41,006 nucleotides of DNA from NCBI GenBank assembly GCA_016190825.1, contig JACPPV010000007.1, forward strand, positions 1 through 41,006. Direction: 5' to 3'. Both the position numbers and the translations under genes were made by a program. Source of the DNA: Chloroflexota bacterium. Lineage in GTDB: Bacteria > Chloroflexota > Dehalococcoidia > Dehalococcoidales > UBA2162. Shown one piece after another: positions 1 through 41,006 of the stretch. Position 1 is the first letter of the stretch; the number at the start of each line of letters is the position of its first letter. Below the pieces are notes generated by a model. It was not told where the DNA came from. It worked only from the letters and a program-made list of their open reading frames with translations, and made no database searches.

Positions 1-960
1 ATCAAGGCTTTCTACATCACGGATATGTCAACCCGGCTGGCGTCTCTGCGCACGGGAAAGATAGATTGGGATACCGAGATTCCGTGGGAGGACGCCATGA
101 GCCTGGTAAAGACCAGGCCCGACATCACATACAGCCCCTTTGTCTGGTACTCAGGACCAATGGTCAGCGCGAGAATAGATATTCCCGGCAAGCCCTTCCA
201 GGATGTCAGGGTGCGCCATGCGTTGCACATGGCCATTGACAGGCAGTCGATAGTGAGAGACCTGTACCAGGGGTATGCCGAGCTTACGGGCTTCCCGGCA
301 AGCCCGGTTTCTAAGGATGTCTTTAAACCGGTTGAAGAGATGCCGAAGACGGTGCAGGAGATCTACACATATAACCCGGAAAGGGCGAAACAGCTTCTGG
401 CCGAGGCCGGCTACCCCAATGGTTTTAAGACAACGATGATGGTCCAGAACCTCTCGGTTCACCTGGACATGGCGCAGACTGTCGAAGCGATGTGGGCCAA
501 GGTGGGGGTTGAGGTGGAGATCCAGCCCAGGGATACGGCCCTTCTCAGTAACGTCCGCCGGAACCTCGCCTACGAAGATTTCATCCTGACAACGCAGGGA
601 GTGATTTTCCCCTTTGGCTGGAACCAGACCAATTTCACCCGCAACGGCAGTTCCAACATTCCCAGGGTCAACCTTCCCGCGGGAAGCGACCCCGGTATCG
701 AAGTGCCCTACCAGGAGATGCAGGGTTACGCCTTCGTGAATATGGACAAGGCGGCAGAAGTGTACCGCGAGAAGCTGGGTCCTTACCTGGCGGAGCAAGC
801 CTATTTTATACCGCTGCCGGTGCCATACATGTATACCTTCTGGCAGCCATGGGTGAAGAACTACGGAGGAGAGCTTGACCAGTCGCCGGTATACGGCACG
901 CAATGGCTCAGATTTGCCTGGGTTGACCAGGACTTGAAAAAGAAGGTGACGGGAAAATAG
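1..960 (+). CDS. ABC transporter substrate-binding protein, family 5 (peptide/nickel type), 3' part
   Basis: The reading frame is open from the first base of the window, so the N-terminus and any signal peptide lie outside. About 319 residues are visible, against 500-600 for a full family member. The stretch RVRHALHMAIDR followed by YNPERAKQLLAEAGYPNGF is the hallmark of SBP_bac_5 proteins (the OppA/DppA/NikA fold). In this family these segments form the helices lining the second lobe. The protein would capture oligopeptides or a similar ligand outside the membrane and hand it to an ABC permease. No permease or ATPase gene follows; the next gene is a tRNA 540 bp away, so the other subunits are probably upstream of the window. 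The exact ligand cannot be read from the sequence. Confidence 0.9.
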   Translation: MKAFYITDMSTRLASLRTGKIDWDTEIPWEDAMSLVKTRPDITYSPFVWYSGPMVSARIDIPGKPFQDVRVRHALHMAIDRQSIVRDLYQGYAELTGFPASPVSKDVFKPVEEMPKTVQEIYTYNPERAKQLLAEAGYPNGFKTTMMVQNLSVHLDMAQTVEAMWAKVGVEVEIQPRDTALLSNVRRNLAYEDFILTTQGVIFPFGWNQTNFTRNGSSNIPRVNLPAGSDPGIEVPYQEMQGYAFVNMDKAAEVYREKLGPYLAEQAYFIPLPVPYMYTFWQPWVKNYGGELDQSPVYGTQWLRFAWVDQDLKKKVTGK

Positions 961-1499
961 CAAACGGTAATTCATGATTGTTTGGCCTTGTCATGGAGGG
1001 GGAAGGAGGGTGTCCCGATTTGATCGGGGCTTGAATTCTCTCCTTCCCCTACCCTAAGCCTTGGGGTAATCCCGACTCAGTCGGAGGAGTGCCAGACAAG
1101 AAAAAATTCTAGCCGGTGCGCCAAACTCTTGCGTTTCTCGCATCTTATCTGACAAGACTACAGTCCTATTCACTGCGCCACTTCTTTTTCAGCTGTTCTA
1201 GAGTTCTAATTTTGTGCCAATGGTCGGGGGCAGACCGGATCCCCATCAGCACCTATCCCACTGGCAAGACGTTACCGCCGGGTTGCAACTGGCGCGGGTT
1301 GCCTTACTTCTCAACGACATCATTACTATAGGCCTGGTTACCGGCACTGGACTCAGGACTTTGAGGTAGCCATTCCGGCCTTCTCTTCGAAAAAGAACGG
1401 AAAGCCCGGGATGGTGCGCCAGATCGATGTAAAAAATTGTCGAAGCAACAGTCATGTGTTTACAAAGCTGGTGTCGGGGGTTAAAATGGGGTTGGTTTT
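961..1499. other. Intergenic region with palindromes, no gene seen
   Basis: I find no convincing gene in this 539-bp gap. Short open frames here have no ribosome-binding site and no recognisable product. The left part holds the nested inverted repeat listed separately. A perfect odd palindrome (CCGACT, C, AGTCGG) lies at 1072-1084. The rest is featureless up to the tRNA. Confidence 0.6.
999..1049. repeat. Nested inverted repeat downstream of the transporter gene
   Basis: GGGGAAGGAG (999-1008) pairs with CTCCTTCCCC (1040-1049). Inside it, CCCGAT (1014-1019) pairs with ATCGGG (1023-1028). It could fold as a two-tier hairpin about 40 bp after the stop codon of the binding-protein gene. No T-run follows, so it is not a classical intrinsic terminator. 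It resembles the other CCCGA/TCGGG-cored palindromes in this window (for example near 38070). Confidence 0.55.
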
Positions 1500-1575
1500 G
1501 GGCGGTTAGCTCAGTGGTTAGAGCGCTTGCTTCACACGCAAGAAGTCAGAGGTTCAAATCCCCTACCGCCCACCA
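1500..1575 (+). tRNA. tRNA-Val(CAC)
   Basis: The cloverleaf can be drawn by hand. The acceptor stem is GGGCGGT (1500-1506) with ACCGCCC (1565-1571), followed by discriminator A and an encoded CCA (1573-1575). The anticodon stem CTTGC/GCAAG encloses loop TTCACAC, giving anticodon CAC at 1533-1535, which reads GUG valine codons. The T-arm contains the expected GGTTCAAATCC. The gene is 76 nt long and stands alone. Confidence 0.96.
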
Positions 1576-1753
1576 GTGGTTTAGGAGGCAGAACCGATCT
1601 CTCCATCTGCTTCCAACGTGTTTGCTACATTAAGCCTAAACAGCGGATGAAAAAATACCGCATCTATCTAGCAAGATTGATGCCCGAATCACTCGGATAA
1701 AAAGCCATGCTTCGAGGACTTGTCCTGGTTGGACCTTTGAGCAGGAACGTTAA

Positions 1754-2068
1754 ATGAAAAAGACAATTGCTATCATGTTCGTGGTCATGGCAGCAATGGT
1801 AGCTGGCTGCGCCCGGGGCGCCGAGGTAAAAGTTAGCATGAAGGATTTCGCCTACAGCCCAAGAGAGGTCAATATTCGCGTGGGCGACCGGATTAGGTGG
1901 GCTAACATTGATGTGGAAGCGCACACCGTTACAACAATGATCTGGGATAGCGGGGCGATAGAGCCGGGGAAGAGCTATTCCCGCCTCTTTGATGCCGCCG
2001 GTTCGTTCGAGATTAAATGCCAGTTCCATCCCGATATGGTCGGACGTGTCGCCGTTACCGCTCGCTGA
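1754..2068 (+). CDS. Cupredoxin (plastocyanin/azurin-like) lipoprotein
   Basis: A 104-residue exported blue-copper-type protein. Residues 1-19 form a lipoprotein signal peptide ending in the lipobox VAGC, so the mature protein should be tethered to the outer face of the membrane by Cys19. The copper ligands are visible: a His in the EAHT segment, then the C-terminal block C-Q-F-H-P-D-M, which supplies Cys, His and Met as in plastocyanin. The length fits a single cupredoxin domain. It probably shuttles electrons at the cell surface. The gene is monocistronic, between tRNA-Val and an opposing hydrolase gene. The Shine-Dalgarno (CAGGAA) is only moderate. The redox partner is unknown; the multicopper oxidase and di-haem peroxidase operon further along is an attractive but unproven candidate. 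Confidence 0.9.
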   Translation: MKKTIAIMFVVMAAMVAGCARGAEVKVSMKDFAYSPREVNIRVGDRIRWANIDVEAHTVTTMIWDSGAIEPGKSYSRLFDAAGSFEIKCQFHPDMVGRVAVTAR

Positions 2069-2266
2069 GATTCGGCTTCCCTGATGTGATCGTCCGTGCT
2101 GTGCTTGCCTGTACCGGAAGTTGCTATCATTCATGCGTTGTTCGGGTGAACTCTTTCGGCAAGCCCGGGGCTGGCCTGTCTAATCCCGAGGGATCGGAAG
2201 GTGCTCGGCACGAGCGCGAACGGTAGCAGCCGGAAGCATAATCACGCTGACTTCCGTAACTAATGG

Positions 2267-2899
2267 CTAGTAGCTGAGCAGATGGACCTGTGTGCCAAGC
2301 GGCAAATTGGATTTCGTCACGACCAGCTTCGTCTTGGATACGGCCTCTTTTACCCCCATCTCTTTCAGGAAGCGGTCCACTGGTTCCAGGTCCCGGTTCA
2401 GCACTTCGGTCTTATAGTGCATCGGCACTACTATTCTGGGTTCGAGCTGGCGCACCACTCCGGCGGCAGCCGGCGCATCGAGGGTTGATACTCCACCCAC
2501 CGGAAGCAGTAGCACGTCAACTTTGTCAATCTCTCCCAGTTGTTCCGGCGTGAGCTCATGCCCCAGGTCGCCAAGATGACAGATTGAAATCTCATCCACA
2601 TCCATAACGTAGACGGTATTTTTCCCCCTCTTGATTCCCTTTTCATTGTCATGGAACGTGGAAACCCCAATTATCAGGATGCCGCTTATTTCGTATTCAC
2701 CCGGCTTGGATACAATCCTGGGGGTGCCGGGAATATCCTCGGTGAAGGAGTGGCCCGGATGCGCGTGGCTGATGGTTACGATATCCGCCTCGGGTTGACC
2801 GAGCGAATAGCCGAACTCCGGCGAATACGGGTCTGTAACCACGCTGGCGCTGGTTCCTTTGATTCTGAAGCAGGAATGACCCAGCCATGAAATCTCCAT
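2267..2899 (-). CDS. MBL-fold metal-dependent hydrolase
   Basis: A 210-residue member of the small metallo-beta-lactamase-fold hydrolases (L-ascorbate-6-phosphate lactonase-like, UPF0173/YtkL type). The protein opens with the typical MEISWLGHSCFRI strand. It then shows H45-A-H47-P-G49-H50 as the metal motif, a GEYEI strand, HLGDLGH, and a late MHYKT histidine. The usual HxHxDH motif has Gly in place of the Asp, so the second metal site may be altered. An upstream in-frame ATG at 2965 would add 22 residues. I prefer 2899 because a consensus-like promoter lies inside that extension and would start the mRNA only a few bases before this ATG. The substrate cannot be named. The gene is monocistronic and convergent with the cupredoxin gene. 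Confidence 0.85.
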   Translation of the reverse strand: MEISWLGHSCFRIKGTSASVVTDPYSPEFGYSLGQPEADIVTISHAHPGHSFTEDIPGTPRIVSKPGEYEISGILIIGVSTFHDNEKGIKRGKNTVYVMDVDEISICHLGDLGHELTPEQLGEIDKVDVLLLPVGGVSTLDAPAAAGVVRQLEPRIVVPMHYKTEVLNRDLEPVDRFLKEMGVKEAVSKTKLVVTKSNLPLGTQVHLLSY

Positions 2900-2912
2900 C
2901 TGGACGAATTCA

Positions 2913-2941
2913 AATATAACACGGCGGGCTCTGCTGGTCAA
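2913..2941 (-). promoter_or_regulatory. Sigma70-type promoter of the MBL-fold gene
   Basis: On the minus strand TTGACC (2936-2941) and TATATT (2913-2918) are separated by 17 bp. The expected start point is within a few bases of the ATG at 2899, so the mRNA would be leaderless or nearly so. No Shine-Dalgarno is visible, which agrees. Confidence 0.6.
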
Positions 2942-3149
2942 TCTAATGTGCTGCTTGCCAGCCATTCCGCGAAGATCACGGAAGGGCCTCTAAACTGAGC
3001 CATCCGAAAATACGGAAGACTCGAATTCCGGAGGCATCACGGGTCCGGGACATCACTATGAGCCGGCTTCTGTGACAAAAGTTATTTTTCCCGTGCGTGC
3101 CCTCAGGTAATATAACATGATACTTGAGAACAGATAAAGGAGGACCACA

Positions 3150-3689
3150 ATGACGGTTAAACTGCTAAGTGTGCTGTTACTGGTGACCCTCCTGACGCTA
3201 TCACTACCTGCCACAGTTTTTGCCACCGATGTTGAAGAGGTAGACTTACCTGAAGTCAGGCTCGACGGTGGGTTTGTCAACAAGATAGTACCTTTGATGG
3301 AAGGAAAGAGCAAGATAATCGTTGACTACACGAAGTTCATCATCACCATGGATACCGATATTCGTGAGGGCGATGGAATGCTCGTCGAGGGCGCTTTTGT
3401 TGACGTGAGAGCCGACCGGCATCATGGCAAGCTGCTCGCCACCCGGATCACCGTCCTGGCGGAAGCCACGGACGAACTGAGATTCGAGGGCGGCAAGATC
3501 ACTGCCCTGGACCTCGATATGGGTACGGTGGTTGTTGAAGGCACCAAGCTCTTTATCACCGCCGACACCGTTCTCGATGAGGGTCTGATGGTTGGTGACT
3601 TCGTCAAAGTGAGAGCGGATAGGATGGATCACAAACTCATCGCAACGGAGATAAGGCTCATCGGAGTCGGATCAGTCTTGGAAGAATAA
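3150..3689 (+). CDS. Secreted protein with two DUF5666-like repeats
   Basis: A 179-residue exported protein. Residues 1-25 are a Sec signal peptide ending at a VFA site. The mature part contains two copies of a roughly 60-residue unit. Each begins with a Gly-Gly strand, has a central V/I-V-D/E-x-T-K-x-x-I-T strand, then a G-x-x-V-x-V-R-A-D-R block followed by K-L-[LI]-A-T-x-I. That is the pattern of the small OB-like DUF5666 domain, of unknown function, found in extracytoplasmic proteins. A strong Shine-Dalgarno (AAAGGAGG, 3137-3144) sits 5 bp before the ATG, and a strong terminator follows the gene, so it is monocistronic and probably well expressed. Similar units occur in the large surface protein at 16884-19199. 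Confidence 0.75.
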   Translation: MTVKLLSVLLLVTLLTLSLPATVFATDVEEVDLPEVRLDGGFVNKIVPLMEGKSKIIVDYTKFIITMDTDIREGDGMLVEGAFVDVRADRHHGKLLATRITVLAEATDELRFEGGKITALDLDMGTVVVEGTKLFITADTVLDEGLMVGDFVKVRADRMDHKLIATEIRLIGVGSVLEE

Positions 3690-3722
3690 ACAGACTTCGC
3701 GCCTGTTGACCCGTTGACCTGA

Positions 3723-3758
3723 AGCGGGGACTCCCCAAAAGAGTCCCCGCTCTCTTTT
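3723..3758 (+). terminator. Rho-independent terminator
   Basis: A perfect 11-bp stem (AGCGGGGACTC at 3723-3733 with GAGTCCCCGCT at 3741-3751) encloses a 7-nt loop and is followed by CTCTTTT. It lies 33 bp after the stop codon of the DUF5666-like gene. Confidence 0.9.
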
Positions 3759-3771
3759 GTCTCACTGGCGT

Positions 3772-4212
3772 CTATGAATAAACGCAGTACTCTTTGCCGC
3801 ACTTTATCATTGCCCGGACGTTTTCCGTCTTCCCCCCCGCGCCAACCCCGGCGCTCGTTGCCAGGATAAAGCCGCCGCCTTTTCCGGCAGTATCGATCAG
3901 CCTCCGGCAGTAGTCGGTGGTTTGTTCGGGGGTGCCAGCGTACAAGAGCGCCACCGGGACATTGCCCATGAGACAGGCTATATCGCCAAGGAGCTCCTTG
4001 GCGTGCGTCATATCGGTGTAATCGAAGTGCCAGATCACCCTGCCTCTGGGAAGATCGCGCACTGTTTCAAGCCCCGTGTTGTAGCCGCCTTCGGCGAAAA
4101 GCCTGACAACGAGACCTTCGTTGATAAACGCCTGGCAGACCTTACGCAATGTCGGCCAGTAGAACGTCTTGAAATGGTCGTTAGACATGAAACCGTATCT
4201 TTGTTTCGACAT
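3772..4212 (-). pseudogene. Uroporphyrinogen decarboxylase-like methyltransferase, C-terminal fragment
   Basis: The 146 residues match the C-terminal third of the URO-D/MtaA/CmuA superfamily. Visible blocks are FYWPTLRKVCQAFINEGLV, LFAEGGYNT, IWHFDYTDM, a LGDIACLMGNVPVALL segment, and a final KCGKEYCVYS. Full-length members have about 350-400 residues, so roughly 250 N-terminal residues, including much of the barrel, are missing. The sequence upstream on this strand (4213-4511) does not encode them in any frame I can read. The start codon shown is simply the first ATG of the open frame. I read this as a decayed gene. Intact relatives transfer methyl groups to corrinoid proteins or decarboxylate uroporphyrinogen; this fragment is unlikely to do either. 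Confidence 0.75.
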
Positions 4213-4511
4213 GGAGAAAAGTACGCTGATTACGTTAGCGTAAGAGCTTTATGGACAAAGAATGCCGAAACCAAGAATCGCAGCGAGATTGGGTAAACAT
4301 CAGTAGACTATCCACCTCTGGACGGGGGGAATTCAGGAAAGTGGCTTGATCGATTCTCTGCGTAAGAGCCTCGTTAATCTGCGAGTCTTGTGCGGAAGAG
4401 TTGCACTGCCTGCCAGTTGAAGCTTTTGCCTGGACTGCTCTTCATTTCTCGCTCATCTAAGCCTTTCGGCTGCGAGCACGGGGCTAGCCTCACGGCTGCG
4501 CTCGGAGTAAG
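4213..4511. other. Gap between tRNA-Ser and the truncated gene, nothing recognised
   Basis: About 300 bp without a credible gene. An open frame at 4390-4677 on the plus strand runs straight through the tRNA and is not real. No second copy of the tRNA 3' end, as would mark an integration site, is visible in the window. Confidence 0.5.
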
Positions 4512-4596
4512 CGGAGGGGGTGGGATTCGAACCCACGGTTGCTTGCGCAACGACGGTTTTCAAGACCGTTACCATAGGCCACTCGGACACCCCTCC
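4512..4596 (-). tRNA. tRNA-Ser(TGA)
   Basis: On the minus strand the acceptor stem GGAGGGG (4590-4596) pairs with CCCCTCC (4513-4519), with discriminator G at 4512. CCA is not encoded. The anticodon stem ACGGT/ACCGT encloses loop CTTGAAA, giving anticodon TGA (complement of 4560-4562), which reads UCA serine codons. A long variable arm (GTTGC..GCAAC) is present, as expected for serine. The length is 85 nt. Confidence 0.96.
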
Positions 4597-4893
4597 AAGT
4601 GCCTCTTGGAAGCTAAGTTTCGTAGTGTCACCCGCTCGCTAAGTAGACAAAACAAGAAAAAGCTAACGATTAGCTAACGGACACTTCCCAAAGTCCCATT
4701 ATTATGCGGTAGTTTGAGCAGGTCGTCAAATCTTTGCGCCGCCGGGTTCAGTTCAGTCGTGGTGGACACTGAATGTCAGTGTCAGTATCCTCTACACAAA
4801 ACCTTTAGGGGTGTGCGATGACTAGGCGGTCATGGCACTCCCTCAAAGGCTGGTAGAGAGGATGAAAGCCATTATGGTTACGACATTGGGCGA

Positions 4894-4906
4894 TTATATA
4901 CTTGAC
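4894..4906 (+). repeat. Left terminal inverted repeat of the IS1595-like element
   Basis: TTATATACTTGAC, identical over 13 of 13 bases to the reverse complement of 6726-6738. Its last bases are part of the -35 box of the inward promoter. Confidence 0.75.
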
Positions 4907-4930
4907 ACGGATTAGCTTTCATGCTATACT
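4902..4930 (+). promoter_or_regulatory. Promoter at the left IS end
   Basis: TTGACA (4902-4907) and TATACT (4925-4930) are separated by 17 bp, a near-perfect sigma70-type promoter. It points into the element and should drive the transposase. An ATG lies only 6 bp after the -10 box (4937). Confidence 0.75.
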
Positions 4931-4934
4931 ACCC

Positions 4935-5075
4935 TCATGAAGTGGATTTTGAATCTGGTTTATTATCTTTCTCATGAGCAATTTCCTTTAATTTCTCCAG
5001 GATTTTCTTGGGGAAAACCCGTTTCGCCAATTCTTCTGTGGTCATATCAATCAGTCGTTTCTTACGTTTTGGCAT
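4935..5075 (-). CDS. Small basic helical protein within the IS element
   Basis: A 46-residue ORF beginning MPKRKKRLIDMTTEELA and continuing with Lys/Glu-rich sequence. The residue pattern looks like a genuine, mostly helical protein rather than a shadow. A Shine-Dalgarno GGAG (complement of 5083-5086) lies 7 bp before the ATG. The upstream ATG at 5129 lies inside the transposase gene and is less likely. It is divergent from the transposase; the two start codons are 12 bp apart and share the palindromic GGAGGTCTCC as ribosome-binding site. It is antisense to the transposase promoter transcript. I recall similar short proteins beside transposases of this family but cannot name a function; a role in regulating transposition is speculation. 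Confidence 0.5.
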   Translation of the reverse strand: MPKRKKRLIDMTTEELAKRVFPKKILEKLKEIAHEKDNKPDSKSTS

Positions 5076-5077
5076 AG
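4937..5077 (+). CDS. Possible leaderless 46-codon leader ORF before the transposase
   Basis: An open frame of 46 codons begins 6 bp after the -10 box of the IS promoter, so its ATG would be at or next to the mRNA start. It ends in TAG at 5075-5077, overlapping the AGGAGG that serves the transposase, which is a layout that would allow translational coupling. The predicted peptide is hydrophobic and aromatic and resembles nothing I know. It lies exactly opposite the minus-strand small ORF and could be only its shadow. Confidence 0.25.
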   Translation: MKWILNLVYYLSHEQFPLISPGFSWGKPVSPILLWSYQSVVSYVLA

Positions 5078-5087
5078 GAGGTCTCCA

Positions 5088-5987
5088 ATGAAAAACATGG
5101 ACTTGATGAAGATAATGGATAAGTTCCAAAGCGATGACTCATACCGAGAAGCTCTGGTTGAATTGCGCTGGCCGGATGGCGTGACATGCCCACGTTGCTC
5201 AAGTAAGAACATCCGCAATTCCTATACCCGTGACCAATACGATTGTGCTTCATGCGATTATCAATTCTCCGTAACTTCTGGCACTATCTTCCATGACAGC
5301 CACTTGCCTCTTAGGAAGTGGTTTGTCGCTATCTTCCTGATGGTAGAAGCCAAGAAGGGTATGTCGGCTAATCAGCTTAAACGTGTTTTGAACGTCTCCT
5401 ATAAGACAGCCTGGTATCTTTGCCACCGCATCCGGGCCGCAATGTCTGACGGAACGCCAGAACTTCTCAAGGGCATCGTGGAAGTTGATGAGACGTGGGT
5501 AGGTGGCAAGCGCAAGCATGTGGGACATGGTTTCAAGGGCAACAAGGTTATTGTGGTAGGCGCTGCCGAAAGAGACGGAAGGATTTCGCTCAAGCTGATT
5601 GATGCAGCCGATAGAGCCACCCTTCACAAGTTTATCCATTCCACTACCGCACCGGATACCGAAGCTATTTATACCGATGAATGGCCTGCCTATAAAGGTA
5701 TCGCTGACAAAGACACGCGCCATGAATCGGTCAACCACAGCATCGAGGAATGGGTAAGGGGTGATGTCCACACAAACTCGGTTGAGAATGTCTGGTCGCT
5801 TCTCAAGCGGTCTATCATCGGCTCTTATCATAAAATCTCCGTTAAACATCTTGACGCCTACCTTGACGAGCTAGAATGGCGGTTCAACAACCGCAATAAC
5901 GAGTATCTATTCAGGGATACGCTTCTTAAACTCATTCGGTCTGAAAACCTTCCTTACGCAAATTTGGTTTCTTCATTAGAGACCTAG
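5088..5987 (+). CDS. IS1595 family transposase
   Basis: A 299-residue transposase, the usual length for the family. Residues 30-60 hold the N-terminal zinc ribbon (CPRC...CASCDYQF) that marks IS1595/ISXO2 elements. After a helix-turn-helix-like stretch (MSANQLKRVLNVSYKTAWYL) comes the DDE-type catalytic domain: VEVDETWVGGKRK gives the first Asp, IYTDEWPAYKGI the second, and HTNSVENVWSLLKRSI the ENxW block with the final acidic residue. It closes with ELEWRFNNR. AGGAGG at 5076-5081 lies 6 bp before the ATG. No frameshift or stop is visible, so the enzyme may be active. Its 3' end overlaps the convergent passenger gene by 56 bp. Confidence 0.95.
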   Translation: MKNMDLMKIMDKFQSDDSYREALVELRWPDGVTCPRCSSKNIRNSYTRDQYDCASCDYQFSVTSGTIFHDSHLPLRKWFVAIFLMVEAKKGMSANQLKRVLNVSYKTAWYLCHRIRAAMSDGTPELLKGIVEVDETWVGGKRKHVGHGFKGNKVIVVGAAERDGRISLKLIDAADRATLHKFIHSTTAPDTEAIYTDEWPAYKGIADKDTRHESVNHSIEEWVRGDVHTNSVENVWSLLKRSIIGSYHKISVKHLDAYLDELEWRFNNRNNEYLFRDTLLKLIRSENLPYANLVSSLET

Positions 5988-6696
5988 CAGATAAGAAGGG
6001 ATTACCTTCTCCCCTTCCTGGATTTTCTAAAACGAACCATAACGCCGGTTGGTCTATTCGTAGTCCCCTGAACAATACTGCAAGATAGTGACACCCCTTC
6101 GTGATTTTCATTGCTTCTTCTCTGCCTTCTCCAGTCACATAGACAAATGCGTAGGCGTCATCCTCGTCAGGCCATCTCACTGCAACTTGTAATTTTCGAG
6201 GTTCATTATTAGGGGCCCAATGTTCTATTTTCTCCAACCGCTTTTTGATGTTAGCCCACTGAGAGAATTCAGCCTCAATGAAACATCCAGGATTTAGTAG
6301 CCTTTTCTTACTGTTCGTATCGTAAATTACGATGGTGGCGGTAACATCTTCACCGATAGAACTCTCAAGTGCTATCTTCGGCTTATTTACAAACCAAATT
6401 TGCAGCGCTCCCCATATTGCTTTTTTATCTGGGTCCGAGTAGAATTGCCAGTCTCTTGGAGGTTGCTGGACACAGATGTTAGGTTTACTGCGTTCCCTCC
6501 GGTTCTTATACATTTCTAAACCGATAATCCACCACGCTGTAAAACCCAAAAAGAAAAGGAAGGTTATTAGTGACAATGGAATGGAGAGGCCAAACGGCAC
6601 TACCATCTCCGTAATATCATTGCCGTTTAGGAGTGCTGTCACAAGGGCACTCACTAGCGTGCCCCCAACACGAAGAAATACGCCCGTCTTTTCCAT
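5932..6696 (-). CDS. Passenger membrane protein of the IS1595-like element, unknown function
   Basis: A 254-residue protein not recognised as a known family. Two hydrophobic segments (about residues 8-22 and 32-58) suggest two membrane spans near the N-terminus. A basic stop-transfer NRRERSK follows, then a soluble domain of about 190 residues rich in beta-strand-like stretches and Trp. The gene fills the right half of the element and is oriented towards the transposase. It starts 6 bp after a -10 box at the right IS end, so the mRNA is probably leaderless. That makes it a cargo gene expressed from the element's own end. The C-terminal residues are encoded opposite the transposase 3' end. Confidence 0.65.
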   Translation of the reverse strand: MEKTGVFLRVGGTLVSALVTALLNGNDITEMVVPFGLSIPLSLITFLFFLGFTAWWIIGLEMYKNRRERSKPNICVQQPPRDWQFYSDPDKKAIWGALQIWFVNKPKIALESSIGEDVTATIVIYDTNSKKRLLNPGCFIEAEFSQWANIKKRLEKIEHWAPNNEPRKLQVAVRWPDEDDAYAFVYVTGEGREEAMKITKGCHYLAVLFRGLRIDQPALWFVLENPGRGEGNPFLSARSLMKKPNLRKEGFQTE

Positions 6697-6702
6697 ACCC
6701 CT

Positions 6703-6730
6703 ATTCTACCACTTTTAGGATTTGCGTCAA
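6703..6730 (-). promoter_or_regulatory. Promoter at the right IS end, reading inward
   Basis: On the minus strand TTGACG (6725-6730) and TAGAAT (6703-6708) are separated by 16 bp. The ATG of the passenger gene (6696) lies 6 bp downstream of the -10 box, the same geometry as at the left end. Confidence 0.6.
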
Positions 6731-6738
6731 GTATATAA
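6726..6738 (-). repeat. Right terminal inverted repeat of the IS1595-like element
   Basis: Reverse complement of the 13-bp left repeat. As on the left, its inner bases form the -35 box of an inward promoter. Confidence 0.75.
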
Positions 6739-6775
6739 GCCCGAAATCTTACATACTTAGTGCAGGAGGTCAGCA

Positions 6776-7189
6776 ATGTCTACGGAACAGAGCCTCGCTG
6801 CGATCAGGGGCATCATCTATGCGGTCAACGCACAAGATTTCGTCGCGCTGCGAAATGCGGCCCTTCCTGATTTCAAGCGGCACGACCTGGCAGGCGCACT
6901 GTCGGAAGTCACAGGGTTCACGGGCGTGGCCGACCTGATCCAGCTTCTTCTCCGAGCCATGCCGGACATGCACATAGACATCAAACAGATATTTGCCACC
7001 GATGATCGTGTCGCAGCTCATATTGCCGCGGCGGGTACGCACCAGGGCGAGTTGTTTGGGGTCCCCGGCACCGGTAGGCGTCTCGAGGTCAACGGCGTTA
7101 ACCTTTACCGTGTGGCAGACGGGAAACTGGCAGAAACCTGGCAACTGCTTGATGTCTGGGGTTTGATGCGTCAGCTCGGGAAGGTATAG
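6776..7189 (+). CDS. SnoaL-like (ester cyclase/polyketide cyclase-like) protein
   Basis: A 137-residue single-domain protein of the NTF2-like/SnoaL superfamily. Visible features are the N-terminal helix with VNAQDFVALRNAALPDFKRHD, the FTGVADLIQLLLRAMPDMHIDI segment, the strand AAHIAAAGTHQGELFGVPGTGRRLEVNG split by the usual Gly turn, and the final ETWQLLDVWGLMRQLG. Family members are small cone-shaped alpha+beta proteins acting as cyclases, isomerases or binding proteins; the substrate here is unknown. AGGAGGT lies 6 bp upstream of the ATG. The IS1595-like right end is only 37 bp upstream, so the native promoter has probably been displaced. Confidence 0.8.
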   Translation: MSTEQSLAAIRGIIYAVNAQDFVALRNAALPDFKRHDLAGALSEVTGFTGVADLIQLLLRAMPDMHIDIKQIFATDDRVAAHIAAAGTHQGELFGVPGTGRRLEVNGVNLYRVADGKLAETWQLLDVWGLMRQLGKV

Positions 7190-7349
7190 CGGGCCTCAAA
7201 AGGGGGGCAAGGGCGAGTCTGGCCCGGTGAAATGGGACATCGAAGGAAACGACCATCCGGTGCTGCGTGTAGCCGGATACATTCCTCATGGATGCCCGAC
7301 CGCCGCTTTGGTCTTGCTTTGGAAAACCGCAGTACACAAGGGAGGAACA

Positions 7350-7652
7350 ATGGCCACTATAGAGAAAAGCATCAGTATCAACTCGCCGGTGGATAGGGTC
7401 TTCGGCTACTTCGAGACGCCCGACTTTCTGCAGAAGTGTGTGCCATCCCTTGTCGAGGTGAAGGTCTGGGAGCCACTTCCAAGCGGTGGACACCGCTTCC
7501 AGTGCGTGCACCAGAAGGGGGGCCGGCGATTCGATGCAGAGCTCGTAGCGCAGACCGATATCGCGGGTACCTTTTTCATAGCTCTGGGATATCTGACTCC
7601 CTTAAAGTACTTACAGGAAAAGGAAAGGAGGCAGGTGTCACTAATCATATGA
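7350..7652 (+). pseudogene. SRPBCC-family protein, C-terminus replaced
   Basis: The first 70 or so residues (MATIEKSISINSPVDRVFGY, then a Glu-Val-Lys-Val-Trp strand and HRFQCVHQKGGRRFD) fit the START/SRPBCC fold of polyketide-cyclase-like proteins, normally about 145 residues. After about 7565 the sequence stops matching. The frame ends with IALGYLTPLKYLQEKERR, which looks like the last residues of an integrase-core transposase. The gene therefore seems to be cut by an insertion whose own body was later deleted. GGAGG at 7341-7345 selects the ATG at 7350 over an earlier in-frame ATG at 7227. The protein is unlikely to fold as a complete hydrophobic-ligand-binding domain. Confidence 0.65.
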
Positions 7653-7666
7653 ACTAGCACGCGTCA
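7575..7666 (+). mobile_element. Remnant of an IS481/IS3-like element (3' end)
   Basis: The in-frame tail ALGYLTPLKYL is typical of the C-terminus of DDE-integrase transposases (the RPHxALGYxTP motif, here without the RPH). It is followed by a stop and by TGTCACTAATCATATGAAC, which has the look of an element end. Nothing else of the transposase is left, so the family assignment rests on a short motif only. Confidence 0.4.
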
Positions 7667-7695
7667 TTGACACGTCGTGTGTCGAGGAGTAAACT
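7667..7695 (+). promoter_or_regulatory. Promoter with internal palindrome upstream of the hydrolase-C2-CHAT operon
   Basis: TTGACA (7667-7672) and TAAACT (7690-7695) are separated by 17 bp. A perfect 11-bp palindrome, ACACG-T-CGTGT (7670-7680), overlaps the -35 box and the spacer and could be an operator. The first gene starts 245 bp downstream, and no good gene lies between. The promoter abuts the IS remnant and may have been created by it. Confidence 0.5.
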
Positions 7696-7939
7696 ACCGT
7701 CAGGATATGACTAGATGAACAGCATCACCATCCTGCACTTTCCTGAACTCAGGAGCCCGGGGCATGAACCATTTGAATGTGTTACGCCACCGCCATATCG
7801 GCGTTGAGTGGCGCCTTTTTATTTGTTGCGAATCCTCAGCAGGACAACGCCATTTCGCGAAGGAATGCTCGCGGTAACGCACATTCCGGGGGCAGTGTTC
7901 GCTACCAAGCGTGCAAACCGCGTGAACTGGGAGGACAGA

Positions 7940-9307
7940 ATGGCAGGAAAGACGGCTGTGCTGATCATCCACGGCGTCGGTCCACACACGGTATTCCAGG
8001 CATGCGATTCGTTCGTCCAGGGTTTTTGCTCCACTCTCGCAGGCTCCGGAGGATCGAGAAACAAACAAATCAGCCTGCACCACAGATTGAAACAGCGCCG
8101 AGATTCGTCCGGCGGTTCGCCCTGGATCCAAAGCTACGTCTCCTTTCCGGTTCCGGAAAGTGACGAGCAGACGATCGACTTCTACGAATATTTCTGGGAC
8201 ATCTACATGGTCCACAAGCCGAACTTCCGGGACGCCTTCAATATGCTGATCAATGCTTCAAAAAGCGCCCACGACTTCTACGAGAAATACGGAGAAAAGA
8301 ATAAAGATCTGCTGGCAGAAGCAACCGACCTTGGCGAGTTCGGCAGGAAAACCAAGAATGGCAACGTCGAATTCAGACCGGCCGGCTACCTGAAACTGCT
8401 CGGACCGTTCTTCGGGTTTGTTGCGACGGTCCTTCCTTACGCGCCCAAATCCTTCGAGTTCCTGGTATGGTGGTCGCAGACAGGCGTTCCCGTTTTCAAA
8501 CAGGTTTTTGGGGCATTGGGCGGATTCATGAAGGAGCCGGTGCCGGATTTTGTTGGCGACTTGGTGCGCTATCTCGACCTGGATCCGAGATCTGAGCGGT
8601 TCGAAATAAGAAGGCGGATTATGAACGGCGCCATTGACGAACTGAGGGCATTGCTGAGAGACGAAAGCTATGAAAGCATCCTCATCGCCGGGCACTCTCT
8701 CGGGAGCGTCATCGCCTATGATGCCTTGACCCGCGTCATCCAGGAAGTGAGCACTGTGCCGGCGGCTACCGCCGGCCCGGCGAGCGGCGGTAACGGTCTA
8801 ACGCCAGACCAGGTACGCAGGATAAAGGGACTCATAACCTTCGGGTCGCCACTCGATAAGATAGCGCTCTTTTTCCGCGAGCGCATCAAGAATCACCAGG
8901 TGCAGCAGGGGGTGTTGGCCAACCTTCGTGGATTCAGAAGCGTTCGATTGGACCAAGACGCTCCCGAAAGCGATGAGGAGCAGAATGCGTCCGAACACAA
9001 GCCTAAGTTCAAACTCGATAATCCCATCGATACCGACTGGGAGCATTCGATCCGATGGCTCAATTTCTACCACAAACAGGATATCATCAGCGGAAAACTC
9101 GATCTGTACAACCTGAAAGGTCAATTGCTCAAATACCAGCAACCGAAGGTGGCGTCCGGTGAAATAAAGGAGTGCGATGGGAACATCGAGGTTACGTGTG
9201 ATGTCGGCAAGCTCGCTGCCCACGGATGCTACTGGGGCGAATATCAGGGCAAGAAACGGGGCACAAACGAGATGCACGCTGCAATAATCAAGGAGTTCTT
9301 CGCATAG
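7940..9307 (+). CDS. Alpha/beta hydrolase (lipase-like), first gene of a CHAT-protease operon
   Basis: A 455-residue cytoplasmic hydrolase. The N-terminal strand TAVLIIHGVGPHT carries the oxyanion-type HGVG. The nucleophile elbow is G-H-S253-L-G-S. Asp381 in YHKQDIISG and His428 in HGCYWGEY are the likely remaining triad members; the late H-x-x-Y-W pattern is common in this group of putative lipases. A large insert (about residues 60-210), partly helical and hydrophobic, precedes the nucleophile and could be a lid or membrane-touching part. No signal peptide is seen. GGGAGG at 7929-7934 selects the ATG at 7940; an in-frame ATG at 7808 lacks a site. The gene is followed after 69 bp by the C2-like gene. 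The substrate (phospholipid, ester or other) is unknown. Confidence 0.8.
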   Translation: MAGKTAVLIIHGVGPHTVFQACDSFVQGFCSTLAGSGGSRNKQISLHHRLKQRRDSSGGSPWIQSYVSFPVPESDEQTIDFYEYFWDIYMVHKPNFRDAFNMLINASKSAHDFYEKYGEKNKDLLAEATDLGEFGRKTKNGNVEFRPAGYLKLLGPFFGFVATVLPYAPKSFEFLVWWSQTGVPVFKQVFGALGGFMKEPVPDFVGDLVRYLDLDPRSERFEIRRRIMNGAIDELRALLRDESYESILIAGHSLGSVIAYDALTRVIQEVSTVPAATAGPASGGNGLTPDQVRRIKGLITFGSPLDKIALFFRERIKNHQVQQGVLANLRGFRSVRLDQDAPESDEEQNASEHKPKFKLDNPIDTDWEHSIRWLNFYHKQDIISGKLDLYNLKGQLLKYQQPKVASGEIKECDGNIEVTCDVGKLAAHGCYWGEYQGKKRGTNEMHAAIIKEFFA

Positions 9308-9376
9308 CGGGCTGCTGTCACTGACGCCAGACGAGCGGAGTACGGGTTCTCTGAATTCGGGCCAAGGAGGTACGTT

Positions 9377-10057
9377 ATGGATATGTGGCTGGCACGAGAA
9401 GAGGCTTCGTTTGAGCAGAAGCTGTTCGTCCCCGGAGCCGCCCGGGCAGCGCGTTCCAAAAATAATTACAGCATCCTGGTACGCGCAGTGCACATACTTG
9501 ACAATAGGCGCCTCTTCGGGGCGTCAGATGTCATTGTGTTCACTGTTGTTGTCGACGGTTATCCGGACATGAAGTCGAAGGCGCCGTTCTGGGCCCAGGA
9601 GTTCAAGTTCGTGGACGTCAAGGATGGCGCAACATTGCCTATCGACGCCGATTTGGGCGCACTGATATACCGTGGCAAGCCTCGTGATTTCCTGAACCTG
9701 TACATCCTTGTCGTTCGAGACATGGAATCAACCCGGAGATTCGCTGATCTTCTGAGCAAGAACCTCGTAGCCAAAGGTCTGGGGACCCTGGCTGGCGCGG
9801 CTGTCTCTATCTTCTCCGGTCTGCCCTCGACCATGACAGTGCCTGTGGTGCGGGATCTGACGACGCAGGCGGTTGAAACGACGCTTGACTACTTTCGTCA
9901 GCAGAAGAACGTGGCGATCGGCACCTATTATGCCTCGCTTATCAAGGAGAAGAACGATTTCGGTTCAGGGCTGCACCCGCCGGACTACCCATCCAGCCTT
10001 GTCAATTGCGGCGGCGCTCTTGAGATCGCCCTTGAAGTTAAGAAGGAGACGAAATGA
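9377..10057 (+). CDS. C2-like beta-rich protein of the CHAT-protease operon, unknown function
   Basis: A 226-residue protein not assignable to a named family. Residues 32-112 have alternating strands (SILVRAVHILDNRRLF, then VIVFTVVVDGY, FWAQEFKFVDV, LNLYILVVRD) that look like a C2-type beta-sandwich. Residues 134-158 form a Gly/Ala-rich hydrophobic stretch (GLGTLAGAAVSIFSG) that could insert in a membrane. Residues 176-222 return to strands with a conserved-looking NDFGSGLHPPDY turn and CGGALEIALEV. There is no signal peptide. AAGGAGGT lies just upstream of the ATG. The stop codon overlaps the ATG of the protease gene (ATGA), so the two are translationally coupled. It could be the substrate, target-binding or membrane-acting partner of the protease. 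That is inference from context. Confidence 0.6.
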   Translation: MDMWLAREEASFEQKLFVPGAARAARSKNNYSILVRAVHILDNRRLFGASDVIVFTVVVDGYPDMKSKAPFWAQEFKFVDVKDGATLPIDADLGALIYRGKPRDFLNLYILVVRDMESTRRFADLLSKNLVAKGLGTLAGAAVSIFSGLPSTMTVPVVRDLTTQAVETTLDYFRQQKNVAIGTYYASLIKEKNDFGSGLHPPDYPSSLVNCGGALEIALEVKKETK

Positions 10058-11631
10058 AGTCGATTTTCCTGCCCTGGACCGCCCGCGGCGTCAGGCACGG
10101 GTCGAGTACCTATCTCGCGGCCGTTTCTCTGGACTACGATTTCTTGAGGCGGTCAGCGCCGCCAGTCCGCTCGGCGGATATGCTCATCGATCCAGACATG
10201 CCTTTTACGAGGGCGATCCGCGCCATCGCTGAAATACGCTCTGGGGGACGGCTGGAGGGACCGCCGATGGAATACGGCTGCTTTAACCACGATGGGAGTC
10301 TCATCCAGGACCCTTCGCTACGGTTCTCCCGACAAGTCCGCAACATTCTTTACTACATCATACGCGACCTGTTCAACGTTAGCAGACGGCAGCCGCAGCA
10401 CAGTCCTGGTATGATGCTCGGCGTAGCTGATACCGTCCCCACGGAGCCACGCGGCAACTGGGGGGCGCTAATCACGGAGGTCTGCCCTCACAAAGCCGAG
10501 GTCGAGCGAGCGTTGCAGCCGCTGATTGAACACCGTTCCGGCCAGTTGCTAGTGCTGCCCAAACTCGATCCGCCAGCTTTCGTGGATCAATGGTTGCAGC
10601 CACGCTTCAACGATGGCTCCATTCCCCCGTATCTGCTGATCTGCGAAACGTTCGAAAACTTCCCGCTCGAGTACCAGTTCATCCTGAACTCGTTTGCCGT
10701 TGCGGGGCGGCTTTGGTTTGACGACCCGGGAACGTTCGAGACGTACGTCCAGAAGGTCCTCACTGTTGAGCGGGGACAGCGTGATGCCGGGACGCGGTGC
10801 ATCGTAGCCAGCCCTGTCGATGACGATGTGACATTTGCGGACAACGAGAATTTAATCAAGCCTCTGCTGGAGCTCCCCAAGACGGAGTCTTTGCCGATGG
10901 AACCTTTGCTGCCTCCGGAGTTTGGCGAGCAATCATTACTCGAAGCTGCCGGAGAAGCGCGTTTTCTCGCGCTCTACTGCCACGGCGTCGGCCTGACGCT
11001 GGAAGAGTGGGAAAAGAAGCCAGGTTTGCAGGGAGCCTTTCTGCTCGAATTCGGCAGCGAGTCAGATGAGGGTCTCCTGACCACCGACGATTTCGCCCGG
11101 AACAAGTTTGTCCCTGGCGGTATTGTTTTCTCTCCCGCGTGCCTGGCCGGTGGCACGATGGTGCCGTCTGATTTTTCCTCATGGATCGACCCCGAAGGCC
11201 TGACGCCGTATGGTGGAGGCCGCACGAAGCTCTCTGAGACCAGCCTGGCCATGTTGGGCTCTCCCCGTGGACCGATTGCTGTGCTGGCGCACTTCGACAT
11301 ATCAATCGCCAGCAGCGCCCCCATGTTCAACTCGATGACTCAGCGGAACGACCTTCAGACGATGCTGCACACGCAGTTTTTGCGCCATCTCGCCGCCGGA
11401 TGGACTCTGGGGCGCGCCACCAAGCCATTCCGCTGGGCTGCCGGGACTTGCTATGCTCAGTCGATCTACATCTTCGGACAAATGACTGGTACGTACCCAT
11501 ATATCGGCACTTCCGGAGTCCGGAAGACCATCGGCCAAGCTGTCAACTCGATGAACCAGTACCATGTCGCCGCCACAGACATGCGGAACTACATTATCCT
11601 GGGCGATCCCGCGGTACGGCTACCGTCGTAA
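10054..11631 (+). CDS. Caspase-like protease (CHAT / C25-type)
   Basis: A 525-residue protein with a C-terminal clan-CD cysteine-protease domain. The dyad is His310 in LALYCHGVGL and Cys363 in IVFSPACLAGGT, 53 residues apart, as usual in caspases and CHAT proteins. Downstream come GPIAVLAHFD and the C-terminal NYIILGDPAVRL, a signature shared by CHAT and gingipain-like domains. Residues 1-290 hold no recognisable repeat; they include a helical stretch and an LLICETFENFPLEYQFILNS segment and may be the sensor or regulatory part. No signal peptide is seen, so it should act in the cytoplasm. It overlaps the C2-like gene by 4 bp and is last in the operon. CHAT proteases in known bacterial systems cleave specific partner proteins to trigger a response. 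The target here is unknown. Confidence 0.75.
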   Translation: MKSIFLPWTARGVRHGSSTYLAAVSLDYDFLRRSAPPVRSADMLIDPDMPFTRAIRAIAEIRSGGRLEGPPMEYGCFNHDGSLIQDPSLRFSRQVRNILYYIIRDLFNVSRRQPQHSPGMMLGVADTVPTEPRGNWGALITEVCPHKAEVERALQPLIEHRSGQLLVLPKLDPPAFVDQWLQPRFNDGSIPPYLLICETFENFPLEYQFILNSFAVAGRLWFDDPGTFETYVQKVLTVERGQRDAGTRCIVASPVDDDVTFADNENLIKPLLELPKTESLPMEPLLPPEFGEQSLLEAAGEARFLALYCHGVGLTLEEWEKKPGLQGAFLLEFGSESDEGLLTTDDFARNKFVPGGIVFSPACLAGGTMVPSDFSSWIDPEGLTPYGGGRTKLSETSLAMLGSPRGPIAVLAHFDISIASSAPMFNSMTQRNDLQTMLHTQFLRHLAAGWTLGRATKPFRWAAGTCYAQSIYIFGQMTGTYPYIGTSGVRKTIGQAVNSMNQYHVAATDMRNYIILGDPAVRLPS

Positions 11632-12054
11632 AGCTGCCCGCTCGCAGGCACAGAACCAGAGGTTCGAGCGGAGACTCGTCAGGCTTCGCGCCCAGATCTG
11701 TCAGATTGCCTGTGGCTCACCTGCTTGCTGGCTTGTTCTTACGCCCTGCTATGACAGCGACTCCTCCACAGCATCCCACTTTCGTCCACATTATTCAGCG
11801 CTCCCCATTTATCGAAGCCCGTGTTATTGTTTGTTTCAAGTCGATATTACTTGTCCACGTGTCCGCCGCACGATGTTATCAACCGAATGGTGCTCACACC
11901 AATAGTAACTAAAGTGCAACGGTGCTCGCTTCGACCATGGAACAAGTTGGCTCGCGCTGCCAAATGTCCCGGCATCAATTGAAGAGGCAGCAATGATACC
12001 ACGGAAACACCTTAGTGCAACCACTCAGCAGCAAAACCGCCTACCAGTAATGAA
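11632..12054. other. Gap downstream of the protease gene, no gene recognised
   Basis: About 420 bp with no credible start signals or known motifs. It may be debris of a lost gene or mobile element. A strong hairpin terminator closes it at 12055. Confidence 0.5.
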
Positions 12055-12095
12055 GGAAGAAGCCCCGATATGAACCGGGGGCTTCTTCCTTTTTT
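12055..12095 (+). terminator. Rho-independent terminator between convergent operons
   Basis: A perfect 12-bp stem (GGAAGAAGCCCC at 12055-12066 with GGGGCTTCTTCC at 12078-12089) and an 11-nt loop are followed by six T on the plus strand. It best serves plus-strand transcripts from the protease operon. On the minus strand it follows the surface-protein operon by about 26 bp but is trailed by only a weak T-run, so it may also slow transcription from that side. Confidence 0.85.
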
Positions 12096-12115
12096 GTGAC
12101 TGCAGGGGAAGCCAG

Positions 12116-13312
12116 CTAGCCTTGCCTTTGTTTCCTGCGCAGGAGAAGTATGGCTGTGCCAATGACCAGTACGGCGACGCCAACTATTCCGGCAACCAAT
12201 GCCAGGTTATTCGCCGGTTTGAGCGCTTCGGGTGACGGTAACGGGGGCGATGGAGCCGCCGGTGTCACACTGGGCGCCAGTTCTTGCGCTGGCTCCGATG
12301 TTACACCGGGTTTCGGAGCTGGCACGGGTGATGGCTCCGGAGCCGGTACCGGGACTGGCGCTGTAACAACCACAGGCGTTGACGGCAACACCACTGGCTC
12401 AAAGATTATGGCAAACTCGGTGAAATGGCTCACCGGTGCCATGATGGTATTGTTTACCGGATCCACGGTGCTGCCCAGTTTCTCCCATTTGCCGGCGGAA
12501 GCATCCCACCAGGCAACAAAGAGCCTATCGACCGTTGTTCCCGGTGGCAAAGTTGCTGGGTTGAAACTCAAAGTCATGATTATCGGCGGGTTAAACCTGG
12601 CTCCCGCCGGGCCGAACTCATAGGCCAGTACGACGGATCCGCCTAGCGGAGGGACCGGCGGCGTAGCCAGGGGCGCCGCGCTGAGGGTAGAAATCGCCTG
12701 GCCAGCTTTATCTGTCATTTCCGTACCCGCCGCGATGTTGATATCGACCTTGCTGTCAGCGGTCTTAAGTTTGGCCGCGTTTTGCGTCTTGCCCCTGTTA
12801 TCAAGAGCGGACGCTGTTCCGGTGAGACCGGTTAGCGCAACAGTAGTGCTCCCGGTTCCCCCGCCAGCAGGAGGGGCGCCACCACCGGGGGCAACGCCAC
12901 CACCCCCACCTCCTCCCGGAGGTGGGGCAGCATCCTTGACTACCGTCAGGTCAAGCCGGCTGATCTGTCCGCTAACCCACGTGGCGGTCTGCGTTGCCGG
13001 CTTTCCATCAACGAAGAAGCTTACGGTTGCTCCCTGGGCGATCGCGCCCTGTACAACCAGCTTGGGATCAAAACTGCCCGGGCCGCCGTACGCCCCCTGC
13101 AGGGTAGTGGTTAGTGGGTTTCCGGCAATTCCGGTCAAGACTCCGGTACCTCTGGCCTCTACCCTGGTCCCGACCTTGGCAGGCGCGCCCTCTACGGTCA
13201 GGTTGCCGTAGAAAGCGTGCGGCAACTCCGGTACCGCTGCGGAAACGGGGACGGCAATACCGGCAAGCCAGGATGCGGCCAGTAAGCCAACTAACAATCT
13301 TTTCACTCTCAT
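12116..13312 (-). CDS. Exported, C-terminally anchored surface protein, last gene of the redox operon
   Basis: 398 residues. A Sec signal peptide (1-25) is followed by a beta-rich region (about 28-130) ending in DLTVV. A linker of up to seven consecutive Gly, with further Gly and Pro, follows. Then comes a module (about 160-305) with DIAAGTEMTDKAGQAI-like and VVLAYEFGPAGARFNPP segments ending in VSHFTEFAIIFE, which resembles ZU5/adhesion-type domains. A Pro-rich stalk (about 310-365) leads to one transmembrane helix and the basic tail RRKQRQG. The architecture is of a protein standing on the outer face of the membrane. The module and tail are paralogous to the end of the protein at 16884-19199. 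GGAGG lies 11 bp before the ATG. The function is unknown; it may scaffold the oxidases or peroxidase. Confidence 0.7.
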   Translation of the reverse strand: MRVKRLLVGLLAASWLAGIAVPVSAAVPELPHAFYGNLTVEGAPAKVGTRVEARGTGVLTGIAGNPLTTTLQGAYGGPGSFDPKLVVQGAIAQGATVSFFVDGKPATQTATWVSGQISRLDLTVVKDAAPPPGGGGGGGVAPGGGAPPAGGGTGSTTVALTGLTGTASALDNRGKTQNAAKLKTADSKVDINIAAGTEMTDKAGQAISTLSAAPLATPPVPPLGGSVVLAYEFGPAGARFNPPIIMTLSFNPATLPPGTTVDRLFVAWWDASAGKWEKLGSTVDPVNNTIMAPVSHFTEFAIIFEPVVLPSTPVVVTAPVPVPAPEPSPVPAPKPGVTSEPAQELAPSVTPAAPSPPLPSPEALKPANNLALVAGIVGVAVLVIGTAILLLRRKQRQG

Positions 13313-13386
13313 TTCTAACCTACCTCCACCAGCCGGGGAGAGAGCCGCTCATAGACCCTCTCCCCGAAGATTCTCAAGGCCCGCTA

Positions 13387-16300
13387 TCAGGGCAACGGGG
13401 TGATGCTGAACCCGAATAGAGTGTCAGGATTGTCCATAATCACCCAGTAACCCTTGAACGGAAGCAGGCTCTGCACCTGCCCACCGACCACATATGTCCA
13501 GCTATCCTGGTTATGCGGAGGGCTGATTACGATCGAGTAGCCCCTGGCGCCGCCCGCTGCCTGGGCAATGCTGGCAAGCAACTGGTCCAGCGACTTGGCC
13601 GGGAACGCGCCAAGTTCGAGAGCCGGTGCCACACCGACGAGGTTCAGCCCCGCCACCAGGGAGCGACTGGGCGGCGAAGATAGGTCGGGAGATGGGACGA
13701 GATTCGCCGTCGCCGTAAGTTCGGGCCTCACCTTGACATAGTATGCGTCCAACGGAAGCAGCGCATCGCCGCCGCCCATCTGCCGCCATTGCCCGCCAAC
13801 CCAGCCGTATATGATCTCGATGTTGGCGCTCTGCTGGGCGGTAAAGATCTGGTCAATCCGTTGCCCGCCGGTGCTCAGTCTCACCGGAGTAGACAGCAGG
13901 TTCCAGCCCGCCTGGAGGACAGTGGACAAAATCGCAGGGGACTGCACGGTAACATTGATTATCGCCGGCTGCAGGGTGGCCGCGTTCCCGGCGGCATCAG
14001 TGGCCGCCACGGTAACGGTGTTCTGGCCCGGAATCAGAGTTGCATTATAGCTCCACGCGGCGTCGGTAACCGTAGCCGCTGCCGGGACGCCACTGTTCAC
14101 CGAGATATTTACCAGCGCTCCGGCTTCCGTGCTGCCGGACAGCACCTGGCTCAGCAGGTTGGTTGGAGTGGTGACGGCGCTCAGGCTGACAACCGGCGGG
14201 GTGGTATCCAGGACAATCGTTTGCTGCGACAATGATGCGACATTGCCCGCGGCATCCATTGCAGTGACAATAGCGGTATTTGACCCCTGATTGAGATTGA
14301 CACCCAGGCTCCAGGTTGCCCCGGTGGTAGTCGCCAGCGCCGGCGCGCCGCCGTTCACCGAGACCCTCACAGCAGCCCCGGACTCGATAGTGCCGGACAG
14401 CAACTGGCTGGCTAACCTGGTGGGTGAAGTGACGGCATTGAGCGTAACTCCCGGGGCCACGGTATCAAGAGTCGCAGTTTCCGTAAGGGTCGTCTCGACT
14501 CCGGCGTCAACCACCCTGACGGTGATGACGTTCGCTCCTTCCACAAGCCCGGTGATATTGGCGCTCCAGTTGCTGCCGGTCACGGTGACCGGACCCACCG
14601 TCGCTGCGGAATTGATCGAAACCGCCGGTGTCAATCCAGCCCCCACTGTGCCGGAGACGGTCTGGTCCGGCTGGTTGGTCGGCGTTGCCACCGGGTTTAA
14701 CGTGACCGACGGTGAAGGCGCCGCCGTTCCGTTTGCATCCCTGGCAGGGATTCTGAGCAGCAAATCTGGGTTATCTCCGCTGGGGACAAGAAGCTCCGGG
14801 TGGTCGAACGGGGCTGACTCATTCCTGACCCGCTCGTCGGAGAGCGCTTTCATGAAGGCAACCAGCGCGTCTTTCTGGGCTTTCTTCCCCTGCAGCAACG
14901 GGATCCCCTGGCCAACAACCGGGTCAAGGTCGGCCGCGTTCTCAGTCGGGAAGTTGCCGCCCCGGACATAAAAGTCCACCACGTCTTCCAGGGTCATCGT
15001 GCCGCCGTTGTGGAAGTACGGCGCCGTCAGCTCCACATTGCGCAATCCCGGCACTTTGAAGAGGCCGTTAGAGTTGTCGCGTATGGTCAGGGGAATAATG
15101 GGGTCCAGGATCGGCGACAGGAAAGGCAGCAGGTTTCTCGCCTGCAGTAACGCCCTGGCTGAAAAAGAAAGCGGGATTGGCTGACCGGTCAACGGGTTGG
15201 TGAAAGGCGTATTGCCTCCCCGGCCGACATCGTCAGTGGTCAGGGTTACGCCGTTGTTATTGAAGCCATCGTCATAGATGGCCCGGGTGCCATCGGCCAC
15301 AAACATCAGCTCGATGAGAGCGTTATCGAAATTGTTCAGGAACGCGGCGCCGGTTGCCGAGGCGGCGGTGAACTCAATGCCGCCGTGACAGGCGCTGCAT
15401 TCGTTGTTCTCAAAGGCATCGAATCCCAGCTTCTGCTGGTCGGTCAGCGCATTCACGTCGCCCGCCAGCCAGCGGTCAAAAGGCGTCTGGTCGGAAACCA
15501 GGGTCGCCACGTACATTTGGATGGATAGTCCCCAGTATAGGGAGAAGTTAGCCTCCATGTGGGTATAGCCATCAGGCGTGAGCGCGGTAGAATTCCAGAG
15601 CTTGTCCTGGAAAGTATCCTTTATCATCTGGGCATAGTTGGTGTTGAGACCGTTGCCAACGTACTTTCCGTTCGGCTGCAGCGTTGCCCTGGAGAGGGGG
15701 CCGAGCACGCTGTCACCCGGGTGAACCAGTTGTTTGCCGAGCGGCGTCAGGCTGAGCATCTTCTTGCCCAGTTTCGGGAAAGTGCGGCCGCGGGCGGACA
15801 TCTCGGTAGCGTCCATTGGCGGGCCCGTCGCCTGGGAAGCAAGACTGGCAAACTCGATGGCCACCGACCGCTTGACCAGCCCTCCTGACTCATTGAACCA
15901 GACGCCGGCATTAGCGTCAGCCGGACCAAACGGATTGTTGCCGTTGAAAATGAAGCTGGCCCGTCCGTCCCAGAAGTTGGTGAAGTTGAATATGGCGTTG
16001 ATGACGGTGGGCGTATTGCGTCCGGTCACCCGCCGTGTGTTGTTACCGCTGACATTGAAAACCGGGTCGGCCACCGGGGTCATACTGTCAACGGCAGAGC
16101 CGGGGATCACGTCCACGAACTCGGTCAGGCGGACGCCCTGGGAGCCAACGACATCGTCAGAATTGCGAACGGTAGCCGAGAACTGCGAATCTGTCGGAGT
16201 CGCCCGCTGATGGAAGGGAAAATCGCCCGATTGGAGGGTTCCACCGGGATTGACTACATTAAAGACGCCATTCTTGCCCGGATTAATGGTATTCTTCATC

Positions 16301-16800
16301 CGGTTATCCGCGCCGGCGCTGAAGTGACAGCTCGCGCAGGACTGGACGCCATCGCTGCCAACCTGCATATCCCAGAATAAAGCCTTGCCAAGCCTGATTG
16401 CGGCCGGCTTGCTCTTGACGAAATCAGCGAGGTTGGGAGGCTCCGGCACAACCGTCTGGTTGAGCGGGGCCAGGTCTACTGGAGCCAGAGGCTCAGTCGT
16501 AAAGGTAGCGGTAATAGTATGGTTGGCTGATACGCCGGTAAAGGTATAGTCCCGCGGCGAACCAGCCGACACGCCGTCAACCGCCACATTAAATACAATG
16601 TTACCGGCGTTCGGGGTAATGGTGAAGGTCTGGCTGGCATTTTCTGCTACGCTGACGGCGCCGCTCGGACTGATTGTCCCACCGACGCCAGCCAAAGCAG
16701 TGATGGTATACGGCCCCGCCGCCAGGGCCGGAACTGCGACAGGAATACTCATAGCCAGGACGGCTAATATGCTTAAGACGGTAAAAAACGACCTTTTCAT
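13387..16800 (-). CDS. Di-haem cytochrome c peroxidase (CcpA/MauG family) with Ig-like repeats
   Basis: 1137 residues from the ATG at 16800, chosen because GAGGAG lies 8 bp upstream. An ATG at 16833 would put 11 residues before the signal peptide. A Sec signal peptide (1-28) is followed by an InlB-type B-repeat domain (about 30-105). The di-haem peroxidase core (about 120-690) has C155-A-S-C-H and C468-S-A-C-H, and LGKALFWDMQVGSDG just before the first haem as in CcpA/MauG. Three Ig-like (Big-type) repeats with VTLNAVTSPT-like starts span about 710-950. A C-terminal unit contains AGWNLLSTPV and GYWVIMDNP. Classical members have about 350 residues, so this is a much enlarged surface version. 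It reduces peroxide or oxidises an external substrate; the electron donor is unknown. It is fourth in the operon begun by the oxidases. Confidence 0.9.
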   Translation of the reverse strand: MKRSFFTVLSILAVLAMSIPVAVPALAAGPYTITALAGVGGTISPSGAVSVAENASQTFTITPNAGNIVFNVAVDGVSAGSPRDYTFTGVSANHTITATFTTEPLAPVDLAPLNQTVVPEPPNLADFVKSKPAAIRLGKALFWDMQVGSDGVQSCASCHFSAGADNRMKNTINPGKNGVFNVVNPGGTLQSGDFPFHQRATPTDSQFSATVRNSDDVVGSQGVRLTEFVDVIPGSAVDSMTPVADPVFNVSGNNTRRVTGRNTPTVINAIFNFTNFWDGRASFIFNGNNPFGPADANAGVWFNESGGLVKRSVAIEFASLASQATGPPMDATEMSARGRTFPKLGKKMLSLTPLGKQLVHPGDSVLGPLSRATLQPNGKYVGNGLNTNYAQMIKDTFQDKLWNSTALTPDGYTHMEANFSLYWGLSIQMYVATLVSDQTPFDRWLAGDVNALTDQQKLGFDAFENNECSACHGGIEFTAASATGAAFLNNFDNALIELMFVADGTRAIYDDGFNNNGVTLTTDDVGRGGNTPFTNPLTGQPIPLSFSARALLQARNLLPFLSPILDPIIPLTIRDNSNGLFKVPGLRNVELTAPYFHNGGTMTLEDVVDFYVRGGNFPTENAADLDPVVGQGIPLLQGKKAQKDALVAFMKALSDERVRNESAPFDHPELLVPSGDNPDLLLRIPARDANGTAAPSPSVTLNPVATPTNQPDQTVSGTVGAGLTPAVSINSAATVGPVTVTGSNWSANITGLVEGANVITVRVVDAGVETTLTETATLDTVAPGVTLNAVTSPTRLASQLLSGTIESGAAVRVSVNGGAPALATTTGATWSLGVNLNQGSNTAIVTAMDAAGNVASLSQQTIVLDTTPPVVSLSAVTTPTNLLSQVLSGSTEAGALVNISVNSGVPAAATVTDAAWSYNATLIPGQNTVTVAATDAAGNAATLQPAIINVTVQSPAILSTVLQAGWNLLSTPVRLSTGGQRIDQIFTAQQSANIEIIYGWVGGQWRQMGGGDALLPLDAYYVKVRPELTATANLVPSPDLSSPPSRSLVAGLNLVGVAPALELGAFPAKSLDQLLASIAQAAGGARGYSIVISPPHNQDSWTYVVGGQVQSLLPFKGYWVIMDNPDTLFGFSITPLP

Positions 16801-16883
16801 TAACGTGCTCCTCTCATCAAAGTACTTCTCCACTCAGACATGGACTTGACCTCACTGCATCTTGCCCTCCATCTGAACGCAGA

Positions 16884-19199
16884 CTATCGCTGGTTTACCC
16901 GTTTTCTCCGGTAGAGGATTACCAAGCCGATTAGTACGATCACAGCCCCGGTGAACTCAATGGCAACAATCGAATTTCTATTAGACGTCGGCGTACCCTC
17001 AGGAGCAGGCGCCGGTGGGACCGTAGTAGCCGGCTCAGGTGTTGGCACTGGTAGCGCCGCCGGCGCCGGTTCTGGCGCTGGTACTGGATGCTCATGGGCA
17101 GGCGCCGCGGCTGGTTCAGTGATCGGCGTGGGAGTCGGTGCAGTCACAGGTATGACAGCCTGCACCGGCGGTGGGGCCGGTAGTTCAGCCAGTATCCCGA
17201 CCACCGTGAAGTGGCTTACCTGTGCGGTAACCGTCCTGGCTGCTGTATCCACAACGCTGTCCAGCTTGGTCCAGCCTGTCCCGTCCCAGTAGGCGAGAGA
17301 CAGTTTGTTTTCATTTATTCCTGCCGGTAAATTCGCCGGGTCATAGGTCATCGAGACCGTCAGCGCCGGGTTGAACGTAGCGCCATCAGGCCCGAAGTCC
17401 TGGGCAACTATCACAGAGTGGTCCGGGGGCGCTGCGGGAGGCGTTCCCGCCAGCGGTGCCGCCGTCAGGGACATGAGCGGCGTTCCGTCTTTGGTCTGGA
17501 GCACGGTACCCTGGGCGACCGTCAGAGTGGCCTTTCCGTCAATCGTGGTTAGCTTCGCCTCGGAGAGCGCTTTTCCGGAAGGATCAATGTTAAGCGCGGC
17601 GGTTGTGGCCACTCCCGTAAGTGCAACCGTAATGATTGGCGGCGCCACCGGCCCCCCCCCGCCGCCTCCCCCGCCGCCACCATCGGCGTCTTCCGGCGGC
17701 GGAACACTGAGGCTGGCCGGGACGACCATAGCGGCCACAACCTGCTGGGCATCGGTCGCCCGCAGGAACAGGAATCCGGTCCGGTCTGGGCCGGCCGGAG
17801 GCGTTATGACGGCGTTCCACGAATTGCTGGCGGGATTCAATTGCATAGGTACCCACAAAGATGTATCAGGGCCAGGAGGTCCAACGAACCGGTACTCAAC
17901 GGTCGCAGCGCTGCCGGCGTTGAGCCCGGACTGAAGTACGGCCGGCTCATTCGGATCATTTACAACAAATTTTGCCCCCCCGATGGTCCAGACGGCGGCG
18001 TCCGTTGTCTCCACAATGCCGTTAAAGAAGTAGGCGGCTGACACCGTGGCCTTTCCCGGGATGCGTGGAGTTGTTGACAACGCGGTGATTTCCCTGGCCA
18101 CAACCGGCCCGGGCGCCAGCGTGCGGGTAGCAATGACCCTGACCTCGGTGCCTACCGCAGGGGCGCCCCGCACAGTGGTGTTGGTGCTTTGATAGACGAA
18201 CAACGGCGGGTTGCCGATTGCCCATTCGCCGTTGGGATTGGCTGCGGAGACCACTCCTTCGATCACCAGTTGCTTCCACGAGCCGGTCGGGAGATTCACC
18301 GGTGCGGGCTCAGTATTGATTACCGGAGCAGGATGGATAACTCCGCTGACAGGGATTGAGATCTGCGGGCTGAAGACCTCCAATGCCATATTGGCATCAA
18401 CCGTGGCGGGTAACTGGGTGGTAAATTGCACCGTAACCAGAGGGTTTAGCCCTCCGCCCAATCCGATGCCCGAATCGATATTCGCCGGAAAGTTGGCATC
18501 GTCAATACGGAAGGGAACACCCCCGACAGTCCAGGTTGCTCCCCCCAACTTGATACCGGCAGTCTGGCTGGCAGTCTGGACCGATTGTATCGTCCCGTTA
18601 AACAAAAAGGACCGCTCCACGGTGGGAGCTGGTGCGGGAAGAGAGCCCGCCCCCAGCGAGGTAATCGTTTCGGCAATGACGGGACCGGCGGCCAGCGTGC
18701 GCATCGCGCTTACCCTGACCTCGCTGCCCACCACCGGTGCGCCCTGCACCGATGTCGAGCCGTCCTGCCTTTCGTAGACAGCCACCGGCGGGGTGCCGAT
18801 CTTCCATTCACCGATGGTGCTGTTGACACTGGAAACCGTCCCGAAAAGGACAAGCGAGACCACAGAACCCGAGGGAAGTCCCGCCGGGACGGCAGTGCTA
18901 TCGATAACGGCGTCGCCCGTTTTGGCCAGCCCGGGCGTAATTGCCCTCTGAGGGCCTATTCTCATCGCCGGGAAAGTGCCCGCCGGGTCATTAAAGAGGA
19001 CCTGAAACTCCGCCGAGGTTATCGCCGACCCTGTTGAGCTGGCGCCGATGCTGACCGGGTTCTGCGCCCCGGCAATAAACCGGGCAACAGGCGGCACCGG
19101 TTGTCGCAGGGTTATTACCGGGCCGGCCTGGGCTGACGATGGTATTACCAGCGTCAATGCCAGTAAGATTGCCGTGGTAAACGCCGCCTTACTTTTCAT
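16884..19199 (-). CDS. Large exported surface protein with DUF5666-like repeats and C-terminal anchor
   Basis: 771 residues from the ATG at 19199, preceded by GGGGAAG; an ATG at 19235 lies before the signal peptide. The signal peptide (about 1-26) is followed by a domain comparing chemical or physical states (VISIGASSTGSAITSAEFQV-like). Then come two or more repeats of the form V-x-G-x-V-S-x-x-x-G-E-W-x-I-G-x-P-P, each followed by VRGAPAVGTEVRV or VQGAPVVGSEVRV and AGPV-[IV]-A-x-E-I-T. These match the DUF5666 pattern. A Gly-rich linker, a ZU5-like module ending in VSHFTVVGIL, a Pro/Ala-rich stalk and one transmembrane helix with a basic RRKR tail complete it. It shares the C-terminal half with the protein at 12116. 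No catalytic motif is seen; a structural or binding role beside the oxidases is likely. Confidence 0.7.
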   Translation of the reverse strand: MKSKAAFTTAILLALTLVIPSSAQAGPVITLRQPVPPVARFIAGAQNPVSIGASSTGSAITSAEFQVLFNDPAGTFPAMRIGPQRAITPGLAKTGDAVIDSTAVPAGLPSGSVVSLVLFGTVSSVNSTIGEWKIGTPPVAVYERQDGSTSVQGAPVVGSEVRVSAMRTLAAGPVIAETITSLGAGSLPAPAPTVERSFLFNGTIQSVQTASQTAGIKLGGATWTVGGVPFRIDDANFPANIDSGIGLGGGLNPLVTVQFTTQLPATVDANMALEVFSPQISIPVSGVIHPAPVINTEPAPVNLPTGSWKQLVIEGVVSAANPNGEWAIGNPPLFVYQSTNTTVRGAPAVGTEVRVIATRTLAPGPVVAREITALSTTPRIPGKATVSAAYFFNGIVETTDAAVWTIGGAKFVVNDPNEPAVLQSGLNAGSAATVEYRFVGPPGPDTSLWVPMQLNPASNSWNAVITPPAGPDRTGFLFLRATDAQQVVAAMVVPASLSVPPPEDADGGGGGGGGGGPVAPPIITVALTGVATTAALNIDPSGKALSEAKLTTIDGKATLTVAQGTVLQTKDGTPLMSLTAAPLAGTPPAAPPDHSVIVAQDFGPDGATFNPALTVSMTYDPANLPAGINENKLSLAYWDGTGWTKLDSVVDTAARTVTAQVSHFTVVGILAELPAPPPVQAVIPVTAPTPTPITEPAAAPAHEHPVPAPEPAPAALPVPTPEPATTVPPAPAPEGTPTSNRNSIVAIEFTGAVIVLIGLVILYRRKRVNQR

Positions 19200-19242
19200 A
19201 TTGACTTCCCCTTTCCGAGTAAAGGCATAAAACAACGCCGCA

Positions 19243-20961
19243 TCACATTGCCCTCCCTCTGAAGAACTGCCCGGACTGGTTGGCCCCGGCCATGGTTACC
19301 TCCCTCTGGCGCGGAGAAAACCGGAATCCGGCGAGGTTAGGGATGACCGTATAGCGGCCGTTTACGAGACCGGAGAAGCTGTAGTTGCCCGAGGCATCAG
19401 TTACCGCTGTCTGACTACCGGCGTTGCTGTTGAGTACAATGCTTACGCCGGGGAGAGCTTCGCCGGTACGGCTGCTGAACGCCGATCCCGATACTGAATA
19501 AGTACCTGTGGCCGCAGGGCCGATGTTTACCGGTATCTCGGCGGTGACCGCTACGGGAGCGGTGCCGAGCCGGCCACCGTGGCGGGCGCTAAGGAATTTG
19601 ACCGTGGCCACGCCATGGACTTCGGAGTCAGACCTGATGAGACAGTCGAAACGCCGCGCGACACTCATATGGATGGGCGTACCAGCCGGGACGAAGTAGG
19701 GATGATTAAAGCCGAAAGGCGGTACTCCCAGGGAACGTCCGTCCCAGGCGATGATTGTGACATCCACCGGGAAGGTGACCTCAATGACATCATAAGCCCC
19801 GTTGAGGCAGCGGATCAGAATGGTCTGGCCTATCCGCGCATCTATCGGGACCTGTGTGCCGGAAATACCGCTGTTCAGTTCCGCCGGAATGACTGCCTGG
19901 TTGGGGAGTCTGCCGGTCCCTCCACGATGGGCCGGCACCGGCACGCCGGTGATAAACCAGTAGTCAGGATTGAACTGGTTGAAAGCGAAGAACCCATCCC
20001 TGCCTGGTTTTCGCGCGAAATCATCATCGATACCGGGATGAGGCCCGAACGCCGGAAACGTGGCCCGGGCATCATCCGCCAGAGCACTCCAGGCAGAGTC
20101 GCGGTCGCCCAGCACCCAGATCGCCTCCGCGTCATAGGGGACGGTCATAGCATGGGGATTGGTGGCAAATTCTCGTAGCGGGTCGGGGTCAGTGAGCAGC
20201 CCTCCGATGAAGCCGGGATAGGGATTCGCTATTATTGCGCCCTCGAATCCGGAGCCGGCTCCGGGGTCTATGGGCACCTCGCCGCCGGTGGGTCCCCGGA
20301 TGATGCCGAGATTAGCCGCCGTCCGGAATTTGCCATCCCGGCAGGCGCCGATAGGAATGGCCGGGTTCTTTTGAGTGGCAAAGTAGGCATCCGGCGGCAT
20401 GATGGGCAGCAACCCGTAGAGACCAAAGTTGAAATGCTGCACCGTGTTCCGGTGACAATGGTAGAAATAGGTGCCGATGAAGTTGGGCTGCCATTGATAT
20501 GTGTAGTCGCCAATTTCCATCGAGCAATGCCCCACCCCATCGTTGATGGGTGTCGGCTCGATGCCATGCCAGTGGATGGTATGCGGCGGCGGGCCGCTCC
20601 CCTGCGTGTGGCCATGGAAGATGGCCCCCCGGGGGATCCGTGTGGTCGGCGCAGGATAGACCCCGCCGGAAGCTGTCGGGTTAGTAGGGTCCCGGAAAAC
20701 GAAGAAAACCAGGTCCGTGGCATTGTCCCAGGTGCGTTGTGTCATGCCATGCATCAACTGCCGCTCCAGGGTGTGAGCAATGGGGGGCGCGGTCTGCATA
20801 CCAGCCGCTGCCATGACCTCCGGGACGGGATTGGTCGGCACTAGCACATCCGGCGTGGGCGGGTCAGCCTTGGGCGGGTCAAACATCTTGACCCATTCAT
20901 TCTCCATGCCCACGGCTGATTGCCGGGGGATCGTGCCAAAAATCGGATTATTGACTGACAT
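19243..20961 (-). CDS. Multicopper oxidase-like protein (first-domain copper ligands) with carboxypeptidase-regulatory-like C-terminus
   Basis: 572 residues. Copper motifs lie in the N-terminal half: H130-W-H132-G, then YFYH168-C169-H170 with a further His176 and GLYG. This is the pattern expected for the trinuclear-site half of domain 1, here with a Cys between the two His. A later cupredoxin-like region (about 370-480) has no HxH or HCH ligand set. The last 85 residues (YSVSGSAFSSRTGEALPGVS onward) form a carboxypeptidase-regulatory-like beta-sandwich. No signal peptide is visible at the N-terminus, unlike its Tat-exported neighbour 20 bp upstream, so the two may be exported together as a complex. 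GGAG lies 7 bp before the ATG. See the finding on split copper sites. Confidence 0.85.
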   Translation of the reverse strand: MSVNNPIFGTIPRQSAVGMENEWVKMFDPPKADPPTPDVLVPTNPVPEVMAAAGMQTAPPIAHTLERQLMHGMTQRTWDNATDLVFFVFRDPTNPTASGGVYPAPTTRIPRGAIFHGHTQGSGPPPHTIHWHGIEPTPINDGVGHCSMEIGDYTYQWQPNFIGTYFYHCHRNTVQHFNFGLYGLLPIMPPDAYFATQKNPAIPIGACRDGKFRTAANLGIIRGPTGGEVPIDPGAGSGFEGAIIANPYPGFIGGLLTDPDPLREFATNPHAMTVPYDAEAIWVLGDRDSAWSALADDARATFPAFGPHPGIDDDFARKPGRDGFFAFNQFNPDYWFITGVPVPAHRGGTGRLPNQAVIPAELNSGISGTQVPIDARIGQTILIRCLNGAYDVIEVTFPVDVTIIAWDGRSLGVPPFGFNHPYFVPAGTPIHMSVARRFDCLIRSDSEVHGVATVKFLSARHGGRLGTAPVAVTAEIPVNIGPAATGTYSVSGSAFSSRTGEALPGVSIVLNSNAGSQTAVTDASGNYSFSGLVNGRYTVIPNLAGFRFSPRQREVTMAGANQSGQFFRGRAM

Positions 20962-20981
20962 ATTGAGTCTCCTTCGTATCC

Positions 20982-22541
20982 CTAGCTTCTAGATTCCTCA
21001 GATTCCGCACAAGCCTGGATGGTATTCGGCGGGACATGGTCCGGGTCATTCGGGAATTCGGTAACTCCACCCGGGAGATTCCGGTCCCCGGTGATATTCA
21101 TTCCGGCTATCAGACCCAGGTTGTAGTTGCCGCCCTGGGCGGTTTGGCTTGGCTCGGAATGATCGTGCATGGGATAGCACAGCGGTGAAAGCTGGACACC
21201 CAGGTCGATAGGCTGTCCGGCCGCATTCAACGCCGTCAGCCCGGTAACGCCGGGAATAACCACTCCTATCTTGCTAGGTATGGAAAAGTCAAGCTCTTCA
21301 CTAGGCGGCCATATGGGATGCGGCACAGAACCCGGAATCAGCGCATTACCCGGTGACTGAAGCACGGTGTCCGGCCGGCCGATTCCCCTGGCATTCGGCA
21401 CGTCCGGCGGCCTCATATAGGGTATGACGTAGTCCACCCGGTCCATCGGGTGAATGTTGAAGACATCTATCCACAGCGGGTTCGTCTGCACCGCGCCGTT
21501 GATGCTGGTGACGTAGAAATGGTTGGCGTGCAGGTGCATCGAGTGCATCCACAACCCGGCGTTTAGTATATGGACCACGCAGGGCTCGCCGACCTTGAGC
21601 ATTGGCGTGATGTGGGGGTTATTGTGAGAAAAGTGACCGGACTGGCCGTTGACGGTGAAGTACTGGGCGCCTTTGAAGCTGATGCCGTTGGTCAGGTCTC
21701 GACTATTAAGGAAAAGGTCAACGAACTGCGCCGCCGGGTAATCCTCTCCGGCAGGGAAATTACCTACTTCGGCAAACAGGTTGGGGCTTGCCTGGTGGTC
21801 AAGCCAGATATAAGTCCGGAAAGGTGGGGTCGGTGGGTGGGGAGCCGGGTTGTCGCCTCCTTCCCCCCAGGCGAGGCCGGGCCAGACATCGGGGTCGCCG
21901 AAGGCGTTGAAAAGAGACTGAACATTAGACGTCGGGTTATGGTAGGGAGTCCATTTGTTGCCGACGCCGCCGGGTGGCGCTGCGGTGAAGTCCGGCATAA
22001 CAACAAAGGCGCCGTGAAGCCCCATTATGCGGTTCACCGGCTCATTGAGATTGTCGTAGTACAGTAACGCACCTGACACGGTGCCGGGTATGATAAAGGA
22101 CTTGCTCCAGACATTGTCCGGGGCATTCTGGACGGGCGGGATGGGACCACTATCGACGACCCCCGGAATAAAGAAGGAGTGCGGCTCATCAAGCAGGTTG
22201 GTGACCTTGATATTAACCGTATCGCCCTGGGTGGCAAAAATAGTCGGCCCCGGGACCTCTACGGGCGGGGTAACGGCCGGCTGGACGCATTTGTACACCC
22301 AAAAATAGCACTCAGCGTTATGGATGCTATTGTGAGTTACCATTTGCTTGATGGCATCCCCGATTTGAAGCTCTATGGTATGGGTCTGTACCGCGGCATA
22401 GGCGTGGCTCTTCGCGAGCCATCCCAACCTGCTCCCCACGACAATGACGGCCAGACCGCCCATGGAATACTTGAGAAAATCGCGTCTGCTCAGCCAGGAT
22501 CTGTCAATTTCTGTTTCCACTGTACCTTGCCCCCTGTGCAT
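20982..22541 (-). CDS. Tat-exported multicopper oxidase-like protein (third-domain copper ligands)
   Basis: 519 residues from the ATG at 22541, 7 bp after GGAG; a GTG just before it is the alternative. S-R19-R20-D-F-L-K starts a twin-arginine signal peptide, so the protein should be exported folded, probably with copper. The first cupredoxin region lacks the usual HxHG and HSH ligands (it reads HSFFIPG and LLYYDN). The last one has H333-S-M-H336-L-H338-A-N-H341 and then CYPMH459-D-H461. The standard HCH type-1 motif is replaced by HDH. It begins the five-gene operon and is transcribed divergently from the two-component system. Family members oxidise metals, phenols or other donors using oxygen. 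The substrate here is not evident; Mn(II), Fe(II) or Cu(I) are possibilities by analogy only. Confidence 0.88.
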   Translation of the reverse strand: MHRGQGTVETEIDRSWLSRRDFLKYSMGGLAVIVVGSRLGWLAKSHAYAAVQTHTIELQIGDAIKQMVTHNSIHNAECYFWVYKCVQPAVTPPVEVPGPTIFATQGDTVNIKVTNLLDEPHSFFIPGVVDSGPIPPVQNAPDNVWSKSFIIPGTVSGALLYYDNLNEPVNRIMGLHGAFVVMPDFTAAPPGGVGNKWTPYHNPTSNVQSLFNAFGDPDVWPGLAWGEGGDNPAPHPPTPPFRTYIWLDHQASPNLFAEVGNFPAGEDYPAAQFVDLFLNSRDLTNGISFKGAQYFTVNGQSGHFSHNNPHITPMLKVGEPCVVHILNAGLWMHSMHLHANHFYVTSINGAVQTNPLWIDVFNIHPMDRVDYVIPYMRPPDVPNARGIGRPDTVLQSPGNALIPGSVPHPIWPPSEELDFSIPSKIGVVIPGVTGLTALNAAGQPIDLGVQLSPLCYPMHDHSEPSQTAQGGNYNLGLIAGMNITGDRNLPGGVTEFPNDPDHVPPNTIQACAESEESRS

Positions 22542-22599
22542 CACTCGGCTCCCCTGTGTTCACTGCTTTGACCTCATAGTTCAGCCTATCGAATAAACG

Positions 22600-22610
22600 G
22601 ACAAGTTGTC
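22600..22610. promoter_or_regulatory. Palindrome GACAA-G-TTGTC near the oxidase operon start
   Basis: A perfect 11-bp odd palindrome, 59 bp upstream of the oxidase ATG, flanked by a longer GGACA...TGTCC arrangement (22599-22615). It is a candidate regulator site for the minus-strand operon. Confidence 0.4.
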
Positions 22611-22689
22611 TGTCCTTTCTCTTGAGATTTTATGTAACGAAAAGACTTAAACAAAATCATTACGTAAAGAAAACAGGGACAAATAAGTA

Positions 22690-22722
22690 GACCTACGTAT
22701 GTCCTGCGCAGTGCAGTGCGCA
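22690..22722. promoter_or_regulatory. Two adjacent palindromes upstream of the two-component system
   Basis: GACCTACGTATGTC (22690-22703) is an imperfect palindrome around TACGTA. TGCGCAGTGCAGTGCGCA (22705-22722) pairs over 8 of 9 positions. They lie about 30-65 bp before the kinase start and before an AT-rich TAAAATACTAT stretch. Autoregulation by the NarL-type regulator would be a reasonable guess. Confidence 0.45.
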
Positions 22723-22753
22723 TAAAATACTATTAACGCTTAGAATCAGGGAG

Positions 22754-24056
22754 ATGGTGGGGTGGCATATGGCGATTTCAGCACAGCAGTTGCGCGCCCA
22801 GGAAATTGAACCGGCAAGCGCCATTGGGGCGAGACACGCCTGGCATTACGTCTGGTCCCGCCAGAAAATCATTTCCGACGTTTTCCGTTTGGTCGCGTTC
22901 GGCGCCGCTATCCTCCAGATAGTGGCCTTCCCTGTTGGCCTCGGTTACAATGCTTTCCCCGATTCCTTCATCAGGGGGAGCCGAGCCTTTCCATGGGGGG
23001 GGCCTGGCTACAGTGCAGCAGAGTTGGTCCCGGTAGTCTTGCTGGGAGGCATTTACTCAATCCTTAAGATTGTCCAACCGTTCGAGTGGCACCAGCTGAG
23101 AGTAGTCAACTTGTTGCTTCTGTCTGTGGATGTGGCGGCGGGCGTGCTGCTGGTCAACCTCAGCGGTGGAATACACAGCCCATTTATCCTCTATACCCTC
23201 GTTCCTGTGCTTACCGCCTCCATGACAAAGAACTACATGGCAACCATTGTCGTATCGGTGATCACAGCCATATATGTCCTGGCCGGTAACATCTTTAACG
23301 CCTATAACGCCGCTTCTAACTATGCTCTTACTCTCCAGGCGGTGAATGACTTTTTCGTATATTCGATTGCGCTTAGCCTGGTGGCCGTTCTTCCCTACTC
23401 CATCAACTTGACCGAGGTCCGGAGGCTGCGGACCAACGCTGCTACGTCAGAGCGCCAGCGCATATCGCGCGACCTGCACGATAGCGTGTGCCAGGCGCTT
23501 TGCGGACTGCGCTGGCAGGTCCAGCGCCTTTTGGGCCGAGTCGCTTCTGACGCCTCCTTATCAGATGAGCTCAAAAGGCATAGAGAAGGCAGTCGCTGCC
23601 GCCGAAGAAGATGCCAGGGGATTGCTGGACGTGCTTTGCACCGTCGGCGCCCATGGTGAATTCTTGCCCAATATGAGGTACTATCTGGAACAATTGAAGC
23701 ATTGCAGCGGGATAAGCTACAGGATGGAGTGTGATGATGCCGACCTCCAGCTTGAAGAATCTGCCGAACGCGAAGTTTCGATGATATGTATCGAGGCCCT
23801 GACCAACATCAAGAAGCACGCCCAGTCCCAAAATGTCGCATTCAGCGTGGCACAGAGGGATGGGCATCTCCGGATCAGCATAACCGATGACGGCAAGGGC
23901 TTCGATGGTCTGGCCGGCGAAGGTCATGGCCTATCCATTATGCGGGAACGTGCCCGGCTTGTAGGAGGAACTCTGAGTATCACGAGCAACGTTGGAAAGG
24001 GCACCGAAATAGAGCTGGATGTCCCCCGTTGCGGGGGGGGGGGGGGAGATAGATAA
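22754..24056 (+). CDS. NarL-type sensor histidine kinase, interrupted by a frameshift
   Basis: Two overlapping frames together encode one kinase. The first (from 22754) has five or six hydrophobic segments over residues 40-220, then the HisKA_3 dimerisation box SERQRISRDLH242DSVCQAL. The second (from about 23565) continues with EKAVAAAEEDARGLL, the ATPase N-box IEALTNIKKHA, DDGKGFD and GHGLSIMRERA. The switch needs one base to be skipped near 23584-23590, in CTC AAA A GGC. This may be a sequencing error, a recent mutation or a programmed +1 shift. The ATG at 22754 directly abuts GGGAG, so the ATG at 22769 may be the true start. The kinase ends in a run of five Gly codons from a G14 tract and overlaps the regulator gene by one base. 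It probably senses a signal at the membrane and controls the divergent oxidase operon. Confidence 0.8.
24033..24046 (+). repeat. Homopolymer of 14 G at the kinase-regulator junction
   Basis: Fourteen consecutive G encode the last Gly residues of the kinase and, with the following A and G, form the purine-rich site 7-8 bp before the regulator ATG (24056). A change of one or two G would alter where the kinase frame ends and the spacing or coupling to the regulator. Confidence 0.85.
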
Positions 24057-24703
24057 TGCCTGAGCAGACATCAGCAAAGGCGATCAAAGTAATGATCGTC
24101 GATGACCATCCCGTTGTGCGCGACGGTCTGCGGCTGTCAATACTGGACAAGCCTGATATGATGCTTGCCGCAGAGGACGCGGATGGATTTCAGGCTGAGG
24201 AAACGGCCCTAAAAGTCAAACCGGATGTCATCTTGATGGATGTTTCTATGCCCGGGCGCGACGGGCTGGAAACAATGCTCTCTATCAAGCAGAAACTCCC
24301 CGATGTCAAGGTCCTCGTCCTGACCGTCTCGGAGCGATACGAAGACCTTCTTCGTGCGGTCCGCATGGGGGCCCATGGATACCTCTCCAAGAGGCTTAGT
24401 GCGGAAGAGATTATCAACGCGGTCAAGCGGGCTGCTGCCGGCGAAGTCATTCTTTCGCCGGATATGACCGCCAAGCTGATGGACGAACTGAAAAAGAAAG
24501 CGACCGAGCCGTCACTCAGCCCAAGGGAAGAGGAAATCCTGGCCTTAGTCGGTGAGGGGCTCACGACTGCTGAGATTGCCAAACGGCTATATCTCGGCGA
24601 GGGTACAGTCAGCACTTACGTCCGCCGGCTACTGGACAAACTTCATCTCAGACACCGGGCGGAGGCCATTGCCTACGCTATCAGCCACAGTCCGAGAAAG
24701 TAA
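24056..24703 (+). CDS. NarL/FixJ family response regulator
   Basis: 215 residues with the standard two domains. The receiver (about 9-125) has the acidic pair in VMIVDDHP, the phospho-acceptor Asp62 in VILMDVSMPG, the Thr in VLVLTVSE and the Lys in GYLSKRLSAEE. The LuxR-type helix-turn-helix (about 150-210) reads LSPREEEILALVGEGLTTAE, then IAKRLYLGEGTVSTYVRRLLDKL. Its ATG overlaps the kinase stop (TAATG), so the pair is translationally coupled. The ribosome-binding site is the G-tract end (GGGAG). It is a transcription factor activated by the adjacent kinase. The divergent multicopper-oxidase operon and the palindromes between them are the most likely targets. Confidence 0.95.
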   Translation: MPEQTSAKAIKVMIVDDHPVVRDGLRLSILDKPDMMLAAEDADGFQAEETALKVKPDVILMDVSMPGRDGLETMLSIKQKLPDVKVLVLTVSERYEDLLRAVRMGAHGYLSKRLSAEEIINAVKRAAAGEVILSPDMTAKLMDELKKKATEPSLSPREEEILALVGEGLTTAEIAKRLYLGEGTVSTYVRRLLDKLHLRHRAEAIAYAISHSPRK

Positions 24704-24732
24704 GGAAAGAACTAGTCTTTCCGGTTGATACT

Positions 24733-25031
24733 TCACCGCCGGTATCTATAACGATTGAAGCTAGGGCTGGTGGCCTCAATCAGGTCTCTTAAATCTGTCT
24801 CCAGCTTTTTCCGGTCTGGACTTCCGGGTCCTGGCTTGCCGTAGAAGCTGCTCTTGGCCGACCGTGTTGCAATCCCCGTTTCAGGAACTCATTCCCCAGA
24901 ATGGGCTTGCCCACTGCGTAGCTTCGCAATCCTGTCCCGGGGATTTCTTCTTCGGTAGGCTTATTGTCGAACTTGCCCGGCTGTACTGCTTCTTCCGGTG
25001 GTAGGGCACGTTTGAAGCGATATTATACCGC
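24733..25031 (-). pseudogene. Frameshifted coding remnant, unknown product
   Basis: On the minus strand two frames contain protein-like sequence that seems to continue one into the other. One has EEEIPGTGLRSYAVGKPILG and the other VPETGIATRSAKSSFYGKPG followed by DRKKLETDLRDLIEATSPSF to a stop at 24733. There is no intact start. I do not recognise the family. It looks like the end of a decayed gene rather than a working one. Confidence 0.35.
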
Positions 25032-25431
25032 CGGCAAAGCTACGCATGGCGGCTTTCATCACTCATCATTTCCCCTACTACCCATCTTCCGCCTTCCGGG
25101 CGGAAACTTCTTCACCCCAATCCCCCTCGTGAGGGGTTCATTCGGGCTGAACGTTGAATCACTTTCGTGAAGATGGTTGGGCCGGTGCATTCGAACCATC
25201 CAGGGCTTACTTTCGCCGGCTGTGGTAAAATATCTCAAAGCAGCCTCACAAGGCCACAATATCCTGTATCAAGATTGCCGAAAAAAGCCAGGCCCGGAGG
25301 TTGATACCTTCTTCCGGCGATGCCGGATTTTTGAAAAGTCCGTGTTATTCACCTTTGGGTTATTTTATCAGGTCATGACCACCTCATTTTTTGAGGGTAG
25401 GCTTGCACCTCTTATACCGGGTTTCTCGGTG
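25032..25431. other. Gap with no recognisable gene
   Basis: Degenerate sequence between two gene remnants. An open frame at 25177-25449 has no ribosome-binding site and no known motif. The stretch near 25190 contains the T-arm-like GGTTCGAAT on the minus strand but no tRNA can be folded around it. Confidence 0.4.
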
Positions 25432-25790
25432 TCAGCCAGCCGGGGGTGATTCAAGGTAATAGTTAGCTGGCTTTCCCCATAGTAATTTCACCATTCGCTT
25501 GATATTGCAGACCGTGGTCGCAAGTAGTGTATGGGTCTCTGCTCCGTCTAACCCGCGGTAACGGCACCTCCGCATCGACGGCCAGACCCAGAAAGTACTT
25601 GTACGCCAGATTTATCCTGGCGTTCTCAATCACCTGCCGATCGGAATCGCCTAGATGTACTGCAATAGGCAAAGCCTGAGCATGAACTCCGGGTCTTCCG
25701 CTGGCCTGCCAATACCCGGATTGTATCGGCCCTGCGGTCGTACAGATAACTTCCGTAGAACGACTCTTGAGGCGATTTGGGCTTGAGCAT
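25432..25790 (-). pseudogene. IS1182-like transposase remnant with internal deletion
   Basis: The start is clear: GGGAGGTG lies a few bases before the ATG at 25790, then MLKPKSPQESFYGSYLYDR, the usual beginning of IS1182-type (DUF772) transposases. Further pieces follow in different frames: GRPAEDPEFMLRLCLLQYI and GDSDRQVIENARINLAYKYF with LGLAVDAEVPLP. A last piece, HTLLATTVCNIKRMVKLLWG, belongs to the far C-terminus of such proteins. The whole DDE catalytic core of some 300 residues is missing, and there are frameshifts and a stop. It cannot be active. Confidence 0.7.
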
Positions 25791-25997
25791 GAGCACCTCC
25801 CACCAATTAGTTATCCGTATTCTATCACATCTTTAGCCTCGAACTAGCTTCATTCAATCCTCAAAGAAGTTGATTTTCAGCAACAGACAGGGGGTGACTT
25901 TTTCGGCAGTCTCAATTCGTTCACTTGCGGCCAGCGTATCCAGGAGATGGTCTGAGTCCCATCAATCGGAGCAGGAAGCGGCCTCACGTTATCAGCG

Positions 25998-26723
25998 CTA
26001 TTCCACTTCAGCAATAAACGCGCCGTGCCAGGTATGGTACCAGATACCTCCGGAATAGCCATTGACGCTCAGCATACCGTCGTGCTTGCCTTCGAGCATG
26101 GTCATTATCGTGTAGTATCCGTAGTAGGCAACGATCTCATCCGCCTCCGCGCCGGGGTAAGCCGTATCCAGGAAATCCTGGGCGATTTTGATGGCCTGCT
26201 CCCCGGTAATCGGCATCTGTAACGGCTGCTGGTAGCTCCCCATCATGCCGTACTTTCCGTTCCACATCATCGTTTGCATCTCCGGCTGGTAGTTTCCTGA
26301 GTACCTGTCTATGATGATCTCGATTACCCCCCTCCCGGTACTCTTTTCGATCACAGACAGATAGAAATTATTAGAGTATTCCTCAAGTTCGTGGATTTCA
26401 AGGTCCGGGTTATCGAGCGATGCCAAGTACCGTTCGGCGATTGCCCTGGCTCCAGCAGGAGTGGGTGGTGTGGGGACTCCAGAGTAAGACCCACCCATCA
26501 TACCACTTTGACCGCCCATCATCCCGCCACCCATACCACCGCCTCCGCCCATCATGCCGCCGCCCATCATCCCGCCGCCCCAACCGCCTCCGGCATTGCT
26601 ACGGGGCCCAACTGGCTGCTGATAGGGTGTGCTTCCGGGACCGCCCCCGAATGGAGCACACGCTGTCAAGGCGAGCAATGCCCCAAGAACAACGGAGAAA
26701 ACCAGTGAGTAACGGATTTTCAT
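25998..26723 (-). CDS. Met/Gly-rich lipoprotein with PepSY-like C-terminal region
   Basis: 241 residues. A lipoprotein signal peptide ends in LTAC (Cys22). Residues about 45-80 are a low-complexity tract of GGGMMGGG-type repeats. The remaining part has two similar units, each with an A-[IV]-x-[IA]-A-x-x-[FY]-L-x-[ST] helix (AGARAIAERYLASLDNPD and GEQAIKIAQDFLDTAYPG) followed by strands. That is the arrangement of PepSY-like domains. Methionine-rich tracts in exported proteins often bind Cu(I) or Ag(I), but no such role is shown here. It lies 30 bp downstream of the SHOCT-protein gene on the same strand, so the two probably form an operon. Many Dehalococcoidia-like and deep-branching genomes carry proteins of this look. 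Confidence 0.65.
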   Translation of the reverse strand: MKIRYSLVFSVVLGALLALTACAPFGGGPGSTPYQQPVGPRSNAGGGWGGGMMGGGMMGGGGGMGGGMMGGQSGMMGGSYSGVPTPPTPAGARAIAERYLASLDNPDLEIHELEEYSNNFYLSVIEKSTGRGVIEIIIDRYSGNYQPEMQTMMWNGKYGMMGSYQQPLQMPITGEQAIKIAQDFLDTAYPGAEADEIVAYYGYYTIMTMLEGKHDGMLSVNGYSGGIWYHTWHGAFIAEVE

Positions 26724-26753
26724 ATCGTCGGCCTCCCATTCTACTGAGTCTGG

Positions 26754-27068
26754 TCAAGCCAGGTCCTGTTTTCTCGCTTCGTATTCTTCCTTGCCAATTT
26801 CGCCCCTGGCGTAGCGCTTCTTCAGGATTTCCAGAGGGGTATCACCCCTGGCTGAATCCGTGCGCTGACTGATGCCGCCCGTCCCGGCAACGATTGCCCA
26901 GATGACCAGTCCCAGTATAACGATCCAGAAAATGCCCATGAGTCCTCCTCCTATGCCGAATCCCCCCATCATCCCCCAGCCACCCCAGCCGGGAACGAAC
27001 GAAAGGATAAGCAGCAGACCGATAATGACGCCTCCGATGATTAGCGCTGTCTTAACGTTCTTATTCAT
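26754..27068 (-). CDS. SHOCT-domain membrane protein
   Basis: 104 residues from the ATG at 27068, with GGAGGAGG a few bases upstream; an earlier ATG at 27083 lies before this site. Two hydrophobic segments (about residues 7-25 and 42-62) flank a Trp/Gly/Met-rich loop (GWGGWGMMGGFGIGGG). The last 30 residues are a SHOCT domain: DTPLEILKKRYARGEIGKEE followed by YEARKQDL. This short C-terminal helix pair is common in small membrane proteins, with a presumed role in oligomerisation. It precedes the Met/Gly-rich lipoprotein gene in the same direction and shares the Gly-Met bias, so the two probably work together at the membrane. Confidence 0.8.
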   Translation of the reverse strand: MNKNVKTALIIGGVIIGLLLILSFVPGWGGWGMMGGFGIGGGLMGIFWIVILGLVIWAIVAGTGGISQRTDSARGDTPLEILKKRYARGEIGKEEYEARKQDLA

Positions 27069-27205
27069 GGCCTCCTCCCCCATAGTTTATTCAGAGATTT
27101 CCTATCTTCTCCTTTCCAGCATACCGGAAGACTATGTAGAAAGTATGAAGAACAGGTAGGCTTTCTGCGAATTCTGACGCTCATGTACCCATATCTAACA
27201 TCGGC

Positions 27206-27382
27206 CTATCCCGGAATCCAAATGCAAGAAAACGCCCGATCAAAACGCCCCGGCACCTCCACCCCGCTGCCCAGGGGGAAGATTTTAACCTCGTTTCCCC
27301 GGCTCAGCGCCTGATTACCAAGCCGTAACGCGTTCCATGATGGCTCAGGGGCGTTAGTGTTCAGCAAAATGCCAGGCTTCAC
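27206..27382 (-). pseudogene. DsrE-family protein, N-terminal fragment
   Basis: A 58-codon frame starting at GTG (27382), 7 bp after GGAGG. The residues ILLNTNAPEPSWNALRLGNQ and ALSRGNEVKIFPLGSGVEV match the first half of DsrE/TusD-like proteins (about 115 residues), which handle sulfur atoms or act as small partners of redox enzymes. The match stops at about residue 45 and the frame ends 13 residues later, without the C-terminal cysteine region. It is a truncated gene. Confidence 0.6.
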
Positions 27383-27449
27383 TATTTAACCTCCAGAGCA
27401 GTATTCAAGCGGACTTTTTCGGTTAGAGCAAAAACGGCCGGACATCTTT

Positions 27450-27473
27450 CGGAGGCAAGTTGTTCGGCCTCCG
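27450..27473. repeat. Hairpin at the left end of the IS200-like remnant
   Basis: CGGAGGC (27450-27456) pairs with GCCTCCG (27467-27473) around a 10-nt loop, 16 bp before the transposase frame. IS200/IS605 elements carry such subterminal hairpins instead of inverted repeats. Confidence 0.5.
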
Positions 27474-27488
27474 CCAGTTTCTCCCTGG

Positions 27489-27902
27489 GTGCATCGCTGC
27501 GAGTACCACATGGCAATAGCGACAAAGTACAGGAGAGCGGTGTTCAAGGAGGGAATTTTTGCGTATTTGGAAAACAAGTTGGCGGAAGTCACGGAACGCT
27601 ACCCGCTGATTAAGTTTGACAGGGTAAATCATGACAGGGACCGTTTGCATTTTCTCGTCTCGATTCCGCCAACGATGTCGGTAGGCAGTGTGATAGGGAT
27701 CATAGGGATCATAGAACAGAATACGTCGTGGGAGTTCAAGCAAAAATTCCCGTTCTTGAAACGGGTATACTGAATTACGGATTCTGTTCGGTCCGAGGGC
27801 TACTTTGTGTCTATGGTCGGGATCAATAAAGCAGCGATACAAGCGTACATTGAAGACCAAGGGAAGAAAGACGCAGGGCAAACGAAGTTTGAAAAAGGAT
27901 AA
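27489..27902 (+). pseudogene. tnpA: IS200/IS605-type TnpA (Y1 transposase) with premature stop
   Basis: The frame begins HRCEYHMAIATKYRRAVFKE and continues with a NHDRDRLHFLVSIPP segment that holds the HUH-like His. It then reads KFPFLKRVY and is cut by TGA at 27771-27773, where relatives have Trp (TGG). Translation in the same frame after the stop restores EGYFVSMVGINKAAIQAYIE and runs to TAA at 27902, giving about 137 codons, close to the family length. The tyrosine helix is in this second part. A one-base change would explain the defect. The N-terminus lacks an obvious start; GTG at 27489 is a guess. No TnpB gene follows. Confidence 0.8.
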
Positions 27903-27904
27903 TA

Positions 27905-27924
27905 CCCTGACCGTAAAGTCGGGG
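27905..27924. repeat. Hairpin at the right end of the IS200-like remnant
   Basis: CCCTGAC (27905-27911) pairs with GTCGGGG (27918-27924) with one T-G wobble, starting 3 bp after the end of the transposase frame. With the left hairpin it delimits an element of about 475 bp. Confidence 0.45.
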
Positions 27925-28005
27925 AAGCAACCAGGAAAGAGTGTAAAGATGCCAGAATGCTGAGATGAAAAATGGTGCTACGGCTGTCTTTATGGACTGG
28001 GCGGC

Positions 28006-28212
28006 TCAATGCTTCCCGGTGACGATTTCAAAAGGGCAGACAATGGCTTCTTTGAGGCAGACGGCTTCACAAAGGGTGCACCAATCACACTCTCCCTTTT
28101 CATCTATCTGGACCACCTTACCGGCCATCTTCAGGGCGCTTCCCTGGCAGACCTCGAGGCACAGGCCACAGCCATCGCATCTTTCCGAAATGATTATCGG
28201 CATTTCACCCAT
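28006..28212 (-). CDS. 2x[4Fe-4S] ferredoxin
   Basis: A 68-residue protein from the ATG at 28212; GGGAG lies 8 bp upstream, while the longer frame to 28362 runs into the regulator gene. Two cluster motifs are visible: C-D-G-C-G-L-C-L-E-V-C and C-D-W-C-T-L-C-E-A-V-C, followed by the usual AIVCPFEI end. It is a small soluble electron carrier of the bacterial ferredoxin type or a free-standing subunit of an oxidoreductase. It follows the Crp/Fnr gene by 82 bp on the same strand and may be cotranscribed with it. Confidence 0.92.
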   Translation of the reverse strand: MGEMPIIISERCDGCGLCLEVCQGSALKMAGKVVQIDEKGECDWCTLCEAVCLKEAIVCPFEIVTGKH

Positions 28213-28294
28213 CGCACTAACTCCCTTTACCTGCAACAACGGTAGCAACAGAAATAATAAGCAATTCCGCCGCACTCCGTCTGTGATATTTGTC

Positions 28295-28966
28295 TCATAA
28301 CGGTATTTCAGCCATCCTGGCCAGTTCTTCTTTATTGTTGATAATGATCCGGTGGTGATCAAACTTTATTAGCCCCTCATCTTCCAACACCTTAAGCGAC
28401 CGGGCGACGACTTCCCGCGCCGTGCCGGCCATGCTGGCCATTTCCTGCTGGGTAAGCCTGGGCCGGGAAACCCAGTCATCCGCCGCATATTCGAGCAATA
28501 TCTTGGCTACACGGCTGGTAACATGTCGGAAAGAAAGGTCCTCGACCAGGGCAGCCAGTTGCCGCACCCGCCCCGCAAGTACTCGGATAATGTTCAGGGC
28601 GATCTGGGGGTGCTTATTCAGAATGGTCTTGATATCGTTTTTCCTCAGACCGTAAAGCTCCACCGGGGTCATCGACTGAGCGCTCGCCAGATTGACGCCA
28701 TCATCAAAGACGGAAACGTCATTAAACGAGTCTCCGGGACGGAGAATATTCAGTATTTGCTCCTTCCCTTCAACGGAGGTTTTGAACACCTTGACGACTC
28801 CCGAAACAAGAAAATACATTACCTCAGCCGGGTCTCCCTCAAGCAGGACCATCTCACCACGCCCGGCACTTCTTTCGAAGACCTGCGCGCCAATCGCCGC
28901 AATCTCATCCGGTTTCAGCTCGGCAAAGTACGGGTTAGACTTCAAAGATTCAATCGAAACAGCCAT
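28295..28966 (-). CDS. Crp/Fnr family transcriptional regulator
   Basis: 223 residues from the ATG at 28966; a GTG at 28990 would add eight. The N-terminal cyclic-nucleotide-binding-type beta-barrel (about 10-120) reads EMVLLEGDPAEVMYFLVSGV and LRPGDSFNDVSVFDDGVNLA. A dimerisation helix (IALNIIRVLAGRVRQLAALV) and a C-terminal winged helix-turn-helix (RLTQQEMASMAGTAREVVAR, SLKVLEDEGLIKF) follow. There are no cysteines, so it is not an oxygen-sensing Fe-S FNR. The barrel lacks an obvious cAMP-binding RxS signature, so the effector may be another ligand or haem. The downstream ferredoxin gene is a possible target or partner. Confidence 0.92.
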   Translation of the reverse strand: MAVSIESLKSNPYFAELKPDEIAAIGAQVFERSAGRGEMVLLEGDPAEVMYFLVSGVVKVFKTSVEGKEQILNILRPGDSFNDVSVFDDGVNLASAQSMTPVELYGLRKNDIKTILNKHPQIALNIIRVLAGRVRQLAALVEDLSFRHVTSRVAKILLEYAADDWVSRPRLTQQEMASMAGTAREVVARSLKVLEDEGLIKFDHHRIIINNKEELARMAEIPL

Positions 28967-29101
28967 ACTGACCACGTTCCTGACCTTCACTACGCCGGTA
29001 ACGTTTTCTTACCGGGAACCGCCCCATCCAATTCTGATTGTAGTGCCGCAAGCAGTCACAGTCAAGAAACATTGCCCGGTAACGCGGCATCCGCAAAACT
29101 G

Positions 29102-29323
29102 TCACGGCGCGAAGCTTGAGCGCAATAGCTGGTATGTCTCAGTGAAACCATACTCCACTTCAAAGATTCGCTTTGACGAAATGCTGAGGCGGATGGCTGT
29201 TTCCACCTCACTACTCTCGAAAACATTGAAGTAGGCATCTTTAACCAGTTGTAACGCCTGTTTCCTATCTTGTCTCTCATAGGCGGCACCAGTCTGTTTG
29301 AGAGTGGTTTCAATCTTTGTCAC
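29102..29323 (-). pseudogene. Fragment resembling the extracytoplasmic domain of FTR1-type iron permeases
   Basis: A 73-residue frame starting at GTG (29323). The pattern QDRKQALQLVKDAYFNVFES followed by ETAIRL and a FEVEYGFTETYQLLRS helix fits the helical segment that precedes the permease in FTR1/EfeU-like proteins. No signal peptide, permease region or partner gene is present. It could be a free-standing small protein, but a decayed remnant seems likelier given the neighbouring gene fragments. Confidence 0.4.
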
Positions 29324-29443
29324 CGAGTCTTCCTATCGGAAACTCCGGCATGAAGCGGCGTCTTCGTGGCGCAAGTGATCTATTGAAAAGCGCATAGCCC
29401 TGATGTAAGATTGTTATGTTATTCAGCGCCAGGGGACAGGTAT

Positions 29444-30166
29444 TTGAAGTTTTCGCTCGTAATTCCTTTTTATAATGAAGAAGAAAATGTCCGGAGTGTG
29501 GTAGACGGACTCGTCAATGCGTTTGAGGAGAAGCTAACCGATTACGAGCTAATTCTGGTGAATAACGGTTCCATGGATAAGACCCCTCAGATACTGGAGG
29601 AAATGAGCGAACGGAAGCGCGGTAAGATTAAGGTTGTTCACGTGCCGGTCAACCAGGGCTACGGGTGGGGAATCATCAACGGCTTGAGTGCGGCAGGGGG
29701 CGATTTTGTGGGTTACATGTGTGGCGACGGCCAGATACAGCCGGGGGATGTTGTCAGGGCGTTTGACTGCATAAACAGCGGCAAGTGTGACCTCGCCAAA
29801 GTGAAAAGGGTGGCCCGCCGTGACGGACTGGTGAGGAAAGTATTATCCCAGGGATACAACTCGTTGTTTTTCCTGTTGTTCAACGTGAGGTCTCTCGATG
29901 TTAACGGCAGCCCAAAAATCTTGAAGAGGGAGCTGCTGGAGGTGGTCAGCCCGGTCTCTAAGGACTGGTTTATTGATGCCGAGTTAATGATAAAAGCCAA
30001 GCATCTGGACCTGAAAGTGGAAGAGGTGCCGGTGGAGTTCTTGCGGCGGAAGGCTGGCAGGTCGCATGTGAAATTTGCCACTATCTGGGAGTTTGTGAAG
30101 AACATGTTCGGTTACCGTTTCGGACGGGGAGCACTGGAATGGCAAGAGAAAATATCAAAGCTGTGA
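29444..30166 (+). CDS. Family 2 glycosyltransferase (dolichyl-phosphate-mannose synthase-like)
   Basis: 240 residues from the TTG at 29444, chosen because AGGGGA lies upstream and the fold begins right after (KFSLVIPFYNEEENV). An earlier TTG at 29411 is possible. The GT-A domain shows ELILVNNGSMDKT, the NQGYGWGIINGLSAAGGDFV segment, and the metal-binding block YMCGDGQIQP. The C-terminal half has NGSPKILKRELLE and DWFIDAELMIKAK, typical of polyprenyl-phosphate sugar transferases. It has no membrane helix. It opens a tightly packed sugar operon and overlaps the cytidylyltransferase gene by 28 bp. It probably transfers a sugar to a lipid carrier or a growing surface glycan. Confidence 0.9.
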   Translation: MKFSLVIPFYNEEENVRSVVDGLVNAFEEKLTDYELILVNNGSMDKTPQILEEMSERKRGKIKVVHVPVNQGYGWGIINGLSAAGGDFVGYMCGDGQIQPGDVVRAFDCINSGKCDLAKVKRVARRDGLVRKVLSQGYNSLFFLLFNVRSLDVNGSPKILKRELLEVVSPVSKDWFIDAELMIKAKHLDLKVEEVPVEFLRRKAGRSHVKFATIWEFVKNMFGYRFGRGALEWQEKISKL

Positions 30167-30933
30167 TTTTGTGTGGCGGAAGGGGGATCAGGTTTAACGA
30201 GGCAACCGAGCTCAAACCTAAACCCCTTATCGAAATAGGAGAAAAGCCCATCCTCTGGCACATAATGAAGACTTATGCCTATTACGGCTGCCAGGATTTT
30301 GTGCTGTGCCTCGGCTATAAGAGCGAGATGATAAAAAGGTATTTCTGCGATTATCAACTTGCGAACAGCGATTTTACTATCCAGCTTTGCGATACCACCA
30401 GGACCCGGATTCATACCGTGCCGCCGGAACAGGACTGGAAAATTACCTTTGCCGAGACCGGGCTGAATGCCATGACTGGCGCTCGGATCAAGCGTATCGA
30501 AAAGTACGTTGACTCAGATTTGTTCATGCTTACCTACGGAGACGCGGTGACTGACCTGAATATCGAACGCCTGATTGACTTTCACCGCTCTCACGGTAAA
30601 ATCGGAACAGTTACTGCGGTCCATCCCCTCTCCAGGTTCGGCGAATTGCGTATAGAGGAAAACGGCATCGTTCAAGAGTTCAGGGAAAAAGCTGTAATAC
30701 GGGGAGACTTCGTCAACGGCGGATTCTTTGTGTTTGACCGCAGGATTTTCGATTATGTAGAAGATGACGATAGCTGTATTTTTGAAAGGAAACCCCTCGA
30801 ACAGATGGCAAAGGACCGGCAGCTGGCGGCGTATATCCATGAGGGTTACTGGCAGTGTATGGATACATACCGTGACTGGCAGGCGCTGACCCAGGATTGG
30901 GAGGGCGGCAAGCCGCCGTGGAAAGTATGGTAG
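30139..30933 (+). CDS. rfbF: Glucose-1-phosphate cytidylyltransferase
   Basis: 264 residues, full length for the family. The nucleotide-binding start reads [20 protein letters not shown], then [16 protein letters not shown], which is diagnostic for RfbF/DdhA. Later blocks include [29 protein letters not shown] and the [14 protein letters not shown] strand. It makes CDP-glucose from CTP and glucose 1-phosphate, the first step to CDP-linked deoxyhexoses. GGGAG lies 7 bp before its ATG inside the preceding gene. The next gene encodes the dehydratase that uses its product. Confidence 0.95.
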
Positions 30934-30938
30934 AAGTT

Positions 30939-31934
30939 ATGCCGGTGAATGAGCATTTCTGGCGGGATAGAAGGGTTTTCGTCACCGGCTGCACCGGGTT
31001 GGTTGGCTCCTGGCTCACCAAATCCCTGGTGGAGAAGGGTGCCGAGGTAACCGGCCTGGTACGTGACCTGGTGCCCAGGTCTAACCTCAACTGGTCGGGT
31101 TTCAACGAAAGGATCAATATAGTTCGTGGGGACCTGGACGATTACTTTCTGCTGGAGCGCGCATTAAACGAGTATGAAATAGATACCGTCTTTCACCTCG
31201 GCGCACAGACAATTGTCGGCATTGCCAACAGGAACCCGCTGAGCACCTTTGAATCGAATATCAGGGGAACATGGAACGTTCTAGAGGCGTGCCGGAACGT
31301 CAGTACGGTGACCCGGATAGTTGTCGCCTCTAGTGATAAGGCCTACGGAGACCAGGAGAACTTGCCCTACATCGAGACCTTTCCTCTCATGGGACGCCAT
31401 CCTTATGATGTTTCCAAGAGTTGCGCCGACCTTATTTCTGCTGCTTACCACCAGACTTACGGCTTGCCCGTTTGTATCACCCGGTGTGGTAATTTCTATG
31501 GCGGTGGCGATCTTAATTTCAACCGCATCGTTCCCGGCACCATAAGGGCGGTAATCAGAAACGAGAGACCAATTATCAGGAGCGACGGCACCTTTGTCCG
31601 TGACTATATCTACGTTCAGGATGCGGTTGGAGCCTATCAGTTTCTGGCCGAGAAGATGGATGATAAGAGCATCCACGGCCAGCCATTCAATTTCAGTAAC
31701 GAGAGCCAGAAAACGGTTCTTGAGATTACCCGGACAATACTGGATTTGATGTGCAGGGAAGACCTGCAGCCGATAATCCTGAATACGGTGAAAGGTGAAA
31801 TAAAGCACCAGTACTTGTCTGCTCAAAAAGCCAGGGAAATCCTGGGCTGGAAATCAAAGTACACCCTGGAGGACGGTTTAAGAGAGACCATAGAGTGGTA
31901 CCGTAAATTCTTTGAAGAGAACAGCGCCAAATGA
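30939..31934 (+). CDS. rfbG: CDP-glucose 4,6-dehydratase
   Basis: 331 residues from the ATG at 30939 ([17 protein letters not shown], matching the usual start of the family); ATG at 30927 and TTG at 30897 are alternatives and would overlap the previous gene. The short-chain dehydrogenase fold shows [15 protein letters not shown] (NAD-binding), [31 protein letters not shown], and the catalytic Y-D-V-S-K in [33 protein letters not shown] is characteristic of RfbG. It converts CDP-glucose to CDP-4-dehydro-6-deoxyglucose. The stop overlaps the ATG of the next gene (ATGA). Confidence 0.95.
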
Positions 31935-32893
31935 TTACCACCCTTGAGGGCGCCCGGGTGCTGGTGACCGGGGTTTCCGGTTTCATCGGTTCCCACCTGG
32001 CGAGGAGGCTGCTCAGGGAGGGAGCCAGGGTGCACGGGCTGGTTAGAGAGAGTTCCGGACTATGGCGTCTTCAGGATGTTAGGGAGCGGCTTGAACTCCA
32101 TTACGCCGATCTGACAGACTTTGAATCTGTGAGTAGGGTTGTTCATCAGGTCAAGCCTCTAAAGATTTTCCACCTGGCGGCGCGGGTTGACGTGAGCCGG
32201 ACTTTGGCGCTGGTGGACGAGATGGTCGAAGTCAATGTAAAAGGGACCCTTAATCTCGTGCAGGTCACGGCTGAAGCCGGCTGTGACTGCTTTGTAAATA
32301 CCGGAACCTCGGAAGAATACGGGGATAACCCGGTCCCATTTCGGGAAGACCAGGTGCCGAATCCGGTGTCTCCCTATTCGGCATCGAAAGCTGCCTCCAC
32401 CATGTTCTGCCGTATGCTGCATAAGACGATGGGAGTGCCGGTTGTGACCTTGAGGCCGTTTTTGACCTACGGCCCCGGACAGGAGAGTGATATGCTCATC
32501 CCTTCGCTAATCAGAAAGGCACTGAAGGGTGAGGCGTTGGAGATGACAGAAGGAAAACAGACCAGGGAGTTCAACTACGTGAGTGACGTCGTAGATGGTT
32601 TTGTCAGGGCTTCTATCTGCCCTCAGGCCGCCGGTGAAATAATCAACATCGGCAACGGGCAGGAATACAGGATACGGGATGTGGTAGAGTTAGTCCTGCA
32701 ATTGACGCAGAGCAAAATGACTCCGCAATTTGGCGCGCTGAGCTATCGCCCGGGGGAAGCGTGGCATTTTTATTGTGATAACACGAAGGCGAAACAACTT
32801 CTGGGCTGGGAACCAAAGGTAACACTGGAAAACGGTATGAAAATGACTATCGAATGGTTTGGCGAACGTCAACTTCAGGAGACAGAACAGTGA
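31931..32893 (+). CDS. NAD-dependent epimerase/reductase of the CDP-deoxysugar pathway
   Basis: 320 residues of the extended short-chain dehydrogenase family. The Rossmann start is [19 protein letters not shown]. The active site has the Thr/Ser in [11 protein letters not shown] and the Y-S-A-S-K pair in [12 protein letters not shown]. The later [20 protein letters not shown] and [17 protein letters not shown] blocks belong to the GDP-mannose/UDP-glucose-modifying group. Its place after RfbF and RfbG suggests it acts on CDP-4-dehydro-6-deoxyglucose, as a 4-reductase or an epimerase. No RfbH-type 3-dehydrase lies nearby, so a 3,6-dideoxy product would need a gene elsewhere. It is translationally coupled at both ends. 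Confidence 0.85.
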
Positions 32894-32958
32894 GTGATGA
32901 AGCGCTCGACTATGTCCTGCGAAAATTCGATGAATTCATCAGGCAGGCGAATAAATAG
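32890..32958 (+). CDS. Possible 22-codon ORF bridging two sugar-operon genes
   Basis: A GTG at 32890 overlaps the preceding stop (GTGA). After 22 codons the frame ends in TAG at 32956-32958, one base before the ATG of the transporter gene. The peptide ([19 protein letters not shown] and three more residues) is a plausible amphipathic helix, and AGGAGA lies 7 bp upstream. It would carry ribosomes across an otherwise untranslated 66-bp gap. It may be a real micropeptide or simply a coupling device. Confidence 0.4.
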   Translation: MSDEALDYVLRKFDEFIRQANK

Positions 32959-32959
32959 G

Positions 32960-33349
32960 ATGAAAGGAAAAAGAGTGTTTGCTTACACACTGGTATTTGC
33001 CAGCGTTTTGCTGGCCGCTGGCGGGCAGATAGCCATGAAAACCGGCATGAAACAGGTTGGAGAGATTGGCAGTATAGGGCACCTTCTGGATATCAATACT
33101 GTTATTCGCATATTCACTGCTCCAGGTGTCATCGCTGGCATTTCACTCTACGGGATTTCGCTGTTTTTTTGGCTGGGCGCCCTGTCCACTTTGAACGTCA
33201 GCGTGGTTTATCCCCTGGTTAGTTTGGCTTATGTGGTGACTGCCGTAATCGCCTTCCTTTTCTTGAAAGAAAGCATAACTCTGCTCCAGGCTATGGGAAT
33301 CCTGCTCATAGTTGGTGGTTGCTTCCTGATCATAAGGGCGGGAACGTAA
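32960..33349 (+). CDS. SMR/EamA-like membrane transporter, probable lipid-sugar flippase
   Basis: 129 residues from the ATG at 32960; the frame is open back to 32894 but without a membrane segment there. Four hydrophobic helices are visible (about 5-23, 48-72, 75-97, 105-126). VLLAAGGQIAMKTGMK in the first and VVYPLVSLAYVVTAVIAFLF in the third are typical of the small multidrug resistance/EamA group. Close relatives in sugar operons (ArnE/ArnF-like) move polyprenyl-linked sugars across the membrane. Its place at the end of the CDP-sugar operon supports that role. A strong Shine-Dalgarno is lacking, which agrees with coupling to the micro-ORF. Confidence 0.8.
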   Translation: MKGKRVFAYTLVFASVLLAAGGQIAMKTGMKQVGEIGSIGHLLDINTVIRIFTAPGVIAGISLYGISLFFWLGALSTLNVSVVYPLVSLAYVVTAVIAFLFLKESITLLQAMGILLIVGGCFLIIRAGT

Positions 33350-33368
33350 AGAATCCCCGTATCAGGCT

Positions 33369-34766
33369 TCAGGCACCCAATCCTCGTTGCTGTAAATAGT
33401 AGTTTGACCAGAAGCCAATCGCCAGAAAAACCACGGCGTGAATAATCAGTACAGCAATCGTCAGTGCTCGCGTGCTTCGTTCAGAGTACATTCTGCCTAT
33501 CACATGAGCCATGTATAAACACACCGGAACGAGCACAAAAAGCATATACCTGGCGACAGCCCGGTTCACCGCCATCAACGGTATGGGAATCAGTCCCCAG
33601 AAGAGGAAGTGCTTGACAGTGTCGTCTTTGGATGACCACAAATCCCGGATTTCTATTATCCCATGGGCAATGAAAAGTCCGGCGGCCACCATGACGAAGA
33701 AAAGCACCGCGGAGAGATAGAACGGCGGAATCGCGGATTCCATCCCGCCAAGGCTTACCGCGCCAAGGGGTTCTTTCTCAATAACCAGCGAATGAAGCGG
33801 ATAAAAGACGGAAACGACCGATATGAGAGCAACCAGTCCAATGAACAGGCCGAAAAATCTTGTCTTCCCGATTCTTCGCCACAAGCTAACAGCCAGAATG
33901 AGAGAGGAAGGACCGATAAACAGCCCCAGCCATAGCAGGTAGGCAAAGAAACGTGGCAAAAACCAGACAGCGCTCAGGCTGATGGGTACCTCCCGCAGGG
34001 GCAGGAGGCTGTTCTGGAAGTGGAATACGACCAGGATGACCGGAAGAGCCACGATGATGGCGAGTAAAAAATACCAGGCGTTAAATCTAACCAGGGAAAC
34101 CAGCTTCTCTCTGGAAAACTGTGTGAGAATCTGGCTTCTCAACACCGAGATCAAAAATACCACCGGAGCCAGAACGACCACCGCGTACTTGGTGGCGAGT
34201 GATATGCCGAACCAGATTGAAGATGCAAGCTGGGCACTTGAAGGACGGGGGAAAATCAGGAGAAAAAAAGCGATCGATGAGAACATCATAAAATCAAGAT
34301 CGGAAGCGACATACTGAGAATACGTGATGAACATGGGGTTTACGGCGAGCAAAAGGGCTGCCAGAAAAGAAATGAGAGAACCCATTTTGGGCTTGATATA
34401 ATAAAAGAGGAAGAAAACGAAGGCAAAAGATAAAAGAAATATCGTGAGCCGGCTTACAACGGGACTTTCCCCGAAAAGTTTATAGGCGGCCGCAAAGATC
34501 AGGGATGTAAGGATGGGGTTGGCGTCAATCTCATAGTAAGCCGAGAGGTCTGCGCCAAAACCATCCGTGGCAATCCTTAAGGCCGAGTCAACGTAAAGCG
34601 GTTCTATGTCAAGATAGGCGTTATTGAAGAACAATGGATGCGGCAGTATGAGCACCGCAGCCAGAACTGCCGGCATCAGGAGAGTTGACCAAGTGAATTT
34701 TCTCTTCATCGTCTCCCTGGTTTCTGAAGCGACAGCGCTTTGAGAGGTTCTCTCATTATTATGCAT
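33369..34766 (-). CDS. GT-C membrane glycosyltransferase (GT39/PMT-like)
   Basis: 465 residues with about ten hydrophobic helices. The first extracytoplasmic loop holds FFNNAYLDIEPLYVDSALRI, where acidic residues sit as in the Asp-containing catalytic loop of GT-C enzymes. Then come DANPILTSLIFAAAYKLFGE and repeated membrane spans, with no soluble domain. Such enzymes use polyprenyl-phosphate sugars as donors and modify proteins or glycans outside the membrane. It is convergent with the sugar operon (19-bp gap), so a role in using the same sugars is likely but not proven. The start may also be the ATG at 34709, which has GGGAG close by. Confidence 0.75.
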   Translation of the reverse strand: MHNNERTSQSAVASETRETMKRKFTWSTLLMPAVLAAVLILPHPLFFNNAYLDIEPLYVDSALRIATDGFGADLSAYYEIDANPILTSLIFAAAYKLFGESPVVSRLTIFLLSFAFVFFLFYYIKPKMGSLISFLAALLLAVNPMFITYSQYVASDLDFMMFSSIAFFLLIFPRPSSAQLASSIWFGISLATKYAVVVLAPVVFLISVLRSQILTQFSREKLVSLVRFNAWYFLLAIIVALPVILVVFHFQNSLLPLREVPISLSAVWFLPRFFAYLLWLGLFIGPSSLILAVSLWRRIGKTRFFGLFIGLVALISVVSVFYPLHSLVIEKEPLGAVSLGGMESAIPPFYLSAVLFFVMVAAGLFIAHGIIEIRDLWSSKDDTVKHFLFWGLIPIPLMAVNRAVARYMLFVLVPVCLYMAHVIGRMYSERSTRALTIAVLIIHAVVFLAIGFWSNYYLQQRGLGA

Positions 34767-35168
34767 CACCTTCTATTAGCTCCTCTTTGCCGTCTCCTTT
34801 TTGGAATGCGCAGTTCGGTACCGCCGGTGGCCGGAAGTGAAAAGTGTTGCGAGGGAATTGCTTAAATTCCCCTCATCTTATGTTTTACTTCCGGCTCTGT
34901 CAATAGCACAAAGGCCCTTACATCTTGCTTGACGTGTGTCCCGCTTTTTCCTATACTTTCTTAACGATCTGATTTGAACATCACGTACCCGGCGTTTTTC
35001 GAAAATCAATCACAGGTATATTGGCTATCATCCTGTTCCCGGGATGTTGCCAGCCCCTTTCAGGCTTCCCGAATCTTTCAGACCAGCTATCAGTCCAGGA
35101 TTGAAACTGGTATGTTTGCCGTTTCGTGCGCCTATTCTGCAATATCTTGACAGTAGAGGAGTTGTCCC
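34767..35168. other. Leader and promoter region of the ATPase gene
   Basis: Between the divergent glycosyltransferase and ATPase genes lies about 400 bp. It holds an inverted repeat GGGAATT...AATTCCC near 34855-34875 and the strong promoter listed separately. A 5' leader of about 205 nt follows. No riboswitch of a class I know can be recognised, and no credible small gene. Confidence 0.5.
34929..34957 (+). promoter_or_regulatory. Sigma70-type promoter upstream of the P-type ATPase gene
   Basis: TTGACG (34929-34934) and TATACT (34952-34957) are separated by exactly 17 bp. The start codon of the ATPase is 212 bp after the -10 box. Confidence 0.7.
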
Positions 35169-37889
35169 GTGAACATTAAAATGCATAGCCGGTGGCATGA
35201 GCTGGAAGCACAGGAGGTGCTATCCGTCCTGAACTCTAGTAGGCATGGTCTGACCGCTGCGGAAGCAGCACGGCGACTGGCTGAGTTCGGCCCCAATGAG
35301 CTGGTGGAAAAACGCAAGGTTTCACCCTGGATGATTTTTCTGGAGCAATTCAAGAATTTTCTGATTATCATCCTGCTTTTTGCCCTCGTCTTGTCCGCCG
35401 TCATGGGTGAGGTGGCTGATGCCATTGTCATATTCATCATCGTCCTTTTTGCGGCGATCCTCGGCTTTGTGCAGGAGTACCGGGCGGAGAAGGCGATGGC
35501 CGCATTGAAGCGGATGGCTTCCCCAACGGCCAGCGTGTTGAGGGATGGCAATGAGGTTGAGATAGCTTCGCGGGAGCTTGTCCCCGGCGATGTTGTTTTG
35601 CTTTACACGGGTGACTATGCTCCGGCTGATTCCAGGGTACTGGAGGCGGTAAACCTGAAAATGAGCGAAGCGTCGCTCACCGGGGAGTCTACTCCGGTAG
35701 ACAAGGTGACCGAGCCATTGCCAAATTCTGTGAGTATTGGCGATCGCCGGAATATGGTCTACATGGGCACATCAGTGGCTTATGGTCGCGGCACCGCCGT
35801 TGTCGCGGCTACGGGCATGGCCACAGAGTTTGGGAAGATCGCCACCATGCTCCAGGCAGTGGAGACGGAAAAGACCCCGCTTCAGGTGAATTTGGACCGC
35901 ATCGGGAAGTGGATCGCCGTGGCGGCACTATCTCTCACCTTCGTGCTGGCAGCCGTCGGCGTTCTCCAGGGTCATACGATTCTGGAGATGCTTATCTGGG
36001 GGGTGAGCCTGGCGGTCGCCGCTGTGCCTGAGGCTCTGCCGGCGGTAGTGACCATCAGCCTGGCCATTGGGGTGCAGCGGATGGTGAAGCGCCATGCACT
36101 GGTGAGAAAGCTGCCGGCCGTGGAAACCCTGGGCAGCACCACCGTTATCTGTTCGGATAAGACCGGCACGCTGACGCAGGACCAGATGACGGTCAGGCGG
36201 ATATATGTCGATGGCAAAATGATAGATGTTGGCGGTGTCGGCTACGAGCCAAAAGGCAAATTTTCAAGCGGCGGGCAGGATTACGAACCCCTGAAGGATG
36301 CCCACCTGGAGATGCTGCTACGTGCCGGTAATCTATGCAATGATGCTCATCTGGTGGCTGAGGACAGCAGATGGCGGATAAAGGGAGACCCGACCGAGGG
36401 GGCGCTGGTTGTGGCTGCCGCCAAAGCCGGAATTGAGCATGAAGATGAGCGCAGCCGGTATCCCCGCCTCAGCGAGATCCCTTTTTCCTCCGAAAGCAAG
36501 ATGATGACCACTGTTCACAAGATCGGTGATTCGCAGGTCGCCTACAGCAAGGGCGCCGCCGAAATAATTATCGAGCGTTCGCACCGCCTTTTTCAAAACG
36601 GAAGTGAATCCGATCTGTCCGGGGCAGAACGGGAGAAGATACTCGGCACTACTCAGGACATGGCCAGCCAGGGGTTGCGTGTCCTGGGGTTAGCCTATAA
36701 ACCGGTCTTGCAGGCGGGCGATGTCATTGATCAGTCCCTGGTCTTTGTCGGTCTGGTGGGAATGATCGACCCGCCGCGCGAAGAGGTCAAGGATGCCATC
36801 AGGCGTTGTAACGAGGCCGGGATCAAGTCCGTGATGATTACCGGCGACCACAAGTTGACCGCGGTAGCCATTGCCAGGGAGCTGGGGCTGCTCAAAGACG
36901 GCCTGGCTTTCACCGGCGCCGAGCTTGATGAATTGAGCGATAAGCAGTTTGAGGACGTTGTTGAGCGGACGGAGGTCTACGCCCGCGTGTCTCCGGCCCA
37001 CAAGCTACGGGTAGTGGAAGCGCTCGGGCGGAAAGGCCACGTTGTTGCCATGACCGGGGATGGCGTCAATGATGCCCCCGCCTTGAAGAAGGCAGACATC
37101 GGGATTGCCATGGGTATTACCGGCACCGATGTCAGCAAAGAAGCCGCGGACATGGTGCTTACCGATGATAACTTCGCCTCGATTGTGGCCGCGGTGGAAG
37201 AGGGGAGGGGGCTTTATGATAACATCAAGAAGTACCTCATGTTCCTTCTTTCGGCCAATCTGGGCGAAATATTGTTGATGGGTGGGGCAATCCTTTTCGG
37301 GGGTTTCTTCGGCCTTGGCGGAGCGCTGCCACTGATAGCCATTCAAATTCTGTGGGTCAATCTTGCCACCGATGGTCTTCCGGCCATCGCCCTTGCTGCC
37401 GATCCTGCTGCGCCGGATATCATGCGCCGCCGGCCACGCTCTCGCAATGAAACCATTTTCACCCGGCCGGTAATTGCCCTGATGTTAACGGCCGGAGTCT
37501 GGATTGCCGGGGTGACCATGGGGGTTTTCGTCTGGGCGATGAAAGCAGGCAAAGAGATCGAAGAAACGCAGGGCATGGTGTTTATGACGCTTATCGTGTT
37601 TCAGCTGTTCGCGGCCTTCGGCTTCCGGTCGGACAGGCTTTCGCTGTTCCGCATCGGCCTGTTTAACGCCAAGTGGCTGATTGCTGCCGTGCTGGTCTCC
37701 TTCGCCATGACTCTTCCCCTCCTTTACATCTCATTCTTGCAGGAGGTCTTCCATACTTACCCCTTGACTGCGTCTGACTGGGCTATTGTGTTCGGGACGT
37801 CAATTACGGTCCTGCCGGTCCTGGAAATCAGCAAGCTCATAATCCGGCGTGTCGGCCGTTCACCAGCCGTGGCGGAGGTTACCGGATGA
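35169..37889 (+). CDS. P2-type cation-transporting ATPase (Ca2+-ATPase-like)
   Basis: 906 residues from GTG at 35169, 7 bp after GAGGAG. N-terminal cation-ATPase domain ([20 protein letters not shown]); actuator domain with SLTGES; fourth membrane helix with VPEALPAVV; phosphorylation site CSD330KTGTLT; nucleotide-binding block [11 protein letters not shown]; hinge [13 protein letters not shown]-terminal helices with [12 protein letters not shown]. The VPEALP and NxxxD motifs in helices 4 and 6 fit P2A (SERCA/PMR1-like) pumps that export Ca2+ or Mn2+, rather than P1B heavy-metal pumps, which carry CPC. About ten membrane helices are expected. It stands alone, between a long leader and a repeat cluster. 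Confidence 0.95.
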
Positions 37890-37984
37890 GGGAGTTCAAG
37901 CCGTTTGTCATTGCGGGCACATTCGCAAGCTCAGTGTAAACTCCGCGAAGCGATCCGTGTGAGGCATACACCCCCACCCCCACC

Positions 37985-38145
37985 TGGATTCCCGCTCCCG
38001 TATCGCGGTACGGGACAGGCTGTGCGGGAATGACAATTGTGGAAGAGATCGCCACGTCGTCCCGATTCGTCGGGACTCCTCGCGATGACAGTTGATATGA
38101 GATTGCCACGCCTTCCGACTGTTGTCGGAATGGCTCGCAATGACA
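37985..38145. repeat. Cluster of three palindromic units ending in AATGACA or GATGACA
   Basis: Unit 1 (37985-38035) starts TGGATTCCCGC and ends GCGGGAATGACA with inner stem TCCCGTA/TACGGGA. Unit 2 (38045-38090) starts GAGATCGCCACG and ends CTCGCGATGACA with inner stem CCCGA/TCGGG. Unit 3 (38099-38145) starts GAGATTGCCACG and ends CTCGCAATGACA with inner stem TTCCGAC/GTCGGAA. A more degenerate copy may precede them (37908-37965). The outer arms are conserved and the hairpin tips differ. No gene is present. Such elements are widespread in MAGs as REP/MITE-like repeats. Confidence 0.8.
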
Positions 38146-38190
38146 ACTCTGGGCCTATTTTCGGAGGGACGACAATTGAGTTGAATCACC

Positions 38191-38219
38191 TTTCTGGTGG
38201 GGTGGGGCTGTGCTATACT
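38191..38219 (+). promoter_or_regulatory. Probable promoter of ligA
   Basis: A TATACT box (38214-38219) preceded by TGC, an extended -10, with a weak TTTCTG 17 bp upstream (38191-38196). The ligA ATG is 40 bp downstream. Confidence 0.5.
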
Positions 38220-38238
38220 GAGCCTGAAACTGCTCTGA

Positions 38239-40299
<2,061 letters not shown>

Positions 40300-40325
40300 G
40301 GTGCGAGTGAGGCACAATCCTACCA

Positions 40326-40417
40326 TGTCATTGCGAGCGAAGCGTGGCAATCTCTTGGCAAGAGACTGCATATTGTTTGAGATTGCCACGTCCTTCTGCG
40401 AAGGACTCGCAATGACA
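40326..40417. repeat. Inverted pair of the GAGATTGCCACG...CTCGCAATGACA repeat
   Basis: A reverse unit (40326-40354: TGTCATTGCGAG, 5 bp, CGTGGCAATCTC) faces a forward unit (40379-40417: GAGATTGCCACG, stem TCCTT/AAGGA, CTCGCAATGACA). The two halves are complementary, so the whole can fold into a long cruciform. It separates ligA from pth and belongs to the same family as 37985-38145. Confidence 0.85.
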
Positions 40418-40462
40418 GACCAATGAAGGCATGCTTAGGAGGATAGGGTTACCAAATAACTT

Positions 40463-41006
40463 ATGAAACTGATCGTTGGACTGGGAAATCCCGGACAGGG
40501 CTATGCCCGTAACCGCCATAACCTGGGTTTCATGTGCGTGAGCTTTATCGCCGGGCAGCACCGCATCAAGCTGGACAAAAAGGCGGGACAGGCGCGCATC
40601 GGGCAGGGCGAAATCGCGGGCGAGGAAGTGGTCGTGGCGCGACCTCAGACCTACATGAACCGGAGCGGGCAGGCGGTCAAGTACCTGGTGGAACGGTTCA
40701 GGACCGGCCTCGATGACCTTATCATCATCCATGACGATCTTGACCTGCCTGTTGGCAGGATACGCATCCGGCTTGGGGGGAGCGCCGCAGGCCATCGGGG
40801 TATCAAGTCGATCATCAGTGATCTGGGCAGCCCGGACTTTGTCCGTATCAGGGTCGGCATCGGTAGGCCGGAACGTATAGCGTCGGGAAGTGAAGTACCG
40901 TATCAGGAAGAGGCAATCATCGGTTATGTGCTCAGTGACTTTACGCGGGAAGAAAAGAAGATCATCGATGAAGCTGTACCCAGGGTGAGCGAGGCGATCG
41001 AGTGCC
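40463..41006 (+). CDS. pth: Peptidyl-tRNA hydrolase, 5' part
   Basis: 181 codons are visible and the frame is open at the window end, so the C-terminus is outside. The full protein has about 190-200 residues. It begins MKLIVGLGNPGQGYARNRHN with the catalytic His in RHNLGF, followed by ARPQTYMNRSGQAV, HDDLDLPVGRIRIR, and GSAAGHRGIKSII, all landmarks of bacterial Pth. It recycles peptidyl-tRNA that has dropped off the ribosome. An in-frame stop (TAA) just upstream fixes the ATG at 40463. The only good Shine-Dalgarno (GGAGG, 40438-40442) is about 20 bp away. Confidence 0.97.
   Translation, partial: MKLIVGLGNPGQGYARNRHNLGFMCVSFIAGQHRIKLDKKAGQARIGQGEIAGEEVVVARPQTYMNRSGQAVKYLVERFRTGLDDLIIIHDDLDLPVGRIRIRLGGSAAGHRGIKSIISDLGSPDFVRIRVGIGRPERIASGSEVPYQEEAIIGYVLSDFTREEKKIIDEAVPRVSEAIEC

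What the first reader, a model, noticed from the sequence alone, without database searches (positions are those of the whole stretch)
7940..11631. Three-gene hydrolase / C2-like protein / caspase-like protease operon
Seen: a serine hydrolase with G-H-S-L-G-S and likely Asp381/His428, a C2-like protein with a hydrophobic stretch, and a protease with His310 and Cys363, joined by a 69-bp gap and a 4-bp ATGA overlap, flanked by IS remnants. Known: CHAT-type proteases in bacteria act with partners in effector or defence pathways. Inferred: the protease may cleave and release the C2-like protein (membrane damage) or activate the lipase-like hydrolase, forming an abortive-infection-type or programmed-death module. 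I know of no described system with this exact trio.
Basis: partly seen in the sequence, partly recalled or inferred. Interest (0 to 1): 0.85.

Follow-up and report, generated by a model that had tools for sequence, protein, structure and literature searches.

The report
Caspase-like protease, lipase and C2 trio
Three neighbouring genes of an uncultured Chloroflexota bacterium encode a probable lipase, a membrane-binding-like (C2-like) protein and a caspase-like protease; relatives of the lipase-protease pair and of the C2-protease pair recur across distant bacteria, often fused or beside immune-type switch proteins, so the set is probably a protease-gated defence or cell-death module with a little-known C2-like part.

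Summary
The three genes are real, at the stated coordinates, with convincing active sites. The protease is not a CHAT protein but a gingipain-like (C25-like) clan-CD member: His310 and Cys363 are conserved in 79/80 and 78/80 relatives, and the predicted fold matches gingipain K and separase. The middle protein belongs to a family without a Pfam model whose predicted fold resembles C2 domains, with a helical insert. The exact trio was found nowhere else, but both pairings recur. C25-like relatives lie beside, or are fused to, another alpha/beta-hydrolase family, in contexts with nSTAND/NACHT NTPases, CHAT, TPR, WD40 and caspases. C2-like relatives are fused to caspases (16 loci), or lie beside CHAT genes or in an EAD1/MoxR/vWA cluster in Chloroflexota, Actinomycetota and Cyanobacteriota. 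Caspase-hydrolase pairing was already described (Kaur et al. 2020), so the principle is known; I found no description of the C2-like family, although the literature search was limited. Best reading: a protease-gated membrane-attack (abortive-infection type) effector module, probably acquired horizontally. Composition is well supported; cleavage, membrane damage and phage defence are inferred. No sensor gene is next to it here.

The parts
7940..9307 (+). Alpha/beta-hydrolase (455 aa), predicted lipase/esterase; HG at start, GHSLG, FGSPLDK
   Evidence: weak Lipase_3 hit E 6.8e-4, below the curated cut-off; triad aligned with relatives
8696..8698 (+). codon of nucleophile Ser253
9080..9082 (+). 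codon of catalytic Asp381
   Evidence: conserved in the aligned members
9221..9223 (+). codon of catalytic His428
   Evidence: conserved in the aligned members
9377..10057 (+). C2-like protein (226 aa): predicted beta-sandwich with a helical insert
   Evidence: AlphaFold2 model pLDDT 72.8; Foldseek PDB hits dominated by C2 domains, best E 5.5e-3, none below 1e-3; relatives
9740..9898 (+). helical insert (residues 122-174) between strands 6 and 7; strongly hydrophobic in relatives, modest here
10054..11631 (+). Clan-CD cysteine protease, C25/gingipain-like (525 aa; residues 1-130 poorly predicted and mostly without counterpart in relatives)
   Evidence: Pfam Peptidase_C25 E 1.2e-4, 21.9 vs cut-off 23 bits; AF2 plus Foldseek to gingipain K E 2.8e-8 and separase
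10981..10983 (+). codon of catalytic His310
   Evidence: 79/80 relatives
11140..11142 (+). codon of catalytic Cys363
   Evidence: 78/80 relatives
7667..7695 (+). possible sigma-70-like promoter TTGACA-17-TAAACT upstream of the operon
   Evidence: consensus match only, no more than chance in number
12063..12096 (+). hairpin plus T-run, probable terminator about 430 bp after the operon
4885..6747 (.). IS1595/ISXO2-type element (transposase 5088-5987 +, passenger ORF 5932-6696 -) 1.2 kb upstream of the trio; a neighbour, not part of the module
   Evidence: Pfam DDE_Tnp_IS1595 E 2.1e-39, inverted repeats

Best explanation
A protease-gated membrane-attack effector module of the caspase/alpha-beta-hydrolase kind found in bacterial conflict (immune / programmed death) systems. 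The C25-like clan-CD protease is the switch: when a trigger activates it, it acts together with the C2-like protein, which brings it (and possibly the lipase) to the membrane or is its cleaved, membrane-inserting substrate; the alpha/beta-hydrolase is the lipid-attacking executioner, held inactive or mislocalised until then. The outcome would be growth arrest or death of an infected cell. Shown here by computation: gene identities, active sites, clan-CD fold, C2-like fold (weakly), recurrence of protease+hydrolase (with another hydrolase family) and of protease+C2-like as neighbours and as fusions. Inferred: cleavage, membrane attack, phage trigger.
For: Active sites and operon structure. Clan-CD fold: gingipain K E 2.8e-8, separase. 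Among 71 loci from a genome scan, a GHSFG alpha/beta-hydrolase family is fused to the protease in 2 (L064, L081) and within about 160 bp or overlapping, same strand, in 14 more, in several phyla. Neighbours include CHAT (24 of 94 scanned proteins, which include some protease-family members), nSTAND1, TPR, WD40, NACHT/HEAT, caspase C14, EAD11. C2-like relatives, found by searching with the C2-like sequence alone, are linked to a clan-CD protease in about 21 of 24 loci, the window included: 16 Micromonosporaceae caspase fusions plus one Nonomuraea fusion, adjacent CHAT genes in Chloroflexota and Actinoplanes, and a Nostoc plasmid cluster with EAD1-trypsin, MoxR, vWA and EAD1-CHAT. The His/Cys dyad is intact in all 14 caspase fusions aligned. 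Kaur et al. 2020 state that caspase domains in VMAP systems always have a neighbouring alpha/beta-hydrolase gene. No match in 245 genomes of the class besides its own, nor in 60 nearer relatives.
Against: The exact trio was seen only once. The window hydrolase is of a different family from the hydrolases that pair with the other C25-like proteases (hhalign probability 19%, nucleophile elbow only), and none of the relatives of this hydrolase that I looked at lies beside such a protease. No sensor (STAND, CHAT, MoxR, TIR) is in the operon, and the genome has no CHAT and no above-cut-off nSTAND1. PADLOC has no hit. The host is a small-genome lineage, whereas the described systems favour multicellular bacteria. 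No experiment.
Confidence: 0.45

Rival explanations
1. The C2-like protein is only a membrane anchor/adaptor for the protease (as fused to caspases in actinobacteria), and the hydrolase is a protease substrate that makes a lipid or small-molecule signal rather than killing the cell: a signalling or stress module, not abortive infection.
For: C2-like domains sit in cis on caspases and Foldseek hits are C2 domains; Plasmodium metacaspase-1 has an N-terminal C2 domain, a eukaryotic parallel (PMC2075530, PMC3058108).
Against: Contexts of relatives are rich in EADs, STAND NTPases and CHAT, typical of conflict systems.
Confidence: 0.25
2. Housekeeping or secreted hydrolases: the protease processes surface or exported proteins (gingipain-like) and the lipase is nutritional; co-location is a chance result of IS-driven rearrangement.
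For: C25 peptidases are best known as secreted enzymes; an IS1595-type element lies 1.2 kb upstream; relatives of this hydrolase occur without the protease.
Against: No signal peptide is apparent on reading any of the three sequences (not tested with a predictor); 4-bp overlap and good ribosome-binding sites; recurrent fusions and conflict-type neighbours of protease relatives.
Confidence: 0.12
3. A decayed or orphan piece of a larger STAND/TPR-CHAT system that lost its sensor; no longer functional as a unit.
For: Many relatives have large NTPase or CHAT partners and this locus has none; long branch of the protease.
Against: All three frames and all catalytic residues intact; a minimal trio could be sensed by other means.
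Confidence: 0.13

Closest known systems
Caspase + alpha/beta-hydrolase pairs in VMAP (MoxR-vWA) and GAP1-N1 conflict systems (Kaur et al. 2020, PMC7159879)
   Same: A caspase-superfamily peptidase gene with a neighbouring alpha/beta-hydrolase gene, predicted to operate together
   Different: No MoxR, vWA, VMAP, GTPase or GAP1 gene was identified in this window; the protease is C25-like; a C2-like protein lies between
EACC1-caspase two-gene system (Kaur et al. 2020, system 4)
   Same: Caspase joined to variable domains, probably acting near membranes; actinobacterial C2-like relatives are C-terminal parts of caspase proteins
   Different: No EACC1 gene identified beside the window trio; C2-like protein is separate; hydrolase added; phylum differs
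Craspase (type III-E gRAMP + TPR-CHAT cleaving Csx30) and other CRISPR-linked CHAT proteases
   Same: Clan-CD protease proposed to activate a partner by cleavage
   Different: No CRISPR effector; C25-like, not CHAT; no Csx30-like partner
Apicomplexan metacaspase-1 (C2 domain + C14 domain)
   Same: C2 domain linked with a caspase-type protease
   Different: Eukaryotic, fused, N-terminal canonical C2 domain; here a separate, Pfam-negative C2-like protein with a helical insert
Gingipains (peptidase family C25)
   Same: Protease fold and His/Cys order; conserved C-terminal GDPAVRL motif in the family
   Different: Below the Pfam cut-off; apparently intracellular, operon-encoded with hydrolase and C2-like protein

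Membership tests
Clan CD / peptidase C25-like | His then Cys dyad on the caspase-type fold | tested here: met
   79/80 and 78/80 conserved; Foldseek gingipain K E 2.8e-8, separase 8.5e-4
Peptidase C25 sensu Pfam PF01364 | score above gathering cut-off | tested here: not met
   21.9 vs 23 bits; so C25-like rather than a C25 member
CHAT (PF12770) | score above gathering cut-off | tested here: not met
   17.1 vs 24 bits
Alpha/beta-hydrolase superfamily | nucleophile elbow GxSxG, acid, His, oxyanion HG | tested here: met
   Ser253, Asp381, His428 and HG aligned with relatives
Lipase class 3 (PF01764) | score above gathering cut-off | tested here: not met
   20 vs 22 bits
C2 domain | eight-stranded C2 beta-sandwich | tested here: inconclusive
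   AF2 pLDDT 72.8; C2 domains dominate Foldseek hits but best E is 5.5e-3 and TM about 0.3
C2 domain (Pfam) | sequence match to a Pfam C2 model | tested here: not met
   no Pfam match for this or two relatives except chance-level DUF533
VMAP / MoxR-vWA ternary system | VMAP-MoxR-vWA genes in a row | tested here: not met
   none among the window genes scanned; not every window ORF was scanned; a C2-like relative in Nostoc is beside MoxR and vWA
EACC1-caspase system | upstream EACC1 single-TM gene | tested here: not met
   the gene upstream of the C2-like/protease pair is the hydrolase
PADLOC-listed defence systems | match to any PADLOC model | tested here: not met
   no hit for any of the three
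Abortive-infection system | phage-triggered death or arrest | not testable with these tools
   needs experiment

The most novel reading that the evidence does not exclude
The middle gene defines a dedicated third component of bacterial caspase-type effector systems: a C2-like membrane module with a hydrophobic helical insert that is used, in cis or in trans, by three different clan-CD protease families (caspase C14, CHAT, C25-like), either to target the protease and its lipase partner to membranes or as a protease-released membrane-inserting effector.
Probability: 0.35. Interest if true: 0.75.

Novelty: new variant of a known kind. Interest (0 to 1): 0.6.

Why it matters
Bacterial caspase-like proteases are common, but few have a known substrate or executioner. 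A lipase and a C2-like protein encoded with the protease, with relatives fused to caspases or C25-like proteases elsewhere, give directly testable partners: does the protease cleave or recruit them, and does that damage membranes? If so, it would be a proteolysis-gated membrane-death route that does not use gasdermins, with a parallel in C2-bearing metacaspases of apicomplexan parasites.

Tried and rejected
CHAT assignment of the protease (below cut-off; fold nearest gingipain). Common ancestry at family level of the window hydrolase with the GHSFG hydrolases paired with other proteases (hhalign probability 19%): rejected, so the pairing is analogous, not homologous on that side. First P0002 hits in two Acidobacteriota genomes were frames antisense to or overlapping other coding sequence, and a Pseudomonas hit (E 6e-4) looked like chance. 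An early hydrolase profile was contaminated by the fused proteins and was rebuilt on domain boundaries. Viral scans with P0001, P0002, P0003 and the A6 protease alignment, and a phage search with P0003, gave nothing. No exact trio elsewhere; the genome-contig scan was single and seeded by one short conserved protease motif, so it is far from exhaustive.

Full report
Observation. Three genes lie head to tail: hydrolase 7940-9307, C2-like protein 9377-10057, protease 10054-11631, each with a Shine-Dalgarno-like sequence, a 69-bp gap and an ATGA overlap. Only one IS element is nearby, an IS1595-type element at 4885-6747 with inverted repeats; I saw none on the other side. The trio's G+C (56.5%) does not stand out from the window (55.1%).

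Protease. Pfam gives sub-threshold matches to Peptidase_C25 (21.9 of 23 bits) and CHAT (17.1 of 24). A plasmid tblastn and a genome scan gave relatives in Acidobacteriota, Planctomycetota, Myxococcota, Chloroflexota, Pseudomonadota, Actinomycetota, Asgard archaea and others. His310 and Cys363 are conserved in 79/80 and 78/80. The AlphaFold2 model (mean pLDDT 75; residues 1-130 unreliable) matches gingipain K (E 2.8e-8) and separase (E 8.5e-4) in the PDB. It is a long, isolated branch.

Protease and hydrolase. In the 71 genome-scan loci an alpha/beta-hydrolase family (about 435 aa, GHSFG) is fused to the protease in two (L064, 1390 aa; L081, 960 aa), lies within about 160 bp or overlaps on the same strand in 14 more (two of these, L085 and L096, from one MAG), and occurs within about 5 kb in a few others. 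It also precedes the protease directly on a Sinorhizobium plasmid. Neighbours of the family include nSTAND1-WD40, CHAT-NACHT-HEAT, TPR-CHAT, caspase C14 and EAD11 proteins. The window hydrolase has a good triad but belongs to another hydrolase family, whose other members I examined were not beside such proteases. The slot is filled by analogy, not by an orthologue. Kaur et al. 2020 (PMC7159879) already reported that caspases of VMAP systems always have a neighbouring alpha/beta-hydrolase gene, so this pairing principle is known.

C2-like protein. It matches no Pfam model. A relative in Chloroflexota genome G382 (E 8e-24) starts 35 bp after a TPR-CHAT gene. Searching with that relative found one on a Nostoc plasmid (60.9% identical) followed by EAD1-trypsin, EAD1, MoxR, vWA and a TIR-EAD1-CHAT gene, one overlapping a CHAT gene in Actinoplanes, one at the C-terminus of a Nonomuraea caspase followed by TPR-CHAT, and relatives in 20 of 151 Micromonosporaceae genomes, 16 of them the C-terminal part of a caspase protein. 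The caspase dyad is intact in all 14 aligned. Three actinobacterial loci (L166, L167, L169) showed no such link. Because these were found with the C2-like sequence alone, the linkage is not an artefact of searching near proteases, but the Micromonosporaceae are related genomes and not independent events. The AlphaFold2 model (pLDDT 72.8) is a beta-sandwich with a helical insert; Foldseek hits are dominated by C2 domains (Jagged, NEDD4, CAR4, PLC-delta, cPLA2), but at E 5.5e-3 or worse: C2-like, not proven C2. The insert is hydrophobic in relatives, less so here. I found no description of this family in Kaur et al. 2020, where the phrase 'C2 domain' does not occur (that paper's source data were not read), nor in the other papers searched.

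Mechanism. The most economical reading is a protease-gated effector set: protease as switch, C2-like protein as membrane targeting partner or cleaved membrane-active substrate, hydrolase as lipid-attacking executioner. Shown: components, active sites, recurrence of the two pairings. Inferred: cleavage, direction of activation, membrane attack, phage trigger. The missing sensor is a weakness.

Verdict. A new variant of a known kind (caspase-type protease plus alpha/beta-hydrolase conflict modules), of interest mainly for the C2-like family linked to three clan-CD protease families. The exact trio has been seen once.

Noticed in passing
window 4885-6747: IS1595/ISXO2-type element with open transposase frame, 22-nt inverted repeats (82%) and an antisense 254-aa passenger ORF with hydrophobic N-terminal segments and no clear Pfam match.
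   Followed up: partly
L120 5506-7290 (+), array before it, 9230-12501 after it: A relative of the window hydrolase lies between a long CRISPR-like repeat array and genes that look Cmr-type (by eye) in a Chloroflexota genome; it may be a CRISPR-linked hydrolase.
   Followed up: no
L064 6357-10529; L081 6609-9491: Single polypeptides fusing a GHSFG alpha/beta-hydrolase to the C25-like protease; L064 has a further roughly 400-residue C-terminal part not identified.
   Followed up: partly
L152-L165, L168: Micromonosporaceae caspase-C2-like fusions often have a roughly 1000-aa protein upstream that looks like an AAA/STAND-type regulator (by eye), and CHAT genes nearby.
   Followed up: partly
L003 1460-7059: Bradyrhizobium plasmid operon: alpha/beta-hydrolase, 489-aa protein, CHAT protein and C25-like protease in a row, a four-gene version.
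   Followed up: partly
window 6776-7186 and 7227-7649 (+): SnoaL-like protein and a polyketide-cyclase-like ORF (start unclear, just below its Pfam cut-off) between the IS element and the trio.
   Followed up: no

Follow-up and report, generated by a model that had tools for sequence, protein, structure and literature searches.

Multicopper oxidases bind four coppers, reduce O2 and follow an established ligand pattern, which consists of eight His of a trinuclear copper centre and a type-1 site. In three-domain laccases the type-1 Cys is located in the last domain, and domains 1 and 3 of the same chain hold the trinuclear centre between them. Heterodimeric fungal laccases (POXA3) resemble the pair described below in having two different subunits, but all of their coppers reside on the large one. 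Human ceruloplasmin, also a single chain, has its trinuclear centre at the junction of domains 1 and 6, and in the bacterial six-domain oxidases of the MnxG/MofA type it is found between domains 2 and 3 (PMC3600357). MnxEFG is a multicopper oxidase assembled from different gene products (the MnxG-E3F3 complex), with MnxG as the single oxidase chain and MnxE and MnxF as small extra copper proteins (PMC5622069); here, however, the oxidase chain itself is undivided. Also close to the system described below are the type C two-domain oxidases, homotrimers in which neighbouring identical subunits share each site (PMC13151041). A search of the open-access literature retrieved no description of a split, heteromeric or two-polypeptide multicopper oxidase, or of a trinuclear centre encoded by two genes. 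Two adjacent genes in a 41,006-nucleotide stretch of a Chloroflexota genome (contig JACPPV010000007.1; the whole stretch is referred to as the window) point to such an arrangement. At a probability of about 0.88, their products, P1 and P2, make up a single multicopper oxidase that is an obligate heteromer of the two; it would exist only as the P1–P2 pair because each gene encodes half of the oxygen-reducing copper centre.

Both genes and all of their features lie on the minus strand. P1 (20982..22544, 520 aa), which is transcribed first, is a two-cupredoxin half-oxidase subunit with a Tat motif, four predicted trinuclear-site His and no type-1 site. It is followed after 20 bp (20962..20981), which include an AAGGAG ribosome-binding-site-like sequence ahead of P2, by the partner subunit P2 (19243..20961, 572 aa), which has no signal peptide and is predicted to contribute the other four trinuclear-site His and the type-1 copper site. 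The open reading frame of P1 had previously been given as 20982–22541; the frame is retained, but its start is moved to a GTG at 22544, one codon before the ATG at 22541. Pfam places both proteins in the multicopper oxidase superfamily, with Cu-oxidase_3 (PF07732) and Cu-oxidase_2 (PF07731) above cut-off in P1 and Cu-oxidase_3 (PF07732) in P2. A CarboxypepD_reg domain was additionally found by Pfam at the C-terminus of P2 (19288..19497); it varies in copy number among P2 homologues and is missing from many. Each protein contains two cupredoxin domains (D1 and D2), giving four per pair. The genome of the window encodes three such pairs, the second (on contig C40) being 53–61% identical to the window pair and the third, a compact version on contig C16, 30–32%.

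The first cupredoxin of P2 carries two ligand motifs, HTIHWHG (20563..20583) and YHCHRNTVQHFNFGL. In the former, conserved in 40 of 40 sequences, H127 is the predicted type-1 ligand and H130 and H132 are assigned to the trinuclear site. The latter (20419..20460; HCHRNTVQHFNFGL) has the pattern Y-H168-C169-H170-RNTVQ-H176-xxxx-L181, in which H168 and H170 would belong to the trinuclear site, C169 and H176 to the type-1 site, and L181 would be axial. The axial position is occupied by Leu in most members and by Met in the most distant ones (L093, L095, L096 and L135). In blue copper proteins an axial Leu goes along with a high-potential type-1 site, which suggests that the type-1 site of the main group is of this kind. 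The second cupredoxin of P2 (residues about 368–480; 19522..19860) has no ligand set.

P1 shows the reverse distribution. Its first domain (residues about 96–184; 21993..22259) is a degenerate cupredoxin without any HxH, the trinuclear-site His having been replaced. The second domain contains the motifs HSMHLHANH (21519..21545; H334-SM-H337-L-H339-AN-H342) and MHDH (21159..21170; M459-H-D-H462), each conserved in 40 of 40 sequences and neither including a Cys; H337, H339, H460 and H462 are the predicted trinuclear-site ligands. In MHDH an Asp stands at the place of the type-1 Cys, and across the family this position is Asp, Gly or Ser. A Cys occurs there in the distant members L093 and L135 only, where the other type-1 ligands are lacking, and is likely a vestige. 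The preliminary description had already reported HxxHLHxxH and HDH in the last domain of the first-transcribed protein after a ligand-less first domain, and H-W-H-G and Y-H-C-H in the first domain of the second protein with no later set; this distribution is confirmed. Of HxxHLHxxH as a ligand motif, however, only a part is retained: H337, H339 and H342 are conserved, but H334, which occupies the position where the last domain classically has its type-1 His, varies among family members. When P1-D1 is aligned to P2-D1, an invariant Asp (D164) stands opposite C169, and H122 (38/40) is the retained type-1 His; judged from this alignment, the erosion of ligands appears directly visible in P1-D1. 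Four P1 residues outside the trinuclear set (H122, D164, N171 and H342) are nearly invariant, the first three corresponding to the eroded type-1 pocket of D1 and H342 being an additional His downstream of the HLH motif.

With one genome scanned for each species, 24 loci were obtained from Chloroflexi, Deltaproteobacteria, Nitrospirae, Phycisphaerae, the archaeon Candidatus Methanoperedens nitroreducens and the cultured Minicystis rosea, and at every locus with enough room P2 directly follows P1 on the same strand. Further loci from whole-genome searches brought the set to 43 non-redundant pairs of six phylum-level groups (bacteria of at least five phyla and one archaeon); all 43 are adjacent, on the same strand and in the order P1 then P2. 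In the 40 pairs long enough to align (median identity 48% for P1 and 56% for P2, minimum about 31%), H337, H339, H342, H460 and H462 of P1 and H127, H130, H132, H168, C169, H170 and H176 of P2 are invariant, and the eight trinuclear-site His are split four and four between the two proteins without exception. No case of an HWH/HCH set on P1 or an HLH/HDH set on P2 was encountered among the homologous pairs examined. Jointly, P1 and P2 thus possess eight trinuclear His in four HxH motifs and a type-1 Cys/His/His, of which each protein alone has half. Since this is the established ligand pattern of multicopper oxidases, the motifs can be assigned to one putative trinuclear site, with four His from each protein, and one putative type-1 site that would lie wholly in P2-D1. 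A division of the four motifs that recurs unchanged in all 40 full pairs, even at identities as low as about 31%, is far beyond chance. In a profile comparison of the P1 alignment (A1) with the P2 alignment (A2), the first domains only were aligned (E 1.7e-4, probability 49). More distant tandem pairs show the same division of ligands, either with a P1-like gene before a P2-like gene (L155 and L156) or with complementary ligands in reversed gene order (L157, L158 and L159 in G1310, G1224 and G1051, respectively). A long fused N-terminal region precedes the type-1 half in L159, and several halves among L155–L159 have Sec-like signal peptides as judged by eye.

The two genes also occur together. 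Among 247 genomes of the phylum around G306, eight encode both P1 (E up to 1e-20) and full P2, with 15 copies of each, and the remaining 239 encode neither. Two findings had been named beforehand as speaking against a heteromer, namely a complete independent copper site in either protein and homologues without the partner. The former is absent from both proteins in all pairs. The latter was restricted, within 294 genomes of the window's class, to contig ends (L035 in G037, and G045:C86, where P2 begins 378 bp from the contig end) and to a truncated 207-aa P2 remnant in G106 that lacks the copper domain and the ligands. The distance matrices of P1 and P2 are correlated with r = 0.90 (maximum 0.32 in 1,000 shuffles), which shows joint inheritance of a kind that adjacency by itself would also produce. 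None of the open frames covered by 1,970 genome look-ups was a natural P1–P2 fusion; a candidate, L135, has an in-frame TAG between its two genes.

For structure prediction, naturally in-frame P1–P2 loci were modelled as linked pairs by reading the intervening stops as Gly, a modelling device for which the DNA was left unedited. AlphaFold2 gave a pLDDT of 85.6 and a pTM of 0.90 for the L034 pair (88/83% identical to the window pair; 70 aligned sequences), with a disordered linker at 453–483, and a pLDDT of 83.9 and a pTM of 0.88 for the compact pair L135 (46 sequences), values that indicate a confident mutual placement of the halves, with the caveat that these are covalently linked and that their docking may come from the model's knowledge of the fold. 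The predicted heterodimers overlay residues 1–695 and 2–697 of human ceruloplasmin, i.e., domains 1–4, the alignments covering about 525 residues (Z 15.6 and 21.8; rmsd 4.3 and 4.1), and the first-ranked Foldseek match is MnxG (9bxa). The four domains would leave a third of the ceruloplasmin-like ring empty. These models, together with the 4 + 4 split of the His and the consistent pairing, support the earlier suggestion of a heteromer that rebuilds one oxidase at its interface.

The preliminary description had viewed the pair in analogy to three-domain oxidases, with the trinuclear centre between the first and last domains. This analogy is abandoned, as the type-1 Cys is not in the last domain and the centre would not be enclosed by domains 1 and 3 of a single chain; type C and MnxG-type oxidases are the better comparison, the pair having four domains and a predicted site between domains 2 and 3. 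The type C structures 2zwn (a metagenome laccase) and 3g5w (from Nitrosomonas europaea) rank at or near the top of the sequence matches for P1 as well as for P2. As predicted for the pair, these enzymes have the type-1 site in the first domain, a second domain with HxH pairs but no Cys, and a trinuclear centre to which one chain contributes domain 1 and its neighbour domain 2. P2 shares with them two cupredoxins and a type-1 site restricted to the N-terminal domain, whereas P1 has no type-1 site. Every type C chain carries both half-sites, in contrast to the pair, where each gene product has one half and the other two are erased, P1-D1 and P2-D2 being ligand-less in the homologues. By analogy, the pair resembles a type C trimer of which two subunits, no longer equal, and a single site are left. 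With P1 and P2 concatenated in this order, the predicted centre lies between the consecutive domains 2 and 3, the same position as in MnxG/MofA. The latter, however, are single chains of six domains with the type-1 site in domain 2; the pair has two chains, four domains and the type-1 site in domain 3. Ceruloplasmin, despite the overlay of its domains 1–4, differs in the position of its centre.

Several other explanations have to be weighed against a P1–P2 heteromer. P1 and P2 might function separately, P2 as a type-1 electron carrier and P1 as a copper-binding protein or chaperone whose HxH pairs bind single coppers, and the ligand-free domains of both could then bind other partners. This would leave unexplained, however, why eight His occur in complementary halves in 40 of 40 pairs and never without the partner, and it fits neither a P2 without export signal nor the confident joint model of the linked pair; we regard separate functions as improbable. 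Even less probable is an interface like that of copper nitrite reductases. NirK holds one type-2 copper on three His, and single halves of the pair also match NirK structures, but P1-D2 and P2-D1 each have two HxH pairs, and these eight invariant His are difficult to reconcile with a single type-2 copper. The short distance of just 20 bp between the genes might indicate that a stop or frameshift has interrupted a normal gene, or that two paralogues are decaying. Yet the split is identical in 43 pairs of six phylum-level groups, each P2 has its own start, the ligands are strictly conserved and the genome of the window alone contains three pairs. Moreover, the gap and the frame of P2 relative to P1 vary among the pairs; because the two genes are in one frame in only 10 of 39 pairs and the start of P2 is conserved, a single broken gene is excluded, and decay in general is hardly conceivable.

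An alternative of a different nature is a higher-order heteromer, either a (P1P2)n ring or an assembly in which an added two-domain subunit completes a ring of six domains as in ceruloplasmin, with one trinuclear centre per P1–P2 interface. Such an assembly is a refinement of the P1–P2 heteromer and compatible with it. The trimeric state of two-domain oxidases (PMC13151041) and the six domains of ceruloplasmin and MnxG, compared with four in the pair, would favour it, but no third conserved cupredoxin gene was found beside the pairs, and the 1:1 unit is predicted to fold alone. We consider a larger assembly a serious possibility, albeit not the expected one.

P1 begins with the Tat motif SRRDFLK (residues 19–25; 22470..22490), of which R20, R21 and F23 are invariant in alignment A1, and a twin-arginine motif followed by a hydrophobic stretch is present in 40 of 42 P1 N-termini. 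No signal peptide was detected in P2, even when upstream in-frame sequence was included; its N-termini show conservation starting at the first Met and are hydrophilic, with a median best 14-residue hydropathy of 0.49 versus 1.64 for P1. In some Tat-exported enzyme pairs the partner is carried out folded. Since the expected location of an oxidase that bears a CarboxypepD_reg domain is outside the cytoplasm and P2 has no signal of its own, P2 most likely rides out folded with P1 via Tat, in line with the joint export suggested previously from the presence of a Tat signal on one protein.

For the P1–P2 heteromer the following mechanism can be proposed. Because P2 lacks a signal peptide, the pair would be assembled in the cytoplasm and exported folded on the Tat signal of P1. 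In the copper-loaded enzyme, P1-D2 (H337, H339, H460 and H462) and P2-D1 (H130, H132, H168 and H170) would meet face to face, taking the places of domains 2 and 3 in a ceruloplasmin-like arrangement and clasping three coppers as one trinuclear centre across the subunit interface. Electrons from the substrate would enter at the type-1 copper of P2-D1 (C169, H127, H176 and axial L181) and pass over the HCH bridge to the trinuclear centre, where O2 would be reduced to water; P1-D1 and P2-D2, having lost their ligands, may serve as scaffold. The substrate is most likely extracytoplasmic and a metal ion (Mn, Fe or Cu) or a phenol. That O2 is the natural oxidant is not obvious, because COX1 and cytochrome bd subunit I were not found in the genome of the window (G000; 91% complete), which nevertheless encodes three split pairs. 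The oxidase may thus function in O2 defence, work at oxic fringes or use another oxidant.

We tentatively propose, as a rather doubtful scenario, that the pairs are surviving intermediates between homotrimeric two-domain and six-domain oxidases (MnxG and ceruloplasmin), in which duplication led to a heteromer and each copy lost complementary half-sites, so that fusion alone is missing. Within this scenario the layout would have arisen in more than one lineage, because both gene orders occur, and the pair of strict anaerobes may use an oxidant other than O2. A two-gene trinuclear centre makes an existing hypothesis directly testable, namely that multi-domain oxidases arose from two-domain oligomers by asymmetric site loss. 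Automated annotation labels both halves "multicopper oxidase"; as neither should work alone, the pair should be counted as one enzyme, which affects oxidase counts and claims of metal oxidation for genomes of Chloroflexota, Desulfobacterota, Nitrospirota and Methanoperedens. A natural two-part oxidase might also provide a handle for switchable or split enzymes.

The neighbours of the pair vary by locus and include divergent two-component systems, a MauG/cytochrome c peroxidase-type diheme protein (five loci), RND-type pumps that are Czc/Cus-like by eye (three loci) and, directly downstream of the Methanoperedens nitroreducens pair, a 1691-aa six-domain oxidase of MnxG/MofA layout (L045:13312-18384) with HQH/HCH in domain 2 and HVH/HDH in domain 3. 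On account of these neighbours, a role in metal handling is loosely indicated. A sequence link between the pair and the Methanoperedens six-domain oxidase was dismissed, the scores being at noise level. Downstream of the pair, the window encodes a MauG/MbnH-like diheme protein with Ig-like repeats (13387–16833), relatives of which adjoin the pair in L034, L040, L042 (as two ORFs) and L044. Two secreted proteins that are related to each other, each with a proline-rich tail and a membrane anchor at the C-terminus, are encoded at 16884–19235 and 12116–13312, the larger with DUF5666-like repeats, and homologues are located beside the pair in L034, L047, L056 and L058. A divergent histidine kinase (22754–24056) is present in two overlapping frames (22754–23659 and 23565–24056) and apparently frameshifted, its counterpart in the near relative L034 being one 419-aa ORF; it is followed by a LuxR-type response regulator (24056–24703). 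Finally, a transposase-like ORF whose N-terminal part is a zinc ribbon (CxxC pairs), of IS1595 type by eye, is located at 5088–5987.
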